This document shows positions 1-64,000 of a DNA stretch of 64,000 nt, piece by piece. Source of the DNA: Armatimonadota bacterium (GTDB lineage: Bacteria > Armatimonadota > HRBIN16); the NCBI GenBank assembly GCA_026003175.1, contig BPGT01000002.1, positions 992,001-1,056,000 on the forward strand. Reading direction: 5' to 3'. Positions within the stretch are counted from its first letter, which is position 1; every line of letters starts with the position of its first letter. The translations under genes were made by a program, and so were the position numbers. The notes beneath the pieces are model-generated. The model ran no database searches. It worked only from the letters and a program-made list of their open reading frames with translations, and was not told where the DNA came from.

Positions 1-21
1 GTGCTGAGCTTGGCTCAGCAC
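1..21. terminator. Stem-loop at window edge
   Basis: GTGCTGAGC and GCTCAGCAC form a perfect 9-bp stem with a TTG loop. No T-run follows, so it may be a terminator of a gene off the left edge or simply a palindrome between genes. Confidence 0.4.
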
Positions 22-58
22 CCTACAAAACGAATATGCCATACTGCGGAGGGGCAAC

Positions 59-334
59 ATGTTCCATTTAACCTACTCGGTTGCTATCCTTCTTATCATC
101 GGTGCAATATTCAGGCTGATATTCAAGCAACGTGTCCTTGACGGACGCATGAGGTTCGGTCTGATCGGGCTTACCGTCTGTGTGCTATGGGATATGCAAA
201 AGCTCGCTGAGAAAATCGCGCCGAAGCTATCCTTGTGGTTAGGGTTACTGGCGCTGTTAGGTACGGCAGCACTCTTTTATCCCGGGATCCGTTGGCTAAC
301 CAATAGCGGAGCGGAACAAAAGCTCCAGAAGTAG
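59..334 (+). CDS. Small three-helix membrane protein, candidate RHS immunity protein
   Basis: 91 residues starting at an ATG with a good GGAGG ribosome-binding site 6 bases upstream. Three hydrophobic segments are visible: about residues 4-22, 32-46 and 57-75. I do not recognise the family. It lies just upstream of a string of RHS-tip fragments in which small membrane proteins recur (612-779, 2786-3178), so an immunity role against a membrane-acting RHS tail is a reasonable guess from context only. It could equally be an unrelated membrane protein. Confidence 0.5.
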   Translation: MFHLTYSVAILLIIGAIFRLIFKQRVLDGRMRFGLIGLTVCVLWDMQKLAEKIAPKLSLWLGLLALLGTAALFYPGIRWLTNSGAEQKLQK

Positions 335-351
335 GCGGTACCTGGTTTGGC

Positions 352-594
352 ATGGGAATAGGTGGCGCCGTGGGATTGGCGGTGGGTGATGCGATTTGGG
401 AAGGAGGAGAGCAGGTTTGCAACACAGTAAGAGATGCATGGAACTGGCTTGTAGGAAAGCTGAGCAAACTACGTGAGTATAATGCCATGTTTGAGGAACT
501 GGGGGTTGTAGTGCCGCTCTTGCGAATAGGAGAAAGCATGCGATGGCAACGCCTGGCAAGGGTGGAAAAAATCGCCGATTCTGGAAGGCAATAG
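352..594 (+). CDS. Hypothetical protein, possible remnant of an RHS tail
   Basis: 80 residues if translated from the ATG at 352. The reading frame is open back to 307, right behind a stop at 304-306, and no convincing ribosome-binding site precedes the ATG. The N-terminal part is rich in Gly, Ala and Val (GIGGAVGLAVGDAIWEGG), a type of stretch often seen where RHS proteins pass from core to toxin tail. It may therefore be a leftover tail rather than an expressed gene. No family was recognised. Confidence 0.3.
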   Translation: MGIGGAVGLAVGDAIWEGGEQVCNTVRDAWNWLVGKLSKLREYNAMFEELGVVVPLLRIGESMRWQRLARVEKIADSGRQ

Positions 595-611
595 TCGAAT
601 GAGTAGGAGGG

Positions 612-779
612 ATGGTAAGCATCATCATTGCGATCTTCCTCTATTATAGCAAAGTCACCTCCTCCTACCATAACCCGTTTTTCAACGGCCCAGTTGGTAT
701 GCTCATCTTGCTTGGCATACCAACGATGTGGTACTGGTGCTGGGGACGGGGTAAGTGGCACATCAGAGATATCGAGTAG
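612..779 (+). CDS. Very small membrane protein (55 aa)
   Basis: The frame opens at 603 after a stop at 600-602. The first ATG is at 612 and the frame closes with TAG at 777-779. The product begins MVSIIIAIFLYY and has a second hydrophobic stretch ending in WYWCWGRGKW, so it would be a two-helix membrane peptide. A GGAGG lies almost against the ATG, which is too close to be ideal, so the start is uncertain. It sits immediately before an RHS-core remnant, as other small membrane genes here do. Function unknown. Confidence 0.35.
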   Translation: MVSIIIAIFLYYSKVTSSYHNPFFNGPVGMLILLGIPTMWYWCWGRGKWHIRDIE

Positions 780-857
780 TTGACATCAGTGTGATGTTTT
801 CACCATCTCGCCGCCCGTGCGGTGGAGGGTTAACAATGCGCTCTGCTGTCCACCGGT

Positions 858-1376
858 GCACACCATCACGACGACGGCGACATGGGCTTGCTGTGTATCG
901 GGGCGAGGTGGTATGATCCTGCTGTCGGTCGGTGGACGAGCGCGGACAAGTAGCTGGGCAACATCTACCACCCGCTGTCGTTGAACCGGTACCTGTATTG
1001 TGAGGATGACCCAGTTAACGCGGTGGATCCGAGTGGATATCTGCCAACTTGGGAAGACGTCAAGCGTTGGGGGCGAGGTGTTGGAGAGTGGATGAAAGAG
1101 CATGGGCAAACCATACTCAAGGGAGCGGGGACAGTGCTAGGCGTGGTAACCGGCATCAAAATTGCAGAGGAAGTGTACATCGTATATGTCGACTGGGACT
1201 GTTCCAACCGGATGAGGGATATGCTCAGGAAGTGGAAACCAAGGGAACCAGAAAGTGTCGACTGGGATCTCATCAATCGGCTTCGCAACCAGCACATTCG
1301 GGATGGCATGCGGGATATCGGCAATCTTGTAGGGGATGTAGCCAAACAGGTCTATAGGGTTCGCCCGGCGCAATAA
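858..1376 (+). pseudogene. Displaced RHS tip 1: core end interrupted by a stop, plus unique tail
   Basis: The frame reads HHHDDGDMGLLCIGARWYDP, then VGRWTSADK, a TAG stop at 951-953, and resumes in the same frame with NRYLYCEDDPVNAVDPSGY. Those are the conserved end-of-core motifs of RHS/YD-repeat proteins (GARxYDPxxGRF and NxxxxxDPSG). About 110 unrelated residues with one hydrophobic segment follow, ending at 1374-1376. The upstream RHS barrel is missing, the core is cut by a stop, and the piece after the stop has only a TTG at 981 with no ribosome-binding site. I read it as a silent, decayed C-terminal cassette. The tail family is unknown. Confidence 0.7.
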
Positions 1377-1393
1377 ACCAGTAAGGGGGTGTT

Positions 1394-1999
1394 ATGATGG
1401 GAAGGGCTCTTGCTGCTCACTTCAGCACGACCGCGTGCGGGAGAATACTCATGATGGTTAATCTCCTCTTTCTGGTAGGGCTAACATACTGGTTCTGGCG
1501 GTATGCGACGAATCACTATCTGTGCTTTGCGGCGGTCAGCGATGACTTCAGCACGGCGGAGTTGGTTCTGCGTCTGGGGGCTTCCCCCAATTACCGACTA
1601 CCTACTGGAGAAACACCTCTGACATTGGCGAGGCATCCCCTCATGATAAAGACTCTGTTAGCTGCTGGGGCGGATGTGAATGCGCGAGACGGCATAGGAC
1701 GCAGTGCGTTGTTTCTTGCGGTGGAGAGAGGGGACATGAGCGTAGTAAAGGTCTTGGTGGAGCATGGTGCAGATGTCAACCAGGCTACCGACAGTGGTGT
1801 AACTCCGCTGATGATCGCCAGCCGCGATGGCAGGTTGGACATAGTGCAGTTGCTGGTAGATCATGGAGCAGACCCCACGCTGCGTGACCGGCGAGGCTTC
1901 ACCGCCATTGACTTCGCAAGAGGTAGAGATAGAGCGGAGCACCGTGTGATAAAACAGCTTTTGCAGAAAGTGGTCGTCATTAGAAGAAGCGTTCCATAA
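1394..1999 (+). CDS. Membrane-anchored ankyrin-repeat protein, candidate immunity protein
   Basis: 201 residues, with AGGGGGT just upstream of tandem ATG codons at 1394/1397. Residues about 19-37 form one transmembrane helix. The rest is roughly four ankyrin repeats, with motifs such as LLAAGADVNARD, LVEHGADVNQAT, GVTPLMIASRDGRLDIVQLL and LVDHGADPTLRD. It follows RHS tip 1 by 17 bases and is followed by RHS tip 2 within a dozen bases. That is the usual place of an immunity gene, and ankyrin proteins are common there. The immunity role is inferred from position. Ankyrin folds also serve many other binding roles. Confidence 0.75.
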   Translation: MMGRALAAHFSTTACGRILMMVNLLFLVGLTYWFWRYATNHYLCFAAVSDDFSTAELVLRLGASPNYRLPTGETPLTLARHPLMIKTLLAAGADVNARDGIGRSALFLAVERGDMSVVKVLVEHGADVNQATDSGVTPLMIASRDGRLDIVQLLVDHGADPTLRDRRGFTAIDFARGRDRAEHRVIKQLLQKVVVIRRSVP

Positions 2000-2003
2000 A
2001 TAA

Positions 2004-2720
2004 CATCGAAGACAAGCCAACTTCTATTTCCTGCACGATAGTGGTACAATCTTGCTGGAGTTGCAGGCGCGTAACGGCGAGGTGATGCTTGCAGACGGCT
2101 TGGGCACGCCCCGCGCGACGGTGGATAGCACCCAAGCGGTGACCAGCACGTTGACAACCGAAGCCTTCGGCACCCCGGTGGCTCAGTGGGGCAACAGTGC
2201 CAACCCCTATCGCTTCGCTGGGGCATGGGGCTACCGCGACGATGGCGATGCAGGCTTGCTGCACGTCGGGGCACGCTACTATGACCCGCAGGTAGGTAGA
2301 TTTATCTCGCGGGATGCGGTGCTTTCGGAGCACCCGTATCTGTGCTGCGAGCATGAGCCGGTTAACAGGGTAGATCCGAGTGGGCGAGTTTATGTTGACA
2401 TCAATCTATCTATCAACATAGGTATCTTCCAAATTGGTATTGGACTCCAGTTCGGAAACACCGGCCCGGGCAAGCCATTCGGATGGCATTTCTATGTAGG
2501 TGGCGGCATAGGTATTGGCACGCCAATTACTGGAAGTTTCAACAGCTCATGGGATTATATCACACCGGGACCGTATATAGGGGGTGGAGGATACATGCCT
2601 ATACCGTTCCTGCCAATTGGACCGGGAGGACAAGTCGGCTGGTCACCTAGAGGGGGATGGTTTAGAGAAGGCGGCATCGGCACGCCGGGTCTGAGCGGTT
2701 CCATTGGATGGGTTTTCTGA
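2004..2720 (+). CDS. Displaced RHS tip 2: orphan core end with Gly-rich tail
   Basis: The frame is open from 2004, right after the ankyrin gene. It reads ANFYFLHDSG, DGLGTPRATVDS, YRDDGDAGLLHVGARYYDP, QVGRFISRDA and NRVDPSGR, which is the classic end of an RHS core, followed by about 110 residues of unique Gly-rich, beta-looking tail ending in SGSIGWVF. The usual 1000-residue RHS body is absent. A TTG at 2052 is the first usable start and lacks a clear ribosome-binding site. It is probably a silent C-terminal cassette that could swap onto a full-length RHS gene by recombination in the core. Confidence 0.7.
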   Translation, partial: HRRQANFYFLHDSGTILLELQARNGEVMLADGLGTPRATVDSTQAVTSTLTTEAFGTPVAQWGNSANPYRFAGAWGYRDDGDAGLLHVGARYYDPQVGRFISRDAVLSEHPYLCCEHEPVNRVDPSGRVYVDINLSINIGIFQIGIGLQFGNTGPGKPFGWHFYVGGGIGIGTPITGSFNSSWDYITPGPYIGGGGYMPIPFLPIGPGGQVGWSPRGGWFREGGIGTPGLSGSIGWVF

Positions 2721-2785
2721 GTGCCACCCTTTACCTTATACGTGGAGCGCGAGCAAGATGTCCGCGCCTAAGGGAGATACGGGGG

Positions 2786-3178
2786 ATGTGGGTAATTGGT
2801 ATACTATTTATCTTAGCAGGCATAGAGATGGTTCTCAGAGGGGAGCGAAGCCGTTTGGCACAACCAACTCTACAACTGTATCAGGAGAGTTACGAACGTT
2901 TCTTCGACTCGGATGTAATGCTTGACACGAGGTTTCTACTGTCTGTGTTATTGCCTTGGCTCTTCGTGAGGGCTGTTTTTAGTGGAAGGATCTCCGCTCC
3001 GGTGCAGGGCGTGATATGTCTGATGGGGTCTGTTGGCTCGATATATGTGTGGTATAAGACAAGACACCGCATCAGAAGTTACCAGCGTCGGTTCTACCAG
3101 GCACTATTTGCTGGGCGATGGACACGGTGGTGGGGAGTTGGGTGTATCTTGCTTGGTCTGCTATTTGTTCTGATATAG
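2786..3178 (+). CDS. Four-helix membrane protein, candidate immunity protein
   Basis: 131 residues from an ATG at 2786 that has AAGGGAG about 10 bases upstream. An upstream ATG at 2708 overlaps the RHS tail and is less likely. Hydrophobic segments begin MWVIGILFILAG, LLSVLLPWLFV, VICLMGSVGSIYVWY and, at the C-terminus, GVGCILLGLLFVLI. No family was recognised. It directly follows RHS tip 2, the place where its cognate immunity protein would be expected. A membrane immunity protein would suit a pore-forming or membrane-crossing tail, but this is inference. Confidence 0.55.
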   Translation: MWVIGILFILAGIEMVLRGERSRLAQPTLQLYQESYERFFDSDVMLDTRFLLSVLLPWLFVRAVFSGRISAPVQGVICLMGSVGSIYVWYKTRHRIRSYQRRFYQALFAGRWTRWWGVGCILLGLLFVLI

Positions 3179-3300
3179 TGCTCCCTCCAGCGAGGTTTTC
3201 CGTCTGTTTTTGCTAGAAGGGATACCGCGCATAACCAGATTTGCTACTTATACTTACCTTTATAATCAACCAAAGACTGGGTAATCCGGAGGCACACAGG

Positions 3301-3366
3301 ATTTACCGCGATGACGGCGATGCAGGCTTACCGCACGTTGGGGCACGCTACTACGACCCGCAGGTG
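3301..3366 (+). pseudogene. RHS core fragment 3
   Basis: These bases translate as YRDDGDAGLPHVGARYYDPQ and closely match the tip 2 core at about 2231-2297 in DNA. The similarity stops at the codons that would give VGRF, and no DPSG motif or tail follows. It is a short remnant of a third RHS copy, left by recombination or deletion. Confidence 0.65.
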
Positions 3367-3461
3367 AAGTTCTCGCCTCCTTCGCGACTACTACGGTGTC
3401 CTTGCGAGCGCGCAAGCGGTAAAGCAATCTCCCGCGCTCACGAAGACGATGGCTTCGCTAC
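3367..3461. repeat. Intergenic dispersed-repeat sequence
   Basis: Carries GAAGACGATGGCTTCGCTAC, which resembles the piece at 23264-23295 (GAATGGCTTCGCTATCGCTC) and is probably an interspersed noncoding repeat. No gene is seen. Confidence 0.3.
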
Positions 3462-5447
3462 TCAATGGAATATCTGCAGCGTGGGCACACCCCACACGAC
3501 GCCAATCAACGACCACAGCGCGCCCATCGTGTAATCGCCCAGCACCAGCCCCAGAAAGAAAGGTAACGTGCGCCGATACATGCGCAATCCGCCGTAGCGC
3601 AGCACGAAAAACTTCACCAGCCACGCGATGAAAAACGGTAGCCACAGCCACACCAGCCCCGGACCGATGCAGTAGCCTAACGGATGGAACGGAAAGCCCA
3701 CAAAGCGCGTGCGCATGGCGTACAGAAACAGCGTGAACAGACTGGCAGCGCCCACCACCCCCCAGCGGTTCACCTCCGCCTTGAAGCCTGAGTGGATCGC
3801 TCCCTCCAGCCAGCTGAAACTCTCCCACCCTGTCCACTGCGCGAACCCTGCACATTTCGCCAGAGCGCCCTCGCGATACAACACATGCAGGCACGCCCAC
3901 TGCCCCGCTACCGTCGCTAGCGCGAGCGAAAGCAGTATCGGCAACACCAGTTGGCGCAACGGGATGCCGTGTTCCTGCGCCAGCTTGAAACCCTCCATCT
4001 GACTAGGCATGATATGGCTGCGGTTCAATCGCCAAAACCAGTGACTGAGCGCGGCAGCTGCCATCGTGGGAGCAGTCATCAGCGTGGAGTCGAACAGGCG
4101 GAAGAGGCGAATCGGCTCGAGGTCCCACACGGTGTGCTGTCCACCCGCCTCTGCACGCACGCGCGTGATGCAGAGCGCCAGCAGGAAATAGGTTCCCACC
4201 ATCAGCAGCACCCACTGCAGGCTCATGCCTGCCAGCCACCAGAAGCCCGTGAAAGCCACCAGCCCCACTATCGCACCCACCAGTGCCACGCGATACGACA
4301 GCGGTTCGCCCGCGTCCAGCAAACGGTCACCACGCCACGCGGCAATCAAAATCTCTTTCAGGTAGCTCCTGCTGGCATAGAGGAGCAGCACTCCAAAGGT
4401 GACCCACGCCCCGATGCCCTGTTCACTCACGTAGGGGAAATCGGGGATGTTGCTGTAGCCCAGCTGGTAGCCAATCACCATCTGCGCCTTGATGAACAGG
4501 TAGAAAAACCAGCACGAGAACGAAACATCCAGCGGCACCAGATACGCCAGTCCGATGGCGAAGGGATAAAAGGTGCGCACGAACCAGCCCACCGCCGTCC
4601 AAGGGGGTTGGGTGAACTGGATAGGCACCGCGCGCGTTTGGAAGTGCGGCAGGCTGGGAAACCACTCATGCAAGCCGTTGAGCAGGTCTAACCCCGCCGC
4701 CGCCAGAAACCCCAGCCAGAGCGCACGGGTGCGTATCATCGCGCCGGGAGTGAACGGCTCGGTAAGCGCAAGGGGCAGGCGCACGATGGGAAAGGAGAGG
4801 CGCGTCTGGTCCATCCATGCGCGGCGGAAAAGGGTGTTCAGGCACAGCATCGTCCAGCCCGCGATAAGGATGAACAGGCTCCAGAACGCCAGCGGAGCCG
4901 CCCACATCCTCAGCACTTCCATGCGGTAGAGCGTACTGTTGCCCTGAAAAAAGCCCTCCAGCCACTCTTTATCCCACACAAGTAACCAGCGAGGCAGATG
5001 TGGAAACAGCGTATCCTCCCAGCGGTTTGTCGGCGTAGCAAACCACCGCGCCCATCCCATGAGAGAAATGAGGTTGATAATAAAGTCGTGCGTGGCCACC
5101 GTACACGACATCACCAGCATCAGGTAGATGACCACCAGCTCCGCCGGATTTAGCACCCAGCGTGGAGCCAGTCGGCGTAACAGGGCATTCAGAAGCACCA
5201 GCACAAACAGGTAGAACACCGGCGTCACAAACAGCGGGTTGAGCGTGAGGATAGCGTACCAGCGCAGCTCCGCCACAATCACCCAGTACACATTCGGGGG
5301 GATAAGCAGCACACCCAGCAGGAGTGCGCGAAGTGAAACGCCTGCCAGTGGCTGACCAGATGTATCCCTATCGGCAGAATCGGTGGGTGAGCAGACGATA
5401 ATCTCTGTGCTACTCCCCTGGCTCTTCATATCACACCACTTCGCCAT
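3462..5447 (-). CDS. Large polytopic membrane protein, DUF6785/DUF6784-like
   Basis: About 660 residues. The product has at least a dozen hydrophobic segments. The first is GVLLIPPNVYWVIVAELRW, followed by a segment containing NPAELVVIYLMLVMSC. This arrangement resembles the uncharacterised DUF6785/DUF6784 membrane proteins common in Armatimonadota and planctomycete-like bacteria. These have been compared with peptide transporters, but their function is unproven. Start candidates are the ATGs at 5447 (a GGGGAAGG about 16 bases upstream) and 5429. A longer frame to 5564 runs into the neighbour's promoter and is unlikely. The gene is divergent from the PhyH dioxygenase. Confidence 0.65.
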   Translation of the reverse strand: MAKWCDMKSQGSSTEIIVCSPTDSADRDTSGQPLAGVSLRALLLGVLLIPPNVYWVIVAELRWYAILTLNPLFVTPVFYLFVLVLLNALLRRLAPRWVLNPAELVVIYLMLVMSCTVATHDFIINLISLMGWARWFATPTNRWEDTLFPHLPRWLLVWDKEWLEGFFQGNSTLYRMEVLRMWAAPLAFWSLFILIAGWTMLCLNTLFRRAWMDQTRLSFPIVRLPLALTEPFTPGAMIRTRALWLGFLAAAGLDLLNGLHEWFPSLPHFQTRAVPIQFTQPPWTAVGWFVRTFYPFAIGLAYLVPLDVSFSCWFFYLFIKAQMVIGYQLGYSNIPDFPYVSEQGIGAWVTFGVLLLYASRSYLKEILIAAWRGDRLLDAGEPLSYRVALVGAIVGLVAFTGFWWLAGMSLQWVLLMVGTYFLLALCITRVRAEAGGQHTVWDLEPIRLFRLFDSTLMTAPTMAAAALSHWFWRLNRSHIMPSQMEGFKLAQEHGIPLRQLVLPILLSLALATVAGQWACLHVLYREGALAKCAGFAQWTGWESFSWLEGAIHSGFKAEVNRWGVVGAASLFTLFLYAMRTRFVGFPFHPLGYCIGPGLVWLWLPFFIAWLVKFFVLRYGGLRMYRRTLPFFLGLVLGDYTMGALWSLIGVVWGVPTLQIFH

Positions 5448-5526
5448 ACACGACGTAACTGCCTTCCCCGGTTGGGACAAGAGCTCTGCATGGGAGTGTG
5501 TTTTTTTCCGCCCCCCCTCTCCCCTC

Positions 5527-5555
5527 TTGACTGCAGGCAACAGCACGAGTATAAT
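5527..5555 (+). promoter_or_regulatory. Sigma-70-type promoter for PhyH gene
   Basis: TTGACT at 5527-5532 and TATAAT at 5550-5555 are separated by exactly 17 bases. The start codon lies about 30 bases beyond the predicted transcription start, with AGGAGG in between. This is the strongest-looking promoter in the window. Confidence 0.75.
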
Positions 5556-5592
5556 CAGGTTCAAACAAAGACTGTGCCCAGGAGGAAAACCG

Positions 5593-6447
5593 ATGTCGTC
5601 CTTGCTCCCGACGGAAGCAGATGTGCAGTTTTACCGGGAGAACGGTTACTGGATCGCGCCCAAGATTCTGTCCGATGAGGAGTTGGAACTGCTTCGCGAA
5701 CACCATGCGAAGGTCATTGCGGGCGAGTACAGCACACAACGTCCCCCGTGGAGCCGTAACATCGAACCCGGACAACCGTTAGACCACATCGTGAAAATAG
5801 ATAACAGTTACTGGGCGGACGCAGTAATCGCACGTTATATCCTTCATCCCCTGATTGGGCAAATGGCGGCTCGCCTGACTGGCGCGAAAGGAATCCGCCT
5901 CTGGCATGACCAGCTGCTCTACAAACCGCCAGACACCGGCGCACGGGGCAACGTCGGCTGGCACCAGGACTACGGCTACTGGCAATGCGCCGACCCACCC
6001 GAGCTGCTCACCGCCTGGCTGGCTCTGGACGACGTGACTGAAGAGAACGGTTGTATGCAGGTGGTGCCGGGTAGCCATCAGTGGGGCTTGCTGCCAGAGG
6101 GGAACTTTTTCGAGCAGGACCTGGAGACACTCCAGCGACGTATCGAGGAGGTTTCCGGTCACCCCTGGCGCACCGCGAAGTGCGAAATGCCTGCGGGGGC
6201 ACTGAGCTTTCACCATTGCCTGACCATTCACGGCAGCGGTCCTAACTTCAGCCAGCGCCCACGTCGCTCATGGGCGATTCACCTCATGCCTGATGGCACG
6301 CGCTATCGTGCTGGTACTCCCAGTGATCGCCACATGAACGTCTTCCTTCTGGGCGGCAAGGACGGCGACCCGTTCGCAGGACCATATTTCCCCTTGTTAT
6401 ACCGTGAGGGAGAGGAGGCGAACGCCTGGCAGGTGTCCAATGAATAA
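5593..6447 (+). CDS. Phytanoyl-CoA dioxygenase (PhyH) family Fe(II)/2-oxoglutarate oxygenase
   Basis: 284 residues, starting at an ATG with a strong AGGAGG about 8 bases upstream. The product fits the PhyH family. The iron-binding triad is visible as H124-x-D126 in GWHQDYGYW and H213 in LTIHGSGPN, and the following RPRRSW carries the arginine expected to bind 2-oxoglutarate. The fold region LTAWLALDDVTEENGCMQVVPGSH is diagnostic of the family. The substrate cannot be told; relatives hydroxylate lipids, secondary metabolites and small acids. A near-consensus promoter lies just upstream. The downstream beta-helix gene starts near or overlaps its stop, so the two are probably co-transcribed. Confidence 0.85.
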   Translation: MSSLLPTEADVQFYRENGYWIAPKILSDEELELLREHHAKVIAGEYSTQRPPWSRNIEPGQPLDHIVKIDNSYWADAVIARYILHPLIGQMAARLTGAKGIRLWHDQLLYKPPDTGARGNVGWHQDYGYWQCADPPELLTAWLALDDVTEENGCMQVVPGSHQWGLLPEGNFFEQDLETLQRRIEEVSGHPWRTAKCEMPAGALSFHHCLTIHGSGPNFSQRPRRSWAIHLMPDGTRYRAGTPSDRHMNVFLLGGKDGDPFAGPYFPLLYREGEEANAWQVSNE

Positions 6448-6490
6448 AAGGCATACCAACACTAACGCCACGAACAGGAGCATACGTCCG

Positions 6491-7795
6491 ATGGGTGACC
6501 CTGACCTTCTGCGCCGTAACTTGCTAAAAGGGGTTGGCTCGCTGGCAGCGTTTGCAGCGTTCTCCGAAGGTGTTGGCGCAAGCATGGCAACTGGTGGCAC
6601 ACAATCTTCGCAGCAACCAGGCGTGCTGAACGTGCGCGATTTTGGTGCAAAGGGTGACGGCAAAAGCGACGATACCTCTGCCTTCCAGAAGGCAATAGAC
6701 GCCGCGCACGAGATGGGAGGCAACATCGTCTGCATCCCGCGAGGTGACTACCTGATTGAAGGCACGCTGCAGGTGCGCGAGCATGTGGTGTTAGAGGGCG
6801 TTTTCCGAGGACCCACCTACGGCTCGCAAAACCGGGGCAGCACTCTGCTGGCAACAGCAGGAAAAGACCAGCTGGACGGAACGCCTTTCATCACCCTCAG
6901 GCAAAACGCCACCCTGCACGGCATCACTGTTCTTTACCCCGAACAGGTGCAGAAAGATCCACCCATCCCCTACCCGTGGACAATTCGTGGTATCGGCGAC
7001 AACTGTACGCTCGTAGATGTGCTGCTGGTGAACCCTTACCAAGGCATCGACTTCGGCACGTTTCCCGCTGGCAGGCACTTCGTCCGCAACGTGGGGATGC
7101 AGGCGCTGTATCGGGGCATATACATCGACCAGTGTTACGACATCGGCAGAGTGGAGAACCTGCACATCTGGCCCTTCTGGGAGGTGTGGCAAACCCCACT
7201 CAAGCAGTTCACCGAACGCGAAGGCATCGCCTTCATCATCGGGCGTACCGATTGGGAGTATATGAGCAACTGCTTCTGCATCGGCTACAAAATCGGCTTC
7301 CAGTTCGTCCGCACCAAAGCGGGTTCGCCGAACGTGGTACTGACCCAGTGCGGCTCGGACGTCGGACCCACCGCGGTGCGCGTAGAAAGTGTACAGGAAC
7401 ACGCGGGCGTCTCTTTCGTGAACGGACAGTTCATGGCGGGTATCGATATCGAGGAAACGAACGCGGGACCCGTGAAGTTCACCGCCTGCGGTTTCTGGGG
7501 CGTGGATACCACCGAAAGCCACGTCGTGCTGAAAGGTAAGGGGCACACCTTTTTCGAAGGATGCCACTTCAACGGCTGGGATCGCAAGAAAACGGGAGCA
7601 CCCTGCATCAACGCACAACGAGGCGGCTTGACCGTTATCGGCTGTGACTTCATGGACACGGGCAAGATGCATATCCGGTTAGGGGCGGATATCGACGCGG
7701 CGGTGATTATGGGCAACCGCATGCGCGGGCAAGAAGGTATCCTCAACGAGGCAGGAGAGAAGGCACAGATTGGGATGAATGTGGTGACACCGTAG
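6491..7795 (+). CDS. Tat-exported parallel beta-helix protein, pectate-lyase-3/GH28-like
   Basis: 434 residues from the ATG at 6491, which has AGGAG 10 bases upstream. An ATG at 6440 overlapping the previous stop is the alternative. The N-terminus has a twin-arginine signal, LLRRNLLKGVGSLAAFAAF, so it should be exported folded. Next comes VRDFGAKGDGKSDDTSAFQKAI and GGNIVCIPRGDYLI, the signature opening of the pectate-lyase superfamily and GH28-like beta helices. The rest is beta-rich with repeated turns, as expected for a right-handed helix. It probably binds or cleaves a polysaccharide. Catalytic residues cannot be assigned by eye. Confidence 0.8.
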   Translation: MGDPDLLRRNLLKGVGSLAAFAAFSEGVGASMATGGTQSSQQPGVLNVRDFGAKGDGKSDDTSAFQKAIDAAHEMGGNIVCIPRGDYLIEGTLQVREHVVLEGVFRGPTYGSQNRGSTLLATAGKDQLDGTPFITLRQNATLHGITVLYPEQVQKDPPIPYPWTIRGIGDNCTLVDVLLVNPYQGIDFGTFPAGRHFVRNVGMQALYRGIYIDQCYDIGRVENLHIWPFWEVWQTPLKQFTEREGIAFIIGRTDWEYMSNCFCIGYKIGFQFVRTKAGSPNVVLTQCGSDVGPTAVRVESVQEHAGVSFVNGQFMAGIDIEETNAGPVKFTACGFWGVDTTESHVVLKGKGHTFFEGCHFNGWDRKKTGAPCINAQRGGLTVIGCDFMDTGKMHIRLGADIDAAVIMGNRMRGQEGILNEAGEKAQIGMNVVTP

Positions 7796-7796
7796 C

Positions 7797-8537
7797 CTAT
7801 TCGGCTTTGACCACCTCATCCCAATCGTATACCCCGATGATGCGCTGACCGGGTTGCACAATCAGGAACTCGTCGTCCCACTCGCCGTGAATCAGCTTGC
7901 GCAACAATCGGCTGCTACCCTCCAGCACTACCAGCTCCTTGCCTTCGGCTTCGGCAAGGGCGCGACAACGTTCTAGCGCATCCAGATGCCGGGTTTCGGG
8001 CATGTCAATAAACACTACCCGGTTGCCTTCGGCGGCTTTGATGCTTCCGTAGAGCGTTTCAAAGATGTATCTGCCGTTCTCCTCGCCGTACCGGGCGATG
8101 TATTCCTCTAATGTGGCATACAGCCCGGTGCTGCTGCTCAGGCTGGATTCGCGCATATATGCCCCATCGCGTTCCATATAGCCTGCCGCGCTGAAGGGAG
8201 TGCTGGGGGCATCCGCAAAGTGTTCCTTGAACTTCTGCCGTGAACCGAGAAACAGCGTGCAGCAGTCATGCGCCCGTGGGATAACCAACCGCGTTTTGCG
8301 AGCACGCAGGTGCAGAGTGGAGTTTCCGCATAACCCGTAGCCCAGCAGAATCGCATCGTACTGGCGCGGTGAGGATTCTGCCTCGTCGATACGCGACTGG
8401 ATGAGCGCACGCAGGTTGTCGCTGTTGTCGTGTGCCCCCTTGGGAGTGAACTCCAGATCAATGGTGTGTGGGCTGTCCGCCACATACCGACACACCTCGC
8501 GAGTCAACACCTCACAGGCAATTAGCTTCAGCCTCAT
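7797..8537 (-). CDS. DUF1638 family protein
   Basis: 246 residues. The start MRLKLIACEVLTREVC has GAAGGGGGAAAGGG upstream and is preferred to longer frames. LIACEVLTRE, LLGYGLCGNSTLHL and PRAHDCCTLFLGSR fit DUF1638, a family of unknown function with conserved cysteines and often found near corrinoid or methyl-transfer proteins. No such neighbours are seen here. It is convergent with the beta-helix gene, with one base between the stop codons, and divergent from ftsK. Confidence 0.75.
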   Translation of the reverse strand: MRLKLIACEVLTREVCRYVADSPHTIDLEFTPKGAHDNSDNLRALIQSRIDEAESSPRQYDAILLGYGLCGNSTLHLRARKTRLVIPRAHDCCTLFLGSRQKFKEHFADAPSTPFSAAGYMERDGAYMRESSLSSSTGLYATLEEYIARYGEENGRYIFETLYGSIKAAEGNRVVFIDMPETRHLDALERCRALAEAEGKELVVLEGSSRLLRKLIHGEWDDEFLIVQPGQRIIGVYDWDEVVKAE

Positions 8538-8630
8538 CCCTTTCCCCCTTCGCCAGACCGCTGTCTTTACGCAAATTGTATCCCCTTTCGGTTTGCATGT
8601 CAAAGGGTGCAGGGAAAACACACATATCGG

Positions 8631-8636
8631 TATAAT
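8631..8636 (+). promoter_or_regulatory. Possible -10 box for ftsK
   Basis: A perfect TATAAT lies 49 bases before the ftsK ATG. No good -35 box is present at 16-18 bases upstream, so the call rests on the -10 alone. Confidence 0.35.
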
Positions 8637-8684
8637 AACGGTAATAGTAACCTGACTTTTGTTGTGCGAGGGAGGCGCTGTGCA

Positions 8685-10910
8685 ATGTCTACTCGCATCC
8701 GCAAGCCAGAGCCTGTCACACCTGTGGTGCTAAGCCGACGGGTGTACGACATCGTGGGCATTGCGCTGTTCACGCTAGGAGCGGTGATACTGGTGAGCCT
8801 GACCACCGCCGAGAACGGCTATCTGGGGCAATGGTTGAACGAGCTATTGCGCCGCATAGCGGGGCTAGGTGCGTATGCGGTGCCGCTCTTGCTCATGCTT
8901 CTGGGCACATTGTTCCTCATCGGATACGAACGGTTCTCTTTCACCAACACCTCGTGGGGCGCGGTGCTGATGTTTCTGGCGTTCACCGGCTGGGCGCATG
9001 TGACACGCGTGCCGTTTGAACGCAATTTCGCCCCCGAAAGCCTACGCACCGGTGGTGGCTACATCGGCGGTGTTATTGTGTACGTGGTGCACTCATTGCT
9101 TAATCTGGCAGCGGTGTATCTCGTGCTGACTGCCCTGACCATCATCGCTCTGCTTCTCATTGTGGACCTGCCGTTTGTAGATATCGCCCGACGCACGGTT
9201 GCAGGCTGGATGAAGGGTTTCCAGCTGGCGCAGCAAGGAGCGCGCACAGTGAAGGAGAAAGGGGCAGCCATTCGCAGCGCACGTGCAGCACGCAAAGCGG
9301 GCAAAGAGGACGTGAAACGAACGCTGGCAAGCAACGAGGACCGCGCTGTAGTGCAGGCTGCTGCGTCTGCTAAAGAGGCTCCCAAACGCAGTTCGACCCT
9401 GATAGAAGCCGTTCAGCAGCGACTGAGCCGCGAGCCCACTCCGCGTGACGAGGAGATGACGGTGGTCGCGCCGGTGAACGGCGAGATTATCGAGGAGTAC
9501 GAATATCCGCCGTTGTCGCTGCTGAAGGAGCCAGCCCCACCGCCCAAGCGAATTCAGGCGGAGCTCTCCGAAAAAATCCGCATCCTTGAACAGACGCTGG
9601 ACGAGTTCGGCATCGGCGCGAATGTGGTGGAGATCGCACACGGTCCCACCGTCACTCGCTACGAGGTGCAGCTGGCTCCCGGCATCAAGGTCAGCAAAAT
9701 CGTGAGCCTGGCGGATAACCTCGCGATGGCGCTGGCAGCGATAGACGTGCGCGTGGAAGCGCCCATCCCCGGCAAGTCCGCTATTGGTGTGGAAGTGCCC
9801 AACGATAATCCCCGCATCGTTACCCTGCGCGAGGTGATTGACACCGACGAGTTCCGCAATGCGCCATCTCTGCTCACCTTCGCGCTGGGCAAGGACGTGG
9901 GCAACGAAAACCGCTACGCCGACCTCGCCAAGATGCCGCACCTGCTTATCGGTGGAGCCACCAACTCCGGTAAGAGCATGTGCCTCAACACGCTGATCGC
10001 TAGCATCCTGTATCGCGCCACGCCCCGCGAGGTGAAGTTCATTATGATAGACCCCAAGCGCGTGGAGCTGTCGCTCTTTGACGGTATTCCCCACCTGATG
10101 TGCCCGGTGGTAAAGGATGTGAAGCAAGCTTCGGGTATCCTGCGAGCGGCGATCAAGGAAATGGAGCGACGTTACGACCTCTTCTCTCGCACAGGCGTGC
10201 GCAATATCGACGGCTATAACTCGCGCGTCAGTGAGGAGGAGAAACTGCCCTACGTGGTGATTGTGGTCGACGAGCTGGCGGACCTGATGATGCAGGCGGC
10301 GGCGGAGGTGGAAACCTCCATCTGTCGCCTGGCGCAGCTGGCTCGCGCGACGGGGATCCATCTGGTGATCGCCACACAACGCCCGTCGGTGGACGTGATC
10401 ACGGGCACGATTAAAGCAAACATCTCCTCGCGCATTGCGTTCGCAGTCTCCTCGCAGGTGGATAGCCGCACCATTTTGGACATGGCGGGCGCGGAACGCC
10501 TCATCGGGCGCGGTGATATGCTCTTCCTGCCTATCGATGCGTCTAAGCCCACCCGTATTCAGGGTTGCTACATTAGCGAGCAGGAAGTGGAAGCTCTGGT
10601 CAAGTTCTTGAAGCAGCAAGGCGCACCGGAGTATACGCTGACCCCCATCGATAGCGGATTCAGCACGCGCGACGACATCGAGGAAGAGGACGAAGACGAG
10701 CTGTTCGAGCCGGCAGTGCGGCTGGTGGTAATGAACGGACACGCCTCTACCAGCCTGCTACAACGACGGTTCAAAATCGGCTATACGCGCGCCGCTCGCC
10801 TGATCGATATGATGGAACAGCGGGGCATCGTGGGTCCGCTGGACGGCGCCAAGCCCCGCGAGATACTGATTACCCGCGACGAAATGGAAGCGATGTTCCA
10901 ACGAGATTAA
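8685..10910 (+). CDS. ftsK: DNA translocase FtsK/SpoIIIE
   Basis: 741 residues from an ATG with GGGAGG upstream. The N-terminus has about four transmembrane helices (roughly residues 20-165), then a charged linker, then the motor. LEQTLDEFGIGANVVEIAHGPTVTRYE is cut by the length rule here, but its middle (GPTVTRYEVQLAPGIKVS) marks the alpha domain. Walker A is GGATNSGKS and Walker B is VVIVVDELADLMM. The C-terminus (LLQRRFKIGYTRAARLIDMM) is the winged-helix gamma domain that reads chromosome polarity signals. It should pump DNA at the division septum during chromosome segregation. Its stop codon shares TTAA with the convergent yjbQ gene. Confidence 0.95.
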   Translation: MSTRIRKPEPVTPVVLSRRVYDIVGIALFTLGAVILVSLTTAENGYLGQWLNELLRRIAGLGAYAVPLLLMLLGTLFLIGYERFSFTNTSWGAVLMFLAFTGWAHVTRVPFERNFAPESLRTGGGYIGGVIVYVVHSLLNLAAVYLVLTALTIIALLLIVDLPFVDIARRTVAGWMKGFQLAQQGARTVKEKGAAIRSARAARKAGKEDVKRTLASNEDRAVVQAAASAKEAPKRSSTLIEAVQQRLSREPTPRDEEMTVVAPVNGEIIEEYEYPPLSLLKEPAPPPKRIQAELSEKIRILEQTLDEFGIGANVVEIAHGPTVTRYEVQLAPGIKVSKIVSLADNLAMALAAIDVRVEAPIPGKSAIGVEVPNDNPRIVTLREVIDTDEFRNAPSLLTFALGKDVGNENRYADLAKMPHLLIGGATNSGKSMCLNTLIASILYRATPREVKFIMIDPKRVELSLFDGIPHLMCPVVKDVKQASGILRAAIKEMERRYDLFSRTGVRNIDGYNSRVSEEEKLPYVVIVVDELADLMMQAAAEVETSICRLAQLARATGIHLVIATQRPSVDVITGTIKANISSRIAFAVSSQVDSRTILDMAGAERLIGRGDMLFLPIDASKPTRIQGCYISEQEVEALVKFLKQQGAPEYTLTPIDSGFSTRDDIEEEDEDELFEPAVRLVVMNGHASTSLLQRRFKIGYTRAARLIDMMEQRGIVGPLDGAKPREILITRDEMEAMFQRD

Positions 10911-11335
10911 CGTCCCATAACCTGCACTACCACCCGCCGCTGGCGAGGGCGTGTGTCGAAATCTATCAACACTATCTGCTGCCACGTGCCCAGTGTGGCT
11001 TGCCCCTGCACCACCGGAACGGTAAGCGAGGGACCCAGCAAAGAGGCTCGCACATGGGCGTGACCGTTGTCATCGCCCCAGCGGGCTTCGTGCGCATACG
11101 AGGCTTGTGATGGAGCGATACCTTCGAAAGCCCGTTGCAAGTCGCTCACCAGCCCCGGCTCGAACTCCATGGTAGTAATCGCCGCCGTAGAACCTATCAC
11201 AAACAGCACCGCTATCCCCTCGCGTATACCGCTGTCTCGCACCGCCTGCTGCAGCTCCGCAGTGAGGTCTATCGTGTGTCCATTACCTCGCGTCTCTTTA
11301 CTCAGCGTGGTGTTGAAGACCTTCAGGTTTTCCAC
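10907..11335 (-). CDS. yjbQ: YjbQ/UPF0047 family protein
   Basis: 142 residues starting at a GTG with an excellent GGAGGAGGGG 6 bases upstream; the longer ATG frame would place that site inside the gene. Diagnostic motifs are GIREGIAVLFVIGSTAAITTM, shortened here as VLFVIGSTAAITT, plus HEARWGDDNGHAHVRASLLGP near the middle (WGDDNGHAHVRAS) and LGTWQQIVLIDFD at the end. The family is called secondary thiamine-phosphate synthase in some databases, because of weak in vivo activity, but its true role is unsettled. It is convergent with ftsK, and the last bases of both genes overlap. Confidence 0.85.
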   Translation of the reverse strand: MENLKVFNTTLSKETRGNGHTIDLTAELQQAVRDSGIREGIAVLFVIGSTAAITTMEFEPGLVSDLQRAFEGIAPSQASYAHEARWGDDNGHAHVRASLLGPSLTVPVVQGQATLGTWQQIVLIDFDTRPRQRRVVVQVMGR

Positions 11336-11523
11336 GATTCCCCTCCTCCAGTGGCGATATCTGCCATAAGCTATCACGCGTCGACGAGGATGTCAACGCA
11401 CAAACCAAAGGGAAGGTTGGTTAATGCCTCTGGAGGGCGAACCTCCGAGTGAGCCGAACTTTACCTCCCACAACGCATCCAAGTGGGATGGTTGCATTTC
11501 ACACCTCTGGAGGGCAAACCGCC
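11336..11523. repeat. Intergenic stretch with dispersed TGGAGGGCGA element
   Basis: Contains CCTCTGGAGGGCGAACCTCC near 11430 and a second CCTCTGGAGGGCAAACCGCC near 11502. They match the element at 18385-18420 and 23195-23259. No gene is seen. Confidence 0.45.
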
Positions 11524-11552
11524 TTGATTTTTGTGGCAGAACTCTCCATAAT
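11524..11552 (+). promoter_or_regulatory. Promoter of arsR-zntA operon
   Basis: TTGATT (11524-11529) and CATAAT (11547-11552) with 17 bases between them. The operator for the ArsR repressor begins 5 bases downstream of the -10, so bound repressor would block transcription initiation. Confidence 0.65.
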
Positions 11553-11556
11553 AATA

Positions 11557-11580
11557 TTGAACATCTGTTCAAATGTTCAA
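11557..11580. promoter_or_regulatory. ArsR/SmtB-type operator
   Basis: TGAACA-TC-TGTTCA (11558-11571) is a perfect 6-2-6 inverted repeat, and a second TGTTCA follows at 11574-11579. TTGAACA and TGTTCAA at the outer edges are also inverted. This fits operators of SmtB/CzrA-type zinc sensors. It lies between the -10 box and the regulator's start codon. Confidence 0.7.
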
Positions 11581-11594
11581 TAAGGAAATCAACA

Positions 11595-11963
11595 ATGAAA
11601 ACGATAGACCGCGTCATAGAATGCGCTCCACACGAGCAGACCGATGAAGCCACCATCGCTCGTGTGAAGCAGTCGCTTCCCGAAGCGCATACGCTGATGC
11701 GCATGAGTGAGATATTCGGCGCTCTGGGCGACCCCATCCGCCTGCGCCTGCTGCTCGCACTGTGCCGACAGCCCCTGTGCGTGCACGATCTGTCGCAGAT
11801 ATTAGACGTCACCGAGAGCGCAGTATCCCATCAGCTGCGCACCTTGAGGATGCTTCGACTGGTCACCGCACAACGCTCGGGGAAGCGGGTGTACTATTCG
11901 CTGGGCGATGACCACGTCTACCGCCTGATAAAGGAAGGCTTGAAACACGCTCTGGAGAGATAA
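11595..11963 (+). CDS. ArsR/SmtB family metal-sensing repressor
   Basis: 122 residues from the ATG at 11595 with AAGGA upstream. The central winged helix reads FGALGDPIRLRLLLALC and LDVTESAVSHQLRTLRML. The C-terminal helix DDHVYRLIKEGLKHALE fits the alpha-5 zinc site pattern D-x-H-(10)-H-x-x-E seen in SmtB, ZiaR and CzrA. The N-terminal ECAPHE and the PLCVHDLS segment offer further Cys/His, but the usual CVC pair is CVH. Zn(II) sensing with derepression of the adjacent efflux ATPase is therefore likely. A Cd/Pb response is possible. Confidence 0.85.
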   Translation: MKTIDRVIECAPHEQTDEATIARVKQSLPEAHTLMRMSEIFGALGDPIRLRLLLALCRQPLCVHDLSQILDVTESAVSHQLRTLRMLRLVTAQRSGKRVYYSLGDDHVYRLIKEGLKHALER

Positions 11964-11968
11964 ACCGA

Positions 11969-14086
11969 ATGGCTCCCGCTGAATCACACGTTCAGATGTG
12001 GACGTTCCGCGTAGAAGGCATGGACTGCGCCGATTGTGCTGCCGGTCTGGAACACGCCATGCGCCGGGTACCTGGCGTGCAACAGGCGAGGGTTCTCTTC
12101 AGCACCGGTATATTGCGCGTGTGGACTTTACCTGAGGTAAGCGAAGACACGCTCTACAAGGCGGCGCGGCAGGCTGGCTTCCAACTGCGCCCTCACACAG
12201 GGCATGAGCACGCCGAAAGCGATCGCAGACGTGTGGCGGTGGTCGTGCTGGCTTCGCTGCTCAGCATCGCGGCATTTGCTCTGCAAAAGTGGCAGGTTTC
12301 CGCGTGGATATTCGTTCCCCTCTATCTGGCGTCGATTGCGCTCGGCGGAACGCCCACTTTTATTGGCGGCTGGAGGGCAGTGCGCAACCGCAGCCTGGAC
12401 ACCGATGCACTGATGACCATTGCCATCCTCGGCGCGATAGCACTGCGCGAATGGGCGGAAGCGGCCGCGGTGGTGTGCCTGTTCGCCATCGGCAACCTGC
12501 TGGAGCATCTCACCACCGAACGCACACGCCGCGCCATTCGCCAGTTGATGGATTCCGCGCCGGAAACGGCAACTCTCGTTACCCCGGCAGGGCTACGTAC
12601 TGTGCCCGCCGCGCTGGTGCAGCACGGCGAACGTATCCGCGTGCGTGCCGGCGAACGCTTCCCACTGGACGGCGAGGTAGTGGAAGGCTTTTCGGACGTA
12701 GACCAGTCTATGATTACCGGCGAAAGCCGTCCCGTGCCCAAATCGCCCGGCGATGAGGTATTCGCAGGCACGTTGAATCAAACCGGCATGTTGGATGTCC
12801 GCGTGACGCGCACCTATGAGAACACCACCCTCGCCCGGCTTATCCATCTGGTGGAAGAGGCACAGGAGCACAAAGCGCCGCTCCAACATCTGGTAGACCG
12901 CTTCGCGCGGGTCTACACGCCTGTCGTCATCGCGCTGGCGGTGCTGCTGTCCATCTTCCCCCCTCTCATCTGGGGCGATTTCGGGCGATGGTTCTTCCGC
13001 AGTCTCAGCCTGCTGTTGATTGCCTGCCCCTGCGCGCTGGTCATCTCCACGCCAGTAGCGCTGGTCGCCGCGCTCGGAACCGCCTCACGACGCGGCGTAC
13101 TGATTAAGGGCGGCATCTTCGTGGAAGCGATGGCACAGGTGCGTGCGATGATATACGACAAGACCGGCACGCTTACTACCGGCAAGATGCGCGTGCGCGA
13201 GATACAGCCTCTGGACAACATCCCTGCGGAGCAGATTCTGGCGATAGCCGCTGCGGTAGAGGCAGCATCCACTCACCCGTTGGCGGAGGCTCTGCGCGAG
13301 GAGGCAAACCGACGTGACCTGCCTCTGCCATTAGCGCAAGGAAGCACCGTCGTGCCTGGCAAGGGAGTGGAGGGTATCGTAGACGGCAAAGTATGTCGGG
13401 TAGGCAACACGGACTTCGCTGGTGCACTACTCGTTCAAGACATGCCTCTCGTATCCGACACAGACAACGGGGATTCAGCGGAGGTGTGGGTACAGGTGGA
13501 TGGCAAGACGATAGGGCGCATCCTCTTCGAAGACACTCGGCGTGCAGAAGCAACGGAGGCGGTTAATGCGTTGCGCATGATGGGGATCCGCCATCATGTG
13601 ATGCTCAGCGGAGACGCGGAGGCAGTAGCACACAGGGTAGCGCAGGAGCTGGGACTGGATGAGGTGCGCGCCCCCCTGCTGCCGGAACAGAAGGTGGAAG
13701 CGGTGCGCGAGCTGCGTGACCGTTACGGCGCGGTGGCGATGGTCGGCGACGGTATTAACGATGCTCCCGCGCTGAAGGTAGCAACAGTAGGCATCGCTAT
13801 GGGCGCGATAGGTAGTGATGTCGCGATAGAGGCAGCGGACATCGCTCTGATGAACGACGACCTGCGTCTCCTGCCCTACCTGGTGCGCCTGAGCCGTGCT
13901 ACGGTGAGCATTATTCGCCAAAATATTGCATTCTCTATCGGCACGAAGCTGCTGTTGCTGATTATCGCCGCGCCCGGCTACCTGCCCCTGTGGCTGGCAG
14001 TGATGGGCGATATGGGCGTCTCGTTGTTAGTGACGCTGAATGCGCTGAGGCTGGTGGGGCGAGCAAAAGCAGGCGCCCGAGGGTGA
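11969..14086 (+). CDS. zntA: Zn/Cd/Pb-exporting P1B-type ATPase
   Basis: 705 residues, starting 5 bases after the repressor gene. An N-terminal heavy-metal-associated domain carries GMDCADCA (about residues 16-23). The membrane motif CPCALVISTPVALV, phosphorylation site DKTGTLT, STHPLAEAL, the actuator GESRPVPKS and hinge GDGINDAPAL are all present. CPC with a GMDCADC domain fits zinc/cadmium/lead exporters (ZntA/CadA) rather than copper exporters. Together with the ArsR repressor it makes a self-contained metal-resistance operon. The choice of metal is an inference. Confidence 0.9.
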   Translation: MAPAESHVQMWTFRVEGMDCADCAAGLEHAMRRVPGVQQARVLFSTGILRVWTLPEVSEDTLYKAARQAGFQLRPHTGHEHAESDRRRVAVVVLASLLSIAAFALQKWQVSAWIFVPLYLASIALGGTPTFIGGWRAVRNRSLDTDALMTIAILGAIALREWAEAAAVVCLFAIGNLLEHLTTERTRRAIRQLMDSAPETATLVTPAGLRTVPAALVQHGERIRVRAGERFPLDGEVVEGFSDVDQSMITGESRPVPKSPGDEVFAGTLNQTGMLDVRVTRTYENTTLARLIHLVEEAQEHKAPLQHLVDRFARVYTPVVIALAVLLSIFPPLIWGDFGRWFFRSLSLLLIACPCALVISTPVALVAALGTASRRGVLIKGGIFVEAMAQVRAMIYDKTGTLTTGKMRVREIQPLDNIPAEQILAIAAAVEAASTHPLAEALREEANRRDLPLPLAQGSTVVPGKGVEGIVDGKVCRVGNTDFAGALLVQDMPLVSDTDNGDSAEVWVQVDGKTIGRILFEDTRRAEATEAVNALRMMGIRHHVMLSGDAEAVAHRVAQELGLDEVRAPLLPEQKVEAVRELRDRYGAVAMVGDGINDAPALKVATVGIAMGAIGSDVAIEAADIALMNDDLRLLPYLVRLSRATVSIIRQNIAFSIGTKLLLLIIAAPGYLPLWLAVMGDMGVSLLVTLNALRLVGRAKAGARG

Positions 14087-14110
14087 TTGTCTGTTACCTG
14101 CCCCTCACCG

Positions 14111-15238
14111 CTACAACGAGGGTGAACAGACTTCCTTGAGTACTTCCAGTGTGCACCGCGCCGCCTCATCCCAGCGAAAACGCTTTGCACGTTCCAGCCC
14201 CTGCCCTATCACCTGCCTGCGCAGCTGCTCATCCCGTGCGATGCGCAGGATGCCGTCGGCGATCTGCTGCACATCACGGGGGTCCACCAGCACGCCACCA
14301 TCCCCCACCACTTCGGGCATAGCGGATGTGTTCGATGCCAGTACCGGTGTACCACAACCCATCGCCTCCAGCGGCGGCAGCCCGAAACCTTCGTACAGCG
14401 AGGGATACAGCAATGCTGAGGCACCTGCATACACACCCGGCAGGTGTTCCCGCGAGATGTAGCCTGCGAACACGACATGCTCCTCGATACCCAACTCGCG
14501 TGCCTGCGTTAAGATATGCTTGTTTTGCCAGCCGGGCGCACCTGCTAGCACCAGCGGCGGCAGGTCTGTGTGTCGTCGCGCCAGCGCATACGCATCCAGC
14601 AAACGAGGCAGGTTTTTGCGAGGCTCCAACGTGCCCACAAACAGCAAAAACCGGTCGGGCAGAGAGTAACGTTGCCTCACCACTGGCTCCAGAGCGCGGG
14701 CATTGTCGGGGGTAAAAATGGCGTCCAGACCATATGGGATAACCGCCAGTTTCTCCTCAGACACGCCGTACAGATGCGCGATGTCCGAAGCGGTAGATTG
14801 TGAGATGGCGATAACCCTTCGAGCACGGCGCACGCTCCAGCGGGTGATGCGCCTCAAGTATGCCCGGCGCACCGGGTGAATAGTCTCGGGAGAGACCTCG
14901 AAGTTGAGGTCGTGCACAGTAACTACTCCAGCCCCGTTCCACCGCATCGGGAGAATAAAGGCGGGTGAGAAGAACACGTCTACGTCATCTCGTCGGAGCA
15001 GGTGAGGTAGAACCAGTTGCTCCCACAGCACCCTTTGCGAACCCGATCGGAGTGGACGCGGCGTCGAAATCCATCGCACCCGCTCACCGGCTGGAACGGG
15101 CAATTGCGAGGGCTCGCCATAAAGCACGACCTGGTGTGTGGTCGCCTGCATCACCAGTTCCGGCACCAGCGCGCGGATATAATGCTGGATGCCGGTGTGC
15201 GTGGTAGACAACAGATGCACGTTAATGCCGATGCGCAT
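14111..15238 (-). CDS. GT4-type glycosyltransferase
   Basis: 375 residues. The start MRIGINVHLLSTTHTGIQHY lies 4 bases after the upstream aldolase stop, with AAAGGA as ribosome-binding site. LLFVGTLEPRKNLPRLLDAY and YEGFGLPPLEAMGCGTPVLA are the nucleotide-sugar-binding motifs of family GT4 (glycosyl transferases group 1, GT-B fold). It is probably a mannosyl- or glucosyl-type transferase for a surface polysaccharide or glycolipid, but the donor and acceptor cannot be told. It is the last gene of the nfeD-slipin-aldolase operon and convergent with zntA. Confidence 0.85.
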   Translation of the reverse strand: MRIGINVHLLSTTHTGIQHYIRALVPELVMQATTHQVVLYGEPSQLPVPAGERVRWISTPRPLRSGSQRVLWEQLVLPHLLRRDDVDVFFSPAFILPMRWNGAGVVTVHDLNFEVSPETIHPVRRAYLRRITRWSVRRARRVIAISQSTASDIAHLYGVSEEKLAVIPYGLDAIFTPDNARALEPVVRQRYSLPDRFLLFVGTLEPRKNLPRLLDAYALARRHTDLPPLVLAGAPGWQNKHILTQARELGIEEHVVFAGYISREHLPGVYAGASALLYPSLYEGFGLPPLEAMGCGTPVLASNTSAMPEVVGDGGVLVDPRDVQQIADGILRIARDEQLRRQVIGQGLERAKRFRWDEAARCTLEVLKEVCSPSL

Positions 15239-15242
15239 TCCT

Positions 15243-16121
15243 TTACAACACTTCCAGCGACTGCAGAGCGTAGCGCAACGTGTCCACTTGCTGCGGGGTA
15301 AGGTCGCGAAGCGGTGGTCGCACCGCCATCTTCGGCAGACCAAGCCACGCACATATCTGCTTAATGGCGGGGACAAATGGCATGGCATCTATAGCTTCCG
15401 TCACCGCTAGCAATCGTTCGTTCAAGGAAGCCAGATCTTCGTGTTGACGAGAAGCGATATCAATGCTAACCATCAGATTGGGAAAAGCGTTTGCCAGACC
15501 GGAAATGCATCCCGCCGCTCCCGACGCTAGTGCATCTGCCAGCAGGTTTTCCGCCCCCACGAATATCTGCAAGCGGGGGAAACGCAGCAGAAACGAAAGC
15601 ACCGTTTCCCAGTTGCCGGAGCTGTCCTTCAAACCGATCAGATGAGGGTAGTCCTGCAACGATTCCACCACTGCAGGAGTGATGTCCACCCCTGCCAGCT
15701 CCGGGTAGTTATACAGCAAGGTGGGTATCTCTATGGCGTCCAGTAGTCTCATGTAGTACGCGACCAGTCCTTCATCTGATACGCCCTTGTAGTAAAACGG
15801 CGGAATGACCAGTATTGCGTCGCATCCCTGCTGCTGGGCGAAACGGCTGAGACGGATGGTTTCGGGCAGGTTGGCGCATCCTGTGCCAGCAATCACTTTC
15901 AAATGGGAAGCACACTCGCGAACGGTAGCGATGGCGCGTTCGCGCTCTTCCACGCTCAGTGAGGCTCCTTCGCCAGTGGTGCCGCAAACAACCACACCCA
16001 CTACGCCGTGCTGGCGCTGCCATTCTACCAGCGCCCGAAAAGCGGCGTAATCCACGTCCCCCCGCTCGGTTAAGGGCGTAACCAGCGCGGTATAAACGCC
16101 CTGTGGCAAAGAAGCAGTCAT
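15243..16121 (-). CDS. DHDPS/N-acetylneuraminate-lyase family aldolase (DapA-like)
   Basis: 292 residues, the usual length. GTTGEG (47-52), the tyrosine of LLYNYP (Y137) and the Schiff-base lysine in GLKDSSGN (K165) define the family of pyruvate-dependent aldolases. True dihydrodipicolinate synthases have an arginine just after the tyrosine motif (YNVPSR) to hold the semialdehyde carboxylate. Here the sequence is YNYPELAG, with no arginine. It may thus be a sugar-acid or other 2-oxo-acid aldolase rather than lysine biosynthetic DapA. It is followed by the glycosyltransferase and preceded by slipin with 7 bases between. Confidence 0.8.
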   Translation of the reverse strand: MTASLPQGVYTALVTPLTERGDVDYAAFRALVEWQRQHGVVGVVVCGTTGEGASLSVEERERAIATVRECASHLKVIAGTGCANLPETIRLSRFAQQQGCDAILVIPPFYYKGVSDEGLVAYYMRLLDAIEIPTLLYNYPELAGVDITPAVVESLQDYPHLIGLKDSSGNWETVLSFLLRFPRLQIFVGAENLLADALASGAAGCISGLANAFPNLMVSIDIASRQHEDLASLNERLLAVTEAIDAMPFVPAIKQICAWLGLPKMAVRPPLRDLTPQQVDTLRYALQSLEVL

Positions 16122-16128
16122 GTTGAGA

Positions 16129-16959
16129 TTATTCGCCTCCTGCTGGCTGAGGTGTGGGCTGCGCAGGCGGTGTCGGTGGTGTGCCAGCCTGCCGGATGAA
16201 CGGTAGCAGCAGGTCCACCGGAACCGGAATGATGGTAGTGCTAGTGCTCTGTGCGCTCATCTCGGCGATGGTTTGCAGGTAACGCAACTGCAACGCCGCA
16301 GGTTGGGTAGACATCATCTGCGCTGCCTGCACCAAACGCTCCGCCGCCTGGTATTCACCCTCCGCGTTGATGACCTTGGCGCGTCGCTCGCGTTCGCTTT
16401 CCGCCTGGCGTGCCATCGCCCGCTTCATGCTGTCGGGCAGCACCACATCGCGCACCTCCACCGCAACCACTTTCACACCGTACGGCTCGGTCTGTTCGTC
16501 GATAATGCTTTGCAGCTGCTGGTTAATCTTGTCGCGGTGCGAGAGCAGGTCGTCCAGCTCCGCCTGCCCCAAGGTGCTACGCAGGGTGGTTTGCGAGATG
16601 AGCGAGGTGGTACGGATGAAATTTTCGATGCGCGTTACTGCGGCGGCGGGGTCTATCACGCGGAACAGCACAATGGCATCTACGGTCACCGGCACGTTAT
16701 CGCGCGTCATCACCTCCTGGCGCGGCACATCCATCGTCACCAGTCGGGTATCCACGCGGATAGGACGGTCGATGTATGGCAGCAGGAAGATGATACCCGG
16801 TCCCTTCACACCCAGCAAGCGTCCCAGCCGCAGCACTACGGCGCGCTCCCATTCCGGCAGCACGCGCAGGGTTGCTCGTATCACGAGGATAATAAAGACG
16901 ACAAGCGCAACCAGGAACGCGCCCGATTCGCTCGCCAGCAATTGTTCAATCGCGTTCAT
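16129..16959 (-). CDS. Slipin/stomatin-like SPFH protein
   Basis: 276 residues. The start MNAIEQLLASESG has GAGGAGGGAAC upstream and overlaps the end of nfeD by ATGA. One N-terminal membrane helix (about 14-33) precedes the SPFH domain: LPEWERAVVLRLGRLLGVKG, GIIFLLPYID and TRLVTMDVPRQEVMTRDNV. A coiled coil rich in Arg/Glu and a Pro-rich tail follow. Stomatin-like slipins form membrane scaffold rings and, in many bacteria, pair with an NfeD partner encoded next door, as here. The overlap implies translational coupling with nfeD. Confidence 0.9.
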   Translation of the reverse strand: MNAIEQLLASESGAFLVALVVFIILVIRATLRVLPEWERAVVLRLGRLLGVKGPGIIFLLPYIDRPIRVDTRLVTMDVPRQEVMTRDNVPVTVDAIVLFRVIDPAAAVTRIENFIRTTSLISQTTLRSTLGQAELDDLLSHRDKINQQLQSIIDEQTEPYGVKVVAVEVRDVVLPDSMKRAMARQAESERERRAKVINAEGEYQAAERLVQAAQMMSTQPAALQLRYLQTIAEMSAQSTSTTIIPVPVDLLLPFIRQAGTPPTPPAQPTPQPAGGE

Positions 16960-18270
16960 GATGTTCCCTCCTCTTTTCGCACTACAGCGGTCAAGCCTTC
17001 CATTCGCTCGATAACCACTCGTTCGCCAGCCTTGATCGATTCTCCTGTGGTAACGGCGTTCCAGTATGCGCCATCGTAAAAAATCTTCCCGCGCGGGGCA
17101 ATATCGGTACGCGCCATAGCCACTGCACCCGTCATCGCCTCCATGCCGGTAACCCGACGTGCCCGTTGCGCACGAACACCCGCGGCGACGATGAACGCAA
17201 AGAAAAGTGACGTCAGCCCCGTAAGCGTTAGCGCAACCACCCAAGAGACTCGCAACGCAGGGTCAGGCGACTCAAAGAGCATCAACAGCCCTAACAACAT
17301 TGAGGTGGCGCCGCCCAGCGTCAGTACCCCCGTGCGACGGAGCGAAGGCGTCGACGATGAACAGAACAATTGCCAGCACCAGCAAAGCGATGCCTACCCA
17401 GGAGACGGGTAGCACCGAGAAACCGTACAACATCAGCAGCAGAGAGATAGCACCAATCACGCCGGGGAATATCGCGCCGGGGTTTTGGATCTCCGCAATC
17501 AGCCCGTACAGCGCGAGAATGCCCAGAATCGCCAGCACATTGGGATTTACCAGCACCTGCAGCAAGCGCTCGCGCAGCACCATTTCCGAACGCTGAACAG
17601 GGGCTTCACGCGTTTTCAGCACCACCGTACGCTGAGGAAGCTTCACAGTGCGCCCGTCCACCCGCTGCAATAGTGCGTCCAGACTCGGTACTACAAGGTC
17701 TATCACCCGCTTTTCCAACGCCTGTTTTTCGCTGATCGCTGCACTTTCACGCACTGCCATCTCTGCCCAGTCGGCGTTACGCCCACGCTGCTCGGCAATG
17801 GAGCGAATGTACGAGGCGGCGTAGTTCACCACCTTTTTCTCCATCGTGCGAGACATCTCTTCCCCACCAGCAGGAACCGGGTGCGCCGCGCCAATGCTGG
17901 TGCCGGGCGCCATCGCGGCGATATGTGCTGCAACGGTGATAAACACTCCAGCCGAACCCGCTTTTGCCCCGGACGGCGACACGTACACAGCGATGGGAAC
18001 ATCACTGGACAGGATCTCCTTCACTATCTGCTCCATCGAGCTCATCAAGCCGCCCGGGGTGTCCAGCTCCACTACCAGCAGCTGTGCTCCGCGTTCGCGA
18101 GCGATACGCAACGTGCGCGAGAAGTACTCGGCGTTCGGCGGGGCAATAACCCCTTCCATCCGCATAACAATTACCGGAGGCGCGCTCGCTGGCTTCTGGG
18201 CAAGCGAGACCGCAAAACACGCTGCAAACACCAGAATCGCCAGCCACCGTGCATGGTGAAATCGCAACAT
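16956..18270 (-). pseudogene. nfeD: NfeD membrane serine protease, disrupted by one extra G
   Basis: The N-terminal frame (18270 leftward) encodes a signal peptide, a ClpP-like protease domain (LDTPGGLMSSMEQIVKEI, SPSGAKAGSAGVFITVAAH, GTSIGAAHPV) and membrane helices up to VLFIVDAFAPSHG. The rest, GVLTLGGATSMLLGLLMLF and the C-terminal OB-fold domain ending near VVRKEEGTS, is in a different frame. A run of five G on the coding strand (17327-17331) would restore one 438-residue protein if it were four. The ATGA overlap with slipin is kept. The cause could be a sequence error, a recent mutation or frameshifting; see findings. Confidence 0.85.
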
Positions 18271-18315
18271 AATAACGCTTCAGCCCCTTTCCGCACCGTG
18301 GGTACTACCGTTCCT

Positions 18316-18345
18316 AGTGTATCACCTCATAAGAGTGTGCGTCAA
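18316..18345 (-). promoter_or_regulatory. Promoter of nfeD operon
   Basis: On the minus strand TTGACG (18340-18345) and TACACT (18316-18321) are 18 bases apart, about 45 bases before the nfeD start. TTGACGCAC occurs a second time about 19 bases further upstream, which could be a second -35 box or a regulator half-site. Confidence 0.5.
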
Positions 18346-18384
18346 CTGCCTAGTAGTGCGTCAAGCGTGATTCGCACTATCCCA

Positions 18385-18515
18385 TGTGGAGGGTGAGGCT
18401 CCTGCCGAGCCGTTGGCGTTGTTGCCCTCTGCACCTACCCCCCTTTCCCCCTTCCCTCGAATGGAAGGGGAAAACACAATCCCCTCTCCTCACTGGAGAG
18501 GAGACGGGGGTGAGG
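18385..18515. repeat. Dispersed repeats between nfeD and AI-2E transporter genes
   Basis: 18385-18420 has the TGGAGGGTGAGGCTCC element followed by GCCGAGCCGTTGG, also found at 23195-23230. From about 18430 a REP-like palindromic unit follows: CCTTCCCTCGAATGGAAGG, then CCCCTCTCCTCACTGGAGAG, then GACGGGGGTGAGG. Related units occur at 43238 and 60049. No gene is seen between 18271 and 18585. Confidence 0.6.
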
Positions 18516-18585
18516 TTGGTCTGGTGCGCGGCTCGCCAGGACACCTGGTTATGGCGGAGCGCGACCGTTGACTCGAGAAAGACGT

Positions 18586-19827
18586 TTAACCAGCCACCAT
18601 CCCCGTTTCTGCACCCTGCTCCGTCTTCGGGCGCAGCGAAGGGAAGAGTGCAAGCAGTACAATCCACAGGCTCGCCGCCACCGGCATTGCCAGCAACATG
18701 CCCCAGATTCCGAACAGCTTCGCCCCCACAATCAGCGCGAAGATGCTGGCTATCGGATGTAAGCCCACCGAACCGCCCACAATGCGCGGCACCAGCACCT
18801 GGTCAAACAACGTGTTCACTGCTATCGCCGTGCCCACAACCACCAGCGTATACTGCCAGGAGTGTGCGGGTATTGTCACCAACCACAACGCCTGTCCCTC
18901 CCCCCCAAAAAAGGCAACCAGACCAGAAGTAATCGCTATCAACAGTGCTCCGACGTATGGAACCAGATACAGTAAACCTGCCAGCGTGCCCAGCACGATA
19001 CTGTATCGCACACCCAGCAGGGTGAAGAGCATGGCCATCGTAATACCGTACAGGATAGCCACCGTTGCCAGCCCCTTCAGGTAACCTGTCCACACCACAC
19101 CCAGCGCACTCAGTAGCACCAGCACAGAGGAGCGTGAGCTTTCGGGAACCATCTCTATCAACCGCTGGCGAATACGCGGCAGGTCCACCATAGCGAAGAA
19201 GGCGATAATCGGGATGAGCACCAGCCACAGCAGCTTGCCCACCAGCGAGCTGACGTAGCCCAGCAGGTTGCTCATCCATGCAGTCACCTGCTTGTTAATT
19301 TCCTCCGAGTAGCGGTCCAGCAGCTCCTGTGGGTCCTCAGGCAGGTTCAGGCGTTGCAACGTGTCATGGTGGCGTTTGAGAAAAGGTTGCAGTTCCTGCT
19401 GGAACCAATCGTTGGCACCGCGGATATAGCCAGGCAGGTCTTTGATGAGCCCTTGCAGCTGCGCGACTATCAATGGCACTACATACAGTAATAGCGCCAC
19501 TACCAGCAGCACAAAGGCGATAAACACCAGTACCGTCGCCGTGCGACGCGAGTAACCACGCCGCTCCAGAGCGCGCAGCTGACCGTCCAGCAGTCCGGCG
19601 ACAGCGAAGGCGATCACGAAAGGCACCAGCACATCCGCCACGTAGTACAGAGCTACCCCTACCAGCAGCAATACTGTTATTCCTGCCCATGGGCGGATAC
19701 GAACTGGTAGCAGAGAGGGTAAATCTGTTTGTGCTTCGCTCAACAGAGCAGTGACATCGCCCGCCCGTGTATCGGGCGGGCGATGGGCTTCTGCCAGCTC
19801 ACTACGCTTACGCTTGCTCCGGGGCAT
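18586..19827 (-). CDS. AI-2E family transporter (PerM-like)
   Basis: 413 residues from MPRSKRKRSELAEAH, with AGGAGA upstream. The start lies inside the last 20 bases of the YtxH-like gene. About seven or eight hydrophobic segments are arranged as two pairs around a long extracytoplasmic region (LIKDLPGYIRGANDWFQQEL), followed by LGVRYSIVLGTLAGLLYLVPY and LVPRIVGGSVGLHP, which fit the AI-2E/PerM family. Members include the AI-2 exporter TqsA and Na/H antiporter-like proteins, so the substrate is open. It is the last gene of an mnmA operon. Confidence 0.85.
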   Translation of the reverse strand: MPRSKRKRSELAEAHRPPDTRAGDVTALLSEAQTDLPSLLPVRIRPWAGITVLLLVGVALYYVADVLVPFVIAFAVAGLLDGQLRALERRGYSRRTATVLVFIAFVLLVVALLLYVVPLIVAQLQGLIKDLPGYIRGANDWFQQELQPFLKRHHDTLQRLNLPEDPQELLDRYSEEINKQVTAWMSNLLGYVSSLVGKLLWLVLIPIIAFFAMVDLPRIRQRLIEMVPESSRSSVLVLLSALGVVWTGYLKGLATVAILYGITMAMLFTLLGVRYSIVLGTLAGLLYLVPYVGALLIAITSGLVAFFGGEGQALWLVTIPAHSWQYTLVVVGTAIAVNTLFDQVLVPRIVGGSVGLHPIASIFALIVGAKLFGIWGMLLAMPVAASLWIVLLALFPSLRPKTEQGAETGMVAG

Positions 19828-20089
19828 GTTCTCCTGCCTCGGCTGCCTCCTCACCACCTGCAGCCTTCTGGCGAATGGTGGATGCCACTGTTTCCAGAGC
19901 CGGCTTGACGCGATGAGACAGCTCGGAAACGCTCTCTTTGAGCTTCTCAATAGCCTTCGCCAGCTCCTCACGGGTCTCCTGACCCGACTTGGGCGCCAGC
20001 AGCAGAGCCACCACTGCTCCCACAATCGCGCCGATGCCAATGCCAGCCAGCACGCTCAACAAGACACTGCGTTCCTCATTGTCCGACAT
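19808..20089 (-). CDS. YtxH-domain membrane protein
   Basis: 93 residues with GGAGGAGAG upstream. One N-terminal helix, AGIGIGAIVGAVVALLLAPKSG, shown here as IGIGAIVGAVVALLLAPKSG, is the YtxH signature, followed by an amphipathic helix and an acidic, Ala/Glu-rich tail. YtxH-like proteins often lie beside DUF948 proteins, as here. They are general-stress or envelope-associated proteins of unclear mechanism. The start overlaps the DUF948 gene end by 14 bases. Confidence 0.8.
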   Translation of the reverse strand: MSDNEERSVLLSVLAGIGIGAIVGAVVALLLAPKSGQETREELAKAIEKLKESVSELSHRVKPALETVASTIRQKAAGGEEAAEAGEHAPEQA

Positions 20090-20699
20090 GGTTCTCTCCT
20101 CCTCTCTGTTCTTCGGATGTTTCCCCAGCAGGGGGTTGCTCCGTGTGTTTTGACCCTTCCGGTGACGCTGGGGTTTCGGTCGGTTGCTCGCCCTTCAGCA
20201 CCGCGTACCCCTTCCTTAACGCTTCTATCCATACCCGCGGACGCGATACGGGCGAAGTAGCCACCGTTTTCACCGCCCGCGCCACCTTTTGGGGATGCGT
20301 GACCACATCCACCACCGACAACAGGCGTTCGATGCGTTCGATCTTTTCCACAAGGCTCTGCGCCACTTTCAACAGATGACGAATAGTCACCAGCGCCTCG
20401 CGGGCGGAGGGTATCACTTCGTCGTTCAGTGTCGCGCCCGCCTCTTTGACCGCGGGCATTAGCGCAGCACGAGTCTCGTTCAGGATGGTATCTGTGGTTC
20501 CCAGAACACGCTGAAGCTGGTTGATGGCTGGAGGAAGCTCCTGAAGCGCAGGCAAAGCCTGACCGCGTAGTTCCACAATCGTGCGTTCTGCCTCGGTAAC
20601 TGTGCGCCGCAAGCGTACCACCACGGGTATCAACAACGCCAGCACCACAATCGCCAGTATAACCAATATCACCACACCGAACTGCATCAACCCCTCCAT
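20076..20699 (-). CDS. DUF948-like membrane coiled-coil protein
   Basis: 207 residues. One N-terminal membrane helix (about 8-28) is followed by long helices with coiled-coil character (residues about 30-130) and a disordered Pro/Glu/Gly tail. TVTEAERTIVELRGQALPAL and LLSVVDVVTHPQKVARAV resemble DUF948 proteins, which commonly pair with YtxH proteins. Function is unknown. It begins 5 bases after the mnmA stop, so the genes are surely co-transcribed. Confidence 0.7.
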   Translation of the reverse strand: MEGLMQFGVVILVILAIVVLALLIPVVVRLRRTVTEAERTIVELRGQALPALQELPPAINQLQRVLGTTDTILNETRAALMPAVKEAGATLNDEVIPSAREALVTIRHLLKVAQSLVEKIERIERLLSVVDVVTHPQKVARAVKTVATSPVSRPRVWIEALRKGYAVLKGEQPTETPASPEGSKHTEQPPAGETSEEQRGGENHVGQ

Positions 20700-20704
20700 C
20701 GCCT

Positions 20705-21805
20705 TTACTCCAATCGCTTCGAAATCGTGCCGCCACCCACTACTACGTCACCGCAATAAAACACTGCCGCTTGCCCCGGTGTAACCGCCCGCTGGGGCGA
20801 CTCAAACTCCACCTCTACACACGCAGGCACGTCCGTTGGGAAGATGGTTGCAGATGCTTCAGGCATATTATAGCGAATCCTTGCCTGCACTGCAAGTGGC
20901 TTTGTCAACCTGTGCACGGCTATCCAGTTGACGTTCTCTACCAGAAACCGTCGGCAGTAGAGATATTGCTCGGGACCAACAATGACCACATTGTTCTGCG
21001 GGTCAATATCCACCACATACAGCGGCTGCTGATGCCCCGAAAGCCCTAACCTGCGCCGCTGCCCGATGGTGAAAAAAGCAATGCCCGGATGTCTACCCAA
21101 TACGTTGCCGTGCACGTCATGTATCTCGCCCGGGCGTACGGTGTCGGGTACGCGGCTCTGCAAGAAGGCACGGTAGCCTCCCGACTCGGCGACGAAGCAA
21201 ATCTCCTGGCTATCGGGCTTGTCGGCGACGGGCAAACCGAGCTCCCTGGCTAACGCACGTGTCTCGGTCTTACTGGGCAGGTTGCCGAGGGGAAACAGGG
21301 TACGCGCCAGCTGCGCCTGCGTCATCGGGAAAAGCACGTACGACTGGTCCTTCTCGCGGTTCACTGCCTTCAGCAGCAGCCACCGTTCGCTCTTCTCGTC
21401 GTACTGGATACGCGCGTAGTGTCCGGTGGCGATGTACTGTGCACCCAGCTCGTCCGCCTTGCGCAGGAAGGCGTCGAACTTCACGTAACGGTTGCACTGC
21501 ACGCAGGGGTTAGGGGTGCGCCCGCGGCGGTACTCCTCGATGAAGTCGGCGATGACCGTCTGCGCGAACTGCTGGCGGAAGTTGAGCACGTAGTGCGGGA
21601 TGCCCAGCATTTTCGCCACGCGACGCGCGTCCACCACCGCCCCCAGCGAGCAACAACCGCTGTGACGCGGGTCGGTCTGGCTCTCCTGCCAGATTTGCAG
21701 GGTGATGCCCACCACCTCGTAGCCCTGCTTCACCAGCAGAGCCGCCGCCACCGAGCTGTCCACGCCGCCGCTCATCGCCACGGCAACCAGAGGCTTGTTC
21801 GCCAT
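20705..21805 (-). CDS. mnmA: tRNA-specific 2-thiouridylase MnmA
   Basis: 366 residues, full length. The PP-loop is AVAMSGGVDSSVAAALL, the first catalytic cysteine lies in RTPNPCVQCNRYVKFD, the second in KPDSQEICFV, and GHYARI and GIAFFTIGQRRRLGL are further family motifs. The enzyme activates U34 of Lys, Glu and Gln tRNAs with ATP and transfers sulfur to make 2-thiouridine in the cytoplasm. A perfect TATAAT (21873-21878, minus strand) lies about 70 bases upstream, although its -35 is poor. It is the first gene of the operon with DUF948, YtxH and AI-2E genes. Confidence 0.95.
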   Translation of the reverse strand: MANKPLVAVAMSGGVDSSVAAALLVKQGYEVVGITLQIWQESQTDPRHSGCCSLGAVVDARRVAKMLGIPHYVLNFRQQFAQTVIADFIEEYRRGRTPNPCVQCNRYVKFDAFLRKADELGAQYIATGHYARIQYDEKSERWLLLKAVNREKDQSYVLFPMTQAQLARTLFPLGNLPSKTETRALARELGLPVADKPDSQEICFVAESGGYRAFLQSRVPDTVRPGEIHDVHGNVLGRHPGIAFFTIGQRRRLGLSGHQQPLYVVDIDPQNNVVIVGPEQYLYCRRFLVENVNWIAVHRLTKPLAVQARIRYNMPEASATIFPTDVPACVEVEFESPQRAVTPGQAAVFYCGDVVVGGGTISKRLE

Positions 21806-21940
21806 TTTTTTCGCTCCGCCACCTTTCCTCTACTCGCCGCCCCCGCGGAGAGTGGTCTTCGTCACTGCTTGAATTATACCCGCTTGCTGTATGCACTATC
21901 CTCTGGTGCCGTGTCCGCCAGAGTACTGGTAGGGAGGGCG

Positions 21941-23056
21941 CTATAGGGCAAGCAGACGCATCATGAGCACTTCGGTTGCCAGCTGTATATTCGCGTTGCC
22001 TTCCACCGCGCGGCGGATGTCCAGCACCGTATCCAGCGCACGCATCAACCCCTGCACGCCCAGGCTACCGGCAGCGCGGTGCAATCGCTCTTCATCGCCC
22101 TGATAGGTGATACCGCTGGGGTCTCCTCCACACGCTATCCATAACGCATCGCGGAACCAGGCGCACAGCGCGTCCATCGCCAGCAACAGCGCCCCGCGCG
22201 TGGGGGTTTTGCCCTTGCTCGCGGTCTCTGTGGAAGGGTCGCCTTCCTCTGAAATGTCCACCGTCGCCAGCGAGCGTAGCCGCTCCGCGAGCTGCAGTGC
22301 GGGAGCAGGAGAGGGGGCTTCGGTAATCGCATGCGCCAGGTCCGCCAGCGCATCCCACAGCTTCAACGCTTGTGGCTGCGTCGCCAGTGACCACGCCCAG
22401 CCGGGACAACCCTGTGCAATGAGCGCACACCGATAAGCCAGCTGGGGGTCTACGTTGTGCTGAACTACCAGCCACTCGCGGATGAGATCGGTGTCCACAG
22501 GGTGGAGCGGGACCCACTGACAGCGCGAGCGGATGGTCTCTATCACATCTTCCGGCATCGGCGCGAGCAGCAGAAAGACGACATACGGCGGCGGTTCTTC
22601 CACCGTTTTCAGCAGGCTGTTGGCGGCGGCTTCGGTGAGCGTTTCCGCGCGCGTGAGGATATACACGATGCGTTTGCCGAAGGTGGGCGCAAAGTTTATC
22701 GTGCGCCCGATAACGCCCACCTGATGCGCTTTTGCCTCGCGGGGGACGCTATGCCCATCCCACAGCTGCCATATCAGCGTCTGCTCCGAGTAGGGAGCAA
22801 TGGTATGGATTTCAGGATGCGACTCGCGTATCAGGCGACGGCAGCTCTCACACTCCCCACACGCTTCTCCCTCTGGCGTCGGATTCAGGCAGGCAAGCGC
22901 GGCAGCGAAGGCATGTGCCACGCTGTGTTTGCCCACCCCCGCCATGCCCGTGAGGAGGTAAGCGTGCGCCACATCGCCCGTGACCACCGCACGGCGTAAC
23001 AGGCGCAGTGCCGTCTGGTGTCCGACGATTTGCGAAAAAAACACCGGTAGACTCAT
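21941..23056 (-). CDS. holB: DNA polymerase III delta-prime subunit
   Basis: 371 residues. FSQIVGHQTALRLLRRAV, Walker-like GMAGVGKHS, the zinc module CGECESCRRL (the first Cys lies four residues upstream of it in a GEACGEC run), and NSLLKTVEEPPPYVVFLLLA with TIRSRCQ are clamp-loader delta-prime motifs. The gene product opens the sliding clamp as part of the clamp loader. The C-terminal region (about 220-371) is the collar helical domain. The SRC motif is intact. No close operon partner was seen; it is 134 bases from mnmA. Confidence 0.9.
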   Translation of the reverse strand: MSLPVFFSQIVGHQTALRLLRRAVVTGDVAHAYLLTGMAGVGKHSVAHAFAAALACLNPTPEGEACGECESCRRLIRESHPEIHTIAPYSEQTLIWQLWDGHSVPREAKAHQVGVIGRTINFAPTFGKRIVYILTRAETLTEAAANSLLKTVEEPPPYVVFLLLAPMPEDVIETIRSRCQWVPLHPVDTDLIREWLVVQHNVDPQLAYRCALIAQGCPGWAWSLATQPQALKLWDALADLAHAITEAPSPAPALQLAERLRSLATVDISEEGDPSTETASKGKTPTRGALLLAMDALCAWFRDALWIACGGDPSGITYQGDEERLHRAAGSLGVQGLMRALDTVLDIRRAVEGNANIQLATEVLMMRLLAL

Positions 23057-23356
23057 GAGTTTGTCCAGTCTGTTCCTTCACATTCTGTGATTGCCCCAGC
23101 GGTTGAAAATTGCGCTGAGCGTCAGCGAAGTATCTCCAAGTGTCGCTATAGTAAGATTCTTCGCCCCGCTCAGCATGATTCTTGCCTTCACCCTGTGGAG
23201 GGCGAGGCTCCCCCCGAGCCGTTGGTGTCCTTTGGAGGGTGCGCTGGCACCCGAAGCCATCTCCTGAGAGAATGGCTTCGCTATCGCTCGCCATGACACC
23301 ATCACGCAGTGGATGGCTCGAGGCTCGCGCCACGAAGCAACGACACCGGCGCATCC
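23057..23356. repeat. Intergenic 300 bp with dispersed repeats
   Basis: Holds TGTGGAGGGCGAGGCTCC (23195-23212) with GCCGAGCCGTTGG, then a second TTTGGAGGGTGCGCTGG near 23231, and GAATGGCTTCGCTATCGCTC at 23270. These match elements at 11430, 18385 and 3440. No gene or RNA is seen. Confidence 0.5.
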
Positions 23357-24637
23357 CTATACCAGCGGCGTTTTGCCCGGAATCGCCACCGGGTCTACGG
23401 GCATCTCCCCAAACTCGGTCAGATTCTTGACCAGATTCAGTTTGGACTCCTTGAGCACGAAGTCCCAAGTGACCTCCTGCCCGGTGTACGCCGCCATCCG
23501 CCCCATGATGGCGGTCAGCGTGCTGAGCGCGACCTGTTCGCCCTCATTCAGCGGTTTGCCTTCACGGATGCTGTTGATGAGGTCGGTATGCTCTTGCACA
23601 TAGGGATTGTTGCCGCCCTCGTTGCGCCACTGAATCTTACCGCGAATCCAGCCTGCCGGGTCAGAGACCCCCTCCGTACCGATAACGTACTCGCCAACGC
23701 GGTTGGCGCAGCCGTCTATCTGGCGGCACATGCTCAGCACGCGCACGCCGCCCGGGTACTCGTACTCGATGGCGAAGTGGTCGTAGATGTGACCGTAAGC
23801 CGGGTCGGTGCGCGCCTGCCTTCCACCCATGCCCACGCACTTCACAGGGTATGCCTGCAGCACCCAGTTGATGACATCCAGGTTGTGGATGTGCTGCTCC
23901 ACGATGTGGTCACCGGAAAGCCAGGTGAAATACAGCCAGTTGCGGATTTGCCACTCGATGTCACTCATGCCCGGCTGGCGGTCCCACTTCCACAGACCGC
24001 CCTGGTTCCAGTAGCACTGCGCCGCCACGATTTTGCCGATTGCGCCGTCGTGAATGCGCCTGATGGTTTCGATGTAGCCTTTCTGGTGCCTGCGCTGCGT
24101 GCCTGCGACGACGCCCAGCCCCTTTTGCTTCGCCAGGTTCGCCGCCTCCAGCACCATGCGCACCCCGGTGGGGCATACTGCGACGGGCTTCTCCATGAAC
24201 ACGTGCTTGCCCGCCTCCACCGCTGCCTGAAAGTGAATCGGTCGGAAGCCGGGCGGCGTGGCGAGAATCACCATGTCCACACCGCTATCGATCACTTTGC
24301 GGTAGTTGTCGAAGCCCCAGAAGACGCGCTCTCTGGTCACCTTGAAGCGGTCACCGAGGTTTTGCAAGTTATTGAACGCGCCTTCCGCCCGGTCCTGGAA
24401 CAGGTCGCCCAGTGCCCAGATTTCCACGTTTGGCGCAGCGTTTGCCGCATCACGAGCGGCTCCTGTGCCGCGCCCTCCACAGCCGATAACGCCTACGCGG
24501 ATGCGGTCGCTGCCCTGCGCCCAGGCATAGTTCCAGCCCAGCACACCCGATGCCAGCGCCACCGTGCCCGCACCCAGCGACGTTTTGAGAAAGTCTCTAC
24601 GTGTGAGATCCTTACCGGTTCGACGACGTTCAGCCAT
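23357..24637 (-). CDS. Tat-exported Gfo/Idh/MocA oxidoreductase A
   Basis: 426 residues from MAERRRTGKDLTRRDFLK, with GAGGAGG upstream. The twin-arginine signal (TRRDFLKTSLGAGTVALASG) predicts periplasmic export with bound NAD(P). The Rossmann motif is RVGVIGCGGRGTG and the conserved Lys lies in FMEKPVAV. The middle, WLSGDHIVEQHIHNLDVINW, carries the His/Asp pair. The C-terminal part ends GEMPVDPVAIPGKTPLV. It is closely related to its downstream neighbour at 24719-25990 and probably arose by tandem duplication. Exported members act on sugars or glycosides; the substrate here is unknown. Confidence 0.85.
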   Translation of the reverse strand: MAERRRTGKDLTRRDFLKTSLGAGTVALASGVLGWNYAWAQGSDRIRVGVIGCGGRGTGAARDAANAAPNVEIWALGDLFQDRAEGAFNNLQNLGDRFKVTRERVFWGFDNYRKVIDSGVDMVILATPPGFRPIHFQAAVEAGKHVFMEKPVAVCPTGVRMVLEAANLAKQKGLGVVAGTQRRHQKGYIETIRRIHDGAIGKIVAAQCYWNQGGLWKWDRQPGMSDIEWQIRNWLYFTWLSGDHIVEQHIHNLDVINWVLQAYPVKCVGMGGRQARTDPAYGHIYDHFAIEYEYPGGVRVLSMCRQIDGCANRVGEYVIGTEGVSDPAGWIRGKIQWRNEGGNNPYVQEHTDLINSIREGKPLNEGEQVALSTLTAIMGRMAAYTGQEVTWDFVLKESKLNLVKNLTEFGEMPVDPVAIPGKTPLV

Positions 24638-24718
24638 TGGTGATACCTCCTCGTGTGTCTGCACTCTGTAGCCGCAGGCTTCAGCCTGCGCAAAGAACGA
24701 AGTAACTGACGGTTGCGA

Positions 24719-25990
24719 CTACACCAGCGGCGTTTTGCCCGGCATAGCAACCTCATCCACCGGCATCTCGCCGAAGGCGGTGACGTTGCGCACCAGATTC
24801 AACTTGGACTCCTTCAGCGCGAAGTCCCAGGTGACCTCCTGTCCAGTGTATGCTGCCATGCGTCCCATGATGGCAGTGAGGGTGCTTTCCGCGACCTGCA
24901 CCCCTTCGTTGATGGGCTTGCCCGCACGCACGCTGGCTATCAGGTCGGCGTGCTCCTGCACGTAGGGATTAACACGTCCCTCCCAGCGCCAGTTCTCCTT
25001 GCCGCGCAGCCAGAAGGTGTCGAATCCCTCTAGCTTTGCCTGCCCCTCGGTGCCGATTACCTGATTCGTCACGCGGTTCAGGCAACCGTCCATCTGTCGG
25101 CACATGGCGGCCACCCGTGCGCCGTTGGGATAGACGTATTCGATGGCGAAGTGGTCGTAGATGTGACCGTACGCGGGATCGGTACGTACCTGCCTTCCCC
25201 CCATACCAATACACCGCTCCGGCGGCGAGCCCATCACCCAGTTCATCACGTCGATGTTGTGCACGAACTGCTCCACGATGTGGTCGCCAGAGAGCCAGGT
25301 GAAATACAGCCAGTTGCGGATTTGCCACTCGATGTCGCTCATGCCGGGCTGGCGGTCCCACTTCCACAAACCACCGGTGAGATAGTAGGCGTACGCCGCC
25401 ACCACCTTGCCGACGGAACCGCCGTGAATGCGCTTGATGGTCTCGATATACCCCTGATGATGGCGATACTGTGTGCCTGCCACTACACCCAGTTTCTTCT
25501 GCTCCGCCAATCTGGCAGTTTCGATCACCATGCGCACACCTTCAGGACAGACGGCGACCGGTTTTTCCATAAACACGTGCTTGCCAGCCTCCACTGCCGC
25601 GCGGAAATGAATCGGTCGGAAGCCGGGCGGCGTGGCGAGTAGCACATAATCCACCCCACTGTCAATCACTCGCTTGTAGGCATCGAAGCCCACGAAGCAG
25701 CGGTCGTCGGTCACCTTCATCTTGTCGCCCAGGTTTGCGAGTGACTTGCGGCAGTTGTCCAGCCTGTCCTGGAAGAGGTCGCCCAGCGCCCAGATTTCCA
25801 CTCCTTCCGCTGCGTTCGCTGCGTCGCGCGCGGCACCGGTACCGCGTCCGCCACAGCCAATCAGCCCCACACGGATACGGTCACTGCCCTGCGCCCAGGC
25901 ATAGTTCCAGCCGAACGCACTGGCAGTAATCACCGCGGCTCCGGTGCTTTTCAGGAACTGCCTCCGAGACAAGTTTCGCTTCTGCTGCAT
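24719..25990 (-). CDS. Tat-exported Gfo/Idh/MocA oxidoreductase B
   Basis: 423 residues with GGAGGTG upstream. The Tat signal is NLSRRQFLKSTGAAVITAS. RVGLIGCGGRGTG, FMEKPVAVCPEGVRM and WLSGDHIVEQFVHNIDVMNW match oxidoreductase A nearly residue for residue, and both end in AMPGKTPLV or AIPGKTPLV. The central region with ERCIGMGGRQVRTDPAYGHI is also shared. It precedes A in the same operon (81 bases apart) and is divergent from the purple-acid-phosphatase-like gene. The pair may be isozymes for different sugars or subunits of one oligomer; the sequence alone cannot say. Confidence 0.85.
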   Translation of the reverse strand: MQQKRNLSRRQFLKSTGAAVITASAFGWNYAWAQGSDRIRVGLIGCGGRGTGAARDAANAAEGVEIWALGDLFQDRLDNCRKSLANLGDKMKVTDDRCFVGFDAYKRVIDSGVDYVLLATPPGFRPIHFRAAVEAGKHVFMEKPVAVCPEGVRMVIETARLAEQKKLGVVAGTQYRHHQGYIETIKRIHGGSVGKVVAAYAYYLTGGLWKWDRQPGMSDIEWQIRNWLYFTWLSGDHIVEQFVHNIDVMNWVMGSPPERCIGMGGRQVRTDPAYGHIYDHFAIEYVYPNGARVAAMCRQMDGCLNRVTNQVIGTEGQAKLEGFDTFWLRGKENWRWEGRVNPYVQEHADLIASVRAGKPINEGVQVAESTLTAIMGRMAAYTGQEVTWDFALKESKLNLVRNVTAFGEMPVDEVAMPGKTPLV

Positions 25991-26088
25991 CTGTGCACAC
26001 CTCCTTTTTCATTTTCCCGCACAACCAACGGTTTTCCTTTGCAGGGTTCGCAGAACCGGTAGCGAAGACGAAAACGGAGGTGAAAGGG

Positions 26089-27264
26089 ATGACACAGAGG
26101 ATTTCGTGGACAGCGTTCTTTGTACTGGTAGCGTTTGCAGGATGCCTTGCCCAACAGAAACGGATTTCGCAGGTGCACCTGTCCTGGAGCGAAGACCCAC
26201 AAACCACCATGAGCATCACGTGGCAGAGCAGTGAGCCACTGCCGCATCCAGTGGTGCAATATGGCGAGGGGGACGTCCTGTCCCAAACGGCGATAGCCAG
26301 GCGTATCCGCTACGCTCAGGAGACGGCACCGCTCTATCAGGTCACCCTGCGCAACCTCAAGCCGGGCACAACATACTCCTATCGCGTGGGAGACGCCAGC
26401 AAGGGCTGGAGCGAAGTGCGCTCGTTTCGCACCGCGCCTGCCAAGCCGCCTGCCCGGTTTGTGTTCACCGCCTTTGCCGACCATGGCGTGACCCCCGCTG
26501 CCGAGCAGAACGTGCGTCGCGTGCTCGCGGGAGGGAAACCAGCGTTTCACATCATCATGGGCGATCTCTCCTACGCCAACGGCAACCAGCCGGTATGGGA
26601 CCAGTGGTTTGAACTCATTGAACCTCTGGCTTCGCAGGTTCCGTTTATGGCGTGTCCGGGCAACCACGAGGACGAGAGGGACATCCGCTTCGCCACCTAT
26701 CTTGCCCGTTTCGCCCTGCCGGGCAAGGAGCTCTACTACCGCTTCGATTACGGCAACACGCGCTTCATTATGTTCAACTCGCAGGATTTTCGTGATGCTG
26801 AACAGCTGCGCTGGTTGGAACAGGAGCTGCATGAAGCGCGTCGCGACCCGAAGGTGCGCTGGGTGATTGTCTGCATGCACCATCCGCTTTACAGCTCCAC
26901 TGTGCGGCGGCTCAACGACACGGCACGGACAGAGGTGCTCCAGCCACTGTTCGACAAGTACCGCCCCGACCTGGTGCTGCTGGGACACCATCATAACTAC
27001 GAGCGCACCTACCCCTTGCTGGCAATGAAAGCACAAAACACGCATCCCAACCGCTACCCTCGTGGGCAAGGGGTGATTTACGTGACCAGCGGAGGCGGAG
27101 GCAAGTCACTCTATGACCAGACACCAGAGCAGCCCGCTTTCACCGCCAAGCGGGAGAGGTGCTACCAGTACCTGCGCATTACCGTGTCCGACAGGTCGCT
27201 ACTGGTGGAATGTTATCGCACCGAAGACAACAGCCTGCTGGACCGCTTTGAAATTGTACGGTAA
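26089..27264 (+). CDS. Purple-acid-phosphatase-like metallophosphoesterase
   Basis: 391 residues, with an ideal GGAGGTGA upstream of the ATG. A lipoprotein-type or cleavable signal (FFVLVAFAGCLAQ; Cys in a lipobox-like GC) is followed by an FN3-like domain (VHLSWSEDPQTTMSITWQ, LKPGTTYSYRVGD) and a metallophosphoesterase domain with GDLSYANG, CPGNHED, CMHHPLY and LGHHHNYERTYP. The domain order is that of purple acid phosphatases. The enzyme should cleave phosphate esters outside the cytoplasm with a two-metal centre. The first motif reads TAFADHG instead of the commoner GDxG, with Asp kept. Confidence 0.85.
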   Translation: MTQRISWTAFFVLVAFAGCLAQQKRISQVHLSWSEDPQTTMSITWQSSEPLPHPVVQYGEGDVLSQTAIARRIRYAQETAPLYQVTLRNLKPGTTYSYRVGDASKGWSEVRSFRTAPAKPPARFVFTAFADHGVTPAAEQNVRRVLAGGKPAFHIIMGDLSYANGNQPVWDQWFELIEPLASQVPFMACPGNHEDERDIRFATYLARFALPGKELYYRFDYGNTRFIMFNSQDFRDAEQLRWLEQELHEARRDPKVRWVIVCMHHPLYSSTVRRLNDTARTEVLQPLFDKYRPDLVLLGHHHNYERTYPLLAMKAQNTHPNRYPRGQGVIYVTSGGGGKSLYDQTPEQPAFTAKRERCYQYLRITVSDRSLLVECYRTEDNSLLDRFEIVR

Positions 27265-27300
27265 CGAGTGCCGAACTACCAGAAAAGGAGGGTGCTACCC

Positions 27301-29793
27301 ATGTCGGACTATCTGCCTGTAAACCTGGAAGCCCATTACAACGCAGGCGTTTCTTTCTACGAGGGAACATCTCAGCCGTTGATAGGCGAGCAAACGTTCC
27401 ACGGTCTTCCGTTTCGAATCGGCAGCACGCCGCAGAGGTGCTTCATCGGGTTCGGTACACCGGAGCTGCGAAGCGCGTGCTCCATCCCTGTTGGCGATAC
27501 CGCCCGCTACGTGATTTTCGTACACGCGCTACTGGAATCGCACCTCTTCGAGGGAGAACCCGCCGGACGGGTAATTGCTCACTATGTTTTCCGCTATGAA
27601 GACGGCGAAGAGGTGCACGTGCCCATCCGCGAGCGATTTGAAATCGCCAGCATACCCACAGGCTGGGGGACACAACCGTTTCTGGCTCTACCAGACATGA
27701 AAGATGGGCTGATGTCTCGTTCTGAAGGGCGTTGGGATAACATGGGACTGCGCCAAACGGAAGCGCTGGCGGGGCACCCGCGCAGCTATTACCTGTGGGC
27801 GTGGCAAAACCCCCACCCCGAAAAGCCCATTCAGGCTATCCGCATCGAGCCGGGTGACCGTAAGTTCCTCATCGCTGCCATCACGCTGGGGCAGGCGGAG
27901 GAACATCCTTTCGTACGCACCGGACGAGTGCCCGTCAAGATCACTCTCACACGCGAGGAGGACGCCCGGCAGCCTTTTTCCTTACAGGTGGACGTGGACA
28001 GAGGCGTGGCTACCTATGTCTACGCCCTGCCCTCAGAATCCACCGAAACCTTCCTGGACGCCCCACTCAAAGGCTGGGGAGAAGAGCAAAACACCACCAG
28101 TAGTCCCTCCTACGTGGAAATCGCCGCTATTCCCTCTGCCACCGTCACCGTGAAAAGCGGTGAAGAACCACTGGGCAGCGCACGCTGGGGCGAGCTGCAG
28201 CAGAAAGGACAGGTGGAAACCGGGCGCGTGCGGCTGGAGGTGTTGGAACGGGGCAAAAACTGGGTACACGTCACAGTGATAGACGATGCTACCGGCAAAC
28301 CCGTGCCTTGTCGGGTACATTTCCGCTCGCCAGAAGGTGTTCCCTATCAACCACATGGACATCACGACCACGTGAACTCCAACCTGAACACCTGGCACGT
28401 GGACGTGGGCGGCGACCTGCGTTTGGGGCAGATTACCTATGCCTACATCGACGGAACCTGCCAGGGCTGGTTGCCGCGCGGTGAGGTGATTGTGGACGTA
28501 GCACGTGGCTACGAGTACGAACCGCTGCGCACGCGCGTGCATATCGCGCCTGGACAACGAGAACTCACTCTGCGTCTGAAACGCTGGAAAGATATGAACG
28601 CACAACGCTGGTTCAGCGGCGACTCGCACGTGCATTTTCTGGGCACGCAGGGAGCACATCTGGAAGCGCAGGGCGAAGACCTGAACGTGGTGAACCTGTT
28701 GCAATCGCAATGGGGGCACCTGTTCACCAATACCGAAGACTTCATCGGCGAGCCGACGGTGAGCAACCGGGGACGTACCATTGTGTACTGCTCGCAGGAG
28801 AACCGCCAGCATGTGTTAGGACATCTTATCCTGTGGGGTCTCAAGCAGGCGGTAATGCCCTGGTGCACCGCCGGTCCCGACGAGGCGGAGCTGGGCGGCA
28901 CGATAGAAGAAACGCTGGCTCATTGGGCGGACCGCTGTCATGAGCAGGGCGGCACAGTCATTATTCCCCACTTCCCCCTGCCCAACGGCGAACCTGCCGT
29001 GCTGGTTGCTACCGGCAGAGCGGATGCAGTAGAGATGATCGCCTTCGGCGATTACCAGCACCGCGAGTACTACCGCTACCTGAACTGCGGTTACCGGCTG
29101 CCCCTTGTAGGCGGAACGGACAAGATGAGCAGTGAGGTCGCCGTGGGGCAATACCGCACGTACGCCTATATTCCACCCGACGAAGAGTTTAACTACGAGA
29201 ACTGGTGCAAGGCGGTGCGAGCGGGAAGGACATTTCTCAGCGGCGGCGCGCTCATCCACTTCAGCGTAGAAGGGGCGCGTATCGGCGATACCCTACACCT
29301 GCCCGCCGGAGGTGGCACGGTGGAGGTGGAAGCGGTCGCTGAATCTATTTTCCCTATCCACACCCTGCAGATTGTGCAGCAGGGACAGGTGGTGGCGTCG
29401 GTGGATGAGCCGAAAGGAGCCAACCGCTTGCACCTGAAGACGAAGCTGCATGTGACGAGCAACACCTGGATAGCGGCGCGGTGCGCCGGTCCAAACTACA
29501 CTGCGATGCCCCATTTTGATGTGTGGCGCAGAGGAGTGTTTGCCCACACCTCGCCCATCTATATCGCCTGCGGGGAGCGATGGAACCTGTTTGACCGCGA
29601 GACGGCACAGTACATGCTGACGCTGGTAGAGGGCGGTATCGCCTACATCCGCCAGAAAGCAGCGCACCATCCGCCCGGCAGTGTAACGCACCATCACGGC
29701 GAGGAAGACCATCTCGCCTATCTGGAACGCCCATTCCGCGAAGCGATAGAAGCCATCCACCGCCGCCTGCACGAGGAAGGAATGGAGCACTGA
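27301..29793 (+). CDS. CehA/McbA-type metallohydrolase
   Basis: 830 residues from MSDYLPVNLEAHYN, with AAAGGAGGG about 8 bases upstream. The N-terminal 440 residues are beta-sandwich-like. The C-terminal domain has RWFSGDSHVHFLGTQG, NVVNLLQSQWGHL, VIIPHFPLPNG and GGTDKMSSEVAVG, which fit the PHP-like CehA/McbA family of metal-dependent hydrolases. Substrates of this family are diverse: esters, amides and phosphoesters. No signal peptide was seen, so it is likely cytoplasmic. It follows the acid-phosphatase-like gene by 36 bases on the same strand. Confidence 0.75.
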   Translation: MSDYLPVNLEAHYNAGVSFYEGTSQPLIGEQTFHGLPFRIGSTPQRCFIGFGTPELRSACSIPVGDTARYVIFVHALLESHLFEGEPAGRVIAHYVFRYEDGEEVHVPIRERFEIASIPTGWGTQPFLALPDMKDGLMSRSEGRWDNMGLRQTEALAGHPRSYYLWAWQNPHPEKPIQAIRIEPGDRKFLIAAITLGQAEEHPFVRTGRVPVKITLTREEDARQPFSLQVDVDRGVATYVYALPSESTETFLDAPLKGWGEEQNTTSSPSYVEIAAIPSATVTVKSGEEPLGSARWGELQQKGQVETGRVRLEVLERGKNWVHVTVIDDATGKPVPCRVHFRSPEGVPYQPHGHHDHVNSNLNTWHVDVGGDLRLGQITYAYIDGTCQGWLPRGEVIVDVARGYEYEPLRTRVHIAPGQRELTLRLKRWKDMNAQRWFSGDSHVHFLGTQGAHLEAQGEDLNVVNLLQSQWGHLFTNTEDFIGEPTVSNRGRTIVYCSQENRQHVLGHLILWGLKQAVMPWCTAGPDEAELGGTIEETLAHWADRCHEQGGTVIIPHFPLPNGEPAVLVATGRADAVEMIAFGDYQHREYYRYLNCGYRLPLVGGTDKMSSEVAVGQYRTYAYIPPDEEFNYENWCKAVRAGRTFLSGGALIHFSVEGARIGDTLHLPAGGGTVEVEAVAESIFPIHTLQIVQQGQVVASVDEPKGANRLHLKTKLHVTSNTWIAARCAGPNYTAMPHFDVWRRGVFAHTSPIYIACGERWNLFDRETAQYMLTLVEGGIAYIRQKAAHHPPGSVTHHHGEEDHLAYLERPFREAIEAIHRRLHEEGMEH

Positions 29794-29847
29794 TGCCAGC
29801 CTGTGCCATGGCGAGGCACGCCGTGCCGAAGCAATCTCCCATCCAGC

Positions 29848-29874
29848 GGGCATGACTCTCACCGAGTCATGCCC
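29848..29874. terminator. Bidirectional terminator
   Basis: GGGCATGACTC and GAGTCATGCCC form a perfect 11-bp stem with a TCACC loop. It lies between two convergent genes (stop at 29793 and stop at 29885). No T-run is visible, so termination efficiency is uncertain. Confidence 0.65.
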
Positions 29875-29884
29875 CCAACAGCTG

Positions 29885-31048
29885 CTACAATCCTATCGCC
29901 TCGTCCAGGTCGCGCTGATAGTTGGCAATTGCTCCCGCCTCCACGTCGGCGACAACCACCGTGCTGCCGTTCAGCCAGCTGGACTCATACACCGCCATGC
30001 AGATGGCTTCGTCCTTGTAGCCCTCCACGCCATCAATCTCCACTCGCATCTTGCCCTGCACTGCCTGGACAAACTCCCACAGCTCGGTGGCGATGGTGTC
30101 GGTGACACCGCGCGGGAACATCTGTTCCCAACCATCCTCGCCAATCGCTTTGCGGAAGCGAGCCACCATCTCCTGCAGGCTCTCCTCGCGCCCGGAGCGA
30201 GTCTTCAGACCACTGCCGAAATCGATGCAGCCGTGCTCGCCGTACAGCACGCGCTGGCTAAAGCCTTTGCCCGGCGCTGCAGAAACGGAGGTCCACTGCC
30301 CCATTGCACCGTTTTCGAAGGTGAGCGTCGCCATCATGGTATCTTCTACGTCCACAGGGATGGGGTCTTCCAGCGTGTTGGGCTTGCCGTAGCGATAGGG
30401 ATGGAAGGCGTGAGCGCGCGCAGCGACGGTATCCACCTCGCCTACATGGTAGCGGAACAGGTCGGCAAAGTGTACCCCGCCGTCCAGCACCCAACCACCG
30501 CCCGCGTCCATACGGTGCTCGCGCCACGTCCAGTACCACAACCGCTCGCCCACGTCCAGCCAGAATATCATACGAAACTCGCCGATGTCGCCCTGCCGTA
30601 TTGCCCAGTGGATGGCGCGGTGCTCGGGAGCGCGGCGATAGTTCTCCGCCACCTGAAACACCGTTCCCGCCTTCTGTGCTGCCGCCAGCATCTGCCGTCC
30701 CGCCTTTAGTGTGAGCGCAAGCGGTTTCTCGATGGTCACGTGCTTGCCTGCCTCGAAGCAGGGTATCGCCAGCGTATGATGATTGCGGTGGAGCGAGCAG
30801 ATGTCCACCGCATCCAGATTCTTCTCGGTTTGCAGCATCTCGTCCAACTGTTGATAGGGCGTGGGGCGTTTGCCCTGAAACTGTGCCACCTGCTCCGCCA
30901 TCTTCTCGGCGCGGGAGCGGTCGATATCCACCGTCGCGATAACCTCGAAATCGCGGATGCCTGCCTCCCACAGTTTGCGCAGCCCATCGCGGTGCGCGCC
31001 CGCGATACCCCCACATCCCACGATTGCCAGCGTCACCTTCTCTGCCAT
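29885..31048 (-). CDS. Cytoplasmic Gfo/Idh/MocA oxidoreductase C
   Basis: 387 residues from MAEKVTLAIVGCGGIAG, with CTGGAGG upstream. No signal peptide. The Rossmann fold GCGGIAGAHRDGL binds NAD(P), TIEKPLALTLKAGRQM carries the catalytic Lys, and MDAGGGWVLDGGVHFADLFR has the characteristic Gly-rich loop and His. It is less related to oxidoreductases A and B than they are to each other. It may act inside the cell on a product delivered by the exported enzymes. It lies directly before the distal end of the CRISPR array. Confidence 0.85.
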   Translation of the reverse strand: MAEKVTLAIVGCGGIAGAHRDGLRKLWEAGIRDFEVIATVDIDRSRAEKMAEQVAQFQGKRPTPYQQLDEMLQTEKNLDAVDICSLHRNHHTLAIPCFEAGKHVTIEKPLALTLKAGRQMLAAAQKAGTVFQVAENYRRAPEHRAIHWAIRQGDIGEFRMIFWLDVGERLWYWTWREHRMDAGGGWVLDGGVHFADLFRYHVGEVDTVAARAHAFHPYRYGKPNTLEDPIPVDVEDTMMATLTFENGAMGQWTSVSAAPGKGFSQRVLYGEHGCIDFGSGLKTRSGREESLQEMVARFRKAIGEDGWEQMFPRGVTDTIATELWEFVQAVQGKMRVEIDGVEGYKDEAICMAVYESSWLNGSTVVVADVEAGAIANYQRDLDEAIGL

Positions 31049-31127
31049 CTGTTGCCTCCAGTGAGTACGTGCTTGAGGTTCAGATTCGAGTCCGTGGAAC
31101 TGTTTCCTGCAGAGGCGTAGTGCGCTA

Positions 31128-31157
31128 CTTTCAATCACAGGGCAGACAGGATGACAG
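31128..31157 (-). CRISPR. Degenerate distal CRISPR repeat
   Basis: CTTTCAATC at 31128-31136 sits exactly one repeat-spacer period (68 bp) left of the first perfect repeat and keeps 8 contiguous bases of its start (TTTCAATC). The rest of the 30-bp unit matches at only a few positions. Decayed repeats are common at the end opposite the leader. It may also be chance. Confidence 0.45.
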
Positions 31158-31195
31158 GGCATTTACGGTTGAAGGAAAGTGGCGTCGTCCTCTCA

Positions 31196-34100
31196 GTTTC
31201 AATCCCTTATAGGTAGGCTCGTAACGGATGCAGATAAAGTTAAGCACGCCGAGCGAGATTTGCCGTTTCAATCCCTTATAGGTAGGCTCGTAACTGCCAC
31301 CTCCTGTAAAACCGCAATTCCTTCGAGACAAGTTTCAATCCCTTATAGGTAGGCTCGTAACTGTTCCGAGAGCCCATGCAAGTAAACTTCGGTGAGTGGT
31401 TTCAATCCCTTATAGGTAGGCTCGTAACGTGGAGTTTATCTGGGTGCCGCGTGAGCAGAACGCTGGTTTCAATCCCTTATAGGTAGGCTCGTAACTCGAC
31501 ATGCAGTACCCATACGTCAAGGTAATCGTCAGTTTCAATCCCTTATAGGTAGGCTCGTAACGGGAAGAGGACGCGAAATGACCGTAGTCCGGATTCGTTT
31601 CAATCCCTTATAGGTAGGCTCGTAACCCGGCTTCAAGGCAGCAATGGTGAACGCCGTGACGCGTTTCAATCCCTTATAGGTAGGCTCGTAACTCTCGAGC
31701 TCGACCACGCTAGTCGAGCTCGAGCATCGTTTCAATCCCTTATAGGTAGGCTCGTAACGCTCAAAGACGGTAAGCTCATTCTCTCAATCGATCCGTTTCA
31801 ATCCCTTATAGGTAGGCTCGTAACTATGGTGTACACCAACCTGCCTCCCGTTTCGGCAACGGTTTCAATCCCTTATAGGTAGGCTCGTAACTGGTGGCAT
31901 GTATGGCACTCCAGCCAATGTGCCACCGGTTTCAATCCCTTATAGGTAGGCTCGTAACGCCCGCGGCGCACACTCTGGATGTTGGTGATGCGTGTTTCAA
32001 TCCCTTATAGGTAGGCTCGTAACGCTTTGCCAGTGCCAGCACTACCAGCTGCCCAACGGTTTCAATCCCTTATAGGTAGGCTCGTAACGGTCTGGTCAAG
32101 ATAGATGATATCCTGGCATCGGACGGTTTCAATCCCTTATAGGTAGGCTCGTAACTCGTTCATCAGGTTAAGAGGCCGAATCAAGGACGAGGTTTCAATC
32201 CCTTATAGGTAGGCTCGTAACCGATGCGTGGTACCACCAGAATGGCGACTGGCAAATTGGTTTCAATCCCTTATAGGTAGGCTCGTAACCGCCCAGACCG
32301 CGCTGCTTCAGCAGTTCATGAAACTCGTTTCAATCCCTTATAGGTAGGCTCGTAACATCATCACCATTCTCATCTGCGCTGGGATGCTGTTCAGTTTCAA
32401 TCCCTTATAGGTAGGCTCGTAACACGCAAATGTATTCCACGCCATAGATGACCGCCTTGGTTTCAATCCCTTATAGGTAGGCTCGTAACATGACGCAGCT
32501 CTGGTTTGGGCACTCAAATGGATTCAGGTTTCAATCCCTTATAGGTAGGCTCGTAACCTGGCATCACGCAGTGCGAACAGCACGCGGTCAACGGGTTTCA
32601 ATCCCTTATAGGTAGGCTCGTAACCGTGCCTTGCAGGGACCAGATTGCGCCCGTGGTCGAAGGTTTCAATCCCTTATAGGTAGGCTCGTAACCGTACTAC
32701 CTCGGCGGTCTGGTCGATGGATGCGCCGTTTCAATCCCTTATAGGTAGGCTCGTAACATGGCTCTGGCTGCATCCCGGGCGAAGTCCGCCAGAACGTTTC
32801 AATCCCTTATAGGTAGGCTCGTAACGAACCCACGTCTTCATATCATCGTGCGCCTTCAACCGTTTCAATCCCTTATAGGTAGGCTCGTAACACGTCGCTG
32901 GCTGGCTATACGGCGACGCTGCAGGCAGTTTCAATCCCTTATAGGTAGGCTCGTAACGGACGAGCGGATGGTGCGGTTGTTGGAGGAGAACTATGTTTCA
33001 ATCCCTTATAGGTAGGCTCGTAACTGAATATTGCGATTACATTGCACATTATGGATTAACGTTTCAATCCCTTATAGGTAGGCTCGTAACGTGCCGTTGC
33101 TGGAAGCGGTCAAAGTACACAATGCGCAAGTTTCAATCCCTTATAGGTAGGCTCGTAACCAGCTGGGAAGGCAGTGAACTCCACATCGCTTGCAGCTGTT
33201 TCAATCCCTTATAGGTAGGCTCGTAACCGGCGCACGAGCGTCTGCTGTACGCCGAACCGGTTTGTTTCAATCCCTTATAGGTAGGCTCGTAACGATTCAT
33301 GGCATGGGCGGTAGACAGGTTCTTGTCGGTTTCAATCCCTTATAGGTAGGCTCGTAACGAGTGCAAAGCCCAGAGACGGCTATGGGGGGTTCTGGGTTTC
33401 AATCCCTTATAGGTAGGCTCGTAACCTTGCCATTCACGCACACTATCACCTGTTCGCCCTCGTTTCAATCCCTTATAGGTAGGCTCGTAACGTACCATGG
33501 CGCCACCTCGAGGTGGTAGCTCGTCTAGTTTCAATCCCTTATAGGTAGGCTCGTAACACTTTTTGAGTTGGTCCAGCAGTTCTTGCTTCTGCGGTTTCAA
33601 TCCCTTATAGGTAGGCTCGTAACATGATGTGGCTAATGCGGTTTGGGCAATGGTGATTGAGTTTCAATCCCTTATAGGTAGGCTCGTAACGAGTTGCTGC
33701 GCTGGGCGAAGTTGCGCGGTTACATCAGTTTCAATCCCTTATAGGTAGGCTCGTAACTGAACAAGACCGCCAGGCGCTTGGCAGCGACGTTCGTTTCAAT
33801 CCCTTATAGGTAGGCTCGTAACGGGGTGACCCTCGATGACAGCTAACCGCTACAAATACGTTTCAATCCCTTATAGGTAGGCTCGTAACTGCTGAACGTG
33901 GTGGCACTATCAGCTTTTCAATGAAGTTTCAATCCCTTATAGGTAGGCTCGTAACTCAGGATGGTCTAACGACGGATGATGGCGGTGCACAAGTTTCAAT
34001 CCCTTATAGGTAGGCTCGTAACTAGTGCTGGATGGGGACGGAAACGTAGTATTGGAGTTGTTTCAATCCCTTATAGGTAGGCTCGTAACGCAGTACGTTG

Positions 34101-36909
34101 TCCACATCCCCGCTGTAGACAACGACGTTTCAATCCCTTATAGGTAGGCTCGTAACGCGTTCGGTATGACCGAGCGCGAGCTTGCGACTCTCAGTTTCAA
34201 TCCCTTATAGGTAGGCTCGTAACTCGTGCCAGCGGTAGAGCCGACCGTGCCCGAATAGGTTGTTTCAATCCCTTATAGGTAGGCTCGTAACTGGCGAGCC
34301 GCACTGCGGGTGCGACCGCCCGCAGCACGTTTCAATCCCTTATAGGTAGGCTCGTAACCGCGACTAATGCAGATTGAGATACGCCCCACCGCGACGTTTC
34401 AATCCCTTATAGGTAGGCTCGTAACGGAGCTGAGCTGGAGCGGTTCGTCCGCTCCTTACTTCTCGGTTTCAATCCCTTATAGGTAGGCTCGTAACGGCTT
34501 GACGATGCCCATGGAGACCCCAGCAGGGAGAGGTTTCAATCCCTTATAGGTAGGCTCGTAACCGGTACTCTGGCGACGCGCGTTCGCGTGCTTGCCTCCA
34601 GGTTTCAATCCCTTATAGGTAGGCTCGTAACTGTAGATACGCCCGATGCGCGCTGGTAGATGGATGGGTTTCAATCCCTTATAGGTAGGCTCGTAACCGA
34701 GGACATCGCGGCTGACGATAGCCGGGCTCTCGTGCAGGTTTCAATCCCTTATAGGTAGGCTCGTAACAGTGCCCCACTGTCACGTACATACAACTCGTAT
34801 AACTCGTTTCAATCCCTTATAGGTAGGCTCGTAACGCAGTGCGGGCACGCACCCTGCGCGTCAGCGGTGCACGTTTCAATCCCTTATAGGTAGGCTCGTA
34901 ACCGGGGCACGCATCCCTGCGATTTCCCAGAGATACTCGTTTCAATCCCTTATAGGTAGGCTCGTAACCATTAGAACACCAGTGGGCTATTGCCCTGAAC
35001 GCTGCGTTTCAATCCCTTATAGGTAGGCTCGTAACTGGTGGGTGGGACAGGCGCAATCTTGCGCTGATATTGTTTCAATCCCTTATAGGTAGGCTCGTAA
35101 CCCTGTCATGATAACTTGGAACACAAGCCGTCGTCAGCGTTTCAATCCCTTATAGGTAGGCTCGTAACCACCAGGAAGGCAATCTCCCGTTGCTGCCATC
35201 TTTCCGTTTCAATCCCTTATAGGTAGGCTCGTAACTGAGCGGAGTGCCATCCGCACCCGGTTCCGTGCTGTGTTTCAATCCCTTATAGGTAGGCTCGTAA
35301 CGCAACACCGGCAGCATTGGTGTTGCGGTCTGCTGTAGTTTCAATCCCTTATAGGTAGGCTCGTAACCTGCGACAGTTTCACAGTGGATAAAAGCACCAG
35401 TCTTTGTTTCAATCCCTTATAGGTAGGCTCGTAACTTTCCCTCACCAATTGCACGGTGCGCTCAGGAAACGGTTTCAATCCCTTATAGGTAGGCTCGTAA
35501 CCAGCACGGCAACAGATGCACTCTGCAACTTTTTGAGTGTTTCAATCCCTTATAGGTAGGCTCGTAACAAGACCTGAACCGCCGATTGGAGATGCTTGCA
35601 CGAATGCGTTTCAATCCCTTATAGGTAGGCTCGTAACCTGAGAGTGACGCTGGACGGCAACGAAGACGCCGAGTTTCAATCCCTTATAGGTAGGCTCGTA
35701 ACTGGTACTGAACCCAGCCAGAAGCTGCTGCACTACCAGCGTTTCAATCCCTTATAGGTAGGCTCGTAACGGGCATCGCCGGTCAGCCCCTTCACGGGCA
35801 CGGCAGGTTTCAATCCCTTATAGGTAGGCTCGTAACTCGCTGGAGAAGCCTATCGTGGCTATGGCGTCTAACCCGTTTCAATCCCTTATAGGTAGGCTCG
35901 TAACCATTGCAGGCTGGGATCTGGCAAAGGAACAAGACTGGAGTTTCAATCCCTTATAGGTAGGCTCGTAACCCACAATCGATGGCGTGGAACACGACTT
36001 GACCGACTATGGTTTCAATCCCTTATAGGTAGGCTCGTAACCTTGTGGATTTCCATCTCTGCACCTGCAACATGTCGTTTCAATCCCTTATAGGTAGGCT
36101 CGTAACGAGAGGATGTTGGATACAAGCGTCGCAGTGACGATGCGCGTTTCAATCCCTTATAGGTAGGCTCGTAACAGTGCGTACACCGCTGGGACAGTTG
36201 CAAGTTGCGGTGTTTCAATCCCTTATAGGTAGGCTCGTAACAACGATCGACGAAGTGTTAGCAGTACTATCTGCTAGGTTTCAATCCCTTATAGGTAGGC
36301 TCGTAACCTGAAGACGTCGTATTGCGCATACGCGGGCAATGGACGTTTCAATCCCTTATAGGTAGGCTCGTAACTGAAGCCGGTTCCGTTGTAGACGAAC
36401 GTGCCTCTCTTCGTTTCAATCCCTTATAGGTAGGCTCGTAACGGGTACGAATGTCCAGTACGCCGGTGCGCACGAGTTGTTTCAATCCCTTATAGGTAGG
36501 CTCGTAACCCCAACTGGTGATGCGTCGCTGCAGCTTCTTCTCGAGTTTCAATCCCTTATAGGTAGGCTCGTAACCGTCTCGATGGTGAGTTTCCAGCTAC
36601 TGTTCTCGCGACGTTTCAATCCCTTATAGGTAGGCTCGTAACCTTTCATCTTCTCCAGAATGCGTGGCAGGAAGCGGTTTCAATCCCTTATAGGTAGGCT
36701 CGTAACCAGCCTGTGGCTGCCAAGGTATCCTGCTGGAGGGACGGTTTCAATCCCTTATAGGTAGGCTCGTAACTTGGTGGTAACGGTACAAACATTACCT
36801 TAAACACCAGTAGGTTTCAATCCCTTATAGGTAGGCTCGTAACACCCACTCAGCAGCACCCCACCTAACACCTGTCCGAGTTTCAATCCCTTATAGGTAG
36901 GCTCGTAAC
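31196..36909 (-). CRISPR. CRISPR array, 86 repeats and 85 spacers
   Basis: By eye I count 86 copies of a 30-bp repeat at spacings of 64-70 bases (mean about 67). On the plus strand it begins GTTTCAATCCCTTATAGG and ends TAGGCTCGTAAC. All copies look identical. On the minus strand the repeat begins GTTACGAGCC and ends GGGATTGAAAC; the ATTGAAAC end is the usual crRNA 5' tag of type I-A/I-B/III arrays, so transcription is leftward. An AT-rich leader with a promoter on the right (36990-37018) agrees. The repeat has little hairpin potential. Spacers are about 34-40 nt. No cas gene is within the window, so the Cas proteins must be encoded elsewhere. Confidence 0.98.
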
Positions 36910-36989
36910 CAACAGTTTTTGTCGTTTGATGAGAAAATTAAACTGGTTGTCAAGGAACACCCCGCTGGGAACCGCCACGCTTTGCCTCT
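36910..36989 (-). promoter_or_regulatory. CRISPR leader
   Basis: About 80 bases between the predicted transcription start and the first leader-side repeat. The leader-proximal 45 bases are AT-rich (minus strand has TTGACAACCAGTTTAATTTT). New spacers should be inserted next to it. No gene of its own; short frames across it are not credible. Confidence 0.65.
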
Positions 36990-37018
36990 ATTCTATCATA
37001 GTCCCCGCAAAAATGCAA
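36990..37018 (-). promoter_or_regulatory. Promoter of pre-crRNA
   Basis: On the minus strand TTGCAT (37013-37018) and TAGAAT (36990-36995) are exactly 17 bases apart. It directs transcription leftward into the array, with a start about 75 bases before the first repeat. Confidence 0.65.
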
Positions 37019-37065
37019 GCCTTTGGGGCACATTGGCGCAAAATTTTTTGTGTAGCTACGCCAAA

Positions 37066-37114
37066 GAGTCGTCTACCTCCTTCGTGGAGATACCGAATCG
37101 GAGGTAGACGACTC
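37066..37114 (-). terminator. 15-bp inverted repeat between Mo-hydroxylase operon and CRISPR leader
   Basis: GAGTCGTCTACCTCC (37066-37080) and GGAGGTAGACGACTC (37100-37114) are perfectly inverted around a 19-base loop. It lies just past the stop of the operon's last gene (37140) and could shield the leader from read-through. The loop is long and the T-run weak, so a regulator site or attenuator is also possible. Confidence 0.5.
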
Positions 37115-37139
37115 CGCCCTGACAAAACGCGTCGTCTGC

Positions 37140-38120
37140 TTAAGCCCGCAAGCCAGCCGCCGCTAGCACCGCTCGCTTCACTACCGCCTCTGCCAGAGGA
37201 ACCTTGTAAGCGTTCCCTTCCAGCGGCGCTGCCTGCTCTACCGATGCCCTGCCTGCAGCTGCAGCGATTTGTTCAGTGATGGGCTTGCCTATCAGCACCT
37301 TCGCCGCCGCCGCGCTGTCGTATGGCACAGGAGCCACACCACCCAACACTACCGACGCCCCGCGGCACACACCGCCCTCTATCTGCAACGCCACCGCCGC
37401 CGACACCAGCGCCCAGTCGAACGAGTCCTTCTCGCGCACCTTCACATAGGTGCTGCGCGTACCTGCCTTCGGCTTGGGGACGGTGATGACTGTCACCAGC
37501 TCGCCCGGCCTCAGGATGTTCTCGCTTTTCAGGTTCTTATCGGGCATCTGGAAGAAGTCTTTCAGCGGCACCGTGCGCGTGCCCCTCGCTCCCGCGATGG
37601 TCACCCTTGCCCCCAGCGCTATCAGCGCGGGCGCACAATCGCTGGGATGCACGATGTAGCAGGGACCGGGGCTGATGATGGCGTGGTAGCGGTTGTCGCC
37701 GCGCACTGCGTAACACCGGTCACCGCCCTTCTTCAGGCAGTGCACATGCGGGTCGCGAAAGTACCAGCAACGTGGACGTTGACACAGGTTGCCGCCAATC
37801 GTGCCCACATTGCGGATTTGCGGAGTGGCTACGGACTGCGCCGCCTCCGCCAGCGCGGTGTAATCACGCTGGATGACGGGATGCTCGGCGATTTCGGTAA
37901 GCGTCACCAGCGCGCCGATTTGCAACCCCGCACTGCTCTCCTTAATTTGGCTGAGGTCGGGCAGGCTCTTCAAGTTCACCAGGTGCTGCGGTTCGAACAA
38001 GCCGTCCTTCATTGCGCCTAAAATGTCCTGCCCGCCTGCTATCGCCATACTACCCTGCTGCGCCAGCAGGCGCACCGCATCCGCTACGCTCCTCGGTTGG
38101 TGATATACAAAAGCCTTCAT
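37140..38120 (-). CDS. Molybdenum hydroxylase FAD subunit, PaoB/YagS-like
   Basis: 326 residues. KAFVYHQPRSVADAVRLL and AGGQDILGAMKDG form the FAD-binding region, and GTIGGNLCQRPRCWYFRDP, followed by HCLKKGGDRCYAV, provides four cysteines for the extra [4Fe-4S] cluster known from PaoB and HcrB. The C-terminal CO-dehydrogenase-flavoprotein domain is complete. It passes electrons from the molybdenum centre, through FeS clusters, to FAD. It is the last gene of the operon; the usual E. coli order is A-B-C, but here it is A-C-B. It starts 13 bases after the Moco gene stop. Confidence 0.85.
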   Translation of the reverse strand: MKAFVYHQPRSVADAVRLLAQQGSMAIAGGQDILGAMKDGLFEPQHLVNLKSLPDLSQIKESSAGLQIGALVTLTEIAEHPVIQRDYTALAEAAQSVATPQIRNVGTIGGNLCQRPRCWYFRDPHVHCLKKGGDRCYAVRGDNRYHAIISPGPCYIVHPSDCAPALIALGARVTIAGARGTRTVPLKDFFQMPDKNLKSENILRPGELVTVITVPKPKAGTRSTYVKVREKDSFDWALVSAAVALQIEGGVCRGASVVLGGVAPVPYDSAAAAKVLIGKPITEQIAAAAGRASVEQAAPLEGNAYKVPLAEAVVKRAVLAAAGLRA

Positions 38121-38133
38121 CTGTGCGTCCCTC

Positions 38134-40323
38134 CTACACTTTGCCCAGCGCTTCCAGCACTTTAGCGGGGGTGATTGGCAGCGAGTGGATGCGCTTGCCG
38201 ATGGCGTGGAATACCGCGTTACCGATGGCGGCTGCGGTGGGAATCACCGGCGGTTCACCCATCCCCGACACCTTGCCCGTCGGGTTGTCGTACACAATCG
38301 CTTCGATGTCGGGCATGTCCAGCGGACCGGGCAGCTTGTATTCTTCCAGGTTGGCGTTAAGCATCCGACCCGTCTGCTCATCGAACAGCCGTTGCTCATA
38401 CAACGCCATCGCCAGTCCCTGCGTCACACCTCCGTAAATCTGGCTCTCTACCCCCAGGCGGTTCATCACCAGACCGCAGTCCTGCACCGCCACGATTTTG
38501 ATCACGCGCACTTTGCCCGTTTCGGTATCCACCTCCACCTCGGCGAACTGGCATCCGGCGACGCCGCTACCCTGCAGGTTGGCGTTCCACTCGCCCTGTA
38601 CCTCGATGCCTTCTTTGCCCAGCAGGGCACATGCCTGCTTCCAGGTGAGCGATTTCTCCGAGCCGTTGCGAGCGGTCACCTTGCCATCCGCCAGCACGAT
38701 GTCCGCCGGGTTCGCCTGCAGATGTTGCGACACCACTGCCACCAGGCGTTCGCGTGCTGCCATCGCCGCCATCTTCACCGCTGGCGCCACCGAGGCGGTC
38801 GTGGTGCTACCGCCGCTCGCGCCAGAGTAGCCGTAGTCGGTATCGCCTATCAGAGCCTTCACCTGACGAATGTGCAGACCCAGTTCCTCCGCCACGATAG
38901 CTGCCACGTAGGTGCGCGTGCCCGTGCCCAGGTCCTGCGTGCCCAGACGCACTTCCACACTGCCGTCGGGCTCGATGCGCACGGTGGGACGGCTACCTGC
39001 GCCACCACCGCCTCCCCATATCGCGCTGGCAACCCCCAGACCGCGTTTGATTGCCCCGGGCACCCGAGCTCCCATCTGGCTACGCCGGTTCCAGCCGATG
39101 CGCTCCGCCCCCAACCGATACTCCGCCTGACGCACGGGGTTGGGGTCGTTCTTCAGGCGAAACTCCAGCGGGTCCATGCCCAGCCGATGCGCCAGGTCAT
39201 CCATCGCTGACTCCATGATGAACGACGCCTGTGGGTGTCCGGGCGCGCGCAACGCGGCGGATGCCCCGATATTGGTAGCGATGTCGTAGTGGCGGGTGCG
39301 CACGTTGGGAACAGGATAGATATACGGCAGAGGGATGTTCGCGCCGCCCCCTATACCGCCCGTGCCGTAAGTCTCACTCTCCCACGCCACCAGTTGCCCA
39401 TCGCGCGTGGCGGCGATTTTCACCTTCGCGGTCACTCCCGGTCCATAGCCGGTAGCCAGTTGCTCTTCCTCGCGATCTAACATCAGTTTGACCGGCGCGC
39501 CTGCCATCTTCGCCAGCCGGGCGCAGATGACGCCTTCTGCCCGCGCGCCGAACTTGCTGCCGAAACCACCGCCCATGTGCTCGCAGATGACGCGCACGTT
39601 GCTTGCGGGGATGCCCAACGCACCAGCCAGCTCGTCGCGCACCGAGAAGATGCCCTGCGTGGAAGCCCACGCGATGAGCTTATCGCCCTGCCACTGGCAT
39701 ACCAGACCATGCGGCTCCAGACAGCAGTGCGAGCGAGCGGGCACGCTATAGGTGGCTTCATGCACCACCACGTCACTGCGCCGGAAGGCGGAGTCTACAT
39801 CCCCTCGCTCACGAGGGTTGCCACCGCTGACGTTCTGGCCGCCGTGCACACGCGGCGCGCTCGGTTCCCTTGCCGTTTCCGGGGTCACCACAAAAGGCAG
39901 TGGCTCATACTCTACCTGAATCAGGTGCAGCGCGTCGCGCGCTACCTGTTCGCTCACCGCGGCGACCGCCGCAATCTCCTCACCCACATACTTTGGCTCG
40001 CGGGTCAGGTCGGTAATCACCGCTTTCACGCCGGGCAGTTTCTCCGCCCGAGAGGCGTCTATGGAGCGAATGCGCGCATGGGGATACGGCGAGCGCAGAA
40101 TCTTTGCATAAAGCATTCCGGGCAGCTGAATATCGTAGGTGTATTTCGCTCTGCCCGTTACCTTGTCCGCCCCCTCCACGCGCGGGATGCGCTTGCCCAA
40201 CCAGCGCATGTTCTTCGGGTCACCCCACGCGGCTTCGATGTCGGGGACTTCTATCTCCACCTCGCGCGTTTCGCCGTTAACAGTGATGGTGGTTTTGATA
40301 CGCTTCGTCTTCTGCTGTGGCAT
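38134..40323 (-). CDS. Molybdenum hydroxylase catalytic (Moco) subunit, PaoC-like
   Basis: 729 residues, starting 4 bases after the FeS gene with GAGGAGGG upstream. RIPRVEGADKVTGRAKYTYD, GGGFGSKFGARAEGV, RAPGHPQASFIMESAMD and the C-terminal SGMGEPPVIPTAAAIGNA with the catalytic Glu of the xanthine-oxidase family are visible. The active-site loops fit aldehyde oxidoreductases (PaoC) better than xanthine dehydrogenases, but the substrate is not certain. The protein has no signal of its own and is probably carried out by the Tat signal of the FeS subunit. The Moco site would need a cytosine-dinucleotide cofactor as in PaoABC. Confidence 0.85.
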   Translation of the reverse strand: MPQQKTKRIKTTITVNGETREVEIEVPDIEAAWGDPKNMRWLGKRIPRVEGADKVTGRAKYTYDIQLPGMLYAKILRSPYPHARIRSIDASRAEKLPGVKAVITDLTREPKYVGEEIAAVAAVSEQVARDALHLIQVEYEPLPFVVTPETAREPSAPRVHGGQNVSGGNPRERGDVDSAFRRSDVVVHEATYSVPARSHCCLEPHGLVCQWQGDKLIAWASTQGIFSVRDELAGALGIPASNVRVICEHMGGGFGSKFGARAEGVICARLAKMAGAPVKLMLDREEEQLATGYGPGVTAKVKIAATRDGQLVAWESETYGTGGIGGGANIPLPYIYPVPNVRTRHYDIATNIGASAALRAPGHPQASFIMESAMDDLAHRLGMDPLEFRLKNDPNPVRQAEYRLGAERIGWNRRSQMGARVPGAIKRGLGVASAIWGGGGGAGSRPTVRIEPDGSVEVRLGTQDLGTGTRTYVAAIVAEELGLHIRQVKALIGDTDYGYSGASGGSTTTASVAPAVKMAAMAARERLVAVVSQHLQANPADIVLADGKVTARNGSEKSLTWKQACALLGKEGIEVQGEWNANLQGSGVAGCQFAEVEVDTETGKVRVIKIVAVQDCGLVMNRLGVESQIYGGVTQGLAMALYEQRLFDEQTGRMLNANLEEYKLPGPLDMPDIEAIVYDNPTGKVSGMGEPPVIPTAAAIGNAVFHAIGKRIHSLPITPAKVLEALGKV

Positions 40324-40327
40324 GGCG

Positions 40328-41005
40328 CTACCCTCCTCTCCTCATGCTCTGCACTGCCGACAGGGCAGCCTCGAAGATGCGGTTGTACGTACCACAGCGA
40401 CAGATATTGCCTGCACACGCCTCTTTCACCTGCTGCGGTGTCGGCTGAGATGTTTTATCCAGCAACGCCTTCAGCGACATGATGAAGCCGGGGGTGCAGA
40501 AACCACACATCAGCGCATCGTGCTCCACGAAAGCCTGCTGCAGCGGATGCAACTGCTCGCCCTGAGCGAGGCTCTCTACAGTTTCAATCTTTTTACCCTG
40601 TGCGTCTACCGCCAGCACCGAGCAGGAGTACACCGGCTTGCCGTCCAGCAACACGGTACACGCCCCGCAACTGCCCCTGTCGCACACGCGTTTGGTACCT
40701 GTCAGCCCCAGATGGTCACGCAGGGCATCCAGCAGGGTCACGCGAGGCTCCAGCTGCAGGGTGTGTTGCTTGCCGTTCACCTGCAGGGTCACCGCCACCG
40801 TGCCGCGCAGTGTGGTCTCGCCACCAGGCGGTGTCTGTGAGGTTTGCGCCTGCGCCCGCTTCGCCCGTCGCTCCTCCAGGATCGCCCCAGAAGAGAGCAG
40901 GCTCGCTATGGCTGCAGTCACCCCAAGGTTGCGCAGAAACTGCCGGCGGGAGGTATCCACCTCTTGGGAGGGATGTTGGGGTAACTTTTCACGCTCATCA
41001 TCCAT
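40328..41005 (-). CDS. Tat-exported [2Fe-2S] subunit of Mo hydroxylase, PaoA-like
   Basis: 225 residues. The long N-terminal Tat signal is DTSRRQFLRNLGVTAAIASL. Two clusters are bound by CDRGSCGACTVLLDG with VYSCSVLA, and by CGFCTPGFIMS with CAGNICRCGTYN. The whole complex would be translocated folded to the periplasm, as E. coli PaoABC is, to oxidise aromatic or aliphatic aldehydes. It is first in the operon. Upstream (41006-41260) I see no clear minus-strand promoter. Confidence 0.9.
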   Translation of the reverse strand: MDDEREKLPQHPSQEVDTSRRQFLRNLGVTAAIASLLSSGAILEERRAKRAQAQTSQTPPGGETTLRGTVAVTLQVNGKQHTLQLEPRVTLLDALRDHLGLTGTKRVCDRGSCGACTVLLDGKPVYSCSVLAVDAQGKKIETVESLAQGEQLHPLQQAFVEHDALMCGFCTPGFIMSLKALLDKTSQPTPQQVKEACAGNICRCGTYNRIFEAALSAVQSMRRGG

Positions 41006-41198
41006 TGCCGAAAACCTCCTTCCCCTCTCTCTATTCGCGAACGGTACACCGCTTCCTGCTTAAACGATACAGTCGAGAAAAGTTTAGCGGATAAAAAGGC
41101 TGGAGTCAAGTGACCGGAACATGCAGCCGCGTGGGCACAGGCAATTTCTCGGGTAAGGTCTGGCACCGTCGTTGCTGGGCAGAGGAATCCGCAACCAC

Positions 41199-41226
41199 TT
41201 GACAGACCAAGCTGGTATGCGATACC
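41199..41226 (+). promoter_or_regulatory. Weak candidate promoter for methyltransferase gene
   Basis: TTGACA (41199-41204) is perfect but the -10 is poor (GATACC at 41221-41226, 16 bases spacing). Confidence 0.3.
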
Positions 41227-41260
41227 CTACAGTATCGTTATTACCTGCAAGGGCGGACAT

Positions 41261-42274
41261 ATGGGAAGGTTTGAACAGTACGTGGACAGCACGCACCGGT
41301 TGTTTCGCCAGATTATGGACGACAGCAACCGTGGCCGTTATGACGCCGAATTGTGGAAATACTGCAAAGGCTACTCCGAGCGAAAGAACATAGAGAAGTT
41401 GGTGCGATTCGTAGAGGATATGCTCCGCCTCGCCGCTCTGGATGTAGCAGGCAAAACTGTTCTGGACGCCGGATGCGGTTTTGGGCGGGTGTCGCTGGTG
41501 CTGGCAGCTATGGGTGCAGACAAGGTGTACGGAATCGATATCACCCAGCGCAGGCTCCATACCTTCCAGCAGATTATCAAAGACCTTGAGATGGAACACA
41601 TCCTCATCGCCGAATACAAATCGGTAGACAACACCGGCTACCCTGAAGGCTTTTTTGACCTCGTTTTATCCATCGAAGCGGTGTCCCACTACAACGACAT
41701 CGATGCTTTCTTCAGGGAAGCGGCGCGTGTACTCAAGCCGGGCGGGGTACTGCTCATCGCCGACGGCAACAACGCGCGTAATCCACGCATCGCCAGATTC
41801 ACCAGGCAGGTGTGGAACCGCTTCGAGAACGGTCCTGCCGGCGAAGTGCACGGACATACCGTCACTCAGAGCTACCGTGAGATCCGACGCAACATCATCG
41901 CCGAACACTTCCCCACGCTATCCGGCGAGGAAATGGACGAGCTGGCGCGTCGTACCAGTTATATGAACAAGCAACAGGTCATTCAGGCAACGCAGAACTA
42001 TTTGGCGACACACACCCTACCCGACTCGTTGTATGACCCGAACCGATGCCCGGTAGACCCCCGCACTGGCGCAGTTATCGAAAGGCTGTTTGATCCGTTT
42101 GAACTGGCACGATACACGCAGCAGTTCGGATTCCGAGCAAAGGCAGTAGCCTACTTCGGAGGAGCTTCCGGCAACCCTCTCTTGAGGCTGGCAAACGCCA
42201 TCCTGCAGGCGTTCAGCCCTGTTACCATGTCGCTGGCTCCCTCTTTTCGCATTGTGGCTACCAGAGAGCAGTAG
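41261..42274 (+). CDS. Class I SAM-dependent methyltransferase
   Basis: 337 residues. VLDAGCGFGRVSLVLAAMGA is motif I for SAM binding, KVYGIDIT is motif II, and AARVLKPGGVLLIADGNNA the post-motif region. The N-terminal 60 residues and C-terminal 130 residues (from about 205) are outside the fold and give no family clue. The presence of a large C-terminal helix-rich region suggests a small-molecule or lipid methyltransferase. Start ATG at 41261 has a weak AAGGG. Substrate unknown. It is divergent from the Mo-hydroxylase operon. Confidence 0.8.
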   Translation: MGRFEQYVDSTHRLFRQIMDDSNRGRYDAELWKYCKGYSERKNIEKLVRFVEDMLRLAALDVAGKTVLDAGCGFGRVSLVLAAMGADKVYGIDITQRRLHTFQQIIKDLEMEHILIAEYKSVDNTGYPEGFFDLVLSIEAVSHYNDIDAFFREAARVLKPGGVLLIADGNNARNPRIARFTRQVWNRFENGPAGEVHGHTVTQSYREIRRNIIAEHFPTLSGEEMDELARRTSYMNKQQVIQATQNYLATHTLPDSLYDPNRCPVDPRTGAVIERLFDPFELARYTQQFGFRAKAVAYFGGASGNPLLRLANAILQAFSPVTMSLAPSFRIVATREQ

Positions 42275-42336
42275 CAGGTGACGACCGAAGGCATAAATGG
42301 GGCCCCCCATGCACCGACAGTTGAACCGCTCCCCTC

Positions 42337-43195
42337 TTACGCTGCTCGCGCGAAGATAGGAGTCAGCTTCTCCGCCTCTGCGCGCAGTTGCTGCTCTTCC
42401 CGCTGGGTAATCTTGTGGAACCGCTCCGCGAGGGGTATCGCCATGCGGAAGATATTTTCATCACCGGGCGGGATAGCGGCAGTGATATTCGGCAGGGACA
42501 GGGTGAAGCGCAACGCCAACTCTGCCAGCCTGGGGTCGGTAATCGGCTCGTACCAGCATTTCTCCAGTCGCTTTGCGCCCTCTTGCCAGTGCGTGCGTGC
42601 CAGCGCTTTCAACGCGAGCAGCGTTACCCCCGCGCTTGGGAGCCTCCTTGAGCAGCTCCCAGCCGAAGTTGCCCTTGAACAGGGTCACAAAGTTGAAGGG
42701 GAACAGCGCGCTGTCGAAAGGAAACCGCTTGATGGCTTCCAGAGCAACCTCTTCGGAGTGCGCACTGAAGCCGATATAGCGCACCTTGCCCTGTTCGCGC
42801 GCCTTCAGGAAGACCTCCATCGCTCCGCCAGGCGCAAAGCACTGCTCCAGCTCTTCCATTTTGGATAGCCCATGCAGCTGATAGAGGTCAAAATGGTCGG
42901 TTTGCAGTTTGCGCAGAGAGGCTTCCAGCTCCTCCTGTGCACCCTTGGCATCACGCTTCGTGGTTTTGCAAGCAAGGAAGATTTTGTCGCGGAACGATTT
43001 GATGGCAGGACCCATCCGCTCTTCGGCGTCCCAATAGGTGGGTGCGACGTCGAAGTAGTTGATGCCGCGTTCGAAGGCTTCGCGGGCGATGGCATCTGCC
43101 TCTTTCTGCGGCAACCTCGCCAGCACGATGCCGCCCAGACCGATGATGGAGATTTTGTCTCCTTTTTTGCCATACGGACGTTTGGGAATCATCAT
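42337..43195 (-). pseudogene. Aldo/keto reductase, disrupted by one extra G
   Basis: Start MMIPKRPYGKKGD with AGGAGGTG upstream. IGLGGIVLARLP, GINYFDVAPTYWD, the catalytic Lys in FLACKTTKRD and FDLYQLHGLS define a short AKR of the type found beside FeS proteins. The frame breaks after WELLKEAPKRG. The correct continuation, GVTLLALKALARTHWQEG to QREEQQLRAEAEKLTPIFARAA, lies in the next frame down to the stop at 42337. Five G on the coding strand (42627-42631) should be four. A whole protein would have about 285 residues. The frameshift resembles those in nfeD and ThuA-DUF1080. Confidence 0.85.
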
Positions 43196-43237
43196 ACACC
43201 TCCTATAGAATCAGGCGATCAGTCACACGCTATGAGT

Positions 43238-43314
43238 GTAACCTCTCCCCCACCCCCCTCCTGCAAGGAGAGGGGAGTAGTTTCTCCTTCCCTCGAAGGG
43301 AAGGCGACCGGGGA
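43238..43314. repeat. REP-like palindromic repeat
   Basis: CTCTCCCCCACCCCCCTCC, CAAGGAGAGGGGA, then CCTTCCCTCGAAGGGAAGG and CCGGGGATTAG. Similar blocks lie at about 18430 and 60049. It sits between two co-directional genes, AKR and GH20. Confidence 0.55.
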
Positions 43315-45174
43315 TTAGATTTTACCCTCATACTCCTTGAGACGCTGTTCCAGCACCCGCGTGCTATCCTGCAGCCCACCCTCGCGGTTGCGTGCCATCC
43401 ACAGGCGGCGGTGCTCCCCCAGAATCTCGCGCATCTCGGTGGCGAGGGCACGTCGTTCCGAATCCGTATCGATAATACCCGAACGCACCGCCAACGCGCG
43501 ACGGCATCCGTGCAGCAGCATCCGTGCGGCGTTGGCAAACTCGTCCACAATCAGCGAGGCGTCCGTCCTGTCCATGCGGGCGAGCGATAACGGTTCGGTC
43601 ACTGCGCGGATGTGGTCCACGGTGGCACGGATGGTCTCCTGGGTGATGCTCTCTGGCAAGGGTTGGGTGAGGGGCGAGTGCACGAAGTAGAACAGTACGC
43701 TGGCGTTGCCCACCAGATGTCCTATCTTCTGGTAGGCGTTGCCCAGGTCATATGCGAGCCTTCCCATCACCTCCGCATCGTCGCGGAAAACATGCACATC
43801 CAGTGCGCGCACGATATCGATATCGCGGTTCGCCTGATAGCACCACGAGAGCGCTGCACCCGCCGCGAAACCCAGGTAGCTCACGGGCAGGTACTGCCAG
43901 TGACCATTATCGCCCCAATCGGTAATCAGGTAGCCGATGGCGCCGTGTTTTAAGCCGTTTTCAGCGGCATTGCGCAGGTTGCCCAGACAGTTATCGGTGC
44001 GCCCTGCAATGGTGTTCCATGAGGAGGTACCAGGGCAGACATAAAACGGGATGCCTGATGCCGCGAACTTCGCACCGTGTTCGTCAAAGGGATGGGTGGC
44101 TTCGTAGCCCCACTCTAACGCCACCACATCTTTGGGCAATTCGGGCACCAGTTCGGGGTGCTCCATGATAATATCGCCCCAGAAGTGCATGGTGCGCCCG
44201 TGCCGTTTGACCAGTTCATATATCTTCAGCAGGAACTCCAGGTACACACGCCCCTTACCTTTGCGCTCGCACTCCGCTTTGCTTCTGCCCAGCCCCAGGT
44301 CAAAGGTCTCGTCACAGCCCACGTTGAACTTGCGGCTGCTGAAGTGTGGCAACAGCTCTTCGTATAGCTCTGCGATGAACTGCAGGCTCTCGGGGTTGGT
44401 CGGGTCTAGACTGAAGGGTTCGTCGCTATGCCCGCCCCAGGGCCAGTCGAAGCCGTCGGGGCACTCGGCGAGATGGCGGTAGCGCGGCAGCCTGAGCCAG
44501 CGGTGCATGTGCCCGAAGGAGTTCTGGTTGGGCACCAGCTCCACGAATCGCTCGCGACAATAAGCGTCGAGGCGCAAGATGTCCTCGCCCGCCATCGGGC
44601 TAGCTTGCGCCCATACTTCGCGATGGTTGCGGTAGGCGAAGGTATGCTCTGTGTATAGCTCCAAGTGGTTGATTTTCCATTCCGCCAGTTCGTCCACCAG
44701 CGCGAACAGCGTTTCGAGGGTGGGTACTTTGTCGCGGCTAATATCCAGCATCACCCCGCGCGAGGGGAAGTCGGGGTAATCCTCTATCTCACAGCAGGGC
44801 AGGTCGCCTGCGCTCTGGCGCAGTATCTGCTTCAGTGTCATCACCCCGTAGAATAGCCCCGCCGGCTCGGAGGCGGTGATAGTAACGTACAGGGAAGTAA
44901 TCTGCAAGCGATAGCCCTGGGCGGGGATCCCTGCCGAGGTATCGAGCGTCAACACCGCCTGCGCCAGCGGGTCGTCCTCCGCACTGCCCGCCCACAGGCT
45001 CCACTCCATGCCCTGCGTTTCCCATACCGCTTCTTGCAATTTCGCAGCGATGGGAAAGAGGATCTGCGGTTCCCCCTGACAGATGATACGCGCTCCCTGC
45101 CGCAGGGCAAGTGCTTCCTCCTGCGCCTGGACACGGCGCGGCTGGGGTAACAGAATCAGGTCATCTATCGGCAT
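43315..45174 (-). CDS. GH20-type beta-N-acetylhexosaminidase-like enzyme
   Basis: 619 residues. The N-terminal domain (about 1-125) resembles the GH20b alpha/beta domain. The barrel domain begins DFPSRGVMLDISRDKVPTLE. FNVGCDETFDLG holds the Asp-Glu catalytic pair of GH20 enzymes. WGYEATHPF and TDWGDNGHW follow. No signal peptide was detected, so it is probably cytoplasmic and works on imported sugars. It may release N-acetylhexosamine from oligosaccharides, or use another hexosamine-like substrate. The C-terminal 150 residues form a helical extension typical of the bacterial branch. Confidence 0.75.
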   Translation of the reverse strand: MPIDDLILLPQPRRVQAQEEALALRQGARIICQGEPQILFPIAAKLQEAVWETQGMEWSLWAGSAEDDPLAQAVLTLDTSAGIPAQGYRLQITSLYVTITASEPAGLFYGVMTLKQILRQSAGDLPCCEIEDYPDFPSRGVMLDISRDKVPTLETLFALVDELAEWKINHLELYTEHTFAYRNHREVWAQASPMAGEDILRLDAYCRERFVELVPNQNSFGHMHRWLRLPRYRHLAECPDGFDWPWGGHSDEPFSLDPTNPESLQFIAELYEELLPHFSSRKFNVGCDETFDLGLGRSKAECERKGKGRVYLEFLLKIYELVKRHGRTMHFWGDIIMEHPELVPELPKDVVALEWGYEATHPFDEHGAKFAASGIPFYVCPGTSSWNTIAGRTDNCLGNLRNAAENGLKHGAIGYLITDWGDNGHWQYLPVSYLGFAAGAALSWCYQANRDIDIVRALDVHVFRDDAEVMGRLAYDLGNAYQKIGHLVGNASVLFYFVHSPLTQPLPESITQETIRATVDHIRAVTEPLSLARMDRTDASLIVDEFANAARMLLHGCRRALAVRSGIIDTDSERRALATEMREILGEHRRLWMARNREGGLQDSTRVLEQRLKEYEGKI

Positions 45175-45240
45175 GTTCCCCGGATACTCCTTGTGTATGT
45201 GGTGATATACAGGTATTCGACGTGAGAGGGCAGGTTCCTG

Positions 45241-45486
45241 TTAACGACGAGGCGATATTCGCCCTGCGAACTCGTACAGGGGCACGCTACCTGCTGGAGC
45301 TGGTGGCTCGTCCAGAAGGGCTTCTATCTCGCGCACGGTCTCGGGTTTCAAAAGGATATCGCCGCAGAATGAGCAGACCTCTGCCGGTACGCCATCGATA
45401 ACGATCAAGCGCCCCCTGTGCCTTACAGTATGTACGATGAGTTTTTCCTCGTACTCCCCCGGACAGCCGCTAATGGTGCACTTCAT
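45241..45486 (-). CDS. YgiT-type zinc-finger protein (MqsA-like N-terminal module)
   Basis: 81 residues. MKCTISGCPGEYEEK and VPAEVCSFCGDILL provide two Cys pairs that fit the YgiT-type zinc finger; the first pair is spaced Cys-x4-Cys instead of Cys-x2-Cys. EVCSFCG is the classical second pair. The family includes antitoxins such as MqsA, whose N-terminal zinc domain binds the toxin. Here the DNA-binding domain is missing, as in short homologues that travel with DUF4258 proteins. The start overlaps the DUF4258 stop by a few bases. Confidence 0.8.
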   Translation of the reverse strand: MKCTISGCPGEYEEKLIVHTVRHRGRLIVIDGVPAEVCSFCGDILLKPETVREIEALLDEPPAPAGSVPLYEFAGRISPRR

Positions 45487-45791
45487 ATACTATTGCCCCC
45501 TTTGAGTCGGAGTGAGCCACTTCGGTGGCTTGGGTTCATAGACTGTGATAATAACCAGAACACGTGTACGGGACGACCCGTCGGGGTACTACCGCCAAGC
45601 AAGCAACATGCCCCACGTCGGTGCTGTGGATAGTTCTCGATGACTTGCCCGTGGGCAATGGCATACAAAACCTCATCGAGCGTGAATCCGTCTTCCACCA
45701 TTTCCTGGTGTGCATGGTGGCTCACCCGGAAGTTTCCCGAACGTATCTGGTACCTCAGGCGATCGGTAATGTCGTCGTCATAGGCTTCCAT
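45483..45791 (-). CDS. DUF4258 family protein, probable toxin-like partner, shifted tail
   Basis: 102 residues as read. FRVSHHAHQEMVEDGFTLDE and VLYAIAHGQVIENYPQHRRG are DUF4258 motifs, and the family is related to RelE/MqsR-type fold proteins. The end after TPTGRPVHVF is unlike the family. The normal tail, VLVIITVYEPKPPKWL, is in another frame and ends at 45490. The gene has probably lost a few codons with a frame change at about 45565, which would alter the core C-terminal strand. With the YgiT gene it forms a TA-like pair; its activity is doubtful. Confidence 0.7.
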   Translation of the reverse strand: MEAYDDDITDRLRYQIRSGNFRVSHHAHQEMVEDGFTLDEVLYAIAHGQVIENYPQHRRGACCLLGGSTPTGRPVHVFWLLSQSMNPSHRSGSLRLKGGNSI

Positions 45792-45883
45792 AAGATTGTA
45801 CCCGTTATCGCGTTTCTATTCTGTAGCGCGCGAAAAGTTCCTGTCCAGGCAGACAGGGATGGTCAGATAGATACACATGTTCC

Positions 45884-45913
45884 GTGACAGGCATCTGCAG
45901 ACGCGGTTACAAT
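45884..45913 (+). promoter_or_regulatory. Promoter of antitoxin-PIN operon
   Basis: GTGACA (45884-45889) and TACAAT (45908-45913) at 18 bases spacing, about 38 bases before the ATG of the coiled-coil gene. Confidence 0.45.
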
Positions 45914-45950
45914 AGGGGTGATAGCAGACAACGAGGGAGGCTCAACGTCC

Positions 45951-46190
45951 ATGAGTGGCTCTCAGCGATTACAGATACTCGAAGAGATAAAGAGGCTGGA
46001 GCAGGGGATTGAACGCCTGAAGAAGCTCCTTGTCTCCAGAGAAGCCGAACAGATTGAACAAGAAGATGGCGCAGACCATATAGCAGCAACCAGAACATCT
46101 CTTGCAAATTTGGTGCAAGCTATTAGCAAACTTTCGAGGGGTGGCAATAGCGTGGAAGATACGCATCTGGAGCGCGAAAGATGCGGCTAG
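45951..46190 (+). CDS. Small coiled-coil protein, probable antitoxin of a PIN module
   Basis: 79 residues with GGGAGG 10 bases upstream of the ATG. Residues about 5-37 (LQILEEIKRLEQGIERLKKL) form a coiled coil and the rest is charged. No DNA-binding domain is recognised. Its last 10 bases overlap the start of a truncated PIN-domain frame, as in many vapBC-type operons, so it may be the antitoxin. This is inferred from context. It could also be an uncharacterised helical protein. Confidence 0.5.
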   Translation: MSGSQRLQILEEIKRLEQGIERLKKLLVSREAEQIEQEDGADHIAATRTSLANLVQAISKLSRGGNSVEDTHLERERCG

Positions 46191-46312
46191 TGATAGATAA
46201 CAACATTTTTGTCAGTGCTCTTGACCACAACGATTACCACCTCGCACAGCATGATAGCGGCAGGTCTGGTATGGTTGCTGATACATGCAGCGCGATCTCG
46301 ACCCTGCGGTAG
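46181..46312 (+). pseudogene. Truncated PIN-domain (VapC-like) toxin remnant
   Basis: From the ATG at 46181 the frame reads MRLVIDNNIFVSALDH, which matches the start of PIN nucleases (MxLVIDTNIFVSAL), including the first catalytic Asp at position 6. It soon leaves the family and stops at 46310-46312 after 43 codons, while PIN toxins have about 130-150. The rest of the gene is gone. The upstream coiled-coil gene overlaps it by 10 bases. It is a decayed toxin, probably inactive. Confidence 0.65.
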
Positions 46313-46328
46313 GGAAAGTGAGTGCAGT

Positions 46329-47594
46329 TTACACCATCCCCGCAAAGACCGCTTTGATGACCTCGTAGGGCGTGGTGATACCTCGCAGCACCTTGTCGCG
46401 ACCATCTTCTAGCATCGTGCGCATCCCCTCCTGGCGGGCAATCTGCAAAATCTCGTCGCCGGAGGCGCGGCGCAAGATGGCTTTGCGGATTTCAGGCGTC
46501 ACCTTCAGCAGTTCAAAGATGCCCGTGCGCCCGCGAAAGCCTGTGCCCCGACACGCTTCACATCCTTTGCCGATGAAGAACTGCTGTTTTTGCGCCGCGT
46601 CCAGCGGAAGTCCCAAAGCCTTCAGCTCTTCCGGGTTAGGCTGATAGGGTGCCCGGCAGTTGCCGCAGATAATGGGTACCAGCCGTTGCGCCATCACCCG
46701 TACCAGCGTGGCGGCAATCAGGTAATCCTCCGCGCCCATGTCTATCATGCGGCTGATGGTCTCTACCGCGTTGTTGGTGTGCAAGGTGGTGAACACCAGA
46801 TGCCCCGTCAACGCCGCCTGAATGCCGATTTGCAGCGACTCGCGGTCGCGAATCTCGCCAATCATAATCACGTCGGGGTCGTGGCGCAGGATGGCACGCA
46901 ACGCTTTGGGGAAGGTTACCTTCTCGGTCACGTGTATCTGCATGATGTTGTCGGGGAACTCGTACTCCACCGGGTCCTCCACCGTGATGATGTTGCGGTG
47001 CTTGCGGTCGAGCAGGTTGATCGAAGCGTAAAGAGTGGATGTCTTGCCTGCACCAGTCGGACCGGTGACCACCATCATCCCATACGCAGTTTGCAGCGAT
47101 TGCTTCCAGTCTGCCAGCACATCGGGAGGCATGCCGAGTTTGTCCAGGTCCACGCGCATCTGTGCCGGGTCCAGCAGTCGGATGGCGATGCGCTCGCCGT
47201 TGAGGGAAGGAATGCACGAAACGCGCGCGCTAAGCTTGCGGTCGTTATACTCCATGTCGATGCGCCCGTCCTGCGTCTCGCGCTTTTCATCGATGTGCAT
47301 ATCCGCAGCAAGCTTCACGCGGGTGAGCACCGCTTGAATCAGGTCGGGGTCAGTGATGGTCTGAAACTCATGCAGTAACCCGTCGATGCGGAATCGGATG
47401 CGCAGCATATCGCGCTCCGGGTGAAGGTGGATATCCGACGCGCCGGCGTCCAGTGCACGCATGAACATCAGGTCTACCGCTTGCACCGCCAGCGACAGCT
47501 CCTGCCCACCCATCTCGCGCATCGCGCCTGGCTGGCGCATCAACAGACGAAACGACCGCCCCGAACTGCGCATTCCTGTGTTGTACATGTTCAT
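46329..47594 (-). CDS. GspE/PilB-type secretion or pilus assembly ATPase
   Basis: 421 residues from MNMYNTGMRSSGRSF, with AGTGAGG upstream. MVVTGPTGAGKTSTLY is Walker A, VIMIGEIRDRESLQIG Walker B, LTGHLVFTTLHTNNAVETIS the His box, and CGNCRAPY with GCEACRGTGFRGRTGI the Cys4 zinc module. The N-terminal docking domains (N1, GspE_N/MshEN) are missing, so this is a short form. It should power a type IV pilus or type II secretion machine assembled from parts elsewhere. No other pilus gene is nearby. Confidence 0.9.
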   Translation of the reverse strand: MNMYNTGMRSSGRSFRLLMRQPGAMREMGGQELSLAVQAVDLMFMRALDAGASDIHLHPERDMLRIRFRIDGLLHEFQTITDPDLIQAVLTRVKLAADMHIDEKRETQDGRIDMEYNDRKLSARVSCIPSLNGERIAIRLLDPAQMRVDLDKLGMPPDVLADWKQSLQTAYGMMVVTGPTGAGKTSTLYASINLLDRKHRNIITVEDPVEYEFPDNIMQIHVTEKVTFPKALRAILRHDPDVIMIGEIRDRESLQIGIQAALTGHLVFTTLHTNNAVETISRMIDMGAEDYLIAATLVRVMAQRLVPIICGNCRAPYQPNPEELKALGLPLDAAQKQQFFIGKGCEACRGTGFRGRTGIFELLKVTPEIRKAILRRASGDEILQIARQEGMRTMLEDGRDKVLRGITTPYEVIKAVFAGMV

Positions 47595-47596
47595 CC

Positions 47597-48241
47597 TCAC
47601 TTCCCCAGCTGCAGAATCCGGATGTTGCGGAAGCGCACGCGGCTGTTCTTTCCCCATGCGCCTTCTCCGCCATGCACCTGCAAGCCAATATAGCCCTCAT
47701 GCGGGTAGCGTTCTTCCGTGTCCTGGAAGTCTATCGTCTTCACACCGTTCAACCACGCGATGACGTGTGCCGGCTGTCCCTCGATGCGCACCCGCAGCTT
47801 GTTCCAGCCCTTCTCTTTATACGCCTTTTTCCAGTCCGCGTACTGCACCAGAAAGCCACCCGCTGCGGGCGCATACAAGCTACCTACAGTGCCGCCATCA
47901 CGATAGTCGATGGTAATCTGATAGCCCATACCGTCGTCACGGGTGCGCAGGAACAGGCCGCTGTCCACCGGGTAGTCCGCCTGAAACTCCAGCTCTATCT
48001 CGAAGTCACCGAATTTTTGTTCCGTGCCCAGGAGCCCGCCGGTGTGGTCGGTATCCTGATTGCCCACCAGTGCACCTTCCTCCACCGTCCACACGCCGCC
48101 GCGTCCACCATGCACCGCCACCAGACGCCAGCCTTTCATGGTTTTGCCGTCGAACAGCTTTTGCCAGCGAGGACCAGCGAGAACGCAGGTACATGCGATG
48201 ACCAGCGCAGCTGCGAACCAGCACCTGTTTGCTTTTGTCAT
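47597..48241 (-). CDS. Secreted DUF1080 (3-keto-disaccharide hydrolase-like) protein
   Basis: 214 residues from MTKANRCWFAAALVIACTCV, with GGAGGATACTC upstream. A signal peptide, possibly ending near the ACTC lipobox-like segment, is followed by a DUF1080 beta-sandwich: LFDGKTMKGWRLV, FGDFEIELEFQ, SGLFLRTRDDG, NKLRVRIEG, YIGLQVHGG. Members hydrolyse 3-keto-glycosides made by Gfo-type glycoside-3-dehydrogenases, both types being encoded here. It is 3 bases from the PilB-like start, but that gene probably has separate function. Confidence 0.8.
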   Translation of the reverse strand: MTKANRCWFAAALVIACTCVLAGPRWQKLFDGKTMKGWRLVAVHGGRGGVWTVEEGALVGNQDTDHTGGLLGTEQKFGDFEIELEFQADYPVDSGLFLRTRDDGMGYQITIDYRDGGTVGSLYAPAAGGFLVQYADWKKAYKEKGWNKLRVRIEGQPAHVIAWLNGVKTIDFQDTEERYPHEGYIGLQVHGGEGAWGKNSRVRFRNIRILQLGK

Positions 48242-48251
48242 GAGTATCCTC

Positions 48252-49529
48252 CTACACAACGATATTATCCAACACGTTCCACCCCTGCACGTAAGGCAAG
48301 GCGTTGGCGAATCGAATGTCTGGTACGTTACGCCAGGGGTCGCGGATGCCCAGCACCAGCCGATAAAGCCCACTACCTACCTGCACGGGCATCTGTGTGC
48401 TGAAGCGGAACTCGCCCGGTAGCCAACGGGTGATTTCCACATCCACTCGGTGCATTTGCGCTACGCTATCATCGGGGCGAAGCAACGCCATTTCCACCGC
48501 CCACGGGTAGTAAAAAGGCGCCACCCCCTCGTTGACACCGCGCACCTCTACCGAAAGTGCTCGTCCCCTCAGCCTCCATGTGACCTCTGTGAGCCGATAC
48601 TGATAGCCCATGCGCCTGACCATCCACCGGGCGTTTTGCAGCTCGGCTTCGGTGAGGTTCGTTTCCAGAATGGGACAATAGGGACCAACCCAGGTGAGGT
48701 GCATCCGATCTAGCATGGTGCGCGTTCTTGCCCACTCGGTGCTCAGATACTTTTTGCCCTGATTGGGCACCATCTCCGCACCGATGGCAGCTATCTTCCA
48801 GTTGTTCTCCCTGCCCGCCTTGCGCAGCTGGGGCAGGAAGTACCACTCGTAGCCCTGTCCCTCGTAGTAGTCGGTGTCTTCGGGGAACATGTCATCGTGG
48901 TAGCCCAGCCACGGTTCGCTGGTGGCAGGATAGGGGGCACGAGCAAGCAGAACTTTGTTAGGAAAGGCACGACGGTACGCCTGCACCACCGCTCGCTGGG
49001 TAGCTTCGCTGGCGAACAGCTCGGTGCGCGGCCAGGTATGCCACTCGCCCCAGAAGCCCAATGTGCCCAGCGCGACAAACGCCACACGTGGATTGCGGTT
49101 GTATCGCTCGCCGAACGCCGCGATGAACTCCAGCAGTGGGTTCAACAGGCGCGCGTCATCATAATCGGGAGCCAACCCCCTGCCGATTTCAGGGATATCG
49201 TAGGGGCGCATGGCAACGCCGCTGTCAATCACCCACTGCGGCACGCCCACGGGCAAGTTGGGGTAGTCCAGATACAGTCGGAAGACGATGTGCTTACCGC
49301 GTGCATTGGCACCCTCCCATCTGCTGGCTTCCCATTCGGCGAAGCGGTATCTACCGCGTTCCGGTTCCAGCTCGCGCCAGGAGACATAGAAATAGGCCAT
49401 TCGCGCGGGAAGCGCGTATCGGTTCCACTCCTCGCTGTACGCTGCCCAGCCCTTGAGAGGATTGCTCAACGGACCATCTGTCGGAGCAGGGCGTATCGTT
49501 CGCGACCCCACCGGGCGGCGTTGTAGCAC
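48252..49529 (-). CDS. DUF4832/DUF4874-like glycosidase-related protein
   Basis: 425 residues from a GTG with GGAGGT 11 bases upstream. NPLKGWAAYSEEWNRYALPA, FYVSWRELEPERGRYRFAEW and ALGTLGFWGEWHTWP resemble DUF4832/DUF4874 proteins, whose barrel part looks like GH-A glycosidases. FWGEW could hold an acid/base Glu. The C-terminal beta-sandwich (about 320-425) carries LTEVTWRLRGRALSVEVRG. No signal peptide seen. It is followed by the DUF1080 gene 10 bases later, and probably belongs with it in glycan use. Confidence 0.65.
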   Translation of the reverse strand: MLQRRPVGSRTIRPAPTDGPLSNPLKGWAAYSEEWNRYALPARMAYFYVSWRELEPERGRYRFAEWEASRWEGANARGKHIVFRLYLDYPNLPVGVPQWVIDSGVAMRPYDIPEIGRGLAPDYDDARLLNPLLEFIAAFGERYNRNPRVAFVALGTLGFWGEWHTWPRTELFASEATQRAVVQAYRRAFPNKVLLARAPYPATSEPWLGYHDDMFPEDTDYYEGQGYEWYFLPQLRKAGRENNWKIAAIGAEMVPNQGKKYLSTEWARTRTMLDRMHLTWVGPYCPILETNLTEAELQNARWMVRRMGYQYRLTEVTWRLRGRALSVEVRGVNEGVAPFYYPWAVEMALLRPDDSVAQMHRVDVEITRWLPGEFRFSTQMPVQVGSGLYRLVLGIRDPWRNVPDIRFANALPYVQGWNVLDNIVV

Positions 49530-49767
49530 TGGTGCGACCTACCTCCGGTATGATGTGTGCTCTATTTTACGGCTTGCTGTAAAAGGTTGTCAACAGCTTT
49601 GGGAGAACTCCTATGGGGGAGGAAATGACCGTAAGGGCGCGGCGATCCGCTCACCTTGTTATACAACAGGCACGGATATGTTCGGCTCAGCAAACACTTT
49701 CTACCCGCCTGTCGCGGGTACAATTTGGTATACGTGTACATGTTCTGGGTTGGAGGAGCAGGAAGGT

Positions 49768-50991
49768 TTGGATTCAAATCGGGACCTCGTTTCTATCCGC
49801 TGGGTTGTTATCGCAATCGTTGCAGGCGCAGCGGCTGGCTTGTTGTTGAATCGGGCAGGTGGCGAATCGCTACCTCTCTTCGGAGCTATCTCTCTGGGCG
49901 GTGACCTTTTCATCCGCATGCTGCGTATGATCATCGTTCCGCTGGTGATGACTTCCCTCATCAGCGCAGCCGCCAACCTTGACACGCACCATCTGGGCAG
50001 ACTGGGCAGCCTCACCTTCATCTATTACATTACCACTACCTTGTTGGCAGTGGCGCTAGGGCTGGTGATGGTCAACACGGTACAGCCAGGTGTGGGCGCG
50101 ATACTTCAAGGAGCCGGGTTGCCTGAAGAGATAAGCGAACAACAACCTCCCTCTTTGGCTGACTTGGTGCGCAACCTCATCCCCGCCAACCCCATCGACG
50201 CGCTGGCGAGGACGGATATGCTGCAGATTATTACCTTCAGCCTGATAGCGGGCATTGCACTGAACTTCATGCACGAACGCGGCAGGACGGTGCGCAAGTT
50301 CGTGGATGAAGTACTCGAACTGTCGATGGTGATTGTACGATGGGTGCTATACCTCTTGCCGGTGGGTGTAGCGCTCCTACTGATGCGGACGGTAGGGCAG
50401 GCTGGCTGGGAAGTGTTCCTGCCGCTGGCGAAGTACATGGGCGTTGTGCTGGGTGGGTTGGCGATACACGGTTTGCTCGTGCTACCCCTGCTGGCATGGA
50501 CACTGGGCAAGATGCCTCCCTGGCAGTTCTTTCGGGGCGCCTCGCCTGCGCTGGTTACTGCCCTGAGCACCAGCTCCAGCTCAGCCACTCTGCCTGTCAC
50601 CATGCGTTGTGTGGAGAACGAGATGAAAGTGCCCGGTCACATCAGCCGCTTCTGCCTTCCCATTGGCGCGACCGTGAACATGGATGGCACTGCGCTCTAT
50701 GAAGCGGTGGCTGCGTTGTTCGTCGCGCAGGCGTATGGCATCTCTCTACAGTTCACTCAGCAGCTGGTGGTGCTACTGACGGCGACACTGGCAGCGATTG
50801 GCGCGGCGGGTATCCCCAGCGCAGGACTATTTACCATGGTGATTGTACTGCAGGCGGTGAACCTGCCAATAGAGGGCATCGGGTTGATTCTGGCGGTAGA
50901 CCGCGTGCTGGATATGTTTCGCACGATGGTTAACGTAGAGGGCGACGTGGTCGGAGCGGTGATTATGGCGAGGGTAACGAGGAGGCAATAA
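49768..50991 (+). CDS. Dicarboxylate/amino acid:cation symporter (DAACS)
   Basis: 408 residues from a TTG at 49768 with GGAGGA 10 bases upstream; the frame continues upstream but without credible starts, and it would overlap the neighbour. SIRWVVIAIVAGAAAGLLLN is the first helix. STSSSSATLPVT is the serine-rich loop, PIGATVNMDGTALYEA the NMDGT substrate/Na motif, and AAGIPSAGLFTMVIVLQAVN hairpin 2. All are of the GltP/DctA/EAAT family. It imports C4-dicarboxylates or acidic amino acids with protons or Na+. Length fits the family (about 400-430). Confidence 0.9.
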   Translation: MDSNRDLVSIRWVVIAIVAGAAAGLLLNRAGGESLPLFGAISLGGDLFIRMLRMIIVPLVMTSLISAAANLDTHHLGRLGSLTFIYYITTTLLAVALGLVMVNTVQPGVGAILQGAGLPEEISEQQPPSLADLVRNLIPANPIDALARTDMLQIITFSLIAGIALNFMHERGRTVRKFVDEVLELSMVIVRWVLYLLPVGVALLLMRTVGQAGWEVFLPLAKYMGVVLGGLAIHGLLVLPLLAWTLGKMPPWQFFRGASPALVTALSTSSSSATLPVTMRCVENEMKVPGHISRFCLPIGATVNMDGTALYEAVAALFVAQAYGISLQFTQQLVVLLTATLAAIGAAGIPSAGLFTMVIVLQAVNLPIEGIGLILAVDRVLDMFRTMVNVEGDVVGAVIMARVTRRQ

Positions 50992-50993
50992 AC

Positions 50994-51021
50994 AAGACCC
51001 CCGCCGTACAGCGGGGGTCTT
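50994..51021. terminator. Bidirectional intrinsic terminator
   Basis: AAGACCCCCGC and GCGGGGGTCTT form a perfect 11-bp stem with a CGTACA loop. It lies between the convergent symporter gene (stop 50991) and groEL (stop 51032). Confidence 0.85.
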
Positions 51022-51031
51022 CGTCAAGAGA

Positions 51032-52651
<1,620 letters not shown>

Positions 52652-52677
52652 TCATACACCTCCTCTCCGTTGAGATT

Positions 52678-52974
52678 TTAACCTTCGCGGATAGCGTAAA
52701 TCTGGTCTTCATCCAGAATGGTGTACTCTTTACCGTCCACTTCTACTTCGTTGCCACCATATTTGGAGAATATCACGCGGTCACCCACTTTCACCGACAT
52801 CGGCGCACGGGTGCCATCCTGCAACACACGACCGGGACCGACCGCCACTACACGTCCTTCTTGCGGTTTCTTCTTGGCGGTATCGGGCAGGAAGATGCCA
52901 CCAGCGGTCTTCTCTTCCTCTTCAAACACCTCCACAACCACCTTATCGCCAATCGGTCTGAGCACTGCATGCAC
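52678..52974 (-). CDS. groES: 10-kDa co-chaperonin GroES
   Basis: 98 residues. [36 protein letters not shown] and [19 protein letters not shown] contain the mobile loop and roof of GroES. It caps GroEL. It starts 16 bases after the CIRCE element with GAGGAGG upstream and is the first gene of the groESL operon. Confidence 0.97.
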
Positions 52975-52990
52975 CTCCTCTCACGGCAAA

Positions 52991-53017
52991 TTAGCACTCG
53001 AGCCATTCGAGTGCTAA
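52991..53017. promoter_or_regulatory. CIRCE operator (HrcA site)
   Basis: TTAGCACTC, 9 bases, GAGTGCTAA: a perfect match to the CIRCE consensus. HrcA should bind it and shut off groES-groEL in the absence of heat stress. The hrcA gene is not in the window. Confidence 0.95.
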
Positions 53018-53021
53018 TTTT

Positions 53022-53050
53022 TAGATACCGCATTTTTTGCGTAATGTCAA
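53022..53050 (-). promoter_or_regulatory. Promoter of groESL operon
   Basis: On the minus strand TTGACA (53045-53050) and TATCTA (53022-53027) are 17 bases apart, right upstream of CIRCE, so HrcA would cover the transcription start. Confidence 0.8.
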
Positions 53051-53122
53051 GGGGCTGCGTCGCTTCCTCCCTGCAGGAAGAACCGTGCATACGGCGAATA
53101 TTTTCTCGTAGAGGTGAAGGAC

Positions 53123-54377
53123 ATGCGTTGCAGCAGGAGACTGATGCCGACATTGTTACTGATGGCGCTTTTCGCGTACTTCGGAACGTGCACCACCGTA
53201 TCATCTGCCAAACCGCTACGTGCTTTGCTCGTCGTCACGAGCGAGGGACATGACGGGGGAGCGATCTCGTCCAAACTCTCGTGGTTGCTGAAGCGTTATG
53301 ACGAGATACAGTTCACCCTCAGCAGGGATGCCGGCGCGCTGTCGCCACAGATGCTGTCCGGTGCGCACGTGGTGGTGCTTTTTGCGCCCGGGGGTACCGC
53401 TCGGTGTCGAGCAACAGCAGGTTTTGCAGCAGTTCGTGCAGCGCGGCGGCGGAGTGGTCTCTCTGCATACCGGCACTGCGCCCGCTGCCGAAGGAGCAAC
53501 AGGCAACGTGGTGGTAGAAATCGTGCCTTCGCACCATCCTGTCACGCAGGAGGTACCGTCATTCCAAATCACCGACGCTCCCCTGCAGAGTGAAGGTGTC
53601 CTGCCTGCCGGAGCACAGGTAGTGGCACGCCAGAGAAACGGACAGCCGCTGGCATGGACACAGCAGACGGGTAAAGGCAGAATATTTGCAACCACACTGG
53701 GACATACGCCCGCTGCGTGGAACCACCCGTATTTCCAGCAGATGGTGCTGAACGCCGTGTACTGGTGCGCCGGACGCAAACCACCTCAGCGTGCCCCACA
53801 CCCACCGAAGGGGTTCGTCTCGTTGTTCAACGGAGTGAACCTGGAAGGCTGGGGAGAGGTCGGTCCGCCCTGCTGGTACGCGCAGGATGGGGTGATTGTA
53901 TGCACCGGCTTGAGCGAGAGCACAGGCTGGCTGCGTTCCAATCGGATGTATCGCAATTTCATCCTGCGTTTAGAGTATCGCATCTCGTCCGGAGGCAACA
54001 GCGGCATCTTCCTGCGTGCGCCGCATTATGGCAGAAGCTCTCGCCTGGGCATGGAACTGCAGATTCAGGACGACGGCACCAGCCCGCCCAGCAACACCTG
54101 CACCTCAGCAGTGTATAGTGTGGTGACGCCGCGCCTCAACCCGGCGAAGCCCGCCGGCGAGTGGAACCAGGTGGAAATCACGCTGAAGGACAGACACCTG
54201 CGGGTGGTGTGGAACGGTCATCTGGTACACGACATCCACCTGGATGACCCTGCGCTGAGTGCCAACCTGCCCCGTACCCATCTGCTTTACCGTCGCCCGA
54301 ACTGGGGCTATATCGGCTTACAAAACCACCGCAGCCTGGTGGAGTTTCGCAACATCTTCATCCGGGAGCTTCAGTAG
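53123..54377 (+). pseudogene. Secreted ThuA-DUF1080 fusion, disrupted by one extra G
   Basis: Start MRCSRRLMPTLLLMALFAYF, a signal peptide, with GAGGTGAAGG upstream. Frame 1 carries the start of a ThuA (type 1 glutamine-amidotransferase-like) domain: LRALLVVTSEGHDGG, QMLSGAHVVVLFAPG. It then leaves the family. From GVPLGVEQQQVLQQFVQRGG onward, the next frame continues ThuA (GGGVVSLHTGTAP, VEIVPSHHPVTQEVP) and a DUF1080 domain (FVSLFNGVNLEGWGEVG, YRISSGGNSGIFLR, YIGLQNHRSLVEFRNIF). Five G at 53390-53394 should be four. Whole length would be about 417. Likely a glycan enzyme. Confidence 0.85.
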
Positions 54378-55552
54378 GCGCGTTGAATCAGCTCGTTCCA
54401 GAGGGCGCGTTTGATAGCATTGGACACCTGTTCCGCCAGCTCCTGCATACTCTTGCCGTACAGGGCGGCGTCTTCAGGCTCGATCGTCAGTATCGGGTTG
54501 TTACGTGCTACGACGGTGCGTTTGTCGCCGGACAGACGGATATCGTACATCTGGATGCCATCGTTCAAAAGGCTATCCAGCCGCTCCCCAATCTGGCGGG
54601 CGCGTTCGGCGGAACTCTTGCCATTGCTATCTGCGGGGGCGAACACCGCAACGCTGTCCAGATACACTTCTGTCAGGCTGCGGTTCTGCACGCTCTTCTC
54701 GCGCAGCTCCACCGGCAGTATCCGTGCCACCGCACGGCGGTTCACCGGAATGTTCAGATCGCGGAAGAGGTTCAGCATCGCCTGGGCGCGCTCTCGCGAA
54801 GGGGGGTGCGTGCGAAAGATGCCCAACTGTCTTTCAGGACGACGCGCCTCGTCTCGCGCTAATCGCTCCATGAAGGTCAACATGCCCACCGGGTTATACT
54901 TCGTGCGCGTCAGGTAGTAGATAGCTGCGCGGTCGGCGTCCATTTCCGCCTCTTGCGTGAAACCGTTTAGTTTGGCAATCTGATACAGTTGAACACCCAT
55001 CATCACGTTGCTCAAATCTCGCGGTGGCGCGCCAGACAGCACGAGCACAAGCAAGGCAGGCAGGGTCACCCTGCGGTTAATCTTCTCATTCTCCTGCCCC
55101 AGACGTAGCAGATGATGATGCGCCGCATGCGCGATTTCGTGCGCCAACACCGCCGCCAGCTCATGGTCGGACTGCACATAGTCCAGCAACCCTTTGTTTA
55201 CATACACAAAACCACCCGGCAGTGAGAAGGCATTGACATCTTTATCATCTACCACCTTGAACGTATAGGCAAACTGCGACCGTTTATCGATGCCCCACGT
55301 GACAGGAACCTCTGATGCGTTGGCGACCGCCGCAATTTCCTGTCCGATGCGGTTGACGCGCTCCACCAGCACCGGGTCGGTGACCAGGCGCAGGGTGCGC
55401 TCGATCTCCTGCGCTGCTTCTCTGCCCATGCGTACTTCGGGGTCTTCCTCCGGCTTGGGCTGCGCGAAGACCCCTGTCGCCAGCCCGTTCGGCACCAGAC
55501 TGACCACGAGCACCGTAACAAGATATATGTGCCGTAACAGTTTCATATTCAT
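54371..55552 (-). CDS. M48-family zinc metalloprotease with signal peptide (BepA/HtpX-like)
   Basis: 394 residues from MNMKLLRHIYLVTVLVVSLV with GAGGTG upstream. The signal peptide ends near GVFA. The catalytic HEIAHAAHHH (HExxH) and a later Glu in EAEMDADRAA form the zinc site. Residues VNKGLLDYVQSDHELAAVLA and PGGFVYVN are typical of periplasmic M48 enzymes such as BepA or LoiP, which handle envelope-protein quality. The C-terminal 130 residues have no recognised TPR repeat. It is convergent with the fusion gene and their ends overlap by 7 bases. Confidence 0.85.
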   Translation of the reverse strand: MNMKLLRHIYLVTVLVVSLVPNGLATGVFAQPKPEEDPEVRMGREAAQEIERTLRLVTDPVLVERVNRIGQEIAAVANASEVPVTWGIDKRSQFAYTFKVVDDKDVNAFSLPGGFVYVNKGLLDYVQSDHELAAVLAHEIAHAAHHHLLRLGQENEKINRRVTLPALLVLVLSGAPPRDLSNVMMGVQLYQIAKLNGFTQEAEMDADRAAIYYLTRTKYNPVGMLTFMERLARDEARRPERQLGIFRTHPPSRERAQAMLNLFRDLNIPVNRRAVARILPVELREKSVQNRSLTEVYLDSVAVFAPADSNGKSSAERARQIGERLDSLLNDGIQMYDIRLSGDKRTVVARNNPILTIEPEDAALYGKSMQELAEQVSNAIKRALWNELIQRAY

Positions 55553-55713
55553 AGAGGCACCTCGTTTTACACTCCATTCCATTATAGCATACGGATAGCC
55601 CACCGCGGATTACTCCCCACCTACTCAGACGATTAGCAACAATATACGGTTTCGCCGGAGGACTCGGTCGGCTCGGCAAGAGGCTCGCCCCACACAAGAA
55701 TGAGGCTCTATCC
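55553..55713. other. Intergenic region, nothing recognised
   Basis: 161 bases between the M48 protease start and the stop of the next gene. ATTATAG at 55580 (minus-strand TATAAT at 55581-55586) could be a -10 box for the protease gene. No gene or repeat was seen. Confidence 0.3.
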
Positions 55714-58005
55714 TCAATCTGGCTCTAAGAAGCCGAAGTACCTGCCGCGCCAGTACGCCTCAAGGAAGTCCGCACTCCCTACCTCGCGCTGCGTGTTGTC
55801 TTCAAATATCAGCGACAGATTCGCGCTGCGCCAGCGGTCACTGCCCGGCTCCAGAACGTATAAGCCCGCCGGCGTGGAGCAGAATACCCTCCTGCTGCCA
55901 TAAGGCACGAACAGCGCATACACCACCGGGATGTCCAGTCCCTCGTGAACTGTCCGCCAGCGTTTCTGCGACGGTTCCAGCCTCATCACCCCCTGCTCCG
56001 TGTGTGCCCAGAGCACTCCCTCTTGTCCGTTATCTATCGCCAGCAAGCGCAGGGTTGCTGGAATGACGTCGCGCATTAGCCCTTGGGGTCCCTCCTCGCG
56101 CATCCTTCGGTAGAGGGTCTGCAGCTCGTGCGAGTGCGTGCGCCCTGCATCTTCGCTTTGACAGAGCACGCTGCCGCGAAAACCGCCGTAGTTCACGCGA
56201 AAAGCGGCATAAACACGTTCGCTGCGCCCGGGTTCAGCCAGCAATAGCGGTAGCGCAGGAGCGTTGTCCTCGAGCCCAACAGTTGCCCCTCTCTGCCATG
56301 GACCCTCAGGTGCCTCCCTGCTCCATATCACCCCATCCAGCAGGGCGTACACGCGTACCGGCTCGCCTTCCGATACAGCGAACAACCGCTCTCTTGCCGG
56401 AGGCACGTCCCCTGTCAGACAGTCCCAACGATGCCCAATCCATTGCTCGCCGTCGTCGCGGCTACGGTAGACGCCGCCTTCCGTCACCACGTAAAGCATA
56501 TTGGGGTTCTTGTGCGAGGTAAAAACCTGCGTGATGTTTCCAACATTGACGGGTAGCGGCAACTTCGTCCAGGTGCTTCCTCCGTCCAGAGTTTGATAGA
56601 GCGAGCTGCCTGCGGCGGCGTAGAGATGTCCCACATACCTGCCTGCTGCGATAAAATGCGCCTTCTCCGGGGGCAGAGCGTCCAGCTTTCGCCATGTCTT
56701 GCCCGCATCACGGGTGCGGTAGATGGTTCCGTTCCCCTCCAAAGCAAACCACACATGCTCGTCCGCTGGAGAAACCGCTACACTCACGATGGGCCTACTC
56801 AGCCAGCCGTCCAGCGCGTACGGGTCACCTTTCCACTGGAATTCGTTATCGCGAGGCGATTCATGCAGGGGCAACGGCTCCAATGCCCTGCCATCCTTTA
56901 TCGCGATGTCTTTGCGCAGGCTGTTCATGCGCGGGCGAAAGACCTTATCTACCGGATAGTGCTGCAGCGTCCATCGGGCGTTTTGTAACGCTTCTTCCTT
57001 TCCCGGCGTGTCAGGGAACAGGGAGAAGTGAATGTAGGTATATAGAGGACATCTGTCGCGCCAGTGTGCCTGCCACATCTGTTGCGCCACATGCCGGTAG
57101 AACGCCCGCATCGTTTCGTCTTTGTCGATACGCATCAACACTTCGAGGTGATGGTACACGTGATTGCAGTCGTCAAAGCTCTCCACGCCCAGCACTGGTC
57201 CGGTGTATCCGCGCACGTTGTACTGCTTTGCCAGCCGTTCGTGGGCTTCCAAAAACTTTGCCTTGCCAGTAAAGTGATGGGCAACGCGCAGCGCGGAAAG
57301 TGCCATCACCACGTTCAGGCTGGGTGTGCGTCCGTCGGTAAAACCCAGAATGGTGTCGGAGACGTTGCCGTACTCGTCGTGCACGTTCATATCACGATCC
57401 AGCCAGTAATCCACCATCGCTTCGAGAGCCTGTGCACACTGCTTCTTCTCCTGTTCATCCGCTACCAGCAAAGCGTACAGCGCGAAGGCATGAGCTGCGC
57501 TGCTGTAAGTATGGTGGCTGGGACTACCGCGCCAGCGATACTCTTCATAAGGCGGCTGCCCCTGGTGCCACAGGTGAGCGCTGCGCGGGTTCAGCCGCTC
57601 CTCGCGCGTCTCCCCTCTGCCTTTCACATACCCACGCGCGATAAACCCGCGAATACCCGAAATCTGTGTGAGGCTGAGCAGTCCCTGAAATATCTGTCGA
57701 CAGTGCTCGCGCACCGCGGGGTCTTTGGTCAGCAAGTACCGGTGAATCTCTCCCGACAGGTAGTAACACGTCCAGTTGATACTGTGCGCCACATCCGAAC
57801 CGCCTTCGGTGGTATGGTCGGCAGGTTGACCTTCCAGTGGGCACTCAATCTGGGCGATGTACAGTCCGTTCAACCAGTGTTTGCGCAGTACGTCTTCTTC
57901 GAATCTCAGCGCCTTTTCCCTAAGCGGGATGTCCCAGCTACCCTGCGCCACAGCACCAGATGCCATTAGCATCCATAGCACCCCCGTCACAATGACGAAC
58001 TTCAT
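55714..58005 (-). CDS. Secreted alpha/alpha-toroid plus Asp-box propeller protein
   Basis: 763 residues with GGAGGAAG upstream. Signal peptide up to SGAVAQG. Residues about 30-380 are all-helical with aromatic and Asn/His-rich loops (HSINWTCYYLSGEIHRYL, HHTYSSAAHAFALYALL), like an alpha/alpha-toroid (lyase or GH-like). Residues about 420-740 are a BNR/Asp-box propeller: TRDAGKTWRKL, TLDGGSTWTKL and SRDDGEQW. Proteins with a toroid and propeller often act on polysaccharides. The enzyme class is not known. It is divergent from the gene at 58176. Confidence 0.6.
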   Translation of the reverse strand: MKFVIVTGVLWMLMASGAVAQGSWDIPLREKALRFEEDVLRKHWLNGLYIAQIECPLEGQPADHTTEGGSDVAHSINWTCYYLSGEIHRYLLTKDPAVREHCRQIFQGLLSLTQISGIRGFIARGYVKGRGETREERLNPRSAHLWHQGQPPYEEYRWRGSPSHHTYSSAAHAFALYALLVADEQEKKQCAQALEAMVDYWLDRDMNVHDEYGNVSDTILGFTDGRTPSLNVVMALSALRVAHHFTGKAKFLEAHERLAKQYNVRGYTGPVLGVESFDDCNHVYHHLEVLMRIDKDETMRAFYRHVAQQMWQAHWRDRCPLYTYIHFSLFPDTPGKEEALQNARWTLQHYPVDKVFRPRMNSLRKDIAIKDGRALEPLPLHESPRDNEFQWKGDPYALDGWLSRPIVSVAVSPADEHVWFALEGNGTIYRTRDAGKTWRKLDALPPEKAHFIAAGRYVGHLYAAAGSSLYQTLDGGSTWTKLPLPVNVGNITQVFTSHKNPNMLYVVTEGGVYRSRDDGEQWIGHRWDCLTGDVPPARERLFAVSEGEPVRVYALLDGVIWSREAPEGPWQRGATVGLEDNAPALPLLLAEPGRSERVYAAFRVNYGGFRGSVLCQSEDAGRTHSHELQTLYRRMREEGPQGLMRDVIPATLRLLAIDNGQEGVLWAHTEQGVMRLEPSQKRWRTVHEGLDIPVVYALFVPYGSRRVFCSTPAGLYVLEPGSDRWRSANLSLIFEDNTQREVGSADFLEAYWRGRYFGFLEPD

Positions 58006-58175
58006 CGCACTGCTTCCTCCGGCTCGATATCATGTGATCCATTCTTCTCCCTGCAAGCCCGTACTCCTATCATCGGCATTGATACCGGAAATAACGCCTC
58101 CCCGTAGGGTTATCAGCTGGTGTCTTTCCGAGCGTATGGAACAACCCCACCGAGACCCCAAGTGAGGAGCAGTCT

Positions 58176-59807
58176 ATGAGAATCATCTATCGCCTGTGGC
58201 TATACATAGCCGTCTGCTGCGCGTTGAACATAACCACTTCTGCTCAGATGACGCCTGCGGGTACGCAGATACAACTGCAGGCAACCGCTACGTACACCGA
58301 TAGCAGCGGTAACACCTACACCTCTGTTTCGAACACGGTCACGCTCACCGTGGCACAAGTGGCAGATGTTCAGGTCACCCTTGCTGTGCAAAACGCCACA
58401 CTGAACCCGGGAAGCTCCTACAACTTCCCCGTAACCGTGAAAAACACTGGCAACGGTGATGACTTCTACCAACTGAGCGCGGGCACACTGCCCGCAGGAT
58501 GGTCGGTCATCTTCGTCGAGGACACGAACGGCAACGGTCAACGCGACAGCAATGAGAATACCACCATCAGCCGTACGCCCACACTCCGAATGGGCGAGGA
58601 ATATAAGCTATTTGTTACGGTTACCGCTCCGCCAGACCCGGTGACCGGAAGCTCGGTGCAAGCACTTCCCTTCCGCGTGACTTCCAACTTCGACAACCAG
58701 AAATTCGCCCTAAACAGCGTATCGGCGGATGTGGTAAACCCCTTCTCGCCGCTGTGGACAGCCAGTGTGCCCGGTGGCGTGCAGGGCGATGTTACTATTA
58801 CTGGCGGCAAGGCAGTCGTCGGTTCTGCTTCTGGACAGCTGTACACCTACTGGGTGAAGGGACAAAGTGCAGGCACAACCGCCTGGGATACCCCGGTCAA
58901 TCTGGGAGCTGCCATGCCGGGGCGCGTCTCGGCACGGGGAGGTACGCTGTTCGTGCCTACTGCCGATGGGCGCGTACAGCTGGTGGACTTGAACTCTGGC
59001 ACGGTGCTGGGCACGCGCACCGTCGCCAGCGGGGTAAGCATCGCCGCGTCGCCGGTGATACAAAACGGTATCCTGTTCGTGCCCGCGCAGGATGGACGCA
59101 TTCGTTCGTTCGACGCCAACGGGATGCTGCTCGCCGAATCCGCCCCATGGGGAAGCGAATTCTCCTCTACCCCGTCCGCGCCGGGCACCACACACCTGTG
59201 GGCAGGCACGGGCGATGGGCATGTGGTGTGTTTCCGCTCCAGCGACCTGCAGGGAGTCTGGGCGGAGATGGTGTCGCCCGGTCAACCCGTCACCAGTTCA
59301 CCCTGGATTGACCTCGCCACGAACACGCTGTTCATCGGCGGGCAGAACGGGTTGCTTTATGCCATGAACGCCACCCCTGACCCAACGGTTCCGCATGTGC
59401 GCTGGATGTACGACGCGGGTGCGGCGATAGTAGGCAGTCCCTTTTTTGATTGGGTGGCGAAGGTGGTGTACTTCGGCACGATAGACGGCAAGATTCACGC
59501 AGTAAATGCCGCCGATGGCACCGCGAAAAGCGGTTATCCCATCCAGCCTCGCGATGCGGGCAAGTTCCTGGCAATGCCCATCGTGGTGCGCAGGAGCGGC
59601 AGCAACACGCCTTACATCTATATCGGTAGCGACAACGGCAGGTTCTACGCTATCAACGCCGACAGCCCACAGGAGTTCTACCTGTACGATGGTAGCAATA
59701 ACGGTGAGTCGTTCGTGCGCTCACCCAGCATTTCGGGGTTATCGGCGGACGACGTGATCGTGGCGGCGTCGACAAACGGCAAGATACTGGCTTTCCCGCT
59801 GAAGTAA
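58176..59807 (+). CDS. Secreted PQQ-like propeller protein with Ig-like N-terminal domain
   Basis: 543 residues with GAGGAG upstream. Signal peptide (VCCALNITTSA). Residues 25-190 form a CARDB/NEW3-type beta domain (VQNATLNPGSSYNFPVTVKN, then GWSVIFVEDTNGNGQRDSNE, a calcium-loop-like motif). The rest are PQQ/quinoprotein-type propeller blades (VFCR-like, LYAMNATPDP, YIYIGSDNGRFYAINA). Such proteins are surface or secreted structural/binding proteins. No enzyme residues were recognised. Confidence 0.75.
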   Translation: MRIIYRLWLYIAVCCALNITTSAQMTPAGTQIQLQATATYTDSSGNTYTSVSNTVTLTVAQVADVQVTLAVQNATLNPGSSYNFPVTVKNTGNGDDFYQLSAGTLPAGWSVIFVEDTNGNGQRDSNENTTISRTPTLRMGEEYKLFVTVTAPPDPVTGSSVQALPFRVTSNFDNQKFALNSVSADVVNPFSPLWTASVPGGVQGDVTITGGKAVVGSASGQLYTYWVKGQSAGTTAWDTPVNLGAAMPGRVSARGGTLFVPTADGRVQLVDLNSGTVLGTRTVASGVSIAASPVIQNGILFVPAQDGRIRSFDANGMLLAESAPWGSEFSSTPSAPGTTHLWAGTGDGHVVCFRSSDLQGVWAEMVSPGQPVTSSPWIDLATNTLFIGGQNGLLYAMNATPDPTVPHVRWMYDAGAAIVGSPFFDWVAKVVYFGTIDGKIHAVNAADGTAKSGYPIQPRDAGKFLAMPIVVRRSGSNTPYIYIGSDNGRFYAINADSPQEFYLYDGSNNGESFVRSPSISGLSADDVIVAASTNGKILAFPLK

Positions 59808-60201
59808 GCGGGTTCGCTCCAGCGGTTGACCGTGCACAACGGGATTGTCATAATCCTGCTTAAAACTCCATCAGATGCCGGGTCCTCGCCTCAGGGCGGG
59901 GACCCTTGAAAAGAGGCATCGCCTGTTACCATTCACCAGCAAATGGTCACGAATGCCCGCAGGGTCGTAACGAGCCTCGTTCTGTCTGCACACCTGCTCA
60001 AATCCCTGAGGGTGTTCGAAATTGCTGGTTGAATGGATAGATAACCTAACCCCCTTGCCCCCTTCCCTGCAAGGGAAGGGGGAACGCCCCTCTCCTCGTA
60101 GGAGAGGGGACGGGGGTGAGGTAAGGCAGGGATAGCAAGAACGCCTCTCTCCTTGCGCTACAACCAACTTCTCAACAATTCTCGAACACCCTCACAACTC
60201 C
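59808..60201. repeat. Intergenic region with REP-like repeat
   Basis: A GC-rich stem GGGTCC/GGACCC lies at 59880-59905 and could end transcription of the propeller gene. At 60049-60125 a REP-like block (CCCCCTTCCCTGCAAGGG, CCCCTCTCCTCGTAGGAGAG, GACGGGGGTGAGG) matches those at 18430 and 43238. No gene is seen. Confidence 0.5.
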
Positions 60202-60230
60202 TTGACAACCGCAGCTATCTCTGCTACACT
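60202..60230 (+). promoter_or_regulatory. Promoter of dockerin/FN3 gene
   Basis: TTGACA (60202-60207), 17 bases, TACACT (60225-60230). Confidence 0.7.
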
Positions 60231-60249
60231 GTAAGCAGAATAATGCAAC

Positions 60250-60266
60250 AGGCATTTTGAATGCCT
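60250..60266 (+). promoter_or_regulatory. 5'-UTR hairpin
   Basis: AGGCATT-TTG-AATGCCT, a perfect 7-bp stem with 3-base loop just upstream of the AGGAGGT ribosome-binding site. It may stabilise the message. Confidence 0.4.
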
Positions 60267-60286
60267 GACACCAAGGAGGTCTCAAA

Positions 60287-62292
60287 ATGTTCAAGCGCAC
60301 AACCGGTTTCGCTACCCTCCCCTCAGTGTAATCCTTGCTACACTTCTTGTGCTGTGGGCGACGCTGGCTAACGCCCAGCAACCGCCGACTATCACCCTCA
60401 TCAACGGCGATATCGACGGAGACAATGAAGTGACCCTCTTTGACCACGGCATCCTGGTGGCCAACTTCGGCTTGAGCGAGCAAGAGCCCGGCTTCAACCC
60501 CGAAGCGGATTTGGACGGGGACACGGAGGTCACCCTGTTCGACTTCGGCATCCTCGTCAACCACTTCGGCGAGATTGGGTTAGACGCGCTCGTCGGGCGT
60601 GGAACAGCCGATGGAAGAGGGTTTGAGCGTGCCTCTGCGGTTGCGTTTAGGCGATTGGGGTGGTCATCCGAGCCGTGTGATCTAGCGTGGAGTTTCGTGC
60701 GAAGGCGGTGGGCACGGAGAGTAACCCCGATGCACCGGTATACGTCCAAACGGTGAGCATCGTTGCTCCGACAGCGGAGGTGGAGGTGGAGTTGACCCTG
60801 CCTGCTGGGTGCGTATACCGTTCAGGCGAAGGCGAGCCACTGGCTGAGGGGTGAAGGTGTGGCTTTGACCTCCGTGCCGTGGATATTCGCTGCGCCAACG
60901 GGGGCGAACAAGGTGACGGTGTATTGGGACGAGGTGCAGGGCGCGACAGGTTATCGGGTGCGCTGGGGCACAGCAAGCGGGGTATATCCCAACGTGTCTT
61001 CGGTACAGTCTGCGGATGCGCGGATGTTAAGCATCACGGGTTTAACCTCCGAGCAGGAGTATTACTTTGTGGTGGAGGCGGAGCGCAACGGGGTATGGAG
61101 TGCTCCATCGGAGGAGGATAGTGCGATACCCCATGTGGGGGCGATACCGTGGGATACGGAGGACCCGAACCAGATTATTCCTGCGATTCGTGCGGCGCTC
61201 GGGCTATGGGACGGGGATGTCAGCGCCTTATCCCCGGATGGATGGTATTATTCGGAAGTAAACTGGGTCCGCACACGTGAAAGAGCACTGTATCTACTTT
61301 CTCCTGATACCTCTGAAGCCGCTACTATCGATGGCCGAGTACTGCAACCCATGCCCCAGCAGAGGGAGCGGCAGTCACAGTGTACTCACACTGGTCCTTA
61401 TCGCCGAGTAAGAACACTTGAAAATCTGAACGCGACTCGAGCGGCAGGCGAGTTTTATCTACCGCCGCGGCGGAACCCCTCGGCGAACGTGTTTTATTTT
61501 GATTTGCCTCAGAGTATGTGGGCTCCTACAGGAGCAGATGGGACCTGCGATACACCGCATGTCTATCTGGGGATGGAATATCAAGCACAAGGTGGGCAGA
61601 AAGTTGATATAGAGGGAATACTAGCTTTACATCCTGCAGGACGAGGAATCTACAACCCTCGAACACGTTCCGAAGAGGGAAAAACACATGGGTCTGCGCC
61701 ACCAAACTTTGACCGATGGCTTATCATGCTGAATATTCCCAAGCGAAACGGAGGGCGAAGCTATCTTGCCGTTGGTGAACCTATCTCCTATGGGGTGAAC
61801 GGGGCAGAGGCGCCGTATGGCTTCGTAGTCTGGATGATGTTGGGCTTAGAAGGCACTGATGATAAACTGGTGAGCTTTCATGTTCACGCTTGGAAGTATC
61901 TGCTCGAAGATCAGCGGTCTGATCGACCATCCTATAAGCAAGTAGTCGTCGGATGCGCCTATCGGCGAGAATCTGTGTCGCCTCCTGGCGGCGGGGCACG
62001 TCTGCGAAGAAACGTCACCATAGCTCAGCGTGAGGAGGCAGTTGCGGATTCTGAAGGCTGGAAACGAACCGGTTCTTTCTTGCTCAAGTGCGGGGTTGGT
62101 CGCGCACCACTCTTTGCACAAGAGGATTTGCAAGAAATCTCGGTGTACCTTGAACCTGGTGGTTGGCAGCTCTGGACCGGGGGTGTTTCGGAGACGCCTG
62201 TAAACTGCCCTCCAACCGGTGTCATAACGGTGGAGCAACCGGTTCAAGAGTGGTACCGAGAGGTAGTTAGTATAGACTTGCGGAGGAGGTAG
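60287..62292 (+). pseudogene. Secreted dockerin/DWGG/FN3 protein with unique C-terminal domain, several frame lesions
   Basis: The ATG at 60287 has a strong AGGAGGT upstream. A signal peptide opens MFKRTTGFATL, but a C4 tract (60319-60322) throws it into a TAA at 60329. The next frame carries LSVILATLLVLWATLANAQ and a dockerin-like domain with DGDNEVTLFDHGIL and DGDTEVTLFDFGIL. Then come a carboxypeptidase-regulatory-like DWGG domain and an FN3 domain (WGTASGVYPNVSSVQ), the first two with frame changes near 60590-60620, at a TAG (60683-60685) and at an extra T (60810). From 60859 to 62290 the frame is intact: FN3, then a 370-residue domain unique to this copy. Unknown function; cell-surface or secreted. 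Confidence 0.7.
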
Positions 62293-62299
62293 GCTACAA

Positions 62300-63349
62300 A
62301 TGTGGTGGCGTATGGACAGGCAGGAGGAAACGTTTCCTCTTCTCGAGAGCATGTGTGAATATGATGACAAGTTATCTGCGCCTAAGGGGTTTATCTGGCT
62401 TCTTCACTGTATAAGAAACTCAGAGCGCATCGTCAAGAAAGAACCGCTCTTTTTAGTCCCTCGACTAAGTCTAGATGAGGGGCATTGTACCCATTCCCCT
62501 AACGGGAGATACTATTATCACTCCGAATTCATCGCTTCCCCTGATAACCCTGACGACTACGCCGCTATGACGTTATTCTGGGAGCGTGGGCAATCCATGC
62601 CTCACAAACTTCCTATCTCCTCGCTATTCTATGCAGTTTTTTCCCCCGATAGCCGGTTCCTGTGCGGGTTCACTAAGGATGGCGCCTATCGCGCGGGTGT
62701 CAGCAGCTTTTATGTAGTAGAGTGTGCCACTCGGAAAGTACGCCTGTTGTTTCGTCTGAAGTCGCCCCAAGATTTCACTTACAAGTGGGGTTGGTACCCT
62801 GACAGTCGGCATATCTGGTACGCCCTCGGTAAATTCCGCGAGGAGAAGAAAGTGACAATCTACAAGTGCGATATCTCTTCGGGCACGCAGGTGCTGCTGC
62901 AAGGCGTAGAGCGCGAGGCAGTGTTCAGGGACTGGGACCTTCTGGACCCACGTTATCGCTACAACTTGTTAACGGAAAATGCACAAGCTTTTGCATACGC
63001 ACGCAACCATCAAATACGGGTTCGTGTGGAGCCGATACGCGAGTGGGGCGAGGCAAAGCAGGGAGAGTCCGAAGTGTACGTTGAGAGGCGAGGTGGGCAA
63101 TCACGCCGATTGATACGTAGGAACGAACACCAGTGGATGCGAATTCAACCCCTAGATGTCTCCGAAGATGGGCAGTGGATATTACTGAAGTGTGAAAATT
63201 TGATAACGTATCAAGAGGCGAACCAAACAACGCAATCTATTCGCTCTGAACTCATCGTGTGGCACGCGCCGACGAAGCAGCATCGTGTGTATGCTCGCGC
63301 GGAGTATCCTCCTGTAGGGATGCCGGACTGGTGGTTTGTGCGCGAGTAG
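62300..63349 (+). CDS. TolB/WD40-like propeller protein encoded behind the FN3 tip
   Basis: 349 residues, 7 bases after the FN3 gene, with GGAGGAGG upstream. LSLDEGHCTHSPNGRYYY, FSPDSRFLCGFTKDGAY, WGWYPDSRHIWYALG and LDVSEDGQWILLK are repeated blade motifs of a TolB/WD40-like propeller. No signal peptide was seen, so it is probably cytoplasmic. Its place, after a variable tip and before a second FN3 core, is like that of an immunity or accessory gene in polymorphic systems. This is only an inference. No homologue was recognised. Confidence 0.6.
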   Translation: MWWRMDRQEETFPLLESMCEYDDKLSAPKGFIWLLHCIRNSERIVKKEPLFLVPRLSLDEGHCTHSPNGRYYYHSEFIASPDNPDDYAAMTLFWERGQSMPHKLPISSLFYAVFSPDSRFLCGFTKDGAYRAGVSSFYVVECATRKVRLLFRLKSPQDFTYKWGWYPDSRHIWYALGKFREEKKVTIYKCDISSGTQVLLQGVEREAVFRDWDLLDPRYRYNLLTENAQAFAYARNHQIRVRVEPIREWGEAKQGESEVYVERRGGQSRRLIRRNEHQWMRIQPLDVSEDGQWILLKCENLITYQEANQTTQSIRSELIVWHAPTKQHRVYARAEYPPVGMPDWWFVRE

Positions 63350-63514
63350 ATGAACTCTATAGCATATCAACCCGGCCCTGGATCCCGAAGAGCGATGGAT
63401 TGAGATGGTATTTGGATACGAGGAGGCAGGCCCTATCGCCAGGAACTGGCGTGCAAGAGGCACTTATTTTATATTCGCAGACCAACCGATCATCCGAGCC
63501 GAAGCATATAGGTA

Positions 63515-64000
63515 GAGTTTCGTGCGAAGGCGGTGGGCACGGAGAGTAACCCCGATGCACCGGTATACGTCCAAACGGTGAGCATCGTTGCCCCGTCGGC
63601 AGAGGTGGATGTAGAGTTGACCCTGCCTGCTGGGGCGTATACGGTTCAGGCGAAGGCGAGCCACTGGCTAAGGGGTGAAGGTGTGGCATTGACCTCCGTG
63701 CCGTGGATATTCGCTGCGCCAACGGGGGCGGACAAGGTGACGGTGTATTGGGACCCTGTGCTGGGAGCGACAGGTTATCGGGTGCGCTGGGGCACAGCGA
63801 GCGGGGTATATCCCAACGTGTCTTCGGTACAGTCTGCGGATGCGCGGATGTTAAGCATCACGGGTTTAACCTCCGAGCAGGAGTATTACTTTGTGGTGGA
63901 GGCGGAGCGCAACGGGGTATGGAGTGCTCCATCGGAGGAGGATAGTGCGATTCCCCATGTGGGGGCGATACCGTGGGATAGCGGGGATGCTTCACTAATA
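63515..64000 (+). CDS. Displaced FN3 carrier copy 2 with different tail, runs off window
   Basis: The frame is open from 63512, directly after a TAG at 63509-63511. It reads VEFRAKAVGTESNPDAPV, ASHWLRGEGVALTSVPW, WGTASGVYPNVSSVQS, VEAERNGVWSAPSEED and then WDSGDASL before the window ends. The DNA is about 95% identical to 60690-61156 of copy 1, up to CCGTGGGATA, and then differs abruptly. The N-terminal signal, dockerin and start of the DWGG domain are missing. There is no ribosome-binding site. It is probably a silent cassette. Confidence 0.7.

What the first reader, a model, noticed from the sequence alone, without database searches (positions are those of the whole stretch)
31693..31728. 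One spacer is a near-perfect 12-bp hairpin
Within the spacer, CTCGAGCTCGAC (31694-31705) and GTCGAGCTCGAG (31713-31724) are perfectly inverted around a 7-base loop. Chance is very small for a 36-base spacer. The crRNA would fold on itself, which should hinder target pairing. The source may be a structured element of a mobile genome (origin, terminator, or att site).
Basis: seen in the sequence. Interest (0 to 1): 0.6.

Follow-up and report, generated by a model that had tools for sequence, protein, structure and literature searches.

The report
Ordinary CRISPR spacer with chance-like hairpin
One of 85 memory segments in a bacterial CRISPR immune array folds back on itself perfectly; the fold is real and the strongest of 427 segments compared, but its source was not found, and segments like it should turn up by chance about once in every 4,000-6,000, so it is most likely an ordinary piece of foreign DNA.

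Summary
Spacer 31693-31728 has two perfectly complementary 12-bp arms around CACGCTA, and it is the most strongly folded spacer of this array and of 427 unique spacers from its genus. The strand needs correcting. The array is read from the minus strand: the reverse-complement repeat ends in ATTGAAAC, the conserved leader lies at the right, and protospacers of other spacers carry a 5'-CCR PAM. The crRNA stem is therefore 14 bp around GCG (-24.8 kcal/mol). Chance is not "very small": real host and phage DNA holds a 12-bp stem in 1.6-2.6 per 10,000 36-mers, i.e. about 0.02 expected in 85 spacers and 0.07-0.11 in 427. Each arm is essentially the palindrome TCGAGCTCGA, so two copies make a hairpin automatically. 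Among 84 paired palindromes in viral contigs, 82 sit inside long open reading frames. A Planctomycetota gene has the same 9-base-spaced pair as SSSNIHVELD; the spacer's third frame reads SSSTTLVELEH. No protospacer was found, but a 34.6-kb phage in a sister species carries protospacers of neighbouring spacers. Best reading: an ordinary phage-type spacer whose hairpin is incidental and may weaken its crRNA. A structured non-coding source is not excluded.

The parts
31196..36909 (-). CRISPR array: 86 identical repeats (GTTTCAATCCCTTATAGGTAGGCTCGTAAC as written on +; crRNA sense GTTACGAGCCTACCTATAAGGGATTGAAAC), 85 spacers of 34-40 nt
   Evidence: Rfam CRISPR-DR2 RF01315 on the repeats
31693..31728 (-). 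the hairpin spacer, 36 nt, 8th from the leader-distal (old) end
31694..31705 (.). left arm CTCGAGCTCGAC; contains palindrome TCGAGCTCGA at 31695-31704
31706..31712 (.). loop CACGCTA on +; in the crRNA (minus) the stem extends by A-U and U.G to 14 bp and the loop shrinks to GCG (31708-31710)
31713..31724 (.). right arm GTCGAGCTCGAG; contains palindrome TCGAGCTCGA at 31714-31723
36910..37113 (-). leader of the array, 99% identical over 204 nt to the flank of the cas-adjacent array on contig 7 and conserved across the genus; the left flank is not conserved between the arrays of this genome

Best explanation
This is an ordinary, old spacer of an array that has the same repeat and leader as arrays beside I-B, III-A and III-B cas genes in this genome, captured from foreign (phage-type) DNA. 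The hairpin is an incidental property of the captured sequence, not an acquired function. The likeliest way such a sequence arises is GC-rich coding DNA in which the palindromic codon strings TCG-AGC-TCG (Ser-Ser-Ser) and (GTC)-GAG-CTC-GAG (Val-Glu-Leu-Glu) lie close together, as in frame +3 of the spacer, SSSTTLVELEH. Each string sits in the palindrome TCGAGCTCGA, so two of them make a perfect hairpin without selection for structure. Its crRNA, transcribed from the minus strand, would carry a 14-bp stem. By inference (not shown here) it would be harder to process or load and slower to find targets than its neighbours, unless the Cas7 backbone unfolds it. SHOWN: array, orientation, hairpin, base rates, and that neighbouring spacers match a phage with a CCR PAM. 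INFERRED: coding origin and weak function.
For: Real-DNA base rates make one 12-bp stem in 427 spacers unremarkable (expected about 0.07-0.11). The whole spacer set shows the stem frequency of ordinary DNA: 5 spacers with stems of 8 bp or more against 2.5-5.5 expected. Neighbouring spacers match a 34.6-kb temperate phage or prophage in a sister species (G004 contig 8: terminase, portal, major head protein, serine integrase, endolysin) at 24 places (all genus arrays together) with a reversed-sequence control of 0. Of these, 18 of 24 have CCA or CCG at the 5' side, which fixes the crRNA strand and the kind of source; of the 22 closest matches in it, 19 lie wholly inside long open frames. Of 84 paired CGAGCTCGA...TCGAGCTCG palindromes in IMG/VR loci, 82 lie in open frames of at least 100 codons, mostly ELE, SSS or RAR strings, and 80 of 84 are spaced in phase. 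Two unrelated genomes have the exact 9-base-spaced pair; one is the coding string SSSNIHVELDT in the same frame as the spacer's SSSTTLVELEH.
Against: No protospacer was found, so coding origin is an analogy. The spacer's pair is spaced 19 bp (out of phase), and only 4 of 84 viral pairs are out of phase. The C8 phage itself carries perfect hairpins of 12 bp or more in gaps between its open frames as well as one in the tape-measure-like frame, so a structured intergenic source is also plausible. The viral null uses contigs that were selected for GC-rich palindromes (hit regions masked).
Confidence: 0.66

Rival explanations
1. The protospacer is a structured non-coding element of a phage or plasmid: paired palindromic operators 19 bp apart, a replication-origin or packaging hairpin, or a terminator stem.
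For: The arms are self-palindromic 10-mers 19 bp apart, as in tandem operator sites; of the genus phage's four longest perfect hairpins, three (12-13 bp) lie between open frames and one (16 bp) inside the tape-measure-like frame. The pair spacing is out of coding phase, unlike most viral examples.
Against: No second copy in 2.9 million viral contigs, 84,980 genomes, 72,556 plasmids or 50,697 phages at the sensitivities used. No T-tract follows the stem in the + reading (CATC); in the minus reading the next base is A. Only about 8% of the genus phage is outside long + frames.
Confidence: 0.25
2. The hairpin is a by-product of acquisition: a fold-back single strand or an inverted duplication was integrated by Cas1-Cas2, so the second arm was copied from the first.
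For: Perfect 12-bp arms without a single mismatch; no natural source found.
Against: No other spacer among 427 has a stem above 9 bp, so there is no sign of a recurring process. The non-arm bases (T, CACGCTA, CATC) and the 36-nt length are ordinary for the array.
Confidence: 0.04
3. The fold is a selected feature of the crRNA (a regulatory or decoy small RNA, or a guide that reads either strand because it is nearly self-complementary).
For: Lowest folding energy of 85 and of 427 spacers; the stem is predicted to persist to 80 C.
Against: Present in one genome only: not found in the 9 genus relatives nor in any other of the 291 phylum genomes searched with up to 3 mismatches; no Rfam match; a single unrepeated spacer at the old end of the array.
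Confidence: 0.05

Closest known systems
CRISPR spacers of type I-B / III-A / III-B systems sharing one repeat
   Same: 30-bp repeat ending ATTGAAAC in crRNA sense, 34-40-nt spacers, conserved leader; one other array of this genome is flanked by I-B cas7/cas5/cas3/cas4/cas1b on one side and III-A csm1-5 on the other, and another by III-B cmr genes; a Cas6 gene is present; neighbouring spacers match a phage with a CCR PAM
   Different: this one spacer has a 12-bp perfect self-complementary stem (14 bp in the crRNA), the longest of 427
Structured-spacer guides studied in Cas9, Cas12a and Cas13a systems (PMC4906408, PMC6610086, PMC7967054)
   Same: a hairpin within or through the spacer; [quoted passage not shown]
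   Different: those were designed or synthetic class 2 guides; here it is a natural class 1 spacer with no activity data
Intrinsic terminators and operator palindromes of phages
   Same: perfect inverted repeat of terminator or operator size
   Different: no T-tract, no recurrence in any searched collection, no located source

Membership tests
CRISPR array spacer | unique 30-40-nt sequence between identical repeats in an array with a leader | tested here: met
   86 identical repeats, 85 spacers; leader shared with other arrays
CRISPR array spacer | cas genes in the genome able to process and use it | tested here: met
   I-B Cas7, Cas5, Cas3, Cas4, Cas1b; III-A Csm1-5; III-B Cmr1-5; Cas6, beside sister arrays with the same repeat and leader, not beside this array
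CRISPR array spacer | matching protospacer with PAM in a mobile element (supportive, not obligatory) | tested here: inconclusive
   none found for this spacer; found for other spacers of the same array, PAM CCR. A missing protospacer is usual and does not exclude membership
Intrinsic terminator | G+C-rich stem directly followed by a run of T | tested here: not met
   + strand continues CATC; on the minus strand the next base is A, then the spacer ends
att site / origin / operator of a mobile element | same element found in a mobile genome at a functional position | tested here: inconclusive
   no copy found in any collection searched; metagenome contigs could not be scanned
Palindromic codon strings in coding DNA (SSS / VELE) | open frame through the sequence with such codons, and precedent in real genes | tested here: inconclusive
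   +3 frame SSSTTLVELEH and three other frames are open; precedents in viral ORFs and L083 SSSNIHVELDT; the actual gene was not found

The most novel reading that the evidence does not exclude
The spacer records a recurrent structured non-coding element (paired palindromic operator or origin hairpin) of an unsampled mobile element, and its nearly self-complementary crRNA can recognise both strands or transcripts of that element.
Probability: 0.08. Interest if true: 0.45.

Novelty: new member of a known kind. Interest (0 to 1): 0.15.

Why it matters
On its own, little: it is one natural example of a strongly self-folding class 1 spacer, usable as a test case for whether Cascade and Csm/Cmr tolerate structured guides. 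The by-product is more useful: a phage in a sister species that fixes the PAM (CCR) and crRNA strand of a three-effector CRISPR genus with no studied phages that I know of.

Tried and rejected
Protospacer searches with both arms and any loop, each half, and the loop core in IMG/VR (0 hits); both arms in GTDB genomes (0); blastn against phages (one 17-base chance match, E 5) and plasmids (best 83% coverage at 87%, E 4; rejected as chance). A relaxed-arm hit L016 is coding DNA of a phage-like contig (open frame L016:2903-4618...LSSSIDQLEVEF...) and shares only the SSS/LEVE codon theme; not a protospacer. The Bradyrhizobium pair (L082) straddles the end of a gene and looks like chance. The hairpin in the C8 phage: best place has 15 mismatches, so absent. 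A terminator: no T-tract. An RNA family: none at the spacer. A homologous spacer in relatives: none. I considered that CTCGAG repeats are simple low-complexity sequence; the arms are about two copies of the self-complementary hexamer CTCGAG, but the two runs are out of register, so this is only part of the story.

Full report
OBSERVATION. The hairpin is real and exactly where stated. Spacer 31693-31728 (TCTCGAGCTCGACCACGCTAGTCGAGCTCGAGCATC) has arms 31694-31705 and 31713-31724, perfectly complementary, loop CACGCTA. It is spacer 8 of 85, counted from the left, in an array of 86 identical 30-bp repeats, 31196-36909. The next-longest perfect stem in the array is 8 bp, and in 427 unique spacers of the genus it is 9 bp. 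As RNA it folds at -21.8 (plus) or -24.8 kcal/mol (minus), z about -5, none of 200 shuffles as stable.

STRAND. The reverse complement of the repeat ends in ATTGAAAC, the usual 8-nt crRNA handle of I-B and type III systems (established knowledge). The right flank of the array is 99% identical over 204 nt to the flank of another array in this genome and is conserved in the genus; the left flanks of the arrays in this genome are not similar, and degenerate repeats sit at the left in two other arrays. Protospacers of other spacers have CCA or CCG at the 5' side in crRNA sense. All three say that the crRNA comes from the minus strand and that the hairpin spacer lies near the old end. In that sense the stem gains an A-U and a U.G pair (14 bp, triloop GCG), nucleotides 1-4 of the guide stay free, and the stem is predicted to persist even at 80 C.

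HOW RARE. Markov models make it very rare (one spacer of 12 bp or more in 80,000 over two models). Real DNA does not: 36-mers with a stem of 12 bp or more make up 2.2e-4 of 482 kb of host DNA, 2.6e-4 of 717 kb of viral DNA and 1.6e-4 of 25,285 CCR-flanked 36-mers in regions of the genus fetched around terminase genes. The expectation is 0.014-0.022 for 85 spacers and 0.07-0.11 for 427. None of 2,648 CCR-flanked 36-mers of the C8 phage reached 12 bp. Spacers of this genus as a whole have the stem distribution of ordinary DNA: 5 with 8 bp or more, 2.5-5.5 expected.

SYSTEM. The genome has two more arrays with the same repeat. One lies between I-B cas7, cas5, cas3, cas4, cas1b and III-A csm1-5; another beside III-B cmr genes; a Cas6 gene is also present. 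The array in the window is a stand-alone array between a Gfo/Idh-type oxidoreductase and a xanthine-dehydrogenase-type operon.

SOURCE. No protospacer for this spacer was found in IMG/VR (arms with any loop, both halves, core), GTDB genomes, phages, plasmids, 291 genomes of the phylum with up to 3 mismatches, or genus prophage regions. Other spacers gave the kind of source: contig 8 of sister species G004, 34,567 bp, encodes terminase, portal, major head protein, serine integrase and endolysin and carries 24 protospacers of genus arrays, 8 of them from the window array, with none for reversed controls; 18 of 24 have a CCR PAM. The hairpin is absent from it.

WHY A HAIRPIN. Each arm is essentially the 10-bp palindrome TCGAGCTCGA; any two copies of a palindrome form a hairpin. 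In viral contigs, pairs of this palindrome core are common (the scan stopped at 120 stretches). Of the 84 pairs in the 80 loci listed, 82 lie in open frames of 100 codons or more, as ELE, SSS or RAR strings, and 80 are in phase. The exact 9-base gap of the spacer occurs twice in GTDB genomes, once as coding SSSNIHVELDT. The spacer's + strand third frame reads SSSTTLVELEH, the same arrangement. This makes a coding origin the most economical explanation, though unproven; the out-of-phase spacing and the phage's own hairpins between open frames keep a structured source possible (about 0.25).

FUNCTION. Inferred only. Studies of class 2 guides report that hairpins involving the spacer reduce cleavage (PMC4906408), go with low crRNA abundance and activity in Cas12a arrays (PMC6610086), or lower affinity of Cas13a for the guide (PMC7967054). 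I found no study of class 1 crRNAs with such spacers, which is not evidence that none exists. A 36-bp pairing with target (about -78 kcal/mol, RNA:RNA estimate) outweighs the stem, so the cost would be kinetic or in loading, not in final stability.

VERDICT. Real but ordinary: the hairpin is the tail of the distribution expected of phage DNA. Interest is low.

Noticed in passing
G004 contig 8 (loci L209, L210; 34,567 bp): A temperate phage or prophage in a sister species carries 24 protospacers of genus arrays (8 from the window array, two perfect), PAM 5'-CCR. In 18 of 24 the crRNA is antisense to the predominantly plus-strand genes, as expected if type III effectors use these guides.
   Followed up: partly
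own genome sample (400 kb, L062-L081); spacer 31693-31728 holds two copies: CTCGAG is about fivefold under-represented in the host (26 seen, 125 expected from base composition) and GAGCTC twofold; a restriction-modification signature is possible.
   Followed up: no
L011 (own contig 7 array), L012 (own contig 2 second array), L048: Several arrays hold identical spacers in two or three copies (e.g. ACACTCACAACACTCACAACACCTGCAACATCAGCACCG three times in a row), suggesting array duplications.
   Followed up: no
window 31959-31993 and 33091-33129: Spacers overlap spacers of another species (L014, 28 of 35 nt identical) or of another array of this genome (L012, 35 of 36 identical): independently sampled protospacer regions.
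   Followed up: partly
window 33503-33516, in spacer 33492-33527: A second palindrome, CCACCTCGAGGTGG (14 bp, no loop), also centred on CTCGAG.
   Followed up: no
G000 contig 6:140266-141537 and one homologue or more in all 10 genus genomes: A terminase-like gene is present in every genome of the genus (31-38% identical to the phage's), perhaps a conserved prophage or gene-transfer agent.
   Followed up: no

Follow-up and report, generated by a model that had tools for sequence, protein, structure and literature searches.

The right end of the 64,000-nucleotide window (the whole stretch of DNA analyzed, positions 992001-1056000 of contig C2 of G000, a 4.1-Mb genome in 7 contigs) carries what is, with little doubt, a polymorphic cassette-exchange system. 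Comparison of the sequences indicates that in Armatimonadota, among heat-loving relatives, a tail of about 370 amino acids and the gene next to it travel as one unit. Tail and partner are probably an effector and its immunity protein, and we consider the locus best read, again as a probable assignment, as an RHS-allied polymorphic effector/partner system on a carrier that is not itself an RHS protein. The observations behind this, all made at the level of sequence, are the carrier architecture, a sharp junction, co-exchange of tail and partner, arrays of orphan cassettes, transfer between genomes, constraint on both genes, and a front end in common with RHS proteins; the toxin role of the tail and the immunity role of the partner are what we infer.

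All features of the locus lie on the forward strand, and copy 1 of the unit consists, in order, of a dockerin pair, a DWGG beta-sandwich, FN3, a tail of 378 amino acids and a gene of 349 amino acids. Its ATG stands behind a Shine-Dalgarno sequence and opens a leader frame that reads MFKRTTGFATLPSV and ends in a stop codon (60287-60331), with a C-rich tract at 60315-60322; the signal peptide is encoded by the same stretch in the -1 frame, in which the remainder of it continues (60332-60366). The dockerin type I repeat pair (60367-60579; PF00404, E 6.9e-06) precedes the DWGG domain (60594-60858), where three single-base insertions relative to copy 3, at about 60594, 60684 and 60810, break the frame and jointly restore it ahead of FN3. 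The FN3 core (60859-61155; PF00041, E 7.8e-06) carries at its end the motif IPWD, which is the exchange boundary, and is followed by the intact variable tail (61156-62292) and the partner gene (62300-63349), a predicted beta-propeller without evident signal peptide that is exchanged jointly with the tail. Remains of a further partner gene, from its 5' part (63351-63458; blastn 74%, 108 bp, E 1e-14), lie directly before copy 2, which is composed of a 5'-truncated DWGG stub (63512-63682), an FN3 core with 97% DNA identity to copy 1 (63683-63979), and the start of a truncated tail (63980-64000). This tail runs beyond the window, keeps about 109 of 374 positions, and is followed by its own intact partner gene of 338 amino acids.

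The original prediction, made from the window alone, described this arrangement accurately in several respects: the FN3 cores of copies 1 and 2 are nearly identical (96% over 467 bp, E 1.3e-219, from 60690 and 63515), the identity ends sharply (from 98% to 44% within 50 bp of the IPWD codons), copy 2 begins inside the DWGG domain and so has neither signal peptide nor dockerin, and the 62300 gene starts 8 bases past the tail stop codon of copy 1. It also proposed a search to the right of 64000, where we located further cassettes at C2:1055.5-1057.4 kb and C2:1064.4-1068.5 kb, including a third FN3 copy at C2:1064822 (86% identity) whose front end is open but whose tail and partner are frameshifted. 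Contig C1 of G000 contributed two partial matches to the FN3 repeat. Near C1:878865 (L007:7561-9720) the end of a peptidase-M16-like gene is directly followed by an orphan stub of the carrier that comprises DWGG sequence but neither FN3 nor tail, and a pair of genes that by eye resemble DUF433 and PIN overlaps the decayed C1 copy on the minus strand (L007:9124-9871). In G002 (from L088:2978), a truncated carrier is joined in frame to another DUF433-like piece.

We compared the DNA of FN3, tail and partner pairwise among units from ten genomes; diverged tails give a global-alignment background of about 58-62%. Related named records, which belong to the Armatimonadota or stand beside them, are a Chthonomonadia MAG (Ch118), bacterium HR15, Fimbriimonadales KatS3mg016 and Armatimonadetes JP3_11. 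Copy 1 and its counterpart in HR15, a member of another family, are 88% identical in the tail (85% in protein) and 89% in the partner, and 73% in FN3, whereas copies 1 and 2 are 97% identical in FN3 and 58% in the tail. The same holds for K16b and JP3 (tail 93%, partner 90%, FN3 77%) against K16a and K16b (FN3 100%, tails 62%). Copy 3 agrees with the G002b unit at 98% in both tail and partner, and with the G009b unit at 88% in both and at 75% in FN3, where the comparison covers 138 bp of the G009b sequence, which are nearer to copy 1 (93%) than to copy 3. Sliding identity placed the edges of the homologous cassettes at the FN3/tail junction and the partner stop codon in all cases. Mantel tests on 13 units related tail to partner distances (r 0.92, p 0.0001), but not FN3 to tail (r 0.08, p 0.21) or FN3 to partner distances (r -0.04, p 0.62), and AU tests on FN3 rejected the three groupings that the tails show (p <= 1.3e-5), although these p-values are optimistic because the groups were named after the table had been seen. 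Related genomes, which the original prediction proposed to search, bear many tails on the same FN3 core, tail and partner being exchanged together across it.

The housekeeping gene prfA served as control: in it, G000 matches HR15 at 73% identity and G002 at 85%. The corresponding cassettes, at 88-89% and 98%, lie above these values, which indicates transfer. Tail and partner show dN/dS values of 0.14-0.46 and are thus both constrained by purifying selection.

All 13 of the near-complete tails adjoin a partner gene. In addition, loci in HR15 (L024), G241 (L084), G253 (L085), KatS3mg016 (L030, L097) and JP3 (L095) contain FN3 stubs that lack a front end and tail-less partner genes; such partner genes persist intact at L084, L085, L091, L095 and L097. 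Neither tails fixed at their genes without swapping nor a 62300 gene occurring on its own, a pattern that would have spoken against the original prediction, was seen: strong homologs of the partner lie in these arrays. These arrays repeatedly end in a conserved secreted protein that has a dockerin pair of its own (MKRYLWLL...PPNWDISNT; L006:7372-8409, that is, C2:1057372-1058409, and L018, L088, L089 and L091).

A search with the signal-peptide/dockerin part of the carrier recovered genes at C3:154067, C1:1508591 and C2:606890 of G000, with relatives in G004 and G001. These encode RHS/YD-repeat proteins of 1450-1660 codons (RHS_repeat, E 6e-19 and 2e-21 in G000; TIGR01643), which have the signal peptide, dockerin pair and DWGG domain in common with the FN3-tail carriers. 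In G001, the DNA of the FN3-tail carrier agrees with that of an RHS gene at mostly 90-100% identity over about 600 bp; the shared stretch begins a little before the ATG and reaches into the DWGG domain, after which the two genes diverge. Pfam scans of the FN3-tail carriers returned FN3 and dockerin and no RHS repeat. The carrier was unfamiliar to the original prediction; true RHS proteins in this genus have its front end as their N-terminal module. Behind one of the RHS genes lies an array in which orphan tips and small genes are found (L179), and the array of FN3 tails and partners in G241 ends with an orphan tip of RHS type (58% to an L179 orphan) and its small downstream gene (54%). This link to RHS proteins was unanticipated and is new in this analysis, and the common front end together with the RHS tip ending the G241 array is the strongest reason for placing the locus among polymorphic toxins. 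Dockerin-fronted RHS/YD-repeat proteins followed by orphan tips and small genes were seen at L179 (C3:153501-165000 of G000), L180, L181, L182 and L183; the orphan tips scanned at these loci had no Pfam match.

The tails themselves form one diverged family of about 370 amino acids. Each copy was claimed to have its own tail, which is correct as to divergence, but the tails are not unrelated: in protein, those of copies 3 and 2 are 38% and 35% identical to that of copy 1, and 46 columns are invariant across seven intact tails. Likewise, the proposed carrier with a swapped tip is borne out by the cassettes and their exchange across the FN3 core, though the tips are not a mix of unrelated toxins. 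We recognized no toxin family among the tails and no sequence relative in Pfam, NCBIfam or the PDB; the NCBIfam search was equally unproductive for the partner, and no tail was found in the viral contigs searched. The tail is predicted to be beta-rich, and its structure model is poor (mean pLDDT 40). With this model Foldseek gave a weak match to a G1 glutamic peptidase (prob 0.98, TM 0.24/0.38, E 0.028); we do not assign the tail to these peptidases, as the lead comes from a pLDDT-40 model and no family match was obtained with the Pfam profile (PF01828), while a G1 family search of 151 genomes was as silent as its own control. Remote tails accompanied by FN3 occur in large secreted proteins of more distant Armatimonadota, some with CBM96, and at six loci the gene next to them encodes 340-364 amino acids with an apparent signal peptide. 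Profile comparison supports both the remote tail (prob 91%) and the remote partner (90%) in family f7, and the similarity of tail or partner is weak or absent in the other remote families. At L133 (G200) and L129 (G070), remote tail genes are followed by two or three paralogous genes of 280-364 amino acids with apparent signal peptides, which resemble partner arrays.

These remote relatives bear on the alternative that the carrier is a diversifying surface protein for recognition, or for glycan binding or hydrolysis, with the propeller as co-factor or chaperone, and that swapping yields new specificity or escape from phage with no toxin involved. A beta-rich tail, the fusion of its distant homologs to CBM96 and FN3, the signal peptides of distant partners and the weak G1 peptidase match would all suit such a protein, and the secreted tail relatives, with downstream genes that seem to encode signal peptides, would also fit a common extracellular role. 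In the window's family and in Fimbriimonadales, however, the partner has no evident signal peptide, and orphans that consist of a partner alone, like the connection to RHS orphan arrays, suit toxin and immunity better, so that we regard this alternative as rather unlikely. Against effector and immunity themselves count that neither a toxin nor an immunity family was recognized, the size of the tail, which at about 370 amino acids is large for a tip, the existence of a single tail family, and the many broken copies, those of G000 included.

The model of the partner is a beta-propeller (pLDDT 73), nearest in fold to TolB and S9-peptidase propellers (Foldseek E about 1e-8, with modest TM-scores); PD40 was found in 2 of 11 members, TolB appeared in the profile search, and no immunity family was recognized. 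Partners differ from the TolB/S9-peptidase-type (PD40) propellers in that they are stand-alone proteins of 330-370 amino acids in these arrays, lacking a peptidase domain and, in these clades, an evident signal peptide. By a crude measure of N-terminal hydrophobicity (best 15-residue mean), partners score 0.13-1.37 and the carriers tested 1.5-2.4; partners of the window's family and of Fimbriimonadales have no N-terminal hydrophobic stretch, whereas the carriers tested have one. Partner-profile matches occurred in 185 of 291 genomes of the phylum; most were weak and fell on long proteins of generic propeller type, and we left them out of the partner count. A propeller that lacks a signal peptide, is co-swapped with the tail and stands beside it in every near-complete unit could also be a tail-specific secretion chaperone or folding helper, but a chaperone would have no need of the intact tail-less partner genes that persist, and we consider this role improbable. 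Ordinary decay of a tandemly duplicated two-gene family, with FN3 homogenized by gene conversion and the truncations as junk, would explain the frameshifts and truncations of copies 1-3 and the homology of all tails, but is highly improbable given cassettes 88-98% identical, above prfA, between genomes that differ in FN3, the dN/dS values, and exchange edges identical in all cases.

In the effector/immunity reading, the carrier would be exported by Sec and display the variable tail as a C-terminal effector, and the gene a few bases downstream would encode a cytoplasmic beta-propeller, matched solely to its own tail type and most likely neutralizing it. Tips would be changed by recombination within the FN3 core, with donor cassettes supplied by the N-terminally truncated tail-plus-partner units behind the full-length gene or by horizontal transfer.

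Such a system is similar to RHS/YD-repeat toxins in its multidomain carrier with predicted export, sharp junction, variable C-terminus, cognate downstream gene and displaced 5'-truncated orphan cassettes, but differs in a carrier without RHS/YD repeats, a junction formed by FN3, one tail family instead of many toxin folds, and a beta-propeller partner. In CdiA-CT/CdiI systems, the tip and its immunity gene are likewise exchanged as a block at a conserved junction, and orphan pairs occur. The loci described here resemble them in both respects, with the partner gene in the place of the immunity gene; unlike contact-dependent inhibition, no filamentous haemagglutinin repeats or TPS domain were seen in their carriers, which have a Sec signal peptide and dockerin instead. 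In agreement with the general pattern of polymorphic toxins, signal-peptide-like starts followed by dockerin and DWGG domains, indicating a conserved N-terminus with predicted export, are present in the JP3, G241, K16b and G002 carriers, the C-terminus is replaced at a sharp junction, tip and downstream gene are co-exchanged, and standalone cassettes and partner arrays lie nearby. According to PMC3482391, polymorphic toxin loci exchange their 3' cassettes along with the immunity gene that belongs to each, and the T2SS/Sec-dependent class has a signal peptide and repeats, recombines its 3' cassettes, and includes standalone cassettes as well as arrays of immunity genes, an organization that the present loci match. 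In that text dockerin and FN3 have 0 occurrences, whereas the carriers here have both, and beta-propellers figure, in the passages found, only as carrier repeats, whereas here they are the partner. The literature searched contained nothing joining RHS, orphan and dockerin, and almost nothing on such systems in this phylum, one paper naming both Armatimonadota and polymorphic toxins. RHS-style tip exchange is seen here without RHS repeats in a little-studied phylum, and since a delivery module is common to RHS and non-RHS carriers, effector exchange can be traced across carrier types. If the propeller is an immunity protein, it would add a new fold to the immunity repertoire, and the tail/partner pairs, matched and derived from hot-spring bacteria, lend themselves to a direct test.

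None of the units in G000 is an intact full-length gene, which may reflect decay or assembly error. Full-length frames are open in G001 (672 codons), JP3, G241 and G002, subject to the position of the ATG relative to the signal-peptide frame. In copy 1, the ATG at 60287 and the signal peptide are in different frames across the C-rich tract, and this is so for the Shine-Dalgarno-preceded ATG in 12 of the 13 front-end genes examined in the genus, with the signal peptide offset by -1 in 9 genes and by +1 in 3 (G002 is in frame) and the two frames meeting at the C-rich tract. Phase variation or recoding at this tract is possible. Our fullest and more tentative proposal, which we hold as a possibility, is a polymorphic toxin system of an undescribed kind, with one fast-diverging effector family of about 370 amino acids, dedicated beta-propeller immunity proteins, and a dockerin/FN3 carrier with an RHS-type delivery module that would be switched by the C-rich tract in the signal-peptide region. 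Across the dockerin/DWGG front ends (window 60287-60331, L174, L175, L176, L177, L178, L090, L089, L173 and L092), the ATG and about 10 codons are followed by a tract of up to 11 C, which in several of them is flanked by stops in both frames.
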